The position numbers and the translations under genes are program-made. Below are positions 1 through 64,000 of a DNA stretch of 64,000 nucleotides, one piece after another; the stretch's first letter is position 1, and each line of letters opens with the position of its first letter. The stretch is from NCBI RefSeq assembly GCF_004210375.1, contig NC_134830.1:67620326-67684325 (forward strand), given 5' to 3'. The stretch is from Tachypleus tridentatus. Lineage: Eukaryota > Arthropoda > Merostomata > Xiphosura > Limulidae. The notes under the pieces are model-generated. The model searched no databases and had not been told where the DNA came from. It was given only the letters and a program-made list of their open reading frames with translations.

Positions 1-49
1 TAGGGGTCATGGATGCGTCACAACACTAATGATTCAAAAATTGCTAAAG

Positions 50-155
50 ATTAAGAAGTGGGTGATGCTCGCTAGGTACATTCTTTCTAGTCTATGAGTT
101 AAAATTTGGGACAACTATCCATAGTTAGCCTTCGTGCAGCGTTGCGCGAAAATTC
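50..155 (+). mobile_element. SINE-A fragment, degenerate
   Basis: Resembles the 3' half of SINE-A from the GGTGATGACTAGCTG-like part to the GCGCGAAAATTC end. Confidence 0.6.
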
Positions 156-474
156 TGAAAGAAAGAGTTTAAAAGAAGACCCCCTTCTACCTCAGAATCG
201 CTGAAGAAAGCAACGAACTCACCTTTGTGATAACACCTCAAATTTTCTAGCAGATATTCAGGAAATCATTGAAACTTCTCAACTAGCCTGAGTATCTGGG
301 TCTGTATACATTTAACGAACACTCTAACAGAGATTAATGTATGTAACAAGCTTTTGGTATTACAGCATCTCTATAAAACCTGTTAACATAACTTGATCGC
401 ACGTGTTAGCACTTAGATGTTTTGGATTTTTTTAAACCTAATATACATTATCTTAACCATAAAATAGTGTGTGT

Positions 475-586
475 GTTTGCTTATAACAAAGCCACATCGG
501 GCTATCTGCTGAATCCACTGAGGGGAATCGAGCCCCTGATTTTGGCGTTGTAAATCCGTAGACTTACCGCTGTACCAGAGGGAAAA
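475..586 (-). mobile_element. SINE-B copy
   Basis: Contains, on the minus strand, a tRNA-like head (ctggtacagcggtaagtcta type, AATCAGGGGCTCGATTCCCC as B box) and the tail CAGATAGCCCGATGTGGCTT then TG. Confidence 0.85.
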
Positions 587-1556
587 CATTAAAAAATAAG
601 ACTAATTTATTTTTGAAAGTTATACTTCTTACCGAAGGATATTTAATTCGATTGTAGCATGTTCGTGGATGAGCATAGTTTGCAGTTTGTCCACAAATAT
701 CAATATATAGAATTACAATGGTGGATGCAAGATTCAATGTCATTTAAAAGATGGTAAGTCTGGTTCAAATCACTTTCGTCATTTTCGGACTTACTTCAAA
801 CTAAAAAAGAAAGAATGATAAAATTCTGTCCATTAACAGGAGAGATACAGACAGATTGGAGTATAATCGACAACAACATTTGCTTTGGATGTTGTTCGCT
901 CATCTAAAAGGATCAAAGGGCTCAACCTGTGCCCCAATAACTTTCTTCACACTGTTAAACCACTTCTATTACTTGTATAATTAGAACAACACAACCAGGG
1001 TCAAGTACTTTGTGTACGTTTGTTTGTGTTTTTCAATTTAGAAAAATGGGCCATTATCAGTCAAACAAAATCACTCATATCAGTTATTCATTGTCCACAG
1101 TTTGCACTCTTAAGTAGAAATGATGCCGTGTTTGCTGGTTTACATTTGAATCGAGCAGGTTTTGAACTACTTTTCAGCTGTCTTATGGCAGAATTTTAAA
1201 TGCCTTTTGTACTCTACGATTGGAGATGTTATGACAACCACTGCTGAAAGAAGCAAATAAACGAGTCACGTGTTGCACTTTATAGGCCTATTTATCCGTA
1301 CTTTCCGTATTTCGAAAGTGGTTGGCATTCACTTTTTGATGCGTGTGTGGCAAACAAAATCCTTTTCGTTTGTCATTACTAGTGGACTCTAATGATGGGG
1401 TAAGAAACATTATTCGTTAAATAGCTAATAATGCCCTGAAAGTGGTCTGGTAGTTAGCTTACCTGAACTTTAAGCCTGACAGTTCATGATTTGTGGCCTG
1501 TTGCCGCAAAGAAATTGCTCCAAATTTTAGGGTTGTGAATAAGCTATAAGAATGAC
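587..1556. other. Intergenic, nothing recognised
   Basis: No coding frame, tRNA or clear repeat recognised. Confidence 0.5.
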
Positions 1557-1665
1557 GACAAACTCCACTATTCGGTTAGGGAGGAGTAACTCAAGGGTTG
1601 TTTTCAAGTTGCTTTTTCTCTAGTTTATCAATTCAACATTAGGGACGACTATTCGCAGCTATTTA
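1557..1665 (+). mobile_element. SINE-A fragment, very degenerate
   Basis: Weak match to CCACTATTCG...GAGTAGC and AACATTAGGGACG...GC of SINE-A. Confidence 0.4.
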
Positions 1666-1908
1666 AAACTAAACAGGAAATGATAAGCTAAATTTACACA
1701 CACTGTTATGTTCACTTACAAGTTGGGGGTTTACTTACTCTTACCAACTGTTTTGTAGACAAATCACGACATGAGCACATCTCCAATCAATCACTAGATA
1801 CCTCGTATAATCAATCTATTTTTGAATATACTAATAAACAGTGTTTTGCAAATTTATATGGTAGGATGTGTCTTAGTAAAGTGATTTAGTATAAATAAAA
1901 TTTTGTTT

Positions 1909-2167
1909 ATTTGTTTTAATTCCGCACAAAGCTACATGAGAGCTCTCTGCTCTAGCTGTCCCTAATTTAGCAGTGTAAGATTAGATGAAATGCAATTAGT
2001 CATCATCACCCATCACCAACTCTTTCAACAACGAATAATGGAAATAACCGTCATATTATAACGCCCCCATGGCTGGAAGAGTAAGCATGTTTGATGTGAT
2101 AAGGACTCGAACCCGAGACCCTGAGATTACAAGTCGCGCGTTTTAACCACCTGAACATACCGGGCCC
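1909..2167 (-). mobile_element. SINE-A copy
   Basis: Near full length: GGGCCCGGTATG head, B-box-like GGGTTCGAGTCC, and tail ending GCTTTGTGCGGAATT. Diverged. Confidence 0.85.
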
Positions 2168-3300
2168 GATGAAAGTAAGAAAACATGCTTTTGGTTTTTT
2201 GTGTTTAATGTTTTCTTGTCTACATACCCATACATCTATCAATGTTTCATTGTTACAAATGATTCACCATAAATTGATAAATTTCTAAAACTTTCATGAG
2301 TTTCGTTTTGTTAGTTTTTTCAAGATTTTAACACCTTTAATCTCTAAATAAATAACAATTCCCTCTTGCAGAATAAAGGATGATAAAACTTTCTTCGAGT
2401 GCCCCAGATGTTTACTTCTCGTCAACCTACATTTCAATGCCGACCGTCGATTGGTCTCCATGTAAATTTCTACCAGGTATTTAGGTTCCGTCTAGTTTAT
2501 CACTTCTAAATTAGGGTTAGGTATCGCAGAAAGCCCTAGAAAGTTAATAAACAAACAAACAGAGTTTAACGCATGTAAAAGAGAAACTTGGAGTTATAAA
2601 CTTTACCCACTTGTTAAAATAACACAAACAATGAACATAAGTCCGTAAGGATATCACTCTTGGTGTTTGCATGATACATTTATAAGCAAGTATATTTATA
2701 TATGTATAACGTGATCAAAACAAGGCTATGATACCCCATTCTCGTCTAGTGATAACAAGTAGTTGTTTTGTATAGGGGATAAACTGAATAAAGGTCTCTG
2801 ATGCAGTAATAACGAGTACATTATTTCTATATAAAATTTCACCTTTAACATCATAAGTATAGGTAAAAAAACTCAAATGTAGTGATACAAATATCTGATT
2901 TGCGTATAGGAGTTTACAGTTAACATGTTAAACACAGATGATGATAAATTACAAAAAGTTAGTTTATCCATAGAAATTTGCTCCTCGTGTAATAGTAGAG
3001 ATGAAGATGTGTGCCATATATATATAAATGCGTGCTTGAAGAGGCTGATTTACACTGCATTTTCATTCTTATTATAATACTAATCACAAGAAGAGAAGCG
3101 GGGAAAATGTATGCGTAAATACTTTGACTTTGTGATGTATTTTACCAGTTCGTTAAGATCTAAGAGAATGTTAACTGTCATTCTCTAGAAGACGTGAAGA
3201 CAACTACTTTGTTGTGTGTTTACTCTTTATCAGTATTCAATATCATAGATAGTTGCTACTATACAATACATAAATTGTTTGTTATACAAGAGGAAAAAGC
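2168..3300. other. Intergenic, possible weak SINE-A remnant near 2490-2560
   Basis: Only a faint SINE-A-like stretch (TAAATTAGGG then GCAGAAAGCC) is visible; otherwise nothing. Confidence 0.45.
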
Positions 3301-3420
3301 TCCCCACTGACACAGCGGTATGTTTGTGGACTTATAACGCTAAAAACCGGATTTTGATACTTGTGGTGGACAGAGCACAGATGGCTCATTGTGTAGCTTT
3401 GTGTCTAAGTGCTTGTTTGT
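3301..3420 (+). mobile_element. SINE-C copy
   Basis: Head CCCCACTGACACAGCGGTAT, then ATGTTTGTGGACTTATAACG, GGTGGACAGAGCACAGATGG and tail GTGTAGCTTTGTG. Confidence 0.85.
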
Positions 3421-3882
3421 GAGTTACATCGTTAATTATTGATTATTTTTTAATTAATAGTAAGATTTTTTATGGCCATCTGCCCCGTTCCTGATTTTGA
3501 ACTATTTACTAGTCAGCAGCGTCTTACTAACGCCAGCAATGGTAAAGGAGTGGCTTTCATTCTTGTAAGGTGTTCACAGCTTGAAGTGCTGGACATGAAA
3601 TATATAGAGAACATCGAACAAAAAAAGTTATTACATTCAAATAAATACTATAATTACTTTTTATTTTTGGCTTCTCGTTCCAGAACGTCCGATTTTGAAA
3701 CCCCTGTAACTCGGATAATTTTTCTTGTAGGACTACAGCAGTAAACTTGATAAAAATAAGATTTTAAAATAATAAGTATATAAAAAGATCGACAAGAAAA
3801 TTCCCAAATAAGTTAAATGTTTTTTACCTGAAGCTCCTTCGTATAAAACCAACTGTTAATGAAAAAAATAATCGCGTTTACT

Positions 3883-4131
3883 AACTGTTATGACTCTAAT
3901 CTGAGGGTCGCGGGTTCGAGTCCCCGTCACACCAAACATGCTCGCCCTTTCAGCCGTGGGGGCGTTAAAATATTGTGGTCAATCTCACTATTCATTCATG
4001 AAAGAGTAGCCCAAGAATTGGATGTGGGTGGTGATGACTAGCTGACTTCCTTCTAGTCTGATGCTGCTAAATTAGGGATGGTTAGCGCAGATAGCCCTCG
4101 AGTAGCTTTGCGCGAAATTCCAAAAAAGTAA
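3883..4131 (+). mobile_element. SINE-A copy
   Basis: GAGGGTCGCGGGTTCGAGTC (B box), AACATGCTCGCCCTTTCAGC, GGTGGTGATGACTAGCTG and CAGATAGCCCTCGAGTAGC. The head is altered. Confidence 0.9.
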
Positions 4132-4582
4132 AAAAAAATTCCAAAAAAGTGAATAAATGAATTTTTTTGACTATATATATAATTATATTAGCAATCCTAG
4201 TCGAATAAACATTCTATGAACATATAACAAACAAATATAACGTACTGAACCTGTGTATAGTAGTTTTTGTTGACTTCCACATTTTCAGTTTTATTTCAGT
4301 ATTTATATTATTTTCACTGCTTTAATAATTTTCAGCTTTCACCTTCTTATTTTCACCTATTTTTATGAGGTAATATCGATACGGTTCTTGCGCTTTATAT
4401 ACACACTTCTCATAATAAATGTGATGAACAGCAGTCGTACGTTTTATTTTCTTTTTTTAAGAGAAAAATTAGAAAGGAGACATTATTAATTTTAAACTAT
4501 ATTTAACGTAATGTGTTGCGAATTGTTTCTGTAATGACTTTGCGCCTAATTTTATGACATTGTTTTTACAATATATGTTTGG

Positions 4583-4905
4583 TTGTTTGTGGGTAAGCAC
4601 AAACCTACACAAAGTATTGTCTATGCTCTGCTCAACACGGGTATCGAATCCAAGTTTCTAGCGTTGTTTCTTGTTTGTTTTTTTATAATATAAAATTCTA
4701 AATAATTTGTTTGTGTTTAAGATACATTTTCTGCCTACCAGGGGTATCGAGCCCCGATTTTTAACGTATGAGCCTTCATTATTATCTCATAGCCACTGAG
4801 AGTTAGGCATTTTGAATGGTTTGTTGCTAAGCGCAAAAATACATAATTGGCTTTTTGTACCGTGCTCACCAGGACTATAAGTTTTCAGACCTGCTGCTGA
4901 GCCCT
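4583..4905 (-). mobile_element. Cluster of SINE-C/B fragments, degenerate
   Basis: Three partial units (4583-4668, 4728-4790, 4820-4905) show minus-strand SINE-C/B pieces such as CGATACCCGTG-like and AGCACA-like segments. Borders approximate. Confidence 0.5.
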
Positions 4906-6398
4906 TAGAGGGGGTATTTAATGATGAAATGTCTTTTGTTCAAATTTAATTTCAACTTGAAATAAAGTGCTGATATAAAAACAGAGTGACAGTAAAATGT
5001 AACTGTAAATTTGGTCAGAAGACAAAATTCATATTTAATATACAAAGTTTACCTAATGTTCAAAAACGAAATAAAAAGAAACAAATTTAGACCACTTCCT
5101 TTTCTAAATTTGTATACATGTCTAAAGCAATAATATATATGTATAATTATAAAATAAACCATGTTCTAAGCCCATTTAAGGTAATCTACAAGCTGTAAAA
5201 CTAGCACATGATGTATATATCCTACGTCATTACGCAAACAGACACACTCTGAAAACGGTGCTGACTTCACGTGTCCAGTAATCTGGTACTGATGAATGAA
5301 ATTGGATAAATTTCTAGAATGTATAAATATGTTAGGATTTTTTGTCAGTTTTGATTCATCTTTACACGTTATCCTTTCATGCTCGCCAGAAAGCTATTAA
5401 TACAAATGCGTTTCTAATAATGAATGAAAAAACACATAACCACTTTTTAGCAAACTTTTATCCAAAATGCCTGATAGATATTTGAAAACAATAATAAACA
5501 AAAGTAATTCAAAAGGGATAAATATAAAATATTTGTATTTTGTAGTTAGGGGAAAGCTGTTAAAACTATCTGTTGCAGTTCTTAATTTTGTTATCGTTAA
5601 GCGAAAGGCTACACCCACTGAAATCCAGTTTCTAACAGTATTAGTCCGCTGTGCCACTGAAAGATCCCTAAATTTGAATTAATGAATAGAGTTAATGGAA
5701 TTATTCAATAGCTCCTTACTACCGTAAATACCCACAGTCCATGCTAAGAGACTGAGTGTCACGCTTATTATACACTAAAACCTTAAAATACAGGGCATAT
5801 TTTCTGGTATCGTAGGGATTCGAAATGGTTTTGCTAACTTGAAAATTTAGAGTTCAACCATGTCTAGTGTGCAAAACAAACGTTTACAAAAATTTAATTT
5901 AAAACATATAAATGTCCGTTTAACATCAGCTCTATAATATTGAACGACGATTTCAAATGAGATATTTGATAGCGATTCCGTAAAATAATTCACATTGTTA
6001 GATTCATATAATTTCATACATAAAATATACAAACGTTCCTCGTCAGATTCTGTAGTTTTCCGATTAATAAGCGTTAATCACAATTATAACTTCCGAGGCC
6101 TATGGCACACTGACTGTAGCTTAATAATAATAATTGTCCCTTGATGCGTCAGTTTTATATACCCAATCATGCGATATTCTCGAAATTTCAACAATGTTCG
6201 AAAACGCTAACGCGTTTTCGTAAAACTAATATTAATAATCTTCTACAAATTTCGAGAACAGGCGGGACTTGCACAATACACATCCAGCAATATATGTCTG
6301 TATCAAACTGAAACAGACGTAGCTATATTAAAATAACAGTAAATCCATTACATCGTACTCTAAATGTATTATAGAATCGGGTGCTTTTGACATGCCAC
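4906..6398. other. Intergenic, nothing recognised
   Basis: The overlapping opposite-strand frames at 5397-5682 look like chance frames in AT-rich DNA. Confidence 0.5.
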
Positions 6399-6515
6399 CT
6401 GCCCCTAGTGGCACAGTGGTATGTCTCTGGATTTACACCTCTAGAAAGTGGGTTTCGATACTTGTGGTGGGCAGAGGACAATGAATCCTTTGTGTAGTTT
6501 TCTGCTTAATAAGAA
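6399..6515 (+). mobile_element. SINE-C copy
   Basis: CCCCTAGTGGCACAGTGGTA head, GTGGGTTTCGATACTTGTGG as B box, and tail TTGTGTAGTTTTCTGCTTAA. Confidence 0.85.
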
Positions 6516-7047
6516 ACAAAAAAACATGACAGCTTTACGACGGAGCTTTCTCAATGGTAAGCACACTGGAAGGCTATTGTCAAAATGCGTAATCGTTAGA
6601 TAAAGTATGATTAAACATGATGACAAACTGTAATGATAGGGTGTAGCTCCAAAATCTTGTTAATATACACACTGAGTTTTTATACCGCAGTGAAGGAATA
6701 GTTTCTCTATAATATAAGTAAACTGAAGGACAAGTTGAAAAGTAATTTTCCCGATTTTTCGTTTTGGCGTTTAAAATGCAAGATACATAAAATATTGTGA
6801 ACCATAGGAAACTACTTCTTTACATCATAAATTTACTTTGTCTTTCAATCCATCTAAATATTTTCATGCCTTAGAAACTGTAAAGTCGATAAACTAAGAT
6901 CATAATTTACTTTTTCAATATTTCAAAACAACTAACAACTCCGTTCAGAAAAAGAATAAGTAAATCCAACAGAGCAACACTGTTTAACTTATGACCGTAT
7001 ATTAATGAACACGTAAAAAAGTAGTAGTAAAAATGAGAAAACTCAGA
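6516..7047. other. Intergenic, nothing recognised
   Basis: AT-rich, no feature recognised. Confidence 0.5.
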
Positions 7048-7146
7048 ATATATAGCTCTGAGAAGTGGAAGGTAAAATAAATATATAGCTCTGAGAAGTG
7101 GAAGGTAAAATAAATATATAGCTCTGAGAAGTGGATGGTAAAATAA
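7048..7146 (+). repeat. 33-bp minisatellite, three copies
   Basis: Unit ATATATAGCTCTGAGAAGTG then GAAGGTAAAATAA, at 7048-7080, 7081-7113 and 7114-7146; the third differs by one base. Because 33 is divisible by 3 it keeps a chance open frame on the minus strand. Confidence 0.97.
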
Positions 7147-7717
7147 ATATGTAGGTGATGTTGTAATTTCCCTAGAAGTAACTTATTAATTTCTGCGCTT
7201 TCCAACACATTATACATTGAATTAAAATAGTAAAACGGCACACTTTATTACATATCCATGTATGGATTGTGTTAAAAAGAGAATTTTTAGAATGCGAGAA
7301 TCGACTGGAAATATGCATTGAACTTTAGGTCATATGGATCTGGGAGGTTCAACTTTATTTAGAACTGTTCTTCTGTCCAGCACTTGATGGGTATTTCCTG
7401 TATAATATTAATAGAATTACTACAAGAGGGTCAGAGCTTGACTAGTCCACGCTTTCACTTTGACACATTTCAGGACCGCGTTCGTGTAGATGGTTATGAT
7501 AATGTTAAATACACTTTTGCTTCATTATTTGTGTAAAGACTATATTTCGTGAACAGTTCGAGATGCATTTTTCACATTTTTTATCAGTTCTAAGTTTCAA
7601 CGAGAGCATTCACACGTATAAATCATTTTTAATACTTTCACTAGAAAGAGGAGGCTAGTCCACAGAGCCCACTGCAAATTCCTGGCTATACTTTCCTTCT
7701 GAATACACATTAGTTTG

Positions 7718-7865
7718 TTGGATTTCGTGCAAAGCTGTACGAGAGCTATTTATACTAGCCACCCTTAATTTTGTAAGCGATAAGTTAGAGAGAAGGCACT
7801 TCTCTACCTACTCAACATCACCTGCTGCCAACTCTTATTAATTTGAATAACGGGATTTGATTTTC
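7718..7865 (-). mobile_element. SINE-A fragment, degenerate
   Basis: Minus-strand match to the tail (TTTCGTGCAAAGCTG) and the CCAACTCTT...AACGGGATT middle; the head is lost. Confidence 0.65.
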
Positions 7866-8018
7866 ACTCTTAAATTGGACCCACGGATCCAAAACTACGT
7901 TGAGCTACTTTTGCTTTTGGCGATAAATGGACACGGTCCACGGAATCGCAGCTCCATGGTTAAACATATTAGCCACTCGGCTGCGCTCAGTCCACACGTA
8001 CATTTGTTCGCTTGTTGT

Positions 8019-8128
8019 TGAACATAAAACTAGCTACACAATGGATTACCTGTGCTGCACCTGCCACGGATATCTGAATCAGATTGTGACGTTATAAGCC
8101 TCGTCACTAACCGCTGAACCACTGGGAA
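8019..8128 (-). mobile_element. SINE-C copy, degenerate
   Basis: Minus strand: CCAGTGGTTCAGCGGTTAGT head and tail CACAGGTAATCCATTGTGTA then GCTAG. Confidence 0.7.
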
Positions 8129-8295
8129 GGCCCATAAGTGTACGTAACCAAGTCACTTTAATTCACTATATGTATTATTTTGTTATTCCAACAAGGAAGT
8201 ACACAAAATGTCGAGAAATATGACAAGATATTAAATTTTAGACACTCGAAAAAGTCTGAACAGCTATATATTTCAATTACACTCTTTAGAAAACA

Positions 8296-8565
8296 GGCCT
8301 GGCATGGCCAAGCGCGTAAGGCGTGCGACTCATAATCCGAGGGTCGCGGGTTCGCGCCCGCATCGCGCTAAACATACTCGCCTTCCCAGCCGTGGGGATG
8401 TATAATGTAACGGTCAATCCCATTATTCGTTGGTAAAAGAGTAGCCCAAGAATTGGCGGTGGGTGGTGATGACTAGCTGCCTTCCTCTAGTCTTACACTA
8501 CTAAATTAGGGACGGCTAGCACAGATAACCCTCGTGTAGCTTTGTGCGAAATTCCAAAACAAACC
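8296..8565 (+). mobile_element. SINE-A copy, near full length (reference for the family here)
   Basis: A tRNA-derived head (GGCCTGGCATGGCCAAGCGC) carries an A-box-like TGGCCAAGCGCG and a B-box-like GGTTCGCGCCC, as expected for a Pol III promoter. It is followed by the conserved body (GGTGGGTGGTGATGACTAGC) and the tail CAGATAACCCTCGTGTAGCT then TTGTGCGAAATTC. Not a functional tRNA. Confidence 0.93.
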
Positions 8566-8761
8566 TTTAGAAAACAAATGTAGTATTATTCATAGTTTAT
8601 TTACTCTCATATTTTCTTCCATTACAGAAACGCCTAATAGTGTTGGAAAGTGGAGATGTAAAAAAAATGCTGATCATTCTAAAATAATTGTTAACAACAG
8701 TGTTGGTAAATTAACCAGAAATAAGTATAGGGAGCGCGTAAGCTAGCTGCTCTATATGTTG

Positions 8762-8993
8762 TGTTTGTTTGTTTTGGATTTCTCGCAAAGCTACACGAGG
8801 GTTATCTGTCCCTAATTTAGCAGTGTAAGATTAAAGGAAAGGCAGCTAGTCATTACCACCCACCGCCAACTCTTGGGCTACTTTTTACCAACGAATAGTA
8901 GGATTAACCGTCACATTATAACGCCACCACGGCTGAAAGGGGTGTGTATGTTTGGTTTGAAGGGGATTAGAACCCGCGACCCTTGACTTATGG
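8762..8993 (-). mobile_element. SINE-A copy, head truncated
   Basis: Minus strand, from the AAAC-repeat tail to GGGTCGCGGGTTCTAATCCC. The head end is replaced by other sequence, and part of it lies in the 180-bp tandem duplication. Confidence 0.9.
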
Positions 8994-9291
8994 TGTAGCC
9001 ACACGGCTGTAACATAAGTTCCAACATTCTCTTTATAAACCTAGCTAAATAAGACACACATACTAAAATATTCGAACCTACGAACAAGCGATAAATTTGC
9101 TACCACTTTTCGCTGAAAGGGGTGAGTATGTTTGGTTTGAAGGGGATTAGAACCCGCGACCCTTGACTTATGGTGTAGCCACACGGCTGTAACATAAGTT
9201 CCAACATTCTCTTTATAAACCTAGCTAAATAAGACACACATACTAAAATATTCGAACCTACGAAGAAGCGATAAATTTGCTACCACTTTTC
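8932..9291 (+). repeat. Tandem duplication, two 180-bp units
   Basis: 8932-9111 and 9112-9291 are identical except for about two single-base differences. Each unit starts inside the SINE-A (GCTGAAAGGGGTG) and ends in unique sequence (ACCACTTTTCG). Confidence 0.97.
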
Positions 9292-10317
9292 GCAGAGTCA
9301 TGCACACATTATAACAAATAAGGCTGGTGAGCTGAACTGCCATTGGGAAAAAGGCGAAAGTTTCGCGAGGATTACATCTAAGCGATAAGTAGAACCACGC
9401 ACTGATACAGAAACTGGCGTTTACTTGGACTTTTTTGGTAACGAAAATAAACGGTTAAAAAAAACATAATTTTTCGTAGGTTTATTGTCGAAGATATGGG
9501 TGTGGCTCAGTTTTAATTGAAGGGTGTGTAATATTCACACTGTCTTGTACTTGGAGATCTGAACAAACATGTCCTTTTAAACGTAACAGCTCAGTTTCAG
9601 TTAGTTAAATCATTTTGTCCAAAATACTTTATCCGGCACTAAATATGCGAAATAATTTGATTTACTTACTAATGCTTCTGCCTTTGAGTGTTACTCGTAT
9701 GTTTTAAAGTCGCTTTCACACCTGCTATTCAAGTTTTTCACTGAATTCGTTCTAGCTCTTTGCATATATTCAGATAATTCTATGTTTACTAACCTCAAAG
9801 CTAGAGGTTTTCTTTGGAAACAATTATGCCAGTGTAGAAAGGTTATCTATAAAATAAAGGCAAGTGAATCACTGAAAAGCAGAATGGTATTTTTTTTATT
9901 CTTAAGCCAACTAGCTTATTAAACTCTCATTAGATTAACCATTACATTACTTAGAAGATTCATAGAATGTACGTCCATACGTCTCAGAGATTCATTTTTA
10001 AAAAAACGTGTATCTTAAAACGACTTTTAGTTTTTCCTGGAAGACAGTTTTTTTAACCCGATTCAAATTGCACGTAATATCATTCTTTTACATTTAATCT
10101 TAGCTCGTTACGCCTGGATACATGTGGTGATCACATTATAAATATTATTTTTTCTAAATGTGAAGTAGCTTTATTATAAACAGATAAAAACATTTTACAA
10201 AACGCACACTAATATCATGATGGCGAGGATATAACTGAAACGTCTCCTGTAGTCTCGTACCCACGTACACTCTCGTTCCAAAATTATGTGCCCAACAATG
10301 GCCAGCTACAAATTATC
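9292..10317. other. Intergenic, nothing recognised
   Basis: No SINE or coding signal seen. Confidence 0.5.
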
Positions 10318-10415
10318 TTTGTTAACCTGAAGATGACCTAAGAAATTCGAAATATTGTTCTGTACTTTAATTAAAGTTTTAATACCAATACCAGCCGTCT
10401 TTAGAATACACACTC
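10318..10415 (+). repeat. Dispersed repeat related to the 18-kb palindrome; hammerhead-like motif
   Basis: Contains CTGAAGA (10327-10333) and CGAAA (10348-10352), spaced as in hammerhead cores, then TTCTGTACTT...TTAATACCAATACCAGCCGT. The second part matches one arm of the palindrome at 17988-18091. Possibly the end of a Penelope-like element; weak evidence. Confidence 0.4.
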
Positions 10416-10749
10416 ATTTTGTTCAGCGAAGTGTTCTCAAAACAGATATTTATTTCTATTACTTTTGGACAACAATCCAGTGTGATCTAAATTACACAGG
10501 TACTTAATATATCGACAAATCCTAAATCGTTTTTGAGTTTGAAATGTGAGGTCACAGGTTGCATATTTTTTCAAAGTCAAATAATCACAGATTCCAATTA
10601 CAGGTAGGTAGAAATAACATATCATATCTTCGTTTGGTCCATATCCAACAGAACTTTCATTTAATAGTGGGAAGTATCAGACAGGCTGAATTTTGGAATT
10701 GTTTACCTCCAGCGTTACTTATAAACAGTACAAAATTGTTTGTTTTTTT

Positions 10750-10861
10750 GTAGCTAGCACAAAGCTGCACAATGGGCTACCTGTGTTCTGCTCAATACGG
10801 GTATAGAAACCCGATTTCTACTGTCGAAAGTCAGCAGACAAACAGTTGTTCCGCTGTGGGT
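10750..10861 (-). mobile_element. SINE-C copy
   Basis: Minus strand: CCCACAGCGGAACAACTGTT head, GGGTTTCTATACCCG B box, tail CCCATTGTGCAGCTTTGTGC. Confidence 0.85.
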
Positions 10862-11263
10862 TCAGCGCTGAAAGAAATTCAAAACTATGCCTTAGCTGAC
10901 TAAACAAGGAAGCTAATTAGACCTAAAAAGTGCGGTGAACATCAAATGAGAATTAATATTTACCTTCATAATCATCAAAGATTAGCATCATTTAATGAAG
11001 CACGTAACTTGATTTGACACAATCTCGAAGCTTTTGAAACTTAAATGTGAAAAAGAAAATTTTTTACTCAATATATCACTTCAATGAGTATGTAGCCTCT
11101 GTTCAAATATTTTTTCTCAAGTCTTTCAAAATCAATTTAAAAAGTATAAACTATTTAGTATGTAAATGAAACATCTATTATTTTTGGTAAAATGAACAGA
11201 AAATATTAGAGTTCTCTTAATGTTATAAAAATCTAAGGATTTTTATTTTTTTACTTGTTATTG
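10862..11263. other. Intergenic, nothing recognised
   Basis: AT-rich, no feature recognised. Confidence 0.5.
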
Positions 11264-11600
11264 TTTGTTTGTTTTGAATTTCGTGCAAAGTGTTTGTTTT
11301 TCTTATAGCAAAGCCACATCGGGCCATCTGCTCAGCCCACCGAGGGGAATCGAACCCCTGATTTTAGCGTTGTAAATCCGGAGACATACCGCTGTACTAG
11401 CGGGGGACTTCGCACAAAGCTACTCTAGGGCTATTTGTGCTAGCCGTCCCTAATTTAGCAATGTAAGACCAGAGGGAAGGAAGCTAGTCATCACCATCTA
11501 CCGCCAACTCTTGGGCTACTCTTTTATCAACGAATAGTGGGATTGACCGTTACATTATAACGCCCCCATGGCTTGGAGAGCGAGCATGTTTGGTACGACG
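11264..11600 (-). mobile_element. SINE-A copy interrupted by a SINE-B
   Basis: SINE-A tail pieces lie at 11264-11289 and the body from about 11407 to 11600 (tRNA head missing). The interrupting SINE-B is listed separately. Confidence 0.9.
11290..11406 (-). mobile_element. SINE-B copy nested in SINE-A
   Basis: Minus strand: CCCGCTAGTACAGCGGTATG head, AATCAGGGGTTCGATTCCCC, tail AGCAGATGGCCCGATGTGGC. It is flanked by TTCGTGCAAAG and TTCGCACAAAG, an imperfect 11-bp duplication of SINE-A sequence. Confidence 0.88.
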
Positions 11601-11630
11601 AAATTTAATAATCACATGATTGAAAAGCTC

Positions 11631-11747
11631 TTTTTTTGATTAAGCACAAATCTACACGAAAAACTATCTGTGCTCTGCCCACCATGGGTATCGAAACCAG
11701 GTTTATAGTGTCGTAAGTCTGCAGACATACCACTGTTCCAGTGGGGG
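11631..11747 (-). mobile_element. SINE-C copy
   Basis: Minus strand: CCCCCCACTGGAACAGTGGT head, GGTTTCGATACCCATGGTGG, and tail with CAGATAG and TTGTGCTTAATC. It abuts the integrase end of the Gypsy relic. Confidence 0.88.
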
Positions 11748-11761
11748 GTTGAAATATATTT

Positions 11762-11960
11762 CAAGGGAGTAAGAGGAATTTTCTGATCATGTTTTTCCTA
11801 CCAATTGACATGTATGACAAATTTTACAAACGTCTTACCTGATTTGTAGCCAAAATAATTTTCTCATAATATTTGTCCCGCGTCCTATTGATCTACCATT
11901 GGAATTTAATAGGCAGGTTTCAATATTTCAAAATGATATACTTTAGGAACAACAATTTGA
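11762..11960 (-). pseudogene. Integrase zinc-binding remnant of the Gypsy relic
   Basis: The minus strand shows YQIVVPKVYHFEIL (about 11.97-11.92 kb), then KLFWLQIR, a stop, and DVCKICHTCQLVGK. These match the V-V-P-x-x-Y-R-x-E-I-L, FW...D(V) and C-x2-C-x-(L/V)-VGK landmarks at the N-terminus of Gypsy integrases. The catalytic core is absent. Confidence 0.7.
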
Positions 11961-12179
11961 TAATCTGCTGCCCATGTTCTCTGAAGCCGGTACATTTAGT
12001 ACTTCCTCTGTTCTCATGAGTGCACCATTTTTCAAAAGTAACCATTTGGAACTTTCTTCAGTTCATTCTGTGGGAGTCCATATTTAAATAGTGATGAGAT
12101 CTGCGGGTCACTTTCTTGCTCAGTAGTCAGTTTACTTGTAGCAAACTGAACTTGACCAATTGAACCAGATCATTCACGT

Positions 12180-12960
12180 CTATCATTGTCACTCCCCGAA
12201 AAATCGCCAGTAAGAAAATTATCCATAAGATATCCGTCGGAACCAAAAAAATTGTCTGAGATAAATCTATAATATCTTTTATAGGGTTAATTTCTTAGCT
12301 TGAGACGATTCACAGCATAGGAGGGAAACACGTTAGGATTTCCCTCAATAACATCATTCTTAGATAAAACAGTGATCGATTTGCTAACCATTTTTGGTTT
12401 AACAACAACTTTATCCCCAGGCAAACCTTACTACAACTAGTTCTGAAACTAGGTAACTATATCTGATGCTACAAAAATGTTATGAAAAGTAGCATTAACA
12501 AAGTCACCCTCAATACCCTGAGTAATAACAGACTCATGAGTGGAAGAACTCGGGCCTAAAGGCAGTATTCTTTGTAACAACGATGATTAATTTTCTCCAA
12601 TATCACGTAAAATGCACATCTGTATGGGATTAGCAATATCATTTGTCAAAGACAGAAACAGCAGACACAAGAGGTCTAAATTCCTCCCTAACAATACCAG
12701 CTTTTTCGTCAGTAGCCAAATCAACATTGGGTGATCTGGCGGAACTACATCCATATGTGGACACGAACGCACTGGGTGTTGCCCTTCTTTTTTTTTTTTT
12801 TTCAAACACCAAACATTGGACATAGCATAAACAGTTGTTGTTGTTTTTTTACAAAAGGACATAGCATAAACAGTTGTTGTTGTTTTTTTTACAAAAATGG
12901 CGGACAGGTTTTGGTGATTTTGCTGAAGTTTTATCCTAACAAGGAGAAGATTTTGAAATA
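12180..12960 (-). pseudogene. Gag C-terminus and protease remnant of the Gypsy relic
   Basis: From 12960 the frame carries a knuckle-like C...C region distorted by a duplicated Gln/Thr-codon tract, then HMDVVPPDHP. Near 12604 ILRDIGEN marks the aspartic protease active site, with Ile where a DTG/DSG motif has Thr or Ser. Downstream pieces scattered across frames (ending with an ESDPQISSLF-like stretch near 12.1 kb) resemble the linker preceding integrase. Multiple stops. Confidence 0.6.
12818..12896 (-). repeat. 39/40-bp tandem duplication within the Gypsy relic
   Basis: GGACATAGCATAAACAGTTG then TTGTTG and a T run and ACAAAA, at 12818-12856 and 12857-12896, differing by one T. On the coding strand it doubles a poly-CAA stretch inside the knuckle region. 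Confidence 0.95.
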
Positions 12961-13168
12961 CAGGAGCTGGATTTTTTAGAAGAATCCTCAACTTTAATGG
13001 ATTGATCAGGTACATGTTTTGGGCGAGATGGTAGGAATTTCTTTTTATGAAAAGTGGTTTTATGTGTTAAAGTGTAATCATTGGAAAGAGCAGCTGCTTC
13101 CTATAGTGTTTCAACTTTATCTTAATAAGTTTTGGTATCATCACTTGTACAGCGTTTAACTTCCTAAA

Positions 13169-13555
13169 TTATTGTCTTAGTTTATCTAAACTGTTTCCAA
13201 TATGCATAGAATCACACCATCGATCAAAATAAACCGCTTTTTTTGTGGGCGAATTCCATATGCGTCTGACAATTTTGCTTGTGATAACTTTGAACTTTTG
13301 GCGATAAACCTCCAGTACTAACTCATAATCTTTGAGAATAACTGCTTTAGCCTTATAATAATCCATACAATATTCTAGAGAGAGAAAGACATAAGCTTCT
13401 CGTGCTTTAGCAGTCAAAACACTCTGTACTAATAATGACAATTTTTCAGTGGGCCAGTCCATGGTTTGGTGTTTTAAAATACTGGAAGTACTTATCAACT
13501 TTATTTCTATTAAATGGTGGTTCTTTAATATATCGATTGAGTTCAAGTTTGTCAT
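13169..13555 (-). pseudogene. SCAN-like capsid segment of the Gypsy relic gag
   Basis: An open stretch of 128 codons containing MDWPTEKLSLLVQSVLTAKA, then REAYVFLSLE, KAVILKDYELVLEVYRQKF and VYFDRWCDS...LDKLRQ. This order (WP..KW...LQS.L.GKAREAY, then ILKAYELVPEAYRQKFR) is typical of Gmr1-like Gag and its SCAN relatives. In life it would form the capsid of the retrotransposon particle. Its original continuation past 13169 is broken by stops. Confidence 0.8.
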
Positions 13556-13868
13556 TTTGCCTTGGTCGATCAGAGTTGAGGCTAATTTTCATTTATTTCA
13601 GCCTAATATCTTTCTCAGCTTCGATGCAGGCTTGTTCGGCTTTGGGACGTTTACTGTCTCTTTCAGCTTCGATACGGACTTGTTTTTTTCTCGGCTCTGA
13701 TATGGGTTTGCTCTTTTTCAGCTTTGATGCAGTCTTATTCGGCCTCAAAACATTTAATTTCTCTTTCATCTTCGAGACATACTTCTTCAAGCACGATTTG
13801 TTTGAGTTTTAACTGGATTTCTGACTTATCTTTATCACTCGACTCTGATTGGCTAGTGGAGACACTAG

Positions 13869-14145
13869 AGTTTGTTTGTTTTGGAATTTCGCACAAAGCT
13901 ACTCGAGGGCTATCTGTGCTAGCCGTCTCTAATTTAGCAGTGTAAGACTAGAGGGAAGGCAGCTAGTCATCACCACCCACCGCCAACTCTTGGGCTACTC
14001 TTTTACCAACGAATAGTGGGATTGACCGTAACATTATAACGCCCCCACGGCTGGGAGGGCGAGCATGTTTGGCGCGACTCGGGCGCGAACCCGCGACCCT
14101 CAGATTACGAAGCGCACGCCTTAACGCGTAGGCCATGCCGGGCCC
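13869..14145 (-). mobile_element. SINE-A copy, full length, inserted in the Gypsy relic
   Basis: Head GGGCCCGGCATGGCCTACGC, B-box-like GGTTCGCGCCC, full body, and AAAC-repeat tail at 13869. Flanked by perfect GAGACACTAG at 13859-13868 and 14146-14155. Confidence 0.97.
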
Positions 14146-14216
14146 GAGACACTAGGGTATTCTCCTGATGTTTCCTCATATAACAAATAACCATCAACTA
14201 GTATTTCAATAATACA

Positions 14217-14330
14217 TTTTTAGTTCATTTATTCATTGACTTATTAACTTCTAATTCCAAAACTTTAACAATTTCAAGCAATTCACTTTCATTGTATTTT
14301 TCCAGTTGTTCAAAGAGGGTGATTCAAGAA
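14217..14330 (-). pseudogene. Gag N-terminal segment of the Gypsy relic
   Basis: The minus-strand frame reads LEKYNESELLEIVKVLELEV then NKSMNK before a stop. This resembles the short helical N-terminal motif (ELLEIA..YGLEV..SMRK-like) of this Gag type. It is separated from the coiled coil by the SINE-A insertion. Confidence 0.6.
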
Positions 14331-15344
14331 AACTTTAATAATTAATCAGACAACATGATCAAATATTTTTGGTACTGATCAATTTAAAATTAATTAATTT
14401 TTTGAATTTTATATTAGAACGAAATTTGTCTCTAATTCACGAGCTCTCAATTTATTATGTTACTCACTATAGTTAATCTTGGACGAATCCCCTATTTATT
14501 ATGCTAGGTATGCTAACTTATTACAGTTTTAAATAGCTGCAAATTTTAACTTGAATTTAGAAGTTAATTGAATGTTGACATGTATCAAATTTATTATAAT
14601 TGAAAACAAAACTGATACACACAATTTTCTTTCTTAACACAAATATATTTTAATATACAAACAACAACACAATTTATAACAACGGTTATTACAAATAATG
14701 ATTTATATACACAAATTTTACAAATTTACAATCAATATTCTATATTTTATCAGGCCTGGAACTGAATATTTTATCAACGGTACAGGTCCACGATTAACGA
14801 ATTAATTATGAGTTAATATTATTACACTTCACTAGCTACATGTCTATTTTTGTCTAGCCTTATGATATTTACAAGATAAATGTTTACCGACGATACTTAA
14901 TGTTCTCGTAGCAATACCAACGTCCGAAGTTAATTATTTTACATACACACATTATTGATTCTTACGCTCGAGTATCTTCTATAAATTTAAAGAACAGGCG
15001 TGACATTCGCAATACACATTTAACAGTATAAGTTACGTACATTTCTAAATATATATTTAACTGACACGAGAATCAATATTAAAATAAATATATAATAAAA
15101 ATTCCGTTACAATTAATTGAGAGATTTGGAACTGCATGGCATGCCTGTACGTTTGATATGTCAAAATAGACGGGTATCGTTTTGGTGTGTTTGTGTCTTT
15201 AGTTGCCATGATTTGTTTGTAAATAAGAAACGTGTCATTGTTGTTATATTACAATTATGAATATTAAGCCCACTAGTATATTTATTTCTGTGGCGAGCAG
15301 CATATATAAAGCCATAGTGGGTAATAAAGATACTCTTGTTTATT
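14331..15344. other. Intergenic, AT-rich, nothing recognised
   Basis: Lies on the 5' side of the Gypsy relic. I could not find an LTR here. Confidence 0.5.
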
Positions 15345-15430
15345 TGTTTCGAGAAAAAAACTGCACACTGGGCTATCTGCGCTTTGCATATCAGGGATCT
15401 GATTCAGAATTGTAGTGTTTTATGTCTATA
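15345..15430 (-). mobile_element. SINE-C fragment, degenerate
   Basis: Minus-strand tail GCAGATAGCCCAGTGTGCAG plus a decayed middle. Confidence 0.65.
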
Positions 15431-15483
15431 AAACAGCTTAGTTAATGAACTGTGTTTGATCTTTTTCCAACGTTTAATCTAAG

Positions 15484-15600
15484 GACCTCCAGTAGCACAG
15501 AGACATGTCTATGGACTTATACTGATGGAAAGAGGGTTTTGATATCTGTGGTGGGCAGAGCAGAGACAACCTTTTGTGTAGTTTTCTGTTGAGTAAAAAC
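15484..15600 (+). mobile_element. SINE-C copy
   Basis: CCTCCAGTAGCACAGAGACA head, GTTTTGATATCTGTGGTGGG, tail TTTTGTGTAGTTTTCTG. Confidence 0.8.
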
Positions 15601-15644
15601 AACTTCACTTTTCTTTTTCATCTTATTCTTATTCGTATTTATAC

Positions 15645-15751
15645 CTCAGTAGTTCATAGTAGATGTGAGAGTTTATAATACTAAAAACTGGGTTTGATAC
15701 TTCTGGTGACCATCACAACTAACTCATTATGTAGCTCTGCGCTTAACAAGA
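15645..15751 (+). mobile_element. SINE-C copy, degenerate
   Basis: CCTCAGTAG head, ACTGGGTTTGATACTTCTGG, tail TTATGTAGCTCTGCGCTTAA. Confidence 0.7.
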
Positions 15752-16910
15752 ACAAAATAATCTTGAAATAATTACCTTAAGATTAACTACATGAAAACTA
15801 ATCTAAATTAGTAATAATTAATAATTCTAATTAGCGCAAAGTGAAGCTAGAAATAGAGAAAGGAAAGCTGTGATACTATTTTTCGTGTCTTCTTACGTTT
15901 CTTAGGCGTTTCTAATTTTTAGTTAGTAATGATTCCAGTAATTAAGTACATCAGACTTTATTCAAACTTTAATTGATAACCATGACAAAAATGTCATTTT
16001 AAAAAATAACCTTTACATATTTTTATACACAAACCTACGTGTCCGTACACACACATATATGTTTATATATACACACACAAAACTAGTAAACATATCTGTC
16101 CTATGTAAGACATTTACTTTTTTGGATTCCAGTCGATGTCAAGACGACGAGCTTTTGTCATTTGCCGATCATAATTTGTGAAGCAGTAGCAAGAAGGAAA
16201 ATTGAAACGATCGTAGCACACAAATACTCGTCCGAAATGCCTATGCTACAAGAGGCATTAAACTGGCTTCCACTTTGTATAGTAAGAATTTAAATGGCTG
16301 TTAAACTCAAATCGTCCGTTCGGTAACTGATCTTGTAAAACTTAATATTTTAGAGATCCACCTAGGTTTCTCGGCCAAGTTTAATCTAGGTTCGTTGTGC
16401 CAATACCTCACAATAACTGATTATGTCAAGGCACTAGAGTGACTAGACAGAGGAACCTCTTACATACAAAGTAGAACACAAAATTAAAAAAAACAAGAAC
16501 TTGGTTTAGTTGTCGTAGAATGTCAAACAAAACATTTGAGATTAATTTCTTTGCTTTAATAACATTTTTGTTAAATCATCAGTGAATGGTAAACTTACTT
16601 AAAAATTTAATTTATATTCTAAACCGTCCTCACGTGATGAAAGAGTAATAAAGTATTTGGCACAACCTACTTACTTGTAATCTTTGTAAAATATAATCAG
16701 CACAAATTCGTACGCAATCGGATTGTAGCATGACTCACATTCAGGACAAAAACAACTCTGAATAGAAAAGCCACATCAAAAGGAGTGTCTGATGGAGGGG
16801 TGAGGGAAGACTGTATCGCATAAGCATAGCAGCAAGTAGAAAGTGTCAGGCCAGTGAGTGAATCATCAAAGGTGCAGCGGCTGGGCACGACCTGACCTTA
16901 GTCTCTATGT
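15752..16910. other. Intergenic, nothing recognised
   Basis: Contains a CA/TA-rich tract near 16040-16085; otherwise nothing. Confidence 0.5.
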
Positions 16911-17022
16911 GGTTTTAGGTCAGCATTATATAAATACTAATAAATATAAGTATTTATTCCATAATTGGTTTTAGGTCAGAGTTATATAAATCGGTACAAG
17001 TATAACAATTCATTCCACATAG
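16911..17022 (+). repeat. 56-bp tandem duplication, diverged
   Basis: GGTTTTAGGTCAG followed by TTATATAAAT occurs at 16911 and 16967 with similar, gapped continuations; a third partial start GGTTTTATG follows. Confidence 0.75.
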
Positions 17023-17450
17023 GTTTTATGCCCTTCACAATAGCCTTTATAGATGATATGAATATACATAATTTATTAAACACAACATGGGCTGTAATAA
17101 CTTTTAACACAGAGATAATTTCAATATTTATTACGTTAATGGCTGTTACCTCTTTTGAAGAACGACTTCCAGGCTATTCCCTCTTCCCAGCGCTTCTTTT
17201 GTGTGTAAAAGTAGTTGTGGTCGCATATTTGCGTTGTTGACACATCATTTCTTTGGTCGAAGTTAAAGAATTATCAATATCATGTGATCTGCTGTTGAAA
17301 ATGACTCGCTGCCCCCATAAGTAAAGAATGGCCTCCATATAACTGTTGGGAGAAAGAGGATATTTTATATATATTATAACAAATTAAGTAGCTCTCAAAT
17401 TACCGAATATGACCTTTTGTTTTATAGACAAGATTCGTTTGTTCACAGTT

Positions 17451-17558
17451 GAGCGTAAGGACACACAATGGAATATTTGTGCTCTGCCCACCAGTTGTAT
17501 AAAAACATGGCTTCTAGTATTGTAAGTTCGCAAGCATACTGCTGTGTCACTGAGGGCT
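17451..17558 (-). mobile_element. SINE-C copy, degenerate
   Basis: Minus strand: CCCTCAGTGACACAGCAGTA head, ACTGGTGGGCAGAGCACAAA, tail TTGTGTGTCC. Confidence 0.78.
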
Positions 17559-17640
17559 TGTAAATAACATACTTTTATGAAAAGTTGCCGATATACTGAA
17601 GGTGTACATTTGTTTCAAAACATTACGGTTATCAGTGAAA

Positions 17641-17907
17641 TTTGTTTGGAATTTCGCGCAAAGCTACAGGAGGACTATCTCCGTTAGCCATACCTAATTT
17701 AGCAATGTAAAACTAGAGGGAAGGCTGCTAGTAATCAGCACCCACCGTCAACTCTTGGGCTACTCTTTTACCAACGAATAGTGGGATTGATCATCACTTT
17801 ATAATGCCCCCATGACTGAAAGGGCGAGTATGTTTGGTGTGACGCGGAGTCGAACCTTCGACCCTCAGATTACGAGTCGAGTGCCTTAAGCACTTCGTCA
17901 TATCGTG
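17641..17907 (-). mobile_element. SINE-A copy, near full length
   Basis: Minus strand: head CGATATGACGAAGTGCTTAA, GGGTCGAAGGTTCGACTCCG, full body, tail GCTTTGCGCGAAATTC. Confidence 0.9.
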
Positions 17908-17987
17908 CGTTTGAAGTTTGTAAACCATTTTTCCCAAACAACCTGAATAAATTATTGATGACGAGAAACCCATTTGAAATAAAAATG

Positions 17988-18091
17988 TCTCAAAACGACT
18001 GGTATGGGTATTAACACGTTTACTAATAAAGCAGAGAACGTTCTGTACTTCATTAGTATAAGTATTAATACCCATAGTAGCCGTTCTGAGA
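17988..18091. repeat. 104-bp imperfect palindrome (fold-back), flanked by 13-bp direct repeats
   Basis: The 52-nt arms pair at about 42 positions and meet at the self-complementary GAACGTTC. The strongest blocks are TATGGGTATTAA and its complement TTAATACCCATA. The direct repeat CAACCTGAATAAA occurs at 17939-17951 and 18094-18106. A related single arm occurs at 10358-10415. Confidence 0.9.
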
Positions 18092-18109
18092 TACAACCTG
18101 AATAAAGTT

Positions 18110-20206
18110 TTCAAATTGCGTTAAAATGGTTTTTCACGTTATCGTGTAAAATACGATAAAATACAGTAAAATTGCAATTAATTAGTGCTAGCTTTTATAG
18201 CTCTAAAAAGAAAATTGTCACGCTCGAGTATATGATACGTTTCTGCTACGAAAATCATCGGAAAACTGTCCTGCCATCTATTGATGATTAATATTACTGC
18301 TCTATCCCATGTACGTGAAGAATATTCTCAAGTTTGTTTATTTGTTTGAATAGAGAAAAACATTATAAAATACTACTTTCATGATAACTAAAACGTCTTT
18401 AAACTCTTTCATTCCCTAAACCTCTTCTTTTTTTCTCTCTGTCTAAAGTTTGTTTCAGTTAGTGTACCACAAATGCTTCTACCATGTTTATATGCTGAGC
18501 ATTCTGTTGTTACTTCATGGAGAACATTCTCCAGATTTCTTATAACTGTTTCTTCTTCTCTTCAAAGTCTGTAGTCCTGAAAACTCTCAATAACCAAACA
18601 GTTGCACTGTCAGTGAACTAAAGGTTAACTTACTAACACTCGCTGGTAAAGCACTTCTTAAAACTCAGACTACCATATTTTCTTGGAATATTGTCTTTAA
18701 ATGGGGCGCCATTTCAGTTGATACATAAGACCTCTCTTATTGTCATGTGGTATATAACTGTACCGTGTACCTTTTTGTATTAATACAGGAATTTTTTTAA
18801 CTTCACTGTTTATGAAGTACATGCAATTTACACATGTGTTGGTCAAGAATGTTGTTAAGTTACTATTGCTCTATTGCTCTTAAGTTACTATTTATTATTC
18901 TGTCTCATATCAGCTAGAGTAGCAACTTCTATCTTCCCATGGTAAACAATAACTACAAGATTAACTATGATGTGATGTCAGACAGTTACAATTTTAACTG
19001 ACAGTAAGATTATTTCTTAAAGTAATGACCTTTTCCATGTGTTGTTGGGAATGACCAATGTTTTCCACTTAACCTGAGAATAATAAATATTTACATACCC
19101 CCAACCTCTTCTTTTCCTTATATGTAAACTGTACATTCGAAAGTGTGGCAAAATAATAGTTAGTGATGTTTTAATCAGGTGCAAAACCAGTATTTTCCTG
19201 GGGAGTGCTCACTTCCAATCCATAGGTTTTTAAGTGGTATATTATAGCACATAAATGTCTTCCACGTATGTTATCACGGTTACTTGGTGAAAAACACCAA
19301 AATAAGTGTGCTTCTCATTATCTTTAAAGTAGTTTAGATTAGAGGTAAGTAGTCTGCTACCTAATTACAAATTTTCCTTCTATAAATATTTATTTATATA
19401 TACTGCTTAAAGGATGGGTCTTTATAAAGACTGTTTTTGGCTTTACTGTGATTTACAACTAGTGGAATACACACGATAGGCTGATATGTGCTGACTACAA
19501 AAAGAAAAAAACAACACACATTCGTTTACCTTATCATGATGTTATTGAGGAACAAATACACACGTGAAATCACAATGTTATTCCTATAACCCACATAAAA
19601 AATAACTCCAGCGAGCATAAAGCACGGATGTAATATGAAAGATTACACAGAGATGCGAAATATTCAAATCGACAATGTCCATGTAAGGCTATCACTAGAA
19701 CCTTAGGTATCTACGTCATCAGAACTACTGCTCCACTTCATCGTGTCAACGATGTGATACTGAAAGTGTCCAGAGAGCCCATGAGTGTCGATGAACCAAT
19801 CTCATATTTTCTATATTTAGGCATGTTTGATAACCCAGTGTTAAAAACAAAGATTATAAAATTGTGAATGTCAAAATATATAACATGTCACAGTATATAT
19901 ATATATATACAGAAAGTAAAGCTTCACATGACGGTATTAAGGTCGTTTATTCGCAGTTACTTGTTTCATGCTTCACTGATCACACTGCATTATAAAATGG
20001 CGGAAAAATACAGAGCATTAGATTGTTGATGAGAACGTCGAGTCACGTGATTTGTAAAATTTTCATTCATAAAATTATTCATACCACTATTTTAGAGGAA
20101 TTTCATTTAATTCCGGCTTATATTTATGGATAAAATGTTTCTCCATATTTTTTTCTGGTTTGTTCACAGTCTTTTCCAACCTTATAGAACGGATTTTTTT
20201 TTTTTT
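18110..20206. other. Intergenic, nothing recognised
   Basis: About 2.1 kb with a (TA)n tract near 19897-19910 and a T run just before the SINE-A at 20207. No gene seen. Confidence 0.5.
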
Positions 20207-20451
20207 TTTAATTTCACGCAAAGCTACTCGAGGGCTATTTGCGCTAGCCTTCCATAATTTAGCAGTGTAAGACTAGAGGGAAGACAGTTAGTCATCACCA
20301 CCCACCGCCAACTCTTGGGGTACTCTTTTACCAACGAATAGTGGGATTAACCGTCACATTATAACGCTCCCACAGCTGAAAGGGCGAGCATGTTTGGTGC
20401 AACTGGAATTCGAACCCGCGACCCTCGGATTAGGAGTCGAACGCCTTAACG
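20207..20451 (-). mobile_element. SINE-A copy, head slightly truncated
   Basis: Minus strand from ACGCGTTAAGGCGTTCGACT to the tail CAAATAGCCCTCGAGTAGCT. It adjoins the broken end of the Tc1-like element exactly. Confidence 0.92.
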
Positions 20452-21442
20452 CGTTTCCTTTTTCCATTTCATCTCAAAGGTGCTCTATTGGATTGAGATC
20501 TGGGGACTGTGCTGGCCATGAGAATACACTGAATTCACTGTCATATTCGTGGAACCAGTTTGAGATTATGCGTGCTTTGTGAGATTGCTCATTATCCTGC
20601 TTGAAGTAGCCATTGGAAAATGGGTATACTTGGCTATAAAGAGATACACATGGTCCGCAAAAGTGCTCAGACACACTGTGCCATTCAGATGATGCTCAGT
20701 TGGTATTGAGAAGCTTAATGTGTGCCAAGTAATAATTCCCCACACCATTACACCACCACCAGCAGCAGCCTGTACTGTTGACACAAAGCAGGATAGATCA
20801 ATGGATTCATGCAGTTTACACCAAATTCTAACCTTACCATCTGCTTGTAGCAGCAGAAATTGAGATTTGTCAGACCAGGCGACTTTTTCCAATCTTCAAT
20901 CGTCCAGATTTGGTGATCCCGTGCCCATTGTAGCCTCATCTTCCTGCTCTTAGCTGACACGAGTGGAACCCGGCGTGGTCTTCTGCTGCTGTAGCCCATC
21001 CGCTTCAAGGTTCGTTACATTGTGCGTTCACAAACTTCCTTCTGCGCACCATTGTTGTAAAAAGTGGTTATTTGAGTATTTGTGGCCTTTCTGTCAGCTC
21101 GAACGAGTCTGACCATTCTCCTCTGACTTCTCTCATTAACAAGGTGTTTTCACCCACAGAACTACCGATGTTTTTCTTTTTTTTTTGTTTTTCGCACCAT
21201 TCTCTATAAACCTTATAGACTCTAGTGCATGAAAATCCCAGGAGATCAGCAGTTTCTGAGATGGTGGAACCACCACGTCTGATATCAACAATCATTCCAC
21301 AATTAAAGTTTGGTTGACCAACAACTGAACCTCTTGACCATGTCTACATGTTTCTTTATATATTGAGTTGCAACCACATGATTCGGTGTTTGGCTGTTTG
21401 CGTTAAAGAGCATGTGTACCTAATAAAGTAGATATGAGTGTA
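20452..21442 (-). mobile_element. Tc1/mariner element with DD36E transposase, 3' truncated relic
   Basis: Minus-strand transposase fragments in three frames: a helix-turn-helix (GGSTISETADLLGFS...VYREWCEK, about 21270-21180), the middle part (WARDHQIWTIEDWKK then VAWSDKSQFLLLQADGKVRI, about 20930-20820), and FKQDNEQSHKAR...WPAQSPDLNPIEHL (20610-20475). The Asp of QDN (20594-20596) and Glu of PIEHL (20483-20485) are separated by 36 codons, as in the DD36E (Incomer) group. A Tc1-like terminus reading toward CCTAATAAAGT...GAGTGTA lies at 21411-21442. The transposase end and the other terminus are missing; a SINE-A abuts at 20451. Frameshifts make it inactive. Confidence 0.85.
21411..21442 (-). 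repeat. Terminal inverted repeat of the Tc1-like element (one end only)
   Basis: Read outward it contains ACCTAATAAAGTAGATATGA then GTGTA, a terminus type common in Tc1-like elements. It is followed by TA, consistent with a TA target. Confidence 0.65.
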
Positions 21443-21540
21443 TAACAAATTTCATACATATCGAAATTCAATAAACTTCTAAATTAACATTAAAATTTCC
21501 GGCTGTTTGAAATCACTATACTTAACGAAGACTCTGGTTT

Positions 21541-21812
21541 GGTTTGTTTTGAATTTCGTGCAAAGCTACACTAGGGCTATCTGCGTTAGTCTTCCTTAAT
21601 TTAGCAATGTAAGGCTAGAGAGAAGGCAGCTAGTCATCACCATCCACCGCCAACTCTTAGGCTACTCTTTAACCAACTAATAGTGGGATTGACCGTCACT
21701 TATAACGCCATCACGGCTAAAAGAGCGAACATATTTGGTGTGACGGGGAATCGAACTCGCGACCCTCGGATTACCAGTCGAGTGCCTTAATCACTTGGTC
21801 ATGCCAAACCTT
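21541..21812 (-). mobile_element. SINE-A copy, near full length
   Basis: Minus strand: GGTTTGGCATGACCAAGTGA head, GGGTCGCGAGTTCGATTCCC, and tail GCAGATAGCCCTAGTGTAGC. It lies about 100 bp beyond the Tc1 terminus. Confidence 0.92.
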
Positions 21813-22339
21813 CGGACTCCCTTCCGAGAATAATTAGAATACGTAACAGGTCCAAAAAACTGTCCTTAAGGAAACATATAATTTTAAAAGTTTGTGTTTA
21901 AGAGAGACAAGGAGCGCTTAAACTTCTTTCAGTACGTCCATGTTTTAGGAAATATTCACTCTGTTTAAAAACTATTAATTACTTTCCCGCAATCTAGAAC
22001 GGTATACATTTAGCTTGAGAAATGCCTTAATTTTCTGTAATGTATTATTGTAAATTCTGAAGCATCCCGACAACTTATTATCCGATTCACCAAAACCTTT
22101 ATAGAACCAATTCTAAACTGTATCGATATAAAACTGTCCGTATAGTGTGCATATAGTTAAATATGAAACGGTTTGTGATGCTGATTATAATTAGATTTGC
22201 GATTTTTCATTAACTTTATCCCCCTCAAAAACACGTTATTCTGGACTCTTTATTTTCTTCCACTGTGTATAATGTAGTACTACTATCATCAATTTACCAT
22301 TAGCTCCAGTTTTAGCAAAAACATATCCCTCTCTATTTT
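21813..22339. other. Intergenic, nothing recognised
   Basis: No feature recognised. Confidence 0.5.
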
Positions 22340-22457
22340 GCCTCCTAGTGGCACAGCGACATGTCTGCGGACTTACAACACTAAAAAACGGGTTTCCATA
22401 CCCGTGGTGGGCAGAGTACAGCTAGCCCTGTGTGTACCTTTGTACTTAATTACAAAC
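22340..22457 (+). mobile_element. SINE-C copy (good reference copy)
   Basis: GCCTCCTAGTGGCACAGCGA head, ATGTCTGCGGACTTACAACA, GGGTTTCCATACCCGTGGTG B box, tail ending TTTGTACTTAATTACAAAC. Confidence 0.9.
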
Positions 22458-22689
22458 AACAATTCTCTCTCTTTTTTTTCTAAAGCAGTGGCTAAAACAA
22501 TGTATATTAAAAGTTTAAACTTATAATCTTAAGGAGTTATGTTGAATACATGTTCAGTGGTAAAGAGCATGCTAGTATATATGTTTATACAGTACTCGAA
22601 TACTTTTCAGAATAGTGTGAAGTTCACTGATGAGGAGGTTAATGAGTCCAAGTCACTCTTCTTGGATACATAACTAAGAAACTATGTGT

Positions 22690-22803
22690 GTGTGTGTTGT
22701 AACAGCAAAGTCACATAGGGCTGTGTGCTGAGTCCACCGAGGGAATCGCACCCCTTATTTTAGCGTTGTAAATCCGTAGACTTACCGCTGTATCAGCGGG
22801 GAA
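22690..22803 (-). mobile_element. SINE-B copy
   Basis: Minus strand: CCCCGCTGATACAGCGGTAA head, GCTAAAATAAGGGGTGCGAT, tail CCTATGTGACTTTGCTG. Confidence 0.88.
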
Positions 22804-23018
22804 CAACTAAGTAAACCGACAAATATAGTTGTAACCAATACTTCAAGTTATCTTACACTTGAATAGATACACACATAAAAAGTTTATACTGACATAGTTT
22901 AACATTGATCTTATAAATATTTTAGCAAAGCGGCTATATAAATCACCGGATACTTTTACGTTGTTCCAGTGAATTACCAAAAATCAAAATATGCCTCAAA
23001 CTAAATGCACATAGTACT

Positions 23019-23298
23019 GTTTGTTTGTTTGTTTTTGAATTTCGTGGAAAGCTACTCGAGGGCTATCTGTGCTAGCCGTCCCTAATTTAGCAGTGTAAGA
23101 CTAAAGGGAAGGCAGCTAGTCATCACCACCCGCTGCCAACTCTTGGGCTACTCTTTTACCAACGAATGGTGGGATTGACTGTCACATTATAACGCCCTCA
23201 CGCCTGAAAAGGCGAGCATGTTTAGTGTGACGGGGATGTGAACCCGCGACTCTCAGATTACGAGTCACACGCCTTAACCCACCTGGCCATACCGGGCA
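23019..23298 (-). mobile_element. SINE-A copy, full length
   Basis: Minus strand: GCCCGGTATGGCCAGGTGGG head, GTCGCGGGTTCACATCCCCG, full body, and a tail of AAAC repeats (GTTT repeats on plus). Confidence 0.95.
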
Positions 23299-23594
23299 AA
23301 CATATAGTACTAAATTAATAGCCTAAATTGTTAATAGTTTAAGAAAAACAACAACAAAACGTCGAGATGACTGAGAAAATTGTTGAGTCCATGACTAGCT
23401 AATGTTCCTGCCGTACTTAAAATGTAGTTTTGAAATTAGAAAAAAGTTTTAAGGAAATTTTAAAGATTTATTATCCTCAGGTTAAATCGTTAACTATTTT
23501 GATTAATATCAAATACCGAGTCTCGTTGTTAAAAGCGTTATTTACGGTGTAATTATATAGTCTGACAATAATGATTATGAGGGCACATATAACT

Positions 23595-23665
23595 AAACTT
23601 CAGGTTTCGATACTTGTAGTGAACATAGCAATGCTATTCCATGTTTTAGCCTTATGTTTAACAAT
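23595..23665 (+). mobile_element. SINE-C fragment, degenerate
   Basis: CAGGTTTCGATACTTGTAGT and a decayed tail; the head is missing. Confidence 0.5.
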
Positions 23666-24039
23666 AATCAAAAAAGTACTAATATAGACACGTCAAAGCA
23701 CAAAAGACACTAAGCGCCATCTAGGTGATCGTATAAAAGAACGTGCACTGAACACTATATGAATCATCTTGGGAGACAGGGACCATCCAGAAAAAGAGCT
23801 ACAACAAAGCATACCCCAGCCAGTACGGCGTCTTTAAGAAGTGGGAATACAGAACACAAAGCCCAGTAGCGAAAGCCGTCCACTTGCTCCAGGTAATAGC
23901 ACGCAACATTATCAAGAACATGGTCTGCATAGAAGAGCAACACCTGTTGTGTGTTTGTAACCTAATGTATCAATGACGTTATGTTTTAATAGTATGTGAA
24001 ACTTCCGTGTATATTTTCAGTTAATTAAACCAATGATTA

Positions 24040-24275
24040 GCGTAACAAACTGTGGATCTGGGGTCCATAGTTCGCTTTCATAATAAGATCAGGCTCAGCA
24101 CTTTTGGACTTCGGCTTACCCTAAAAGTGACAAATTCCACTATTTGATTAGATGAGAGTAGCCCAAGAGCTGGCGGTGGGTGCTTTTGGGTATTACCCCT
24201 CTGATCTATCAGTTAAAATGTACAAATAGGTAGCGCGGATAGCCTTTATGTAGCTTTACACGCATATGTAAAACA
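24040..24275 (+). mobile_element. SINE-A variant, degenerate
   Basis: GAGTAGCCCAAGAGCTGGCG and GGTAGCGCGGATAGCC match the SINE-A body and tail. The segment before it (GTTCGCTTTCATAATAAG) is not like the usual head. Confidence 0.65.
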
Positions 24276-24291
24276 AACCCTTCCACTTACT

Positions 24292-24375
24292 TCATTTGTT
24301 TTAGTACAAAGCCACACAACAAATTATTCGCACTCTGTTCACGGCGGATAATCGAACTCAATTGAGCTATGACTT
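24292..24375 (-). mobile_element. SINE-C fragment, degenerate
   Basis: Minus-strand tail TTGTGTGGCTTTGTACTAAA and a decayed B-box region. Confidence 0.6.
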
Positions 24376-26524
24376 TTCGCGGTCAGCACTGTTTTATTTC
24401 TTTAAACAAAATAATCAAACGTGGATTAACTCTAAAGAAATCCGAAAAAGGGAAATTATATTAGTTTGGAAAATTTGGTCCAAATTTCTGGTTATTACAT
24501 TTTTTGTACTTTGGTATTTTAAACTTTAAATTCTGTTCATATTTTGAGTCTTTAGTTTAACTTAGTTTTGCCTTTTTATCGATATTTTAATTTGAGAGTT
24601 TTTGTACTCCACCTGATTTTCCATTACAGTTTGAAGTGTAAAACCAATAATTGCTTTTATGTTCGTGCTGACTTTTGGAATACTTTTCTCTTTGATTCGT
24701 ATATTTGAAGTTTTTACATTTGTATGATTTATTAATAAAAAGAGAGGGTACACATAAACTAACGACCTTTAACAGGAAATAAATCATGGTTCCCGCCATC
24801 ACATTCAGTCTATGTCTAGACGTCCATGAAGGTAGCATCCAAAACGTAAAGTAAAACTAATTGGTAATTAGTGACTATCTATATAAACTAGTTACTAATG
24901 AAAAACTTAAGTGAACGTATACGCCACTATCCTCGACAATGATAATTTATGGTGACTGATGTCTAAGGGTAGCTCTTAATGAGGAAATTCCTGTTCCGTT
25001 GTTGTTTTTGTACAACTGTCAGTGTTTTACAATTATTGATCAAAGCTTTGCTTATCGGATTCCTTATACTTTGCTCGTCTGGAAACTGACCCGTGAAAGG
25101 AGGTATGCCAGTACGACCAAAATAACGTAGTTAAGAAGCATACAGTAAACAAATACTTCTTTCTGGCAAAACGAAGTATCCATTTATTTTTGTTCAAAAT
25201 TTTTGTGTCCAAAAGATAATGGTTTTTTTTTAATTTTTGGGGGGGTTAAATTGGTTTAACCAGTTGTATTTTGTTTGAAAGTTTTGACTCAACTGCGAGT
25301 TTTAAAAAAGTTGATAGGAGTTCTTTTTCGCCGTGGAACTTGGTTTGATCTTTCTACAGAATACTGAAGTTTGAATCCCAATTTCTCTCGCCATATATCA
25401 AAAATCTATTAAAGATGATAGCAAATTAATGGCCAAAACTCACGGTAAGAACTGTTTTGAAAACTGCAACTGTGGGATAAAAAAGAAAAACTGCAGGTGT
25501 TCATGTGGGCTACTAACCATAGTATTTAACCATAGTAAAGCTTCCATAGCTTTAGGTTATTCTACTGTATTTTTACACTTATTTGCATCAAATTTCTACG
25601 TGAAATGATTTTCTACTCATAACAGTATATATGTACCATAATATTCTGTAAATAAGTGAACTTTCACTTGTTATGTATGTACCATCGAAGAAAATCTAAT
25701 ACTGTAATAAATTATACTGGTTTCAGAAGAATCTGGCATGCCCACTATTGTACACAGCAACACAAACAGATGATATTCTTTCTTTAACTGCCAGATACTG
25801 TAAGGATGTCTTGTGCCACTGTTGTTGTTTTTTTTATGTCCAAATTTGCTGATTAAACACTGTGTATTGCAAAGTCCAGAAAACTACAGATTTTCTCTTT
25901 GGTTACTTGGTTGTAGTTGAACCTACCAATAGAACCTGATCACCAGCCAATTTCTCACACAAGGTCAAGCATCAATCAAACAGTTATTAATTATCAAAGT
26001 CAAAAAAGTAAAGTTACTTAAAAACTGATGGTTCTCATGAAGTTTCTCAAAGGAATTTAAAATTTCACATTATTAAATACTGATCTAAAAAAATCTCAAA
26101 CTTAGTTGGCTAACATGTACTATACTAGAGTTCACAAAATATTTAGTCTTCAACCAGAAATTATAGTTCCTGAGGTGACCACCACTCCTACAAACATTTA
26201 AATTGTGCTCAGTAATATGTACAGTCTTTCGTAGCCCTTGAAGTATGTCACAATTTTCATGATATATTATTACTCTTTATATGAAAAGTTGTAGGAAAAT
26301 ACAAAATAAGAAACTGTAAAAAAAATAAAAGTTTAAAAATCATGTTTTTATTATTCAATCATATTATAGTAATAGCTGGTAGCATAGTTACTTTGAACAC
26401 TGCCTATCTACTTATTGTTAGCGAAATATATACATCGTGCACCCTACTTTAATGTTGGATTGTATGCTTGGCGATTGTGAACACTTGAGCACTTTTACAC
26501 AGGAAAAGATCATAACTACTGTGA
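24376..26524. other. Intergenic, nothing recognised
   Basis: About 2.1 kb of AT-rich sequence. The minus-strand frames at 24562-24838 are Lys/Asn-rich and look non-coding. Confidence 0.5.
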
Positions 26525-26649
26525 TTATTTGTTTGGAATTAAGCACAAAGCTACACAAAGGGCCATCTGTGCTTTACCTATCACAGGTATCAAAACCCCG
26601 CTTTCTAGTTGTGCGAGTCCACAGACATACTGCTGTGCCACTGGTGAGA
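26525..26649 (-). mobile_element. SINE-C copy with target-site duplication
   Basis: Minus strand: CACCAGTGGCACAGCAGTAT head, GGGGTTTTGATACCTGTGAT, tail TTGTGTAGCTTTGTGCTTAA. Perfect AACTACTGTGA at 26514-26524 and 26650-26660 flanks it. Confidence 0.93.
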
Positions 26650-27037
26650 AACTACTGTGAATACTTTAGCACTTTTTCACAGAGAGATTGTAGCTACGGT
26701 GTTCACTTTACTACCTTCACTTAGAATCATAAAAATAAATTTTCCACCTACAGTATTATTTTTAAGAATTCTAATAGCATTTTTAAACTTGAAGAAAATA
26801 GACTAAACCAGCTATAAACACCAGGTATTTTTCAATATGAATTTTATGGTTCTCTTGGTCTGCTACTTTTTAAAGAATAAACTTAACTAAAACATGTAAA
26901 AGTTGGTTCTGCTTGTTTTATAAGTTTTGAATTATACCAAAACCAAACTTAAGCTTAATGACAAAAATATTTATTAGAAGTAAAACTGGCATTTTTTGTA
27001 CTTATAATTTCAAAATGCTTTATACTCACACATGGCT
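26650..27037. other. Intergenic between SINE-C and LINE copy 1
   Basis: AT-rich. 26659-26683 resembles 26475-26500 (AGCACTTTT.CACAG), an older ~49-bp tandem duplication around the SINE-C. Confidence 0.55.
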
Positions 27038-27049
27038 AAATTGATAAGA
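27038..27049. repeat. Target-site duplication of LINE copy 1, 3' side
   Basis: AAATTGATAAGA, identical to 33401-33412 and immediately next to the TCAA-repeat tail. Confidence 0.9.
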
Positions 27050-27174
27050 TTGATTGATTGATTGATTTAGTGTTTTATGGCACAAAGCAGCGAGGCTATC
27101 TGCGCCAGACATTCGGTAAAAATGTAAAAAAATAATAAAAAATAATAATAAATAAATGTAGTAATAGACATAAA

Positions 27175-27890
27175 TGGAATTGAAGGTAAAACAAAAAAGT
27201 ATAAAACCAATGTTGACACCTAGTCTACAATGTTAAGATAGAAGGCAGAGTATAAGAAGTTGTAAGGTATTTACTCTAGCAAAAAGGTAATGATCATAAC
27301 CCACCAGGAAGACTAACAGGTAAGTTCAAGAACCACCGTCAGTCACCTGAAGTTGGTCTTTCCAGTCCTGGTTCCGAGTTATGTGTCATAGCAACCAGTA
27401 TCAAAATGTAAAAGAATAGAAGTTTTAAAAGATACATAGCAAAATTGTAACAATGAGTAGCCAAATGTCCAGGAAAAAAGATAAAGTCAAGTAAATGGAG
27501 TAGAATTTGTAAAAGTAAATGAAGGTAAAAACAAAACAGCAATTAAAACAGAAAATGGTGTAAAAACCAATGGTGACATCCAGTCGTCAATGTTATAAAG
27601 GACTACCTGTAGCAGAATGGTAATGATCATAACCCGCCAGGAAGACTAACAGGTAAGTATAAAAACCACCGTCAGTCACCTGAAGTTGGTCTTTCCAGTC
27701 CTTGTTCCGGGTTATGAGTCAATATGGCCAGTACTAAAAAGTAAAGTAGTAAAAGTGTGAAATGATATGCAGCAAAAGTATAATAACAACTCGCCAGGAC
27801 GACTAACGAGTAGTTCAAACGGATAGTTCAAACAGTAGCGTTAGTCACCTGAAGTTGGCCTTTCCAGTCCTGGTGTCGAGTTATTTAATG
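27175..27890 (-). repeat. Tandem repeats in the 3' UTR of LINE copy 1
   Basis: A block containing CAGTCACCTGAAGTTGGTCT and TTTCCAGTCC recurs three times, starting near 27286, 27619 and 27780. The first two lie in a ~333-bp period that includes flanking A-rich sequence; the third is shorter and more diverged. LINE copy 2 lacks the block, so its 3' UTR is about 180 bp against about 930 bp here. Confidence 0.85.
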
Positions 27891-27981
27891 TTCTGGCCAT
27901 TGTCCAATTGAATGAGAGAGATTAAAATTGTAAAAAAAGGAACCACAATTAAAAAAGGTGTAATGAATAAATATGCAACAC

Positions 27982-30900
27982 TTAAATGAGATTAAAAAGA
28001 TTAATGGCCATTAAAAAATTAAAAACGTTATCAAGGTGGACAGAGTCACCATTACCAATAACACTGTCCAATGATACAGATTGACCCTGGGAAAAAATAT
28101 GTTTAAAATATTGCCGTCGTTGAGAATTGTAACGATGGCAAGAAAGTAAAACGTGGCTGATAGTGATTTGAGTGTTACACAAACTACACATTGGTGCATC
28201 AGTTCCAGATAAAAGAAAATGATGAGTTAAAAAACTGTGACCAATGCGTAGCCTAGTGAGAACAACTTCCTCCTTCCGAACTTTACGGAAGCTAGATGGC
28301 CAAAGTCCAACTTTGGGTTTGATTTGAAAAAGTTTGTTGTCGCGTTTCTCACTCCAAGTGGACTGCCAGCTGGCACGGAGCCGAGACTTGAAGACAACAC
28401 CATAGTCCATGTACGGAACAAGCATAGGAGTGATGGTGCTGAAGCAGACATATTTAGCTGCCATGTCTGCAAGCTCGTTCCCGCGAATACCAACATGGCC
28501 TGGTATCCAGAAAAAACTGGATTGAAGTAGCTGCTAATGAGAAATGGGCCAGTCGGTTTCGAATATCAGCGAGAATAGGATGTGAGCTAACGTGTAGCGA
28601 TTCCAAGGCAAGTATAGAACTAAGCGAATCAGTATAAATAGTGCAGTTGGAGTACTGCTCAGCTGCAATATGATCCAGGGCAAGAGATATGGTATACAGT
28701 TCAGCAGTGAACACAGAAGCTGTAGAAGGGATTCTGCGCGTAACTACGGACCCATAGCAAACCATACCAAAGCCCACTGAATTACCTGATTTGGAACCAT
28801 CTGTATAAATGGGAACTGAATGATTGTTTGAAAGATATTCATTGAATAAAAGACGGTACTTCCAATCTGGAGTATCTGCCTTTTTTTAGGTGACTGAAAA
28901 AAAGGTCACATTTGGGGGCTGTAATAAGCCATGGTGGGATGGGCCGACCTGTGGAATCTGCAATGTTATCCAAGGACAGACCCAATTCATCCAATTGCGC
29001 CCGGATGCGAAGATCAAATGGAGCAATGACAGATCGTCTGTTCTGAAAAAGTACTGCCCACCGAGGAAGGAAAACACATTTCCAGGTGGGATGCTTTGGT
29101 AAGGAATGAAGTTTCGAAGTATATTGTAAAGATAGCTGCAAACGGCGAAGGTGTAGAGAAGGTTCATGAGATTCAATGTATATACTTTGAACTGGAGAGG
29201 TACGGAAAGCCCCAGTGCAGAGTCGAAGTCCTTGGTGATGAATGGGGTCCAGCATCTTTAAGGCCGAGGGTCTGGCAGAGCCATAGACCATTGATCCATA
29301 ATCGAGTTTCGATCTAATAAGAGCACGATATACCTTTAACATTGAACAGCGATCTACCCCCCCGACTGGTAGAAGAGAGAACACGGAGGATGTTCAGTGC
29401 TCTTGTGCATTTGACCCGAAGCTGCTTTAAGTGTGGTATAAAGGTCAGTTTACGATCAAAGATAAGCCCCAAGAACTTGGTCTCCGGGACCACTGGCAGC
29501 AAAATTTCACCGATATGAAGTTCAGGATCAGGGTGAATACCCCGTCGACGGCAAAAGTGCATGCATACAGTTTTGGAGAGAGAGAAATTAAAGCCGTTCG
29601 CCAGAGTCCACTTCTGTACACAATTGCGGGCAGTTTGTAGTTGCCGCTCAATATATCTCATGTTTGACGACTGACATGAGATGTGAAAGTCGTCGACATA
29701 CAGCCCATTGGCAACAGTGAGAGGGAGTTGTTCAGTGATGGCATTTATCTTTATACTGAAGAGTGTAACACTCAATACACAGCCTTGAGGAACTCCAAGT
29801 TCCTGTACAAAAGAACGGGAAAGTGTCGAACCCACACGAACTTGGAATCTCTTGTCCATTAAAATTTTTTTAATAAACATGGGTAGATGGCCACGTAACC
29901 CATATGTATGGAGGTCTCGCAAAACGACATACCTCCATGTTGTGTCGTAAGCCTTCTCTATGTCAAATAATATTGATACAAGATGTTGGCGGTTGAGAAA
30001 GACTTCTCTGATAGATGTTTCAAGACGAATTAGGTGGTCTGTGGTGGAGTGCTGTCGACGGAACCCACACTGGGTGGGCGAGAGGAGGTTGTTTGATTCA
30101 AGGAACCAAACAAGACGAGCATTAACCATCCTTTCTAATGTCTTACAGAGACAGCTCGTCAAAGCAATTGGACGGTAGTTTGAAGGAATCTTGGGATCTT
30201 TCCCTGGCTTAGAGAAAGGTAAAATAATAGCCTGGCACCAGGCATCAGGAAAAACATTCTCCTGCCAGATCTGGTTGAAAACAATCAGAAGGACATCAAG
30301 AGAAGCAGGAGATAGATGGTGCAGCATGTCATAATGAATATCATCAGGTCCAACAGACGTACTGGCAGACCGATGAAGGGCCATTTTTAGTTCCACCAGG
30401 GTAAAGGGACAATTATAGTCAAAGAAACAGTCAGTTCGAAAGGAAAGAGGTGATCGCTCTGCCCGAGTCTTGATGGCCAGGAAGGTGGAGGAACAAGCAG
30501 AAGTACTAGATACCCGGCAAAAGCTTTCACCTAGAGTGTTAGCGATGTTCCGAACATCAGTCACCTCCTGACCATCAGAGAGTAAGATCGAGAGGGGGAC
30601 AGAATTGTAGTGCCCATTAACCTTTCGAATCCTGTCCCATATGATCTTGGAACTGGTGGTAGAAGATATGCTGGTTGTGAACTTAATCCAAGATTCCTTC
30701 TGGCTTTGACGTCTTACCCACCTAGCATGTGCACGGGCCCGTTGGAAAGCAACCCGGTTTGAAAGTGTGAGATATCTACGAAAAGTATCCCAGGCCAGCT
30801 TTTGAGCCTTCCGTGCTAAGTGGCAAGCAGGATTCCACCACGGACGAGGATATAGTGGAAAACGTGTCGAGGTTTTAGGAATACACTGAGCAGCTGCATG

Positions 30901-31702
30901 TGTAATACAGTCAGTTACCGCTGCTACACAGTCGTCTATTGACGGCTGATTTACGATGGCAGGATCAAGTTCTGCAAGAGCAGTGAAAGTGGACCAGTCT
31001 GCCTGATCCAGCTTCCACCGTGGCACGCGGGTAGGTTGGCATCGACCACGGCCAGTCTCTCTCAAAAGGATGGGAAAATGATCACTGCCTAGTGGATTAC
31101 TGTCAACCCTCCATGAAAAATGGGAGAATAATGAAGGGGAGCAAACTGAGAGATCAATAGCGGTAAAGGACTGACTAGGTGCATGAAAGTAAGTGGAAGA
31201 ACCAGTATTGAAAAGAGAAAGATTGTGATCAGAGAGCATCCACTCTACAGATCGGCCCCTCCCATCAATAATAGCACTTCCCCCAGAGGGGATGATGTCC
31301 ATTAAAATCCCCTAGGATTAGAAATAAAGATGGCAACTGTTCAACGAGAGCATCAAGATCTGATTGATCATATGTCTCTCCAGGGGACAGGTACAGAGAA
31401 CAAACAGTGATGGTATGACCCAAGGAAACACGGATGGCTACAGCCTCCAATGGTGTATTGAGTGACAAAGACAGGGTGGGCACGTGTTGATCAACCAACA
31501 GTGCCACCCCTCCATGTACTCGACCATCACACAACCTGTCATTTCTGTACAGAGAAAACTGCCGAATGGAGACAGTATCAGCAGTTTTGAGAAATGTTTC
31601 TTGTAAAGAAAGACAAACAGGATGGTAGGAAGCAATCAGCATTTTGATATCATCCAGATTAGAACGTAAACCTCGACAGTTCCATTGTATCAAGGTGGCC
31701 AT
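27982..31702 (-). pseudogene. LINE copy 1 ORF2 (endonuclease, reverse transcriptase, RNase H), four frameshifts
   Basis: Starts MATLIQWNCRGL at 31702. The endonuclease shows LQET, GGVALLV, LGDFNGHHPLWG and later GSDHFPI. RT shows SKPGKDPKIPSNYRPIALTS, FDIEKAYDTTW, GVPQGCVLS and YVDD (29700-29689). RNase H shows IYTDGSK, ELYTISLALDH and YTDSLSSILALES. The C-terminus has LTRLRIGHS then CSLCN...HVLLSC. Frame changes occur at the C5 run 31280-31284, C7 run 29357-29363, T7 run 28881-28887 and A6 run 28511-28516, each one base too long relative to the expected reading. I see no other in-frame stop over about 1,240 codons. The enzyme nicks target DNA and primes cDNA synthesis there. Confidence 0.9.
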
Positions 31703-31704
31703 TT

Positions 31705-32959
31705 TTAAGAACGGGTAGGTGAAGTGGCTGGAAAACCCTTCGGTTTACGACCACGTCTTTTTTCTTTACTGTCTTTAGTCGGAGGAGGTCTATCAACCTC
31801 CATGGATCCTGCTCTGGGTCGGGTGGGCAGGTTTTTGTTATTGGAAGGGGAATCCAGTGACTGAGGACGCGAACGAATAATTTTTTTGTCTCTTGTGGTG
31901 GGAGAAAAAGATGTATCAGAAGATATGCCTGTATTTGAAACTGAAGGACGTGGATCTTGAGGTTTGTTGGAAGGTATGGGAGGAACAGAGATGGGTGTGG
32001 AAGTCAATTCATCAACCTTTTAACCACGGAGGTCAAAAGGCTTTTCATTTATTTTGAAAACGATTCTCTTGGAGGCACAGAGAGATCTGTCTTCACTCCC
32101 ACTGTAGTTGTGGAATGAAGTGCAGCAGCATATGTCCGAGATGGAGTTGTGGACAGCAATTTCCGAGCCTCAGGATAACTAATGTTATGTGTTGTTTTCA
32201 AACGCTGCACCTCTTTTTCCTCCAACCATTTTGGGCAAGAATGAAAGTAAGAGGGGTGAGAACCATTGCAGTTTACGCAATGTGGGTTCATGTCACAGTC
32301 ATAGGCATCGTGGTCCTTGCCTCCACAACGAGCACATGTCAGGGAACCACGACAAGATGTCTTTGAGTGGCCGAATCTCTGACATTGAAACATCGAAGAG
32401 GGTTTGGTATGTATGGCCGAACCCTGCAAATGAGATAACCTGCCTTGATGGTGGCAGGTGCACGTGGTGAAGTAAATGTTAAAACGAGGGTATTTGTTGG
32501 CAGTGTAACTCCATCTTTGTGAGTGGAGATGCGCCTCACTGCAGAAACTCCTTGAGTGGAGAGACCAGCGAGAATCTCTGACTCGGGAACGTTCTTCAAA
32601 TTCCTTTCAACAATAACTCCTCGTGAAGAATTCAAGGTAGCATGGGGTGTAACCTCAATAGGTATATCCCCAATTGCCTTTGAATTCAAGAGGAGTTCAC
32701 TGTGTTGGGATGTGGATGTTTCAACCAATATGTCACCAGATCGAAGTTTCTTTACTGACTTTGGAGAGCCAGCAAGTCCCTTTGGAATAAAAAAAGGGCA
32801 CATTTGCCCTAAAGGTTTTTCCAAAAGATAATGTAATATAAGAAAATGAGGTACGTGTGTTACTGATGTTGAAGATTGCTGTTCTGAGTATTCAAGACGT
32901 GGTTGCTTACCCATTGACTGTTTTTTTACAATTTTATTTAAATATTTTGGAGGATCCAT
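31705..32959 (-). pseudogene. LINE copy 1 ORF1 (Gag-like, zinc knuckles), frameshifted
   Basis: The start MDPPKYLNK at 32959 is chosen because copy 2 has the matching start (MDTP). The middle part resembles a Jockey-type Gag RNA-binding region (SRGVIVERNLKNVPESEI, then Y-I-P-N-P-L-R-C-F). Three knuckles follow: CFQCQRFGHSKTSC (CX2CX4HX4C), CARCGGKDHDAYDC, and CVNCNGSHPSYFHSC. A one-base loss near 32388 falls inside the first knuckle, so its first Cys is in one frame and the second in another. A further frame break with a stop lies near 32030. The tail is Pro/Ser/Lys-rich with a basic RRGRKPKG patch. The ORF1 stop is 2 nt before the ORF2 ATG. Confidence 0.85.
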
Positions 32960-33400
32960 AGGAAAAAGAAAAACTTTCGGTACCCACTGACCCCACCCAC
33001 CATGGAGCCCTACAAGGGGACGCACTACAAAGTCATGCAAGGACAATGCAGCAACGCCAGGGTTTCGTGAGCACTATACCCAAACACCAGCATCAGGCAC
33101 AATGTCCACAACACCCGTTGAGAACTTCCAACACTGGTACTTGGTTGACTCTAGCCCAAGTGGACCAGCCGACTGACCCAAGGGGGGCCACCCAAAGGCC
33201 GCCCGTCTACAGGAATTCGAGGCCAAAGTGGTGTGTTAGAGTTGTACCCCTCAACCACCAGGATCCTCTCCTCCCCTTCACGGGTCGCCACGCACAGCAA
33301 ACACGTGAGTGGATGTTTAGATTCCAGAGAAGGTAACCAGATAAAACAGAACCTTCCCTGGGAGGTCCCCTCACCATGTACAGGAATCCACACCGAGGGG

Positions 33401-33412
33401 AAATTGATAAGA
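33401..33412. repeat. Target-site duplication of LINE copy 1, 5' side
   Basis: AAATTGATAAGA, the partner of 27038-27049. Homology with LINE copy 2 stops at this border. Confidence 0.9.
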
Positions 33413-35193
33413 ATATTCTAAAGTTTGCCATTAAAATAAAACCTGTTTGTTTCACCCATAATGTAGTATAAATAGAAATCTGTTCTAAACTTATTGATAC
33501 TGAAAAAAATGTTTAGCTAATGCCAGATGAACATTTGTGAAACACTGTTACACTGGTGCCACTTAACTGAAATCTTCAGAGGATGTGTAGTAGCAAACTT
33601 AACTTTAACTAGTCTTAAATGTTGTCTACCATTCATTTTAACTTTACTTCTAAAATTAGCTATTCTGTTAAATACTAGATTGCCAAGTGATGAAATGTTA
33701 AAATGATAATGGATGATATCCACAGAACTTTTTTTGGGGATAATGGTGACTTAATCACTATTGGGATACTATGACTCAAATCTGCAATTACTAATAAGAG
33801 CTTCTTAGTGAAAGTAATGTATAACAAGATGTCAACAACATTATATCTGCTCTTCCAGTGCTGACGAGGCCTTTTGCCAAGTACTAGAGCTCTTCAGGCT
33901 GGCTGTGATAGGTGACAGCAGTGATTGAGATACTACTTGTGTTAGCCAACTATATGACAATAGCTGCTATGGTATGAAATGGAGTAAAGTTGGTGAAGTA
34001 TAATATTTCATCAATTACAAGTAAATTAATGTTTTACATGTCAACCTAATTACAAACCTGGTTTAAATAATGCACAAATCAGCTGCCAAAAACTTAATTA
34101 GAAATCTTAAATGGAATTTCTCATCTTTGCTTGTAACTTTTTTAGTTTATAGTAAAAGATAATTTTTAGAATACTTTGAACATTACATGCATGGTGTTTT
34201 TAGGTCAGTAAGAAATGGTGAACTGAATGACAGATAGCCCTTTATATTTACTTCAACAGCACTTTAGTGGATTACTACAATTTTTTTAAGTTCTGGGTCC
34301 TTTTTCTAAAAATATGGTTTAACACACTTGATATTTGGACTAAGAAGAACTATGAATTTCTATCTTGTGTGTTATGACAGAGATTTTACCATAGAAGTTA
34401 CAACAATGAAGTCTGGATTATTCCTCCAAATCAAAAGTTTTATAAAATCATTATATTTCCATTACATTCTATTAGATGATCATAATTATATAATGACTAC
34501 AGTAATAAAATTTCTGCAGCAATATTTTTGGTTAAAAATATAGTTTTATCTTCAAATATATGCATTTTTAAAGGCTTTTTATGGGCTTATTTTAAGTAAA
34601 AATAAAATAACAGAAATAAAGGTTTTATTTGTTGAATAAGATGAGATAGTAACATTACCACTAAGTATTTATCAAACCATATACAAATAAATATGTTCAC
34701 TAAAAAGGAAAAAAACAAAACTCATAAAAACACTGAGCATATTATGTGCAACAATAAAAGAAAGCTAATCTTGTTCCTTTGACTGTCCAGGGTTAATAAT
34801 GAGATGTGGAATTCCCTGAAACCAGCATAAGTCAGTGAAAGTGGTGAATAGAATAACAGATTGGATTTTGTATTTACTTTTTTATTACACTTAAAATTAT
34901 TTTACAGACACAAAAATCATAATTTCACAATTAATCTCAAATCAATCTCCAGATAATATTTACTGTCTTTTGAACATATTTGGATGCATGACAGATATCA
35001 TTACAAGTTATACATACATTAATTTCTCTGAAAAATAAAAATATTTTTATGACTTTTCACAGAAATAAAATATATTTGTAAGATATTGCATCACTTCATG
35101 TGGAGTTTAAACATTGGTTATTTTACATACAGTTTAGACATTAATGTTTATAAGCCTCTGGGTATCTAATAAGCAAGTTCCCATGAATACTTC
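33413..35193. other. BLOC1S1 3' UTR and downstream intergenic DNA
   Basis: On the minus strand the 3' UTR follows the TAA at 35194. Candidate AATAAA signals read on the minus strand lie near 34880 and 34625; the real poly(A) site cannot be chosen from sequence. Otherwise AT-rich with no convincing gene. The open frames at 33517-33723 and 34328-34543 are short and low-complexity. Confidence 0.45.
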
Positions 35194-35213
35194 TTATGAT
35201 CCTTCCTGGCCAA
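35194..35213 (-). CDS. BLOC1S1: BLOC1S1 coding exon 5 (20 nt, terminal)
   Basis: Inferred. After a pyrimidine-rich tract ending TTTTTATAG the bases complete a Val codon, then Gly-Gln-Glu-Gly-Ser and TAA. This gives ...AYK-V-GQEGS, close in length and flavour to the vertebrate end YKGQLQSAPS. The phase fits exon 4 exactly. Another small downstream exon cannot be ruled out without a transcript. Confidence 0.65.
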
Positions 35214-38200
35214 CTATAAAAATAAATAGAATATGCTGATAATTAAAAGGGGAAAAAAAGTGTAAACACAATACAATGTGAATAATGAAACATATTATAA
35301 AGTTAATGTAGGCATTTACAACCTGTATGTAAACATCAAAATTGTTGCTAAGTGCAAAGCTACACAATGGACTACCTGCGCTATGCCTAACGCAAGTATA
35401 AATCCTGCGTTTTAGCACTATATTGCTGTTAAGCCAAAGGGAACACGACAATGAAAAAATGCACTCATATTGAAAAACAAATTACTGTTATCATGTCCCA
35501 AATAATTTAAAATTTTTAGTAGCTCACAATTATTTTAACCACCAAATAAAAAATTGAAATAATATAACACTCTCTCAGTGACCCATGAAATTGAATTATA
35601 AAATATTGGTAAATTTTTTTATTTCATATTTTGAGTCTCACACCATAGTAATTATTAACAATAGCCTTTAACGTCAATTGCCTTCAAAGTTGAAAATCAG
35701 CCTATTAAGCTGGTGCCTTTAAAGCTATACATTCTCATATAGTCAATATTTATTTTTAGTACATTTTCTTAAAGGAATTGCAGACTACTGGATTACATGA
35801 ATCTTCCACATATAATGATGTATAATACTTTTTAAATATCTTAATATCAAAAAATTAAAGTATTCTGGTCTCCTGGAAAGGGACTTATCTTAAAGCTAGA
35901 ACATAAGTGAAGATTTAAAAGTTAGGACTGTTCTAGTATCATATTAACTACACTCCTATACAGTTCCATGCATTTGATGTCAACCTTTTTTTACAACAAA
36001 TTAGGCTTTTATCAAGTAATCCAATAATAAAATATATTTATATCCTTATCTCATGTTTTCTTCATACAAAACTATAATCAACAAATTTCTGATTCATGAC
36101 TGAAGATTAATTTGTATATAATGTAATATTTATCCTCCCTTAAACAGCTTTAATGTAATTATAAGAAAAAAGATCACACTTATTGATTTTTCTTTTCTGA
36201 ATGGATTTAAAATAAAAATAACTTGATATATTTTCATTTGTTGCAAAATTCATTAATACTTCCAAGTATGCATATATATCATCTGCTTGTTGGATTTCTT
36301 GGACTAGTTGTTCAGACAATAACAAATATTACTGAAACTAGAGAGCTACTGCTAATGGTAACTGGCCAAGGCGAAAAGAGATTGAACAAGCTTATAAAAT
36401 AGAATGAAAATGCAAGACTGCACCATAACTGTCCAGTTCCTTAACAAAAATTTAACTATCTTTATTTTTACCTAACAACAGAAATACATAAAAAATATTA
36501 CAAAAGTAGTCACCAAATACATGATATAGTCAAACAGATTCCCTTCTATCCTTTCTTTTCTCATGGTACAGTAAAACTATGAAGAAACAACATAAAGTGT
36601 TTGACTTCTGCTGTATTGCTCAACAGTGAAAGCAGCAAAATGGTTCTTTCCGAGTATAAGCTTGTGTCCTTTAATTCATTTAAACGAATGCATAACATTC
36701 AGGATACAGAGTACATTTGAACAGTGCTGAATTTTCACCCTGATGAACCAAGAACCTTTCAATTTAATGAGGTAAAAATTTATTGTCTTTGTATTACTCA
36801 AATATCATTTAAATATTATGATCAAGACTTCAGTCATTTCAATCTAAATGAACAACTTAGGGAAGAACTCGGCTGCTAGATTTGCCATTATAATGCCTTC
36901 AAGCAAATTGAGTCCAATTTATTACCAAGATGAAAGGTAGTCCAATAAAATATTAGATGGTCCTAATAAAGTCAGTGTTGTATGAGCTTTAATTTGAGTG
37001 CAAAGCTAATCAGTTTTCATAATTATTATATACAACCTATATAAATACATTCCAACAGTACAATAAGCAACAAAGTTAGGTATTTCCCTCTATTCCTTAA
37101 AAAAATTACAGATATTCACAAAATTGAAACAATAAAAAAAAAAGTTAAATGGTTTACAACTTTCCAGAGTAGCACAGGCATAGTTGTCATTCTCACCTTT
37201 ATTAAAAACTATATTTGCCTATTCCATGGAATTAATACTGAAAAACAAACTAAACTTACACATGAAAGAGTAGACTTCAATGAATGTCATTGTCTTACAT
37301 TGTGATGCTTGAGGACCTTATCACATAAATTTGTTGCACTGTTTCTGGTTATTCAACAGAAAAAGAAACACCAGGTGTCCCTAATGCTAGTAGGTTATAC
37401 TAAATAATTCAAAATTTTTACTTATGCAAGTGATTCAAATCACTGTTATTAGCATTTTCTTTTGTTTCCTATCATGTGTATTTTCAGGAGATAACTGTTT
37501 ATCTCTTAAAGCTCAAAAATATTTTTTTACTCTACCACAAATTTTGTAGAGTACTTGAAGAAGTTTCAGTCAGTACCTATTTAAAAAAAAACAACAAAAA
37601 AATACCTTTATAAGCATATTCTAGAGCACTAGAAATTGTCCTCATATCAGCCTCCATGCTTTTGGCCCAGTTCTCCACATCACCTAGTTCCTACAGTAAA
37701 CAAGACACAGCATATTTATAATAACACTTTTGCTACTTTCCCCTTCTTCATTCTTTGTTTTTGTCTAGTAATAACAATTATAAATAAAATATTAGTTTAC
37801 CACGAATTTCTTCGAAGCAATGATAAAATTATATTTGATTTATACAACTTCAACCACCTACTCTACCTCCAACTGTCCCTCACAGGCAAGCTTTAAAGCA
37901 TATAATGCTAAAATAATGGAATTCAAACCCTAAAGAATACAAACAAAACAACCCTAACAAACCCTGATCTTACTACAAGCACAAAATTTTCAACTAACCA
38001 CCATATCATATTGTTTATTATCTGTTGGTCATGCCACCTCTAAAGGTTACCTTAGCTAAGTAAATGGCAAATCAAATGATCTGTTTACATTTTTGGGTCA
38101 ATGGTTAGCACGATATGATGTGTATGTAATGTGGGCCTGGGACTGCCAAGAAATACTGTGACACTGATAAAACATATAGGTTGTTCTAAGTCAAATGAAG

Positions 38201-41200
38201 TTTCTGTGAAGTTTAAAATTATACAATAGGCAAACCAAAGAAAAACAACAAAAATATGAAAAATTTGAAAAACTTGTTTCTACAATACTTTTCACATTAT
38301 TAACCATCTCTTGTCATTACCAATACATTTTATTTAGTTCTATTAGAACTACTGCAGCCACAAAATGTGTCTAATACTCTAGTTTTATACTACAAATATC
38401 AATGTTTAAACTTTTTTCCAAAGGAAAATGTTACACTATTATCCAAGTTTAGCTACAATTTCTTAAATTAATCATTACAATAATGATTTAATTATTACAA
38501 ATATCAATTTAATATTCACATAAAAATAATACTCCTAAAAAATCACAACAGAGATTTACTGTGATGTTACCTTTAATGACTGATTAAAATTATCTACAAG
38601 CTGAAGCCACTGTGTTGTCTGTTTAGCAAACTGGGTAGCATTCATGTGAAGTTGTTTTGCTTCGGCATCCAATCGTTTCTGGTTTAAATAGGCTTGAGCA
38701 ACTCTTTTAGTAAAAATAACAATATACTATTAACAGCAAAAAAAAATAAAATAAAAACAGTCCAAACCCAGTTAGTGTTTAAATACTAAGGATTTTTTAT
38801 GTCTCAAAACTGTTCTACATGAAAATATTAATCAATACATTTTTATTATTGTTAAACAACTTTCCCAGTACTTATAATCTTCATATACATATTTATCTAA
38901 GCCTTTTCCATATTTATTTTATACTTACTGTGTTTATTGATGTGAATATTTTTTTACTCCCTCTTCAATCACAAATTAGCATATGAGAAGGAAGCTTTTA
39001 AAAAGAAAGCAATTACACCAGTAATTTATACTAGCTTTAAACTATGAACACCATTAACCTTCTATGTGATGCACTAAGAAAACAACAAAAAACAACTGTT
39101 TCATGTATTACATATTAATTTAAAATTCCCATCAATAACAATTACTAACTCATAAATATACAAATATTTAAAACATTTTGTTCATATATAACTATTTTTT
39201 ACACTTTTTTTTTATTATGAAGAAATGACTAAACATTTTTGTCTGTACTATAACAGTTTATCCATTTTCAGCACACATACTTACATGATTCTCTGAACTA
39301 TATTCTTATATTTATATTCTACACATTTGGATTTGTTTATGTTTATCAAGAGTCTCAACCTTAAAGATGTGTTAGACAACTCAACCAAGAACATATTACT
39401 GATCAGCCAGTCTTTCTAGCATTACAACAAAATGAACATGAAACTTACGTGCAATTAATTATCTACTTATCGTACTCAAATGATTATAAGCAAATATCAA
39501 AAACTTTTTTGTGATATACGTTATTTGCACATCTGATATATATCTTATGCTATTAGACTTTAATTATGGGGATGTACTTTAGCTTTTTCTGTGTGAACTA
39601 CAGGTAGGCATTAATGTTTCATCATTTAAGGTTTCACTCATTTAAAAAGTACACAAGATTATTATTGTTTGAGTTTTGAATACCCTATTCAATATCCAAG
39701 GTTTTATTTCAATAATTGCAATATTTGCTTATCTGGGCTTCTTACAGTTGTGATGATAAAAATACAAAACACCATTTTACATGACTACTGGAATCAATGT
39801 AAACTTTAAATGGATTACAACTGATACAGCATACAACTCTTATTATACTGCTCTTTGACAAAACAGCAAAATTGTTTTTAAACAGATGACACTATAGTAA
39901 CATTCATTCAGTGCATGTACATCTGACCGTAGGTGAAAAACAAACCACAAATATTTACTTGCAATAAAAATAATATATATCAAAACTTTTTTTCCCCAAC
40001 AAAAGTACATAATAATCTTACAAATTTATTTACAGAAAGTTTAACTGTTTATACCAAGTTTAACAGCATTTACATTCAAATTCTTCAAATGATTGCAAAG
40101 ACTTATATGAAACTGATAGCTTTACTTATTTCTTAATGTTTTATGTGCAAAAACACGTTCTAAAGTTATCTAACCTGGATGGCTAATAGATGAATTACTG
40201 CAGTTAAACTGATAAACAGTGATATGAAAAATGTACATGTATATATATTACTTACCCAACATTAAGATGATCCACCAAAGCTGATGTCAAATTATTTGCT
40301 GCAATTATTGCTTCTTTTCTTTTTTTTTCTACAGAAAAACATTTAACATTTGAAACACATTAATATTCACTGTTTAAACATTTTCATTACAGAAAACTTA
40401 AAATATGACATTTTATTTACCTGTATCGCTTTCCAATAAGAAACAAAGACATTTGTACTTGGCACAAGATTTAATCACTTTAGAATAAACACCACCAGAC
40501 CAAACATTATGTACAGTATGGCTAATCAAGTGTAACAATATCTACAGACTAACAGGAGGGTCTGTTTTCAAAATGAGTCCTCAATGCTTATTGAATAGTC
40601 CTATCACTAATAATTATCATCGTGAATATAAGAACATTTAAAACCCTTGCATTACTGGTAGATTTATCAGTCAGCACCACTTCTAATTGACATTTATCCC
40701 TCAGTCTCCCACCAAAGTCTTATGGGTAGTTTATCAAAAGACCATCAAAATAATATCCCCTTAAGATGTACTTCATCTAGCATCAGTCCCCATACTTAAA
40801 AAATTGGCTAAATCCTTTGTTCTTATTCTAAGTTCACTTACTTTCAAAAGCTTATAATTTGATTCCTTTTTCTTTCCACGAAAACTTCTAAGGTTACTAA
40901 TGCTGATCAATACATATTTTCTAGTTTTAACACTGACACTTTACTAGCTAACATTTCACTCAAGGAAACAGTACCAATAATCTTAACTCCCCCCAACAAA
41001 AAGTAAACATATAAAAGCTTTAGGCATTCGAGGATTGAAGAATTACTAAAACTTGCTCTTTTGAATAATCACTTCGCATTCAACAGTCAGCTACATGACC
41101 AAACACATTACATGGTGATGGGGTCACCTTTAGGGCTAACTCTCCAAAACATATTCCTTTGTCACTATTAAGAGTTCTTGGTTATATACCTGTCCTGCTG

Positions 41201-44200
41201 AGTACAGACTGGCTTTACACAATAGATATGGTGATAATACCTTTTTACTCTTTCTAAGCTCAAATACCATTAAACAGGTCTTAGTTTATTTGAATCTGAA
41301 ACACCCTAACATTAAATTTACTTCTAAAATTGAAAAAAAATATATATAAGTTGCTTTTCCTTGGTATCCAAATCAGCAGGTTAGATAACCATTTTACAAT
41401 ATCTTTATTTTAAGAAGACATACACATGTGTACATAGTCTTTTTGACAGTTTTATTCCAGACTCCTTTAAATGTAACCTCATACACAGTCTTCTCAATAG
41501 AGTATATAACATCTCTTCTCATTACCTCCTCCTCCTTACTGAAATAACCGACTTACCAAATATTCTAATTATGAATGGCTATCCCTTGCATTTTATTCAA
41601 CCCCTAATATGAAAGTTCCTTTCTAACAAAATTCAACCCCAAAAGAAACCATATACTATATACAAATACCCATTAAGGCTTATCATCCTTTTTAAGAATA
41701 ATTATAAGTTTATCCTGAAATTAAACTACAAATGATATTTTCACTAGTTTTCAATATTCAAAATATATTCAGGTCTAAATATTTATTAACTACTTCTGAA
41801 CATTTCAATTTTATGTAAAGATACATGTGGTGGCTTTGATGCCACCTACACTGGCAAAACTATATGCCAAACTACACCTGCAAACATATGGGAGTATAAA
41901 GTGATAAACAATTATAAAATCCTTTAGGTTCTGCCAAGTGGAAAGACAGTAAAAATCAACCATCCTGTCTTGATTAAAAATTTCCAAGTCATCTCATCTG
42001 GATCATTCAATATTGAACTTGTAATTAAAGAAAGCTTATCTATTACAAACTCCAAACATCACTACAATTAAGTCCATTTTGAATAACTTGTATAATATTG
42101 TTATAGTTGTTGTACCTTCCTTTTCTTTCTTGGTTATTTCTAAACCCTTTTAGTCTGTATTTAAATTGCTTCTTTCAAAATGGTGGAACATTAGAGTTTT
42201 TTTTTTTTTTAAACCTAATATCTTACCTTGTTAAATATAGCTTACTGAAGATGGAATATGTATATTCTGAAACATTCAAGATTTAATGTTTGTTACTATG
42301 CATGCATGTGTCAAATGTTTGTGTGGTGGTTCCATTGTTTATCATTTACATTTTAAAATGTGTTTTATTGTCTGGTGTGTTCTTTACACATCTACTTGTT
42401 TTATCTGTACTTTTCATCAATGCAGTTTATTCACAGTACATTTTACTTCACTCAAGTCTGAATATTTTACATGTTGGTAACAGATAACTATGAAACATTA
42501 GTAATCACTTAAGTTATCCATTTCTATTTACATTAAATTAGTGAAAAATTATATAATACACATGTATCATGAGCACAGAAAAATGTATTTTTCATTTATT
42601 CTCCTCCACTTCTTGCTCTCTTCTATTTAATAATTATTCATACAGAAGTATGAGTCAGACATGATGTACCAACATACACAGTGTAGATACACTGCCATAT
42701 TTCTACACTAAGATAATCTAATTTCTTGGAACATTAAGTTCAAAAATCTGGAAATGCGAGACATGTTAAACAGTTACAACCCACATGACTTTTTATGGTA
42801 ACGAAGTAACATGTTTGCTTGTGGAGTGCACTGCAAATATCAAGTTTTGATATTTCTTTACCTGGAACACATGTACGTTTTAATCATAACAAATCAAAGT
42901 TGATAAAAATGTACATGGAAAAACAAGTTTTAATGTCACTTGTGATACACTTTTTATGCAGATTTTAGGAAGTAAAGTGAGGCTAATTATATATGTACAA
43001 ATTTTATTATCAAAGTCAAAGAATTTTTTTAATTACAAAGAAGGTTTATGGATGTGAAGTAAGAAAAAATAAAAGTAATGAAATAATACTGGGCTTATGT
43101 AACTTAAAACATAAGTTGAAATGACTTTATTTATTGAACAGATTAACCAAGTGAGAGGATAAAAACTACTAGAAATATTAGACTGGATATTCTAAGTTTT
43201 GACAGGAGTCAAGTAAATTTAAGAATTTATTCACTGTCACTTGGCAGTATTTTTTAGTCTAATACTTATTACAAGAGACTAATTTTAGCAATATTAACAG
43301 AATTAGTCTATACTCTTGAGGTGTTGAGAAACTGTTTTCTCACACAGAACATGAAAGACCTTGATAAAGAAGGTGCTATTTTAGGCTTTTATATTAGCAC
43401 TGAGAAGGATGTGGTTAGATATTCAGCTGTACTTGAAAACTAGTAATAATATTAACTTTTGGTTTTTTTCCAAAACTTAAACCAGTTCTACCAGAAAACA
43501 ATTTGTTTTACTCCTTAAAAACCTTACAAAACTTTAAGGCATTTTGACAAAAAAAAAGTTTGATTGAATAATCTAGATGTTAAAAATTCTTTGGTTTTAT
43601 TTGTTTGATCAAGCTAGCTGTAAAGAAATACATAGCTTTCAAGTGTTTACATTCTAACCAAAAACTTTAATCAAAATAGCTGAATTAAGCTTCTAACTTA
43701 AGAAACATACTTAGTTTATAAAAAAAACATGAAATTCACTTACAAAGTAGATGATGTTGAGATTTACAGAAATAAACAAAAGAGACATAAAAAGGCTATC
43801 ATTAAGGGCCAGAAGTATTAAAATACTTTCTTGACTTAAAGGTCTACCATAACAATAATTAATATTAAAGATTTTATATTTATAGGATGTTCAATAAGAG
43901 AATGAATATAATAATAATAGGCCTTTGAAAGATTTTAAAAGAAACCATTACCGATGAAGGAAACGTGGCAAAGGCACTAAAAAAAAATCCCAAACAAAGA
44001 AATTTCTGAAGAATATTTTCTTAAATCCTATTAATAACAAATGAGTAACAGTAATAAGCTCTTAGTCCACATGAGATTTACTCCAAACCTTAGAAGAAAC
44101 TCAGTAAAGAGTTATTTTTCAGAAAAGTCTTGAAACCTAAGAAATTCTTAATGATTAGAACCAATCTTTATAAATGAAAAAATCTATAGAGAATCTAGTA

Positions 44201-47200
44201 ATCTCCAACCCAATTAATTTAACTGCTGTTAATGAATTAAAAATAATTTAAATCATTTGGATTGCTGGTAATTAATTATTTATTCTAAGATTTTCATTAT
44301 GGTTTTAGAAAAAAAATTTTCTTGCACAACCAATATATATTATGTGTATATACATATGTAGATACATGCATGGCTTTTTTTTTTTTTTTAAGATGATGGT
44401 ATCCTAGGTGACATCGAATATTGTCAAGTTTCAGAAATAATTTAATGAGGTACCAGTGTAATGGAAACAGAAAAGAACATTTGGCATGTTGTGATTTTGA
44501 TATCAGAAATGCTCATGTTTATTTTCTGCAGAGAAACTTATGAAGACAGTTTCTGTTAAAGTAATATGCCTAGAACCAGTGATAACTTTCAATTTCAGTT
44601 AAATTACTCATGTGCTATTCTGAAAAAGTGTAACTAAAGTAAGCTGTCATTTAGTGAAAGTAAAATCCAGCATTTTATAGGAACTGCACCCTCAGGATTA
44701 TACAAATACATGTTATACTATCCTTTCTCACAAGAAAGCATTAAAAATGGCTTTCAAAATGATTTCAAAACAGCACTTCAGAACAGAGAGAGAATCTAAA
44801 AACACTGTATTTAAAGTTATCCTGATGACTGAGTATTCCAGGATTAATAAACAAAATTAGTGTAGAAAGTGCAAAAAAAACAAACTACCTGTGAAAATAA
44901 GCTATAATTAACTGAAGTAGTTAAGTGACTTTCCTGGTGTCTAATAATAGCTCCAGGTATGTTTTCAGAGAAAACAACAATAGAAAGGCTAAATGGTTTA
45001 GCTAAATACAAGTCCATACTAAAGATCAAAATATATTTTTTTTTCAGAGAACAATTAAAAATGAACATTCAACAATTCATTATGTCAAAAACCAAAACTA
45101 AAAACATTTACCATATGTGATACTTTCCATTTAAGTGTCAGACCACTTTATTACAACTCCCCACTTAATAAATGGTTGAATGGCACGTCAAATTCCACAA
45201 TAATATGAAAAGGTCTTAGTTGACAATAGCCCATATACTGAAATATATTAACTAAACAGGTTCCTGAAAGTTGATAAAGAAATTTAAGTGGTAAATGTGA
45301 TTTTCTAGTACATTCAACTAATGCTCAACAGTATTGAGGTCCAGTTATTGTTCGGGAAAAGAATGATCAGCAATGTTACTTTTCAGTCTAAATAATCAAT
45401 TTCTCACTAGTGGTTGGTTGTTTAGCATTTATTAGAGCAAAGCAACTGGGCTATCTGTACCAAACACCTGGTAAAAAGATAAAAAAGTAAAATCATTAAA
45501 ATATGTAAAAAGGAATCATGATAAAACAAAACATAGTCCAATTTTCAAATCAAAATCAAGTCAATTCAAATAGAGTTAAAAAGACCAATGGCCCTTAAAA
45601 ATTTAAAAATTCAACTGAGGTGGACTGTGTCACCAATGTCAAGGGTGAACCTGTGGTAAAAGTATGCTTAAAATGGTGCTGTCACTCTCGATTGTAACGA
45701 TGGCATGACAGTAAAATGTGGGCTATTGTGACCTGAATGTTACACAGACAACACACCGATGCATCAGTACCAGATAAAAGAAAGCGATGAGTTAAAAAAC
45801 TGTGACCAGTGCGTAGCCTAGCCAGAACAGCTTCCTCTTTCCGATCCTTTAGGAAGCAAGACAGCCAAAGAGCAAGAGAAGGTTTGATCTTGAAAAGCTT
45901 GGTATCATGCTGTCCACTCCAAGTTGACTGTCAACTTGCATGGAGCTGAGCCTTGAATACTGGACCATAGTCCATGTATGGAACAGGCACTTTGGTGATA
46001 ATACTAAAGCAGACAGACTTAGTTGCGATATCAGCGAGCTCATTCCTGGTATCTAGAAAAACTGGAGATAAGTAGATGATAGAGAAAAATAGGCCAAATG
46101 GTTTTGAATATGAATGAGAACAGGCTGAAAACTAACATGAAGCAACTCCAGGGCCAATAGAGAGCTAAGCGAGTCAGTATAAACAGTACAGTTCTTGTAC
46201 TGCATAGCTTCTATGTGATCCAGGGCAAGAGAAATGACAGACAATTCAGCAGTAAACACAGAAGCTGTAGAGAGGATACTGTGGGCAAAACTGAATCACA
46301 AGAAACCATGGAAGAGCCTACAGAGTTACCTGATTTCAAACCACCTGTATAAATGGAAATGGAAGGATGGTTTAATATATGTTTGGCAAATAGAAGATGA
46401 TACTTCCAATTAGGAGTATCTGCTTTTCTCAGATGACTCAAAGAAAGGCCACATTTGGGAATGATAATTAGCCATGGTGGGATGGCCTGATCAGTAGATA
46501 CAGCTATGTTATCCAAGGACAGACCCAGTTCATCCAACAGTGTCTGGATACAAAGGCCAAAAGGATGGCCCACTGAGGAAGGAAAGCACAAACCCAGGTG
46601 GGATGCTGTGGTAAAGGTTGAAATTTTGAAGAATACAGTAAAGACAAACAGCAAAGGTATAGAGAAGGTTCATAAAACTCAGTGTACAAACTCTGGATTG
46701 GAGAAGTGTGGAAGGCCTCTGTGCAGAGCTGAAGACCCTGATGATGAACAGGGTCCAACATCTTCTAGGCTGAGATCCTGATACAGCCAGAAGCCAGAGA
46801 CTTATATTCCAGTTTTAATCAAACAAGGACACAATAGATCTTTAAGACAGAATATTGATCTACTCCCCAAGAGGTGGAAGAGAGGACATGGGGGATGTTC
46901 AGTGCCCTTGTACACTTTATACGTAGCTGCTTGATGTGTGGAACACAGGTCAGCTTATGATAAAAATAAGCCATGCAAACTTTGCCTTGGGGAACACAGG
47001 AAGCACAACTTCTCTGAGACAGATTTCAGGATCTGGGTGAATATCCCATTCATGGCAGAAGTGCATGCAAATGGTTTTGGAGCGAGAAAAGGTAAAACTG
47101 TTTGCTGTAGTCCACTTCAGAAAGCAACGAGGGCAATCTGTAGCTGCCATTCAATAAACCTCATGCTCAATAACATAAAATGTGGAAGTCATTAAAGTAG

Positions 47201-50200
47201 AGATTGTTTGCAACTGTAGGGAGAGTTGTGCACTGATGGCATTAATCTTTATAATGAAAATGTAACATTCAAGACACAGACCTGAGGGACTCCAAGTTCT
47301 ACCTGTGTCTTGGTAGCTGAAAAGTTGGGGAACAAAGCAGAAGTGCTAGATAAACGACAAAAGCTTACGCTGAGAATACTGGCAATGCTCTAGGCATCAA
47401 CAACTTCCTGGCCATCAGAAAGCAAGATTGAAAGGGAGGAAAAAGTATACCACCCATTAATCTTTCAAATCTTGTCCCATATAACTTTGGAACTGGTGGT
47501 AGAAGAGATATTAAGGGGTGTATTTAATCCAAGATTACTTCTGGATTTGACATCTGACTTGCTGAGCACATACATGATACTACTAAAATGCAATGCGATT
47601 TGAAAGTGTGGGATACCTACGAAAGGTATCCCAGACCCATTTTTGGGCCTTCCTCACCATGTGACAGGCAGGATTCCACCAAGGATGAGAAAACTGAGAA
47701 ACATATCAAGGTTTTAAGAATACACTGAGCAGTTACCTGGATAATACAGTCAGTTGACTATCAATGGTTTACAAACAGTGACAGGATCAATTTCTCAGAG
47801 AGAAGTGAAAGAGGGCCAGTTGGCCTGGTCCAATTTCCATCAAAGCATGTGGGTTGAGTGGCATCCACCATGGCCAGTCTTTCTCAAAATGATTGGAAAA
47901 TGATCATTGTCCCATGGGTTATTGTCAATCCTCCAAGAAAAGTGAATGGAAGCAGATAGAAAGATCAAGAGCAGTAAAAGACTGACTAGATGCATGAAAA
48001 TAAGTATAAGAACCAATATTGAAGAGAGATAGGTTGTGATCCAAGAGCATATGCCCTATAGAAAGACCCCTCCCATCAACATCATCACCACCCTAGAGGG
48101 GACTATGTCCATTAAAATCCCTTAAAATACCCCAGGATTTAAAAGAGAGATGGTAACTGCTTATTGATGGCATCAAGGTTTGACTGATCATGGGTCTCTT
48201 AAGGAGTCACCAAGAGAAAACAAATAGTGATGGTACAACCCAAGAAAGCATGGATGGCTACAAACTCCAAGGGTGTATCAAGTGGCAAAGACAGGGTGGC
48301 ACATGCTGATCAACCAACAGTGCTACCCCACCATGAACTCATCCATCAGACAACCTATCATTTCTGTAAAAAGAAGACTGCCAAAGGATGTCTGTATTGG
48401 CAGGTTTCAGAAATGTTTCCTGTAAGGAGAGACACATGGGATGGTAAGAATCAAATCCTTAATGCCATCTATATTTGAACGAAAACCATGATAGTTCCAC
48501 TGGATCAAAGTGGCCATTTTTATTTACACAGAGGAGGATGTGACAGGGAGCCCTTCTGGTTTTGGCTATGTTTTTTTTTTTCTTTATTAAACAAAGGTCT
48601 ATCAACCTCCATGAATTCTGCCCTGGGATGACTAGGCAGATCTCCGTCTGTGAACAAAGGTTCCAGCAACTGAAGACATGATTGAATAGTCATTTTACTT
48701 TTTGGAGTTGCAGAAGAGAAGGGACCTGAGGAAATACCTGCACCCGAAATGAAAGGAAGTGGAACCGGGCAGTCACTGGAAGCAGTGGCAAGGACAGAGG
48801 TGTAAGTAGATGTAGATTCATCAACTCTTTTAATCATGGAGGGCATAAGATTCTACAGATGTTTTGCAAGCAATTCTGCTGGAGGCATGAAGAAATCTGT
48901 TTGCACTCCCACTGTAGCAGCTGAATGGAGTGCAACAGCATATGTCAGAGATGGAGTTTAAGACAATCCTTTCAGATCCTCTGGGTTGGAGATATTATTT
49001 ATAGTCTTCAAGTGTTGCATCTCTTTCTCCTCCACCTATTTAAAGCAAGAAATAGAGTAAGAGAGGTGTGGACCACTAAAGTTAACACAGTGTGGTTTCA
49101 GTTTGCACTCATAAGCATTGTGGTCTTTGTTACCACAACAAACATGTTAAAGAATCATGACATAAGGTTTTTGAGTGACTCAACTGTTGACACTGGAAAC
49201 ATCTGAGAGGGTTGGGAATGTATGGTTGTACCTTACAGTTAAGATAACCAGCCTTGACTGTAGCAGGGTGACATGGTAATGTAAACATCAATATCAGAAC
49301 ATTAGTAGGCACCTAATTCTGTATTTGAGTGGAGATTTGAAGTACCAAAAAATGCCTTGGCTGGAGAAACCAGAGAATATTTCCAAATCAGGAATGTTCT
49401 TTAAATCCCTCTCAACTATTACTCCTCTGGATGTATTCAAAGTTGCATGGGGAGTAACCTCTATGGGTATATTCCTAATGGTCTTCAATTTCAAGAGGTG
49501 TTTGGTATGTTATGGTGAAGATATTTCCATCAAAATGTCTCCAGAGTACTTCTTTACTGACTTAGGAGAGCCAGCAAGCCCCTCTAATCTCTTTTGAATA
49601 AAAAAGGGGATTTCTAAGGATAAGGAATGGATAGTCAAAAATCAAAATGTAGAATTTGACTGCAATGTTGACTGTACAACAGAGTCATCCATGTGTGGTC
49701 ATTTTCCAATAACATTTTTTTTTAATTTTTTTCATAAATTGGGGTATCCATAAGAAAGATGCTACGATTCAGTGTCCACTAACCACACCCAACATGGAAC
49801 CCTAAGAGGGGATGCACTACAATGCCAGGGCTTCATGAGCACTATACCAGAACACCAGTATCATATACAACATCCATTGAAAATGTCCAACACTGGTATT
49901 CAGTTAACCTTAGACCAAATGGGCCAGTCGACTGACCCTGGAGGGACCACCCCAAGGCCACTTGTCTACAGGAATTCAAGGACAAAGTGGTGTGTTAGAG
50001 TTGGGCTTCTGAACCCCCAGGATCCTCTCCTCTCCTTCACAGGTTGCCATGCAGAGTAAACAAGTGGGTAGATCCCACTTGTCTGTACTGGGACAATGAA
50101 GGTTCTGTACTTTCAGTTTACCTCCTCTGGGAGGTCCTCTCACCACATACAGGAATCCACCTCAAAGAGTTTTCATAAGTTAAGAGGATTGCTGTGTCAT

Positions 50201-53200
50201 TATCTTGGAAGAGTATCTGTTCACCAAGATTAAAATGCAGAATTCTAAGATGGGCACAGACTTTGAAATTAGTGATAAGTTACTAGAACAGTTGTGGCAT
50301 TTTTTGATAAATGTCAAGTATGACAGCAGTGTAAAATTTTTCATAAAAAGATTAAAAATAAAAATACTGAAATTTTCCCCTTTAGTTTAACACACAACAT
50401 ATAAATTGTCCGTTTGACATTTATTTCTCACAATCATGACAATCTACTCACATGATTTCACCATAAAGATTTACACTGTATACTGTGGAAAGGCCAAGAA
50501 AAAAAAAAAGAAAAGAAAAGAAGGAGGAGGTAAATAACATTGAAATCCAGCTTCCATTTGTAAGTTCTAAGGGAGGGGTATTTTAATGTTTTGCATGGAC
50601 TGCTTAAAATACTGACACTTCCCTGCTCATTAATTTTCACATTGTATTAGTTTGATTAATAAAACCTTTGTTTGAATTCAAATTTGATTGGAAGCCAGAA
50701 CTAACACACACTGTCAAACCACGTGCAGGTTTGTTTTTGGTTATTGTAAGTTTTGGTATAAAAAGTAAAAATGAGAACAGAAAAGACAGGTTCAGTTTTA
50801 AATTAATTGATGAATAAGGAATATCAATGGTTAGACACAGTGTTGTCAGGAGTCTTTTAATGAATTTTTATAGCATTAAAAAATTACTTGTTTTTTCCTA
50901 TTCACTTTTGTTCTCAGCTTTCTGTAAAAACAACATCATATGGGTGGAAAATAAACTTTAAGCTTCAGTTTTAACTAGAAAAACTTCTTATAATTTTACT
51001 ATTTCACCCAAAAATATTTAATTGGAATAAAACCCAGTACGATTTTTCACTTTGTGAGTACGCTTGTTTTGTACTTTGCTCATGTATTGATTTCATCTTT
51101 GAGTAAAAGAATCTTTCAAAGAAGAATGATGAAATTTGCCTTGACTAATGCACTTAAGGTAGCATGTTACTGCTTACTGCTGTACACCTAAATGTCCTAA
51201 TTCTGAGGACTGGGATAAATGAAGACAATAGCTAAGTACACTATTTGGGATACTGTTCACTCCTCTAAGAAAAACACTATGTGGGGACCAAACCACTCCC
51301 AAAAAAGCATTTCACACACCATTACCTAGCCTTCAAAATTTTAGGAATAATAAAACATCACAAACAAGGTTAAGTTCCTCACATGGTTACCTCCATACTT
51401 TTATCCTTCCACTAGTAAATAAGAATATGAACTGTGACTTATTAAGAAAACATCTCAAAAGTATAAATCATTCTTTGTTCACAGTTCACGTTTCAAGCAT
51501 CATTAAGGCTTTGCTCTCCTACAATATCTGAAATGAGTAGGTGTCAAGTTCCTATCAGCTGCAGCATAACTTTTTCAAATGTTTTTATGAAATGCATTTG
51601 GAGATAATCAAATCCTAACCAGTGTTGCATAAACCAATCAAATGGAAATCATTTTGGATTTGTTGCACTCGATAAACATGTTCATTTGTCTTTACTTTTT
51701 ATCTTCAGTCAGCCTACAGTTGTTAGCAGCCATAGTTTTCCTAACAAGAGCCATATTATCTTACAATTGCTACATTCAAACCAGTAAAAGATGTTTCTTA
51801 ACACCTCATAAAAAAACAGTCTATAGCAATAATGCACCCACTGCCACTTTTAAAAAACAGAAATTTATGCTTTTACTCATCTTAATGGCTAACCAGAAAA
51901 TGACATATTTTCATTTAAATTGCTAAAGCAAGCATCTGACATATCACATAATCAGCAAGGCCATTATCTACCAGCAAGCTGCGAGAACACTATGGATTGT
52001 TTAAAAAATGATTTACCTACACCCTGTTTTAAAAAGAATGTAAAATAGATACTAAATATATTTAATTTTAATTTAAAAAATAAAGCTCTTGAATATGTTT
52101 TGGACAGATCCAGGATGATGTCTCGCCTCCATAATCACCAGCTTTCACTTTAAAACAAACTGACTTTTGATGTTGTGCTCCTATTCATAAATACAAAGTT
52201 TTGGAATGATTTGGCATTACTTTTATAAAGCATAAGATGCATACATTGTGAAAAAATATAAACCTTGAATAGTAATCAATACAAGTTGACCACCAAAATT
52301 TATAAATACTCAAAATGTTTTTTGAGAGATGTTTCAAATGTGGGCAATTCCTCTAAGTTTTTCTTTACATGCATTGAATCAAGTTTTTTTTTGTTTTGTG
52401 TTCAGATAATGTTTTTTTGTATAAATATGCCTTTTATATATTCCAATCATTTTTTGAAAATTTTAGTCTCTTGTATTTGACTGAAAAATGTGTTCAACAA
52501 TTGTGTTATTGATATAGAACTATTTATTTCTAATGAGACACAAAAGTATAAATCATTCTTTGTTCACAGTCCACATCTGAAGCATCTGCTAATGAGACAC
52601 CAATTTTATGCAAAAACATGCTTAATTTTTTGCCACAATGTGTAATTGCTCATTTTGAAATATAAGGCTATAATTACCAAATTACCTACTAAATTAAATT
52701 CTCCCTTTGAAACAAACACTCTTTCAAAGTAATTTTCCTGACATAAATAAGTTTTCACTTTAAAACAAACAAATCTAAAACTGCAAACAAACAAATTTTC
52801 TGGATGTTTTAAAAAAAAGTAATAAAAATAAACAAAAAAGTAGACAATATAAAAAATATTTGGGTGAGACACTCTCCTTTTTTTCCAAAACCTGGCGAGA
52901 CATTGTCCATATTTTGTTCTGGACTACAGCAGGACATTGAGACTTTTCTGTCCCTAAGTGTGTGTTTTTGTAAGTGCAACATAGTATTTCTTGAATGTCT
53001 GTTCAATTTACACATTTTTTTTGGAAGAAATAAACATGAGTAAACCTAAAGATCACATTAAAGGATCTTGGGAAAGATGTGCTCCATGTGTATTCTTAAT
53101 TCATTTGAGAAATAAAATTATAATCATATATTTCTACACTGATAAGATGGGAAATTACATTATCAGTAGGTGGATTATTTAAATAAGTTGTACAGCCTTT

Positions 53201-53710
53201 TCTCTTGAGGCAGATAAGAGATATTGTTTATTTATTGTCATTTTGCCAAACTAAAAGCAAATATATACAATAAAATTACTTTTATCCATCTTTCAAATCT
53301 AAAGTTTAATTTTAAAATCCTGCAATTTTTGGTACAAGAAGAGATGACCAATATTTAAAAAACGCCTGTACACCAGCTTTCAGTTAAAAGAACTATGGAA
53401 TGCATAAAAAAATACTTTACTTTCTTATCATCAGACTTGTAATTATACCTATAATGATAATCAATAAGAAGGAAAAACATAAAGTAAAATAATGTTGATT
53501 TATACGTTAGTCTTAAATTAAAAGTGAGACTAGGTCTACGACAAGTAAAATTACATATGCAAAATTAATAAGTATAGGACTAAAATGTTAAAGTGAAATT
53601 AATCGAATAGAACTTTTCATTCAAACTAAAAACGTAATACTAAGCTTACCTTGCTCTTCTCTGCGAACTTGTTGACGTTGCTGATGGTCTTTGACTAAAC
53701 TGGAGAGCAT
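35194..53710 (-). CDS. BLOC1S1: BLOC1S1 (BLOS1/GCN5L1), five coding exons, complete
   Basis: Join of 53710-53650, 40328-40256, 38703-38571, 37690-37606 and 35213-35194 on the minus strand. The lengths (61, 73, 133, 85, 20) sum to 372 nt: 123 codons plus TAA. Every junction has a GT donor and AG acceptor and keeps frame. The protein starts MLSSLVKDHQ, then ALVDHLNVGVAQAYLNQKRL, QFAKQTTQWLQLV and LGDVENWAKSME, which is the BLOC1S1 family signature along its whole length; human BLOC1S1 is about 125 aa. The family protein is a small, largely helical subunit shared by BLOC-1 (lysosome-related organelle biogenesis) and BORC (lysosome positioning), and the mammalian protein is also linked to mitochondrial acetylation. 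The predicted product is mostly coiled coil with no signal peptide. The gene lies head-to-head with an integrin alpha gene. Exons 1-4 are secure; the tiny last exon is inferred. Confidence 0.93.
35214..37605 (-). other. BLOC1S1 intron 4
   Basis: AT-rich, 2.4 kb, bounded by donor GTATTT and acceptor TTTTTATAG. Contains one SINE-C copy (35342-35442), about 130 bp upstream of the exon-5 acceptor. No other feature recognised. Confidence 0.6.
35342..35442 (-). mobile_element. SINE-C copy in BLOC1S1 intron 4
   Basis: Minus strand: CCCTTTGGCTTAACAGCAAT head, tail TCCATTGTGTAGCTTTGCAC. Diverged. Confidence 0.75.
37606..37690 (-). CDS. BLOC1S1: BLOC1S1 coding exon 4
   Basis: Encodes ELGDVENWAKSMEADMRTIS then SALEYAYK, matching the family's LGDVENWA block. 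Acceptor TTTACTGTAG, donor GTATTT at 37605. Leaves in phase 1 with one G. Reading straight on gives hydrophobic sequence unlike the family, so a further exon is needed. Confidence 0.93.
37691..38570 (-). other. BLOC1S1 intron 3
   Basis: 880 bp, AT-rich, GTAAC...TACTGTAG. Nothing else recognised. Confidence 0.8.
38571..38703 (-). CDS. BLOC1S1: BLOC1S1 coding exon 3
   Basis: The most diagnostic exon: completes Gly, then VAQAYLNQKRLDAEAKQLH, followed by NATQFAKQTTQWLQLVDNF and NQSLK. This is the conserved heart of the family and is especially close to the insect sequence pattern. Acceptor ...CTAAAAG, donor GTAAC at 38570, leaves in phase 0. Confidence 0.95.
38704..40255 (-). other. BLOC1S1 intron 2
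   Basis: 1.55 kb, AT-rich, GTAAG...CTAAAAG. No SINE or other feature recognised. Confidence 0.8.
40256..40328 (-). CDS. BLOC1S1: BLOC1S1 coding exon 2
   Basis: Acceptor CTGTAG precedes a run of nine A; the split codon GAA joins exon 1. Encodes EKKRKEAIIAANNLTSALVD then HLNV, matching the family block before VAQAY. Donor GTAAG at 40255. Enters in phase 1 and leaves in phase 2 (GG|A, Gly). Confidence 0.93.
40329..45410 (-). other. BLOC1S1 intron 1, 3' part
   Basis: About 5 kb of AT-rich intron without a recognisable SINE, exon or RNA gene. The overlapping open frames near 42286-42487 are cysteine-rich, AT-biased chance frames. Confidence 0.6.
45411..50162 (-). mobile_element. LINE copy 2, degenerate and internally deleted, in BLOC1S1 intron 1
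   Basis: Collinear with LINE copy 1 on the same strand: a T-rich 3' end, RNase H remnants (YTDSLSSLLALE near 46.15 kb), thumb/connection sequence, endonuclease remnants, Gag remnants including a PYIPNPLRCFQCQQLSHSKT knuckle (49.2 kb), and a matching 5' end at about 50162. Many stops and frameshifts. Copy-1 positions ~29808-30466 (RT fingers/palm) have no counterpart: the alignment jumps at about 47303. The YVDD region is also eroded. Inserted in the same sense as the host gene. No clear target-site duplication found. Confidence 0.88.
51457..51501 (+). repeat. 45-bp intronic repeat, copy 1
   Basis: AAAAGTATAAATCATTCTTT then GTTCACAGT; recurs at 52542-52586 with about five mismatches at the 3' end. 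Confidence 0.9.
52542..52586 (+). repeat. 45-bp intronic repeat, copy 2
   Basis: Partner of 51457-51501, 1,085 bp downstream in the same orientation. Confidence 0.9.
53650..53710 (-). CDS. BLOC1S1: BLOC1S1 coding exon 1
   Basis: Begins with ATG at 53710 and encodes 20 residues plus one base, MLSSLVKDHQ then a basic, Gln-rich stretch. Ends ...GAGCAAG followed by donor GTAAGC (53649-53644). The family N-terminus (ML..L.K.H) fixes the start. Intron 1 is 13.3 kb and contains the second LINE copy. Confidence 0.92.
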
Positions 53711-54290
53711 CGTAATTAACTGTATCAATGTCACTAACTATTACAAATTTCAGTCAAATACTAACTAACGTGAACGTAATAGCCTTGGCAAAGCCCAATC
53801 TTAATTACAGTTGTAACTAGTGAGTTTAAATAATATGACAAACGTTCCTTGGATTTAATCGCCAACTTTTTTATAAGGTAAGATAAGTATAATAGAAAAC
53901 AAATTAGGCTTAACTTTTGTTGTCGTTTTAACTTGGAAGTGAAAATCTTTACACAATTTACGTTCTATGCTTATCACATTTATAGAATCATATTAATTTA
54001 AGAACATAGCTTAATCCAACTCTGTCTGTTAAATGGTTCTTATACTATTCTCATAACATAACGACTGATCTTTAAAATATAAGTTTTAGTTGTTGATGTT
54101 TTAACTATAAAAATTTACTTTTCTCAGAAATCTATATACTTGATGGAGCACTGAGGGCGCTTGCATCAGTATCTAGGTCTATGTGGTAGCGAGAGTAGCA
54201 CGTGACGAGTTTTCTGGAGTGGATAAATATTTCATTGCATTGATACTCGTGTGGTCTGCGGGTAGAGACAGCGTTGGTGTGTTAACAGAC
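53711..54290. promoter_or_regulatory. Probable bidirectional promoter between BLOC1S1 and the integrin alpha gene
   Basis: 580 bp separate the two divergent start codons, so both 5' UTRs and any core promoters must lie here unless non-coding exons exist upstream. No TATA box is obvious next to either start. An E-box CACGTG sits at 54199-54204 within AGCACGTGAC, matching 8 of 10 positions of the TFEB/CLEAR consensus. The boundaries are simply the two start codons. Confidence 0.6.
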
Positions 54291-54478
54291 ATGGGAAAGA
54301 TAGCGGCTTGTACTTCGATCTTATACTTCTTAATATTGGTACATTTAACAGTGCATGGGTTTAACTTGGAAATACGATTGCCTTTGATTAAACAAGGTGC
54401 CAAGGGCTCATATTTTGGGTTTTCAGTAGCTGAACACCTTGGTCCTGGTGGTGATAAAGACACCGATTTTTATCCCGT
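54291..54478 (+). CDS. Integrin alpha chain, first coding exon (partial gene)
   Basis: Starts ATG at 54291 and encodes 62 residues plus two bases to a GTAAGT donor at 54479. Residues 1-23 are a signal peptide (MGKIAAC, then a hydrophobic core ILYFLILV, ending VHG). The mature start FNLEIRLPLIKQGAKGSYFG then FSVAEH is the hallmark of integrin alpha subunits, first blade of the FG-GAP beta-propeller; in the family the next exon continues with an L(L)VGAP motif. The chain pairs with a beta subunit as a type I membrane adhesion receptor. The wording R-P-(x)-K-x-G-x-x-GSYFGFSVA is nearer the laminin-binding type (PS1/alpha3/6/7) than the RGD type, but that is inference. An in-frame ATG upstream at 54183 would bury the signal peptide, so I prefer 54291. 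Exon 2 is not seen in the window. Confidence 0.86.
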
Positions 54479-54720
54479 GTAAGTGAATTTATGTTATTTT
54501 AAAATATTTCATTACATTATTTTTCCCACTGTTAGTAAAGATAATCAGATGGCATCATATAAAAAGGAAATAAGTTTTCTTGCATGTTTATACTCATCAG
54601 TGTAACTCAACACGTCAGAAGCAAAGAACTGATGTGCAAAATATAGTTACTACCATTTATTCTAAACACATTTTTGCGTGTTAGTGGGGTGGTTATGTAA
54701 AAATGTCTTGTACACTATAT

Positions 54721-54740
54721 ACACACACACACACACACAC
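54721..54740. repeat. (AC)10 microsatellite
   Basis: Ten perfect AC units followed by GCACCGG, in integrin intron 1. Confidence 0.98.
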
Positions 54741-55180
54741 GCACCGGCATTTTAAGTAAATATCGATCAAACCAAACCAAAAATAATATTTGCATATGTT
54801 TCAGTCACTGTTGACAATATTAAGTTAACTCGCATCGTTTTTGATGTATGCACGTATATATTATTTGGTAAACTGGCAAAGTTAAATTAAAAGCAAAGCT
54901 TTGTAGTCTCCAAAGGAATTTAACGTAAATGCCTCTAGTATCATGGTATAATAATCACATGGGACATAATAACGTGTAAGAGAATCTAATACTACACAGT
55001 AAGAAGATTAAAGTAATGTAGATAAGACCGTCTGAATTCTGTAATGTTTATGTTAGTGGTATATGCGTATTTGACTACTAGTGAAATTGGATATAAGACA
55101 TTAATGCGATGGTAAAACTCAAAACTGTGTACCTAATCCATCATTTTAAAACTGACATACAGAGAATCAAAAACAAAGGG

Positions 55181-55297
55181 TCCCTCGTTGGTACAGCGGT
55201 AAGTCTACGGATTTACAACGCTAAAATCAGGGGTTCGATTTCCCTCGATGGACACAGCAGATAGCCCGATGTGGCTTTGCTGTAAGAGAAAAAAAAA
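55181..55297 (+). mobile_element. SINE-B copy (good reference copy)
   Basis: GTCCCTCGTTGGTACAGCGG head, ATCAGGGGTTCGATTTCCCT B box, tail CAGATAGCCCGATGTGGCTT then TGCTGTAAGAGAAAA. Confidence 0.93.
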
Positions 55298-57375
55298 ACG
55301 CCACAAACAAGGACTTTCTTAGGAATATAACAAAATTCGGAAGTTTTCTTTGGGTTTAATTGCAAAATTTGGTTTGTAACTGTTAAGTGTATCACAAATA
55401 GAAACTACGTTTTTCTAAATTGTTACTTGTGAACAATAAGAAAAAGCAATGATAAACAAAAATTTACTTTTGTAATGTATTATTTCTAAGATTCCAAATT
55501 ATTCTTTTCAGATAGTGCGGATATTTGAGAACGTCAGGATTGGTTTGTGTTCGTACGTGTAACTCTTTCTATTTTGTATGTGGCCCGTGTCCTTCCAAAT
55601 AATTTCCTTCATCGAGTTAACAGCTTCCTATTCCAAACACCAAAAGTATGAAATTGCTTTAAATTCGTAATTGAACAATGTTTGCACATTCTGGGCGTGC
55701 ACAGTCCGATTGTGTCAAACGAGCTTCGTTAAAAATGACCTTCGAGAGTTAGAAGTTACCTTGAAAATGCCAGTAGAAGTTTTTACTAGCGATAACGTAA
55801 CCCATATTGAATTAAATGAAGGCAGACTTTACTTGTCTTGGTTTGTCAAGCTGATGAATGATCTGTATCGGGAAAAAAGGGGTTGAAGAATTTATTTGAT
55901 TTCTATGAGCCAATATATTTGTTTAGGGTTTTTAACTCTATATAACAGCTATGCTTATGGTTCTGTTTATTGTAGCCTTTTTTGTTTTCCACAATTTTGA
56001 TAAAAGTAGTAATATTCATAAATTTTATCAAACCCTCAACTTGTGTGTTTTTTTTAAAACATTAATTCATCATATGTACTTTTTAATTGTATATTACATA
56101 AAGATTTTTTGTATATATATACTTGATTATTAATTGTGTGTTGAGGAAAGTTTTTAAAGGATGCTCTAGAGAAATATTTTCGTCGTACACTTTTAACGCC
56201 ACTAATTTGTGTAGATCAATTTAGATTGTGTAATAGCTCTATCTGTGCCTGAAACTTGCTTTTATCATGGCATAATCGGTAAGAAATAATACAAATATAG
56301 AGTACATTATAAGATTGTTTTAATTTACTTAGAGAAACTGAATTAACAGTTTACCCATTTAAATTTTTATGCACTAAATTAACTCGAAAATAAAACTAAT
56401 ACAGTAATTTTAATATTTTTATTTCTAGTGGTGTCACAATTAATAGCAGGGTGTTATTTCTTATGCATGGTGTGAATTGATAGAAAGTTAAGTACAATTA
56501 AAACAATCGATTTTACAAATTTAGATTTTTCTGTTTGAAAAGTATTTCAAAATCAACAACTCTCAAAGTATTTATTCTTATTTAGCTTGATATCTTAGAA
56601 TAGATTTTCTTTCAGAAAAACACATCGATAGGTAGCAAGCTAACTTGACTGACTTGAGTTTTAATAAGTTAATATGAAGCTGTCGTTGAGTGCTTGCATT
56701 TTTTGTTATGTACACGTTCATGAGAGCTATTTGTTTTGGTCTGTAAGGTGCAGAAAAATCTGTTATACCTTTACCTTAAACCGCACATAGTTTTAAGATT
56801 GTTTAGTCCTTCTCTTTGTCACTCTTATCACGACGAGAGGGGATCTCAGTTCAAAAAGGAGGCTTGTCACGCCGAAGGTAAGGATGTTCCTGTAACTGCT
56901 GAAAGCTTTCATTGAACTAGTTTAATGTTTCATTTCAGTAAGCAGCAAACTCTATAAAGGCTCCACTTCATTCATTTTTGTTAAAGAGAAGTCGCAGTGT
57001 GAGTGCATGATTACAAAGGAAGAGGGGAAAGGGGCTTGTCAAATTTGTTTTTCCAGTTAACAAACTGTTGTTGGAAAGAAGTTTCCATGAATTAATTAGA
57101 CAATTCAAACTCGTAAGTGCAGTGAAAAACAAACAGGTCAGTTGTACACTTAATTGAAATCCAAGTATCGCAAATTTGTTTGTCGTGATCTACCGGATTA
57201 GTTATTCTTGTGAAAAATGTTAGTTATTTTTCTGTAGTCAAAGTTTGATAAATAACGTGTTTTATATTCGGGAGTTATGTTTTCGTAGAATATAAACGCA
57301 TTGGAACAGTGATATGTATTATGTTTGATATTGTTTTACCTGAATTACAGGACTTTAAAATTTAACCACCTCATT

Positions 57376-57596
57376 TAAGCGCGTTGTCATACCAAACATG
57401 CTCGCCCTTTCAGCCGTGGGGGTGTTATACGGTTACGGCCAATCCCACTATTCATGGGTAAAAGAGTAGCTTAAGAGTTGGCGGTGAGTGATTACGACTA
57501 GCTGCTTTCCCTCTAGTCTTGCACTACTAAATTAGGGACGGCTAGTGCAGATAGCCCTCGAGTAGCTTTGCGCGAAATTCAAAACAAACCAAACCA
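57376..57596 (+). mobile_element. SINE-A copy, head truncated
   Basis: Starts within the head (TTAAGCGCGTTGTCATACCA), full body, tail CAGATAGCCCTCGAGTAGCT then TTGCGCGAAATTC and AAAC-like repeats. Confidence 0.93.
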
Positions 57597-60500
57597 GTCA
57601 TTTAAGCACTGCCAACCAACCCTTCACTTGGGTAATTTAACAGAAATTATTTAAAATAACATTCTTAATTATACACGGTACCATTGTATTTTGTTTTGTT
57701 TTTGAAAAATCTAGATGCATGCTTCTCCGAGTAATTTTTAAAAACCCATGATTTCACATTACCAGAATAACTTTTGGTCACATTCATAAATATATTTCCA
57801 CAAAGGTTATTTTACTTTGTTCTTTCTGTGTGTAGATATGGAAATTACAACTCCTAGAAAGAGTTAACATGCTATTAAATGAAATTAACGTGGTAAGTTT
57901 GTAATACAATTTTTATTATAATTGTCTCAAATAATATATTAATCATGTTTTAATATTAAAATATTAATAAACTATATTAATTTCCAGTCAAAATAAGTAC
58001 CTATTTAGAGCAAACCTACAAGTCGACCTACTGGTTCGTTATTTCTGGGTTTCACCAACCCTTAACAACTTGTTTCGCACGCAAAATAGCTGGGTGCGAA
58101 CGAAATTCTTTCCGTAGGAGTTCTCTGTGCCACAGTCTGAGTGACAGTCGATTATCTTTGCTAACTCGTAGGTTGGTTCAGTTAACAAAAAAAACCTTTA
58201 TCTGTTGGGTTACTTGTTTTGCAATACACCCTGCCGAGAGTAATTTTATTTCTATTCTTGGAGACACAATTACTGTGAACTCAAGGAAAAGTGTATAATT
58301 TTTTTAAGATTAGTAATTTTTGGTGTGAATTATTTTACGCTTTAGATCCTATATTTATATTTTTCGTTTAGTCATTTATGGACTAATTACAACACTTATA
58401 CCGTACTCAAGCTGAATAAGATGATGCTGTACCAATTCTGGTTAGTTGATGGATAAACAAAATGTAGTGGAAGTCTCTTGTACGTTTACCATTTAGATTA
58501 CCAGATAGAATTTTATTTTACTGTGGACAGTGTTTCATTAAGTACGTGTTTTAAAACAAAATAACCGTAAGCAATGTAGAAAAGCTCGGAGGGTAAAAGT
58601 ATAGTGATTATACCCACAAACCTGTTCTGTTGCCAAAAAACTAATTTAAAAAATCACTTGTATGTATGTAATCAGTGGATTCGTTAAATTTTTAGATAGA
58701 AAACCATTATATTTTGTAAAAAGTTAAATAGGGTGGATAAGTTTTTTGTTCGTTTTATTCCGAAAAAATCAAATACAATTATAATGTAATTTTATTGTTA
58801 AAAGTCGGTTTCACAAAGAAATATAAAGCGCGTTGCAGAAAGTTTGTATTCTGAATAGAACAGTGCAAAGTCTTTATGTCGCATAGGAAACACTTTTTCG
58901 CGAATTACCAAATCAACATAAAAATGAAAGTTGTACTGCGAAAGGCGTCATCAGTCGAAATCAACACGAGTCGGTCTTGAGTATCAAAAATGACAATCAT
59001 GTGCTCGCGAAGAGCATGCGAACTTGTGATGCATTCGTTGGTTTGGTATTTTAAAGAGTTAGTGTGTGGATTGTCTGTGTCACTGCACATTCCTAGAAAA
59101 TATTAGAAAAATTACACACCATGTTTAAAATTCCTATATCTGGTAACAAGGAGAGAGAGAGAAGACTATTTCTCCCATAAACTTTCATACCTATAAATAT
59201 GTGCACTTTAACGTTGTTTAAAATATACGATAAACTGCTTATCTAGCCATTTTGTACTTCGTTATTCCGCTGGTCTGTGATAACTGAGGATAAAATTTCT
59301 GAACTCTAGACGTTACAGTTGTCATGACATCCGAAATTGCCATCGTGGATCCAAACAAGACTTTCCGACGCGAATTTCTATTGTAGTGCGATTATAAAAG
59401 CATGTAAGGCACAAAAGTTGCAAAAAAGAGATGTCTGTACTGTTGACTTTTAAAGACATAGTAAAGGGGAAGAATTAGGCAGCAGATGAAAAAATAGGCT
59501 ACAGAATGAACATCGTAGATAATGAAGAATGATAAATGTGTCGCGGGATGTAACCAAATAACACATGGTTCATTGTACCTCAACTAGAAATCTTCCTTGT
59601 AATGTTGGAGTATATAATTCATGTGAATTTTACAAAAGTTATATAATAATGATTTTTAGTACCTGAAATTTGGCATAATGAAGCATGTCGTTACATTGGA
59701 CAAACCATGTGTCTACTTGTGTGACTGCAACAGTTTATTATAGTCCTGCAGACGATAAACAAATTTCAAAAATCCAATGAAAACTTCGTCAAAGGATTTG
59801 TGGTTGATACGGGTCATAGTTATTATGGTTGTTATAGGTTATAGCTATAATGATCAATTAAACACTTATAGTGAAGATAAATGTCAGTGATATCTGCACG
59901 CTATGAGGGTGATAAGTTTGCACCACCATGCCTAAATAAATACATCTGTGTGGCCTGGGTGTCACACGTCTAAGTTCATGTCAGCTACACTGTAAGGTAA
60001 GAGTACAAACGAGAATTCTTAATGTAGTATTCACAAAGACCTCCCATTGATTTCTGTACCTTTGTATTGCTGGAGCGGGGCCCTCGATGTATTCATCCGC
60101 GTACAGTCAATATGTTTTAGAAAGTACGTGAAGAGGAGGTGGACAACATTGACCTGCATTGGAAATTACACACCGATAATCTTTGAAAAGAATATTGCGC
60201 AGAACAGCATCAGTGATGGGAGAAAGTGGTGTAAGGCCATGGCACTGGTCAGTGTATCCCTACTACTGAGTGTGACGAAGATAGTACTTGCAATGGATAC
60301 TCTTGAAAATGGTTCTTAGATTCGTATTTTATAGGCAACATCAGTTATGGAATGAAATTGAAATACGGTGTAACTAAACGAACATCACAGATTAAATTGT
60401 ATAGAGCCAGATGATCAGTCTTAACTTAGCTATAGCAATAAATTAGATATGACTGTATTTTGGAGTATTTTAAACTTATTTGAATGCAAGAAATAAAAAG

Positions 60501-60827
60501 GAATACTCAAAGGTTTTATGCATAAATATGTAATTATCTCTGAATGACTTAATGTTATTCAAAAACAGTAGTACTTCATTTTGGTTTTATATAAGATTAA
60601 AACTAATTACTTAAGATTTTTCTTATGCATATCCACGTAAAAACCGTAAAAATAAAACTCTTTAAATAAGATTTCACACATCTAAACCTATTGGTAAAGA
60701 GAACGCTGTTTTGTTTATCTTGTTCACACAATACTTTATCAATGTAGTACCAATTCCCGAAATATTTATTCATACGTTTGTCTAGTGTATTACGAAAATA
60801 TTGAATTCTATTTGGCTTAGAAAGTAA

Positions 60828-60860
60828 TGCTATAAAAAGGGGGCGTGGGCCGCCCTATTC
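60828..60860 (+). promoter_or_regulatory. TATA-like, GC-flanked motif in integrin intron 1
   Basis: TGCTATAAAAAGGGGGCGTG is a strong match to a classical TATA box with GC-rich downstream flank, in otherwise AT-rich DNA. No coding exon follows that I can recognise. Confidence 0.3.
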
Positions 60861-63800
60861 AACCATTTTGTGCCGTATCGTGCGATATATTTATTTGATG
60901 CAAAGGCATCCGTGCTACGTGGGATCGCCACTTTCGTTTTGTGCCGCCTTCACGTACTTTGCACAAACCTCATTGCTAATTTATATCCTTATTCCCAGCA
61001 TTAAGCGGTGAAAATTGAAACGACTATCAAACTCGAACTGTCTTATCGGTTATCTATTTAAAATCTACCTTCGAAGAAGGGGGACATAGTGAAGAGGGGT
61101 TGTCTTATTTGTACTAATGTTGTCAAGGTTAGTTTAGTCCGTCCCCCAAAAACAATTGTGACATCAGACAGATGGATTTCCAGCACCCATGCATAAGGTA
61201 AACATCTTGATGTGAGGAGGGTGTAGGAATACACTTAGTGTAATTGTACATTCCAGAACTTCTGTGTGTGAAGAGAGAATTAGTGAATAACAATGCGGAC
61301 CTTAATCAGAATTTACCGTTACTTTGTTTTGAAACGTGTGCTATACAAACTATAGTTTGTGACTGAAAGTTGAGCGTCAACATGTAGTGGTGTAAACCGT
61401 GTATTATAGACCAAACATACAGACAGTTTATCGCTCGAAACATATACAAAACCCTCCTTGTTGTACACATGTGAAATGCAAGAGCTGTTGGGTGAGAAAA
61501 ACTAAATATTCTATTGGTGGGTAAATTTTCGACAGATCATGGTGCGCGCACAAGACATCTTCGGACGAAACTGAGATAGGAGTTTATTAAAGATATAAAC
61601 TCCAATATTCGTGTGTATATATACAAATGTACTTCGCTGCTGTGTTAAGTCAGGGCATCGAATTACACACGTGTGTGTGTGTATATATATAGCTTATAGT
61701 AATTACACATGTGCGTTTTACTGTTTGCTTTGATATTCCGTTTACAAATTGCAGTTACGAGCGCCACGCCCACTGTAGTTTCTGGTCTGTTTGTTTATGT
61801 TTAAAGCACCGCATGACTTTATATTTTAGCATTACTCTTAACCTGCCAAAAATAACTGATTTCACGTGTTTAAAACGTGCGTTTATGGTAACTTACAGTT
61901 TCATACATATGTGTTAATGTCATACATGTACGCTAAAATCTCACCTGAAACAGAGGCCTCATGTACTTCGAGTTCTCTCTTAATTTTGCCTAACACTGTA
62001 CTGATATTTGATCATTCTCTTCGAACGTAACACACGTGCACACTAAGTTCTCCGTTTTTCTCCAAGTGGTTCTTCACGTTGTGTGAAATTATCTACGAAT
62101 CACGTCTCTCTTTTCCTTTTTTTTTTTTTTTTTCGTTTCTATCGTGACTGCTGATCCCGGCTTTCAGCAATTAATAAAGTGTATCGCGCCAGGAAAACAG
62201 CAAAAACTCGTTTATTGCTTCATTTCTTTACAATTCATTCAAATCCGAAGTAATCCGAGCTAGTTTTGTTTGCACATGTTTTATTCGATTCGCGGATTTC
62301 ACTATAAACTTTTGGTTTTTATTATCATAACGCTATAGGCATTATAAACATTTTAACATTTCCTTGTTACATTTTTATTTATTTCCACTTAATAAAGACA
62401 ACGTATTTAGTGCAATGTGCATTTAAACATCTTGTTATCAATGTGTACCAATAATATTTTTCGCATTATGAACGGATATCAATTCCTGTGAAATTGTTCA
62501 AAATTTTTCTAAGACTAACATGGAAATTCTAAATGTTAACTTCATATAAATAGTTGATATGCTTTGATGCACGGGCATTGAAACACACAATACTCGCTTA
62601 AAGTAATTTGACTTCTCCGGAATCATGTTATTAATTAGCAAAATATCCCTTGTTACTGCTGGTTCGCTGTATGAAGTGGAGAACGGGTTATATGAGGGTT
62701 AGAAACTTGTTTAACGTTCGTGATCATTTAGTGAATTCGTATAAAAACATTGCACTATAGCAGATTCAATTGCAAGTATTAGTAACGTAATTTATGTAGA
62801 CGTATGTGAAGTTGATGGACAGTTTATTGTTTGAAGTTTATTGTTGTAAGCAATATCAGCGATACTTTTCAGTGACGTGTGATAGCTTGTCAGAGCTAAT
62901 GTGAAACACCATGGTAATAGCAAAGTTCCTCGCAACTGAAGACACAACAAGTCACTATTTTCTGTCCTATAGATAAACAGAAATGTAGTACGCTTAAGCT
63001 ATGTAGTGTAAACCTTTCAACATGGTAAAATCTAAACTGCATTTGAAATGTCAAGATTTTGTTGTGCCGTATTCGAAATAACATCGTTTTCAGTTTGCTG
63101 TTAAGATCGAAGGTTAACAACGGGTTATATGCGCTGCCACTACAGGTATCAATCTATGAAGCACAGTTTTCCAAGTCTTTAAGTTAAAATAGCTGAGTCA
63201 CCGAGGAGTAAAAAGGATTCACAAATGTCTGCTTGTTATTATGTTATAAATGAGCATCCCAAGAATCACAAGAATTATGCACTCCGTAGGTTACTACATA
63301 GCATAACGTAAACTTAAAGCAAGAAAAAAAAATTCACTCTTAAATTTTGTTTTTATTTACCCTTGAAGCAGAACATTTTGGGGACTGCAGAAGTACATTT
63401 AATATTAGTAAACTTCTCGAGTACAACTATTACAGTGTGAAATGAAGTTTTGTGAAGGGTAAGTTTTCCAAAATTTTTATTTGTTGCAACGCATCAGAAT
63501 TAGGGTAAGTAAATGAATGTGTAATTGAGTAGAATTTCTTACGTGCATTAAGTTCGGTAACTTTATTTGAGAAATAATTCTCTTTTCATATAATGTTTGC
63601 GAGAACAAACATGTGTTCGAAAATATAATACAATGAAGAGAGAACCGTAGACTTTTTATACGTTTGAATTGTTTTGAAAGATATTAGATGGCCTTGTCGA
63701 CTATACATGTAGGGAGTTAGTTATACGGCTTCAGCCACTTTCGTTTTTATATAATTGAAACTTATAATTGCATGCTTGAGCAACAGTGTTTTAGTGTAAA

Positions 63801-64000
63801 GTGCAAGACAACCACCAAAAGAAAATGTTTGCTCGTGTAAATGACATTTTTCAATATCATTATCGTGCTTACGTGTAGAATTACAGGTATGCATATGTAC
63901 ATGTAGTCAGAATTTGGGGAAGGTACAACCTTGTAATCCCATGGCTATTTTTTCGTTAATTTTTTTATTCTCGAAGTTGTTTTTGAGTTGCTTACTGTCC

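Follow-up and report, generated by a model that had tools for sequence, protein, structure and literature searches.

The pairing of a SINE with the 3′ tail of a LINE is already known, and as far as Table 1 of PMC3747384 and the account in PMC4176376 go, the CR1 and RTE clades predominate among such pairs. The precedent for the present case is the Gecko SINE of Aedes aegypti, which carries the tails of I-clade LINEs (I-74_AAe, MosquI, and others; PMC3747384 Table 1). The same table pairs SINE2-1_Acar with Vingi-2_Acar. In addition, UnaL2/UnaSINE of eel and ZfL2-1/ZfL2-2 of zebrafish are described as stringent-type LINE systems of the L2 clade, with recognition shown by assay, and the loop is reported there to decide recognition by the zebrafish L2-clade enzymes (PMC4176376). 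Furthermore, the lepidopteran PxSE5, with a head related to 5S rRNA, is assigned the partner PxLINE1.1 (PMC8010984).

In this study, we analyzed a 64-kb stretch of Tachypleus tridentatus DNA (contig NC_134830.1, 67,620,326-67,684,325; hereafter the window), which holds many SINE copies and two minus-strand LINEs, and found a probable new pair to add to those above. As with Gecko, the host is a protostome and the SINE tail is apparently that of an I-clade LINE. Gecko is tRNA-headed; the present case differs from it in having two head types and a stem that differs between SINE groups, and the two are likened by description, not by sequence. Vingi is placed in the I group, and SINE2-1_Acar/Vingi-2_Acar is likewise a SINE with the tail of an I-group LINE, but it comes from a vertebrate and is again likened by description only. 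The 3′ stem-loop resembles that described for UnaL2 and ZfL2, and the eel SINE also has the end of its LINE. However, those LINEs are of the L2 clade with assayed recognition, whereas the hairpin here is predicted and the loops of LINEs and SINEs differ. PxSE5/PxLINE1.1 is likewise an arthropod SINE with an identified partner LINE, and differs in its head as described.

The following features belong to the first LINE.

27050..33400, minus strand: LINE1, about 6.35 kb, near full length, with broken frames
27080..27105, minus strand: LINE1 3′ hairpin, GCGCAG-AU-AGC[CUCGCU]GCU-UUGUGC, from RNA folding and from a covariance model of SINE tails (the SINE-only model)
27050..27065, minus strand: LINE1 terminal (TCAA)n repeat, read in the sequence and also present in genome copies

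LINE1 is considered near full length because two other genome copies (L049 and L056) start at the same 5′ end in the alignment. By eye, it is flanked on both sides by TCTTATCAATTT (33401-33412 and 27038-27049). Its end on the minus strand, from 27106, reads GGCGCAGATAGCCTCGCTGCTTTGTGCC and then ATAAAACACTAAATCAATC..., just as the earlier note had given it, and the hairpin is followed by CATAAAACACTAAA(TCAA)n. In the Pfam search, pieces of LINE1 matched Exo_endo_phos (9.2e-10) and RVT_1 (3.3e-33), and one piece of ORF2 matched RNase_H (E = 5.5e-6, 27.0 bits against a cut-off of 25.8); a second RNase_H piece alone stayed below the cut-off (E = 0.0038), and the zinc-knuckle piece of ORF1 matched no Pfam family. 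Pieced together, ORF2 has the APE endonuclease, RT, and RNase H set of the I group. RNase H in ORF2 is typical of this group, and the Jockey clade is not known to carry it. Thus, the RNase H domain argues, at the level of domain content, for placing LINE1 in the I group rather than in the Jockey clade. The proposal of a Jockey-group lineage in the earlier note is therefore doubtful in its name, but the link of a LINE lineage to several SINEs stood. In the 3′ UTR of LINE1 (27274-27884, minus strand), there are about three repeats of about 330 bp with the core CCAGGACTGGAAAG...CTTCCTGG; alignments suggest that the number of units varies among genome copies (L009-L038), and the core is kept in the older copy L059.

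The second LINE was found by self-BLAST.

45408..50073 (about 45.4-50.1 kb), minus strand: LINE2, with approximate outer limits
45435..45460, minus strand: LINE2 3′ hairpin, matched by the SINE-only model at E = 0.0073, with the outer stem decayed in this window copy

In self-BLAST, LINE2 aligns with LINE1 in two blocks, with identities of 70.7% and 72.2% (27992-29802 with 45576-47299; 30458-33314 with 47298-50073).

The SINEs were sorted into the groups A, B, and C, as in the following examples.

13870..14147, minus strand: SINE-A copy, one of 11 main copies, with head, central part, shared hairpin, and A-rich/AAAC tail
4085..4113, plus strand: SINE-A hairpin with a fully paired stem (GCGCAG/UUGCGC), a training row of the model
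55180..55295, plus strand: SINE-B copy, hairpin at 55255-55282 with the stem CAGCAG/UUGCUG, model match 1.4e-5, a training row
26528..26648, minus strand: SINE-C copy, 0.4 kb downstream of LINE1, hairpin at 26543-26572, a training row
35352..35381, minus strand: decayed SINE-C-like hairpin, SINE-only model E = 4.5e-7, outside the training set

The consensus sequences of SINE-B and SINE-C are 74% identical over 119 nt (E = 6.6e-15), and their head models match each other's copies (best E = 1e-9 and 1e-12; three C copies at just 0.0016-0.037). Judged by their heads, SINE-B and SINE-C are thus one family, so that two head types carry the tail and not three as had been thought. The single strong match between the SINE-A and SINE-C consensus is the last 46 nt (78%, E = 6e-7), the rest being 7-nt matches at E = 2; thus, the tail is their common part. 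ARAGORN read the SINE-B consensus as tRNA-like with an unsettled anticodon, and read neither the SINE-A nor the SINE-C consensus as tRNA. No tRNA was found in the 64-kb window, and a GGTTCGA-type B box is visible by eye in the SINE-A and SINE-B consensus. The kinds of SINE ends quoted in the earlier note are present, and its SINE-B string is matched exactly at 55258 and at 508, but the SINE-A and SINE-C strings are composites that occur letter for letter in no copy inspected.

At 11230-11600, a SINE-B copy sits within the tail of a SINE-A copy and so seems younger, and its target duplication resembles SINE-A tail sequence. A 185-bp tandem duplication at 8932-9296 (98% identical) spans part of a SINE-A copy, and 104 bp at 17988-18091 match their own reverse complement at 81%, like a palindrome.

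The ends of the LINEs and SINEs were compared in several ways. With at most one mismatch, CAGATAGCC has 25 occurrences in the window where 6.7 would be expected, and none of 100 shuffles reached this count. In local alignment with the consensus tails of SINE-A, SINE-B, and SINE-C, 0, 4, and 0 of 500 dinucleotide shuffles scored as high as the LINE1 tail, and 0, 0, and 1 as high as the LINE2 tail. The copy-against-copy tests for SINE-C were weaker (six tests, p = 0.003 to 0.11), and both tests using C26 were not significant (0.067 and 0.11). The SINE-only model, trained on 28 of the 29 SINE tails (X15 was left out) and run over the window with filters off, recovered all 28 training tails and found the LINE1 end at E = 0.0033 and the LINE2 end at the E value listed above, with the next match at E = 0.98. 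Five matches outside the training set had E < 0.01, namely the two LINE ends, two SINE-like matches (35352-35381 and 15353-15382), and 24304-24333. The last one (minus strand, E = 0.0008) is not among the SINE copies catalogued. Furthermore, in the 2.17-Gb genome (205 contigs), the 36-nt end of LINE1 was found 2,732 times with at most three mismatches, against 0 for the reversed control, and GCGCAGATAGCC has 87,292 occurrences, compared with 5 of its reversed form.

These results show that the SINE 3′ end is homologous to the LINE 3′ end. The common tail claimed in the earlier note was thus confirmed, since the SINE-only model finds both LINE ends and the tails of LINE1 and LINE2 align beyond shuffles. 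Convergence or a chance likeness of short ends is a most improbable explanation: the common part is just about 26-30 nt long and some of the SINE-C copy-against-copy tests fail, but the window count of CAGATAGCC, the SINE-only model, the genome count of the LINE1 end, and the alignments to the consensus tails go beyond shuffles and reversed controls, by which chance similarity was ruled out. We consider it likely that these elements represent "stringent" LINE/SINE parasitism via the common 3′ hairpin of an RNase H-bearing LINE lineage.

LINE1, LINE2, and all three SINE groups end in a potential hairpin of the form GCRCAG-AU-AGC[loop]GCU-UUGYGC. Its outer stem has 6 bp and its inner stem 3-4 bp, the two being separated by a 2-nt bulge (AU); the loop is variable, and a tandem repeat of 4-nt units comes after the hairpin. 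A typical SINE-A ends in GCRCAG-AU-AGC[CCUCGAGUA]GCU-UUGYGC, SINE-C in GCACAG-AU-AGC[about 10 nt]GCU-UUGUGC, and SINE-B in CAGCAG-AU-AGCC[6 nt]GGCU-UUGCUG; the loop has 6 nt in the LINEs versus about 6-10 in the SINEs. The LINE1 hairpin folds at -15.7 kcal/mol (z = -3.3), better than all 200 shuffles, and the SINE-B hairpin at 55.2 kb at -13.2 kcal/mol (z = -2.7, 2 of 200 as good). The remaining five ends, from SINE-A (two), SINE-C, the second SINE-B, and LINE2, showed no clear excess over shuffles when folded singly (30 to 176 of 200 equalled them, with 176 for the window copy of LINE2). That just two of the seven tails folded clearly beat shuffles counts against the stringent reading.

Pairing among the 29 SINE tails is above chance in three of five measures. 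Standard pairs fill 83.9% of cells versus 78.9% in shuffles, a share reached by none of 500; moreover, 20 cells changed on both sides versus 9.6 (1 of 500), and the covariation score is 0.307 versus 0.226 (0 of 500); when the partners are slid, pairing falls to 32-49%. However, the number of doubly changed pairs (reached by 110 of 500 shuffles) and that of further pair types (211 of 500) were not above chance; these two are the measures rated least prone to false alarms by the tool, and they too speak against the stringent reading. A set of 24 SINE tails plus the two LINEs gave a similar outcome (double change 50 of 500, further pair types 143 of 500); this set leaves out A24, A7, C17, C15b, and X15, all of which are in the 29-tail count. 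The 17 LINE-only ends are 94.8% paired without a covariation signal (454 of 500 shuffles pair at least as well), which is a further point against; these ends are too conserved to tell, and thus give no verdict on covariation. At pair 3 of SINE-A, 24 copies read by eye have 12 G-C, 6 A-U, 2 G-U, and 4 A-C (Fisher p = 0.03). This exchange of G-C and A-U may stem from CpG decay of the two arms or from the presence of two subfamilies, and so it also weakens the case. The stem difference between SINE-B and SINE-C is not of the CpG-decay form, but it is one lineage difference. The shared end is thus predicted to form a conserved stem-loop, and an Rfam search gave 0 matches.

The association of the hairpin with LINE ends was then followed in the genome. 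Among 30 fetched copies of the LINE1 end, 29 had longer LINE1 sequence upstream and L030 had just the last 49 bp, and TCAA repeats ended 28 of the 30. The SINE-only model found all 30 of these 3′ ends at E = 0.0065; the loci had been picked by that exact tail, so that this recovery counts as one observation. Thirty further loci were fetched with the ORF2 C-terminal protein (150 of 16,122 first-look candidates scored), and the hairpin was at the LINE end in 24 of them, of which the model found 20 (E up to 0.16) and inspection by eye the other four, which are decayed; one of the 24 (L039) is the LINE2 of the window. The hairpin was absent from the other six (L043, L045, L049, L054, L061, and L063), another point against the stringent reading, and perhaps in some of them the locus or the element ends first. 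Where SINE-type hairpins were met otherwise in fetched loci, a head was present in all 19 inspected (omitting L002, which overlaps L001, and L080-L083; L003 and L004 are duplicates). Identical tail matches were seen in pairs on C9 (135354506/135431942, 77 kb apart) and C11 (24307526/24697482, 390 kb apart), and these are perhaps segmental or assembly duplicates. A viral-contig scan for the SINE-A tail gave 0 matches, the letters of the tail were found in no open-licence paper text, and no paper title naming these elements was found in the open-licence literature.

Other LINEs of the genome bear on which one is the direct partner. The sister family LINE3 has five copies (L059, L084, L085, L088, and L089, the last four being four of six loci fetched together), which end in GGCACAGATAGCC[TA]GTAGCTTTGTGCCAATAAACATGAAA and then TACC-like repeats, varying from copy to copy. 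In three of the five, GUA stands ahead of GCU as in SINE-A and SINE-C. Three LINE families, diverged by about 28%, thus have the hairpin as their 3′ terminus. In addition, the stem of L058 is GTGCAG/UUGCAC, and some older LINE copies, e.g., L040 and L062, end in CCAA. Of seven LINE2-like tails found genome-wide, four retain all five visible stem pairs (TGCAG/UUGCA paired in three, CGCAG/UUGCG in one), and three, including LINE2, are incompletely paired; this tally covers the stem pairs within the search pattern, from the second stem base inward. An AGCAG stem like that of SINE-B was sought in the LINE2 family and occurs in 0 of the 7 tails.

Single LINE copies were scored locally against the window SINE consensus, as raw scores without significance values. 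Against SINE-C, the five LINE3 copies reached 31-38, LINE2 28, and LINE1 24; against SINE-B, LINE2 reached 35, LINE1 22, and LINE3 15-23; SINE-A showed no preference (LINE1 28, LINE2 28, LINE3 25-31). With the SINE-only model, four LINE3 copies (L084 27.9, L059 26.9, L085 26.4, and L089 25.0 bits) scored above LINE1 (22.8) and LINE2 (21.4), L088 was not among the matches at E 0.01, and the older copy L068 of the LINE1 lineage reached 25.3 bits. Thus, LINE1 may not be the closest partner of the SINEs. That a sister LINE is the direct partner, as suggested earlier, has gained candidates, since LINE3 fits SINE-C and LINE2 fits SINE-B better than LINE1 does, but the repeats of LINE3 are TACC-like and not AAAC.

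One explanation is that the direct partners differ, SINE-C depending on LINE3 (TACC), SINE-B on a LINE2 type, and SINE-A on an unidentified or LINE1-like element, so that the tails track LINE subfamilies. We regard it as possible, though with less than even chances. The highest scores, the GUA shared by three LINE3 copies, and the bits of the four LINE3 copies point this way; on the other side are the rawness of single-copy scores, the missing L088, the bits of L068, the indifference of SINE-A, the lack of a SINE-B stem among LINE2-like tails, and the terminal repeats of LINE3. A more far-reaching version is that an I-group LINE lineage split into LINE1, LINE2, and LINE3 with diverging hairpins, that each lineage of SINEs adapted its own stem and loop to a different one of these LINEs, and that the SINE tails record which LINE was active when; we consider this somewhat unlikely.

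The terminal repeats of the LINEs are TCAA, CCAA, or TACC, versus AAAC in the SINEs. In the search for a LINE tailed with AAAC that had been proposed, such repeats were seen on two fetched copies (L069 and L071), but the type looks rare: LINE-type ends with AAAC repeats gave 71 matches genome-wide with at most three mismatches, by eye mostly CCAA or mixed, versus the 2,732 LINE1 ends. A LINE ending in a SINE-A type loop was also sought, and of 74 pattern matches the six inspected were two SINE-A copies and four headless loci; in the latter, about 2 kb upstream held no match to the window LINEs and no open frame longer than 122 codons. The differing loops and terminal repeats of LINEs and SINEs count against the stringent reading. 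They would also be expected if the tail had passed between SINEs, or from a SINE to a LINE, and an unrelated LINE that reads poly(A) or AAAC moved the SINEs, since the repeats of the SINEs are unlike those of the abundant LINE. However, the hairpin ends three divergent LINE families, as expected of an ancestral LINE end, and we hold this spread to be improbable. Because the loops are unlike, a sister LINE is favoured as partner, or recognition of the bulge and inner stem.

In addition, four insertions of about 50 nt (L080, L081, L082, and L083) consist of just the hairpin and an A-rich tail between apparent target duplications, which by eye are exact in L082 (TTCAAGTATTTTG) and have one mismatch in the other three. 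Their start was set by the search pattern, and we claim no truncation preference for the hairpin base. They suggest that the 3′ end alone is a possible insertion product.

For the reading of stringent parasitism, the sequences show homologous ends, pairing of the SINE tails above shuffles, genome-wide consistency, and, by eye, target-site duplications at LINE1 and the four short insertions. Under this stringent reading, the tail would originate from the LINE, and the SINEs would move by the LINE enzyme. The reverse transcriptase of the LINE would bind the hairpin in LINE or SINE RNA, and priming on nicked target DNA would start from the terminal repeat, with copying then proceeding inward.

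Such pairs are an established kind, but there are few reports of them from this branch of LINEs. Here, the LINE lineage of the pair bears RNase H, its ends are counted in the thousands and the tail words in the tens of thousands across the genome, and the compact hairpin comes with natural variants of stem and loop. Furthermore, the SINE groups may prefer different sister LINEs. If the SINEs were re-tuned to sisters, the compensatory stem difference between SINE-B (CAGCAG/UUGCUG) and SINE-C (GCACAG/UUGUGC) would be enzyme-driven, and if the sister preference is true, the rule by which the enzyme chooses its RNA would be directly testable with RNA of 26-30 nt.
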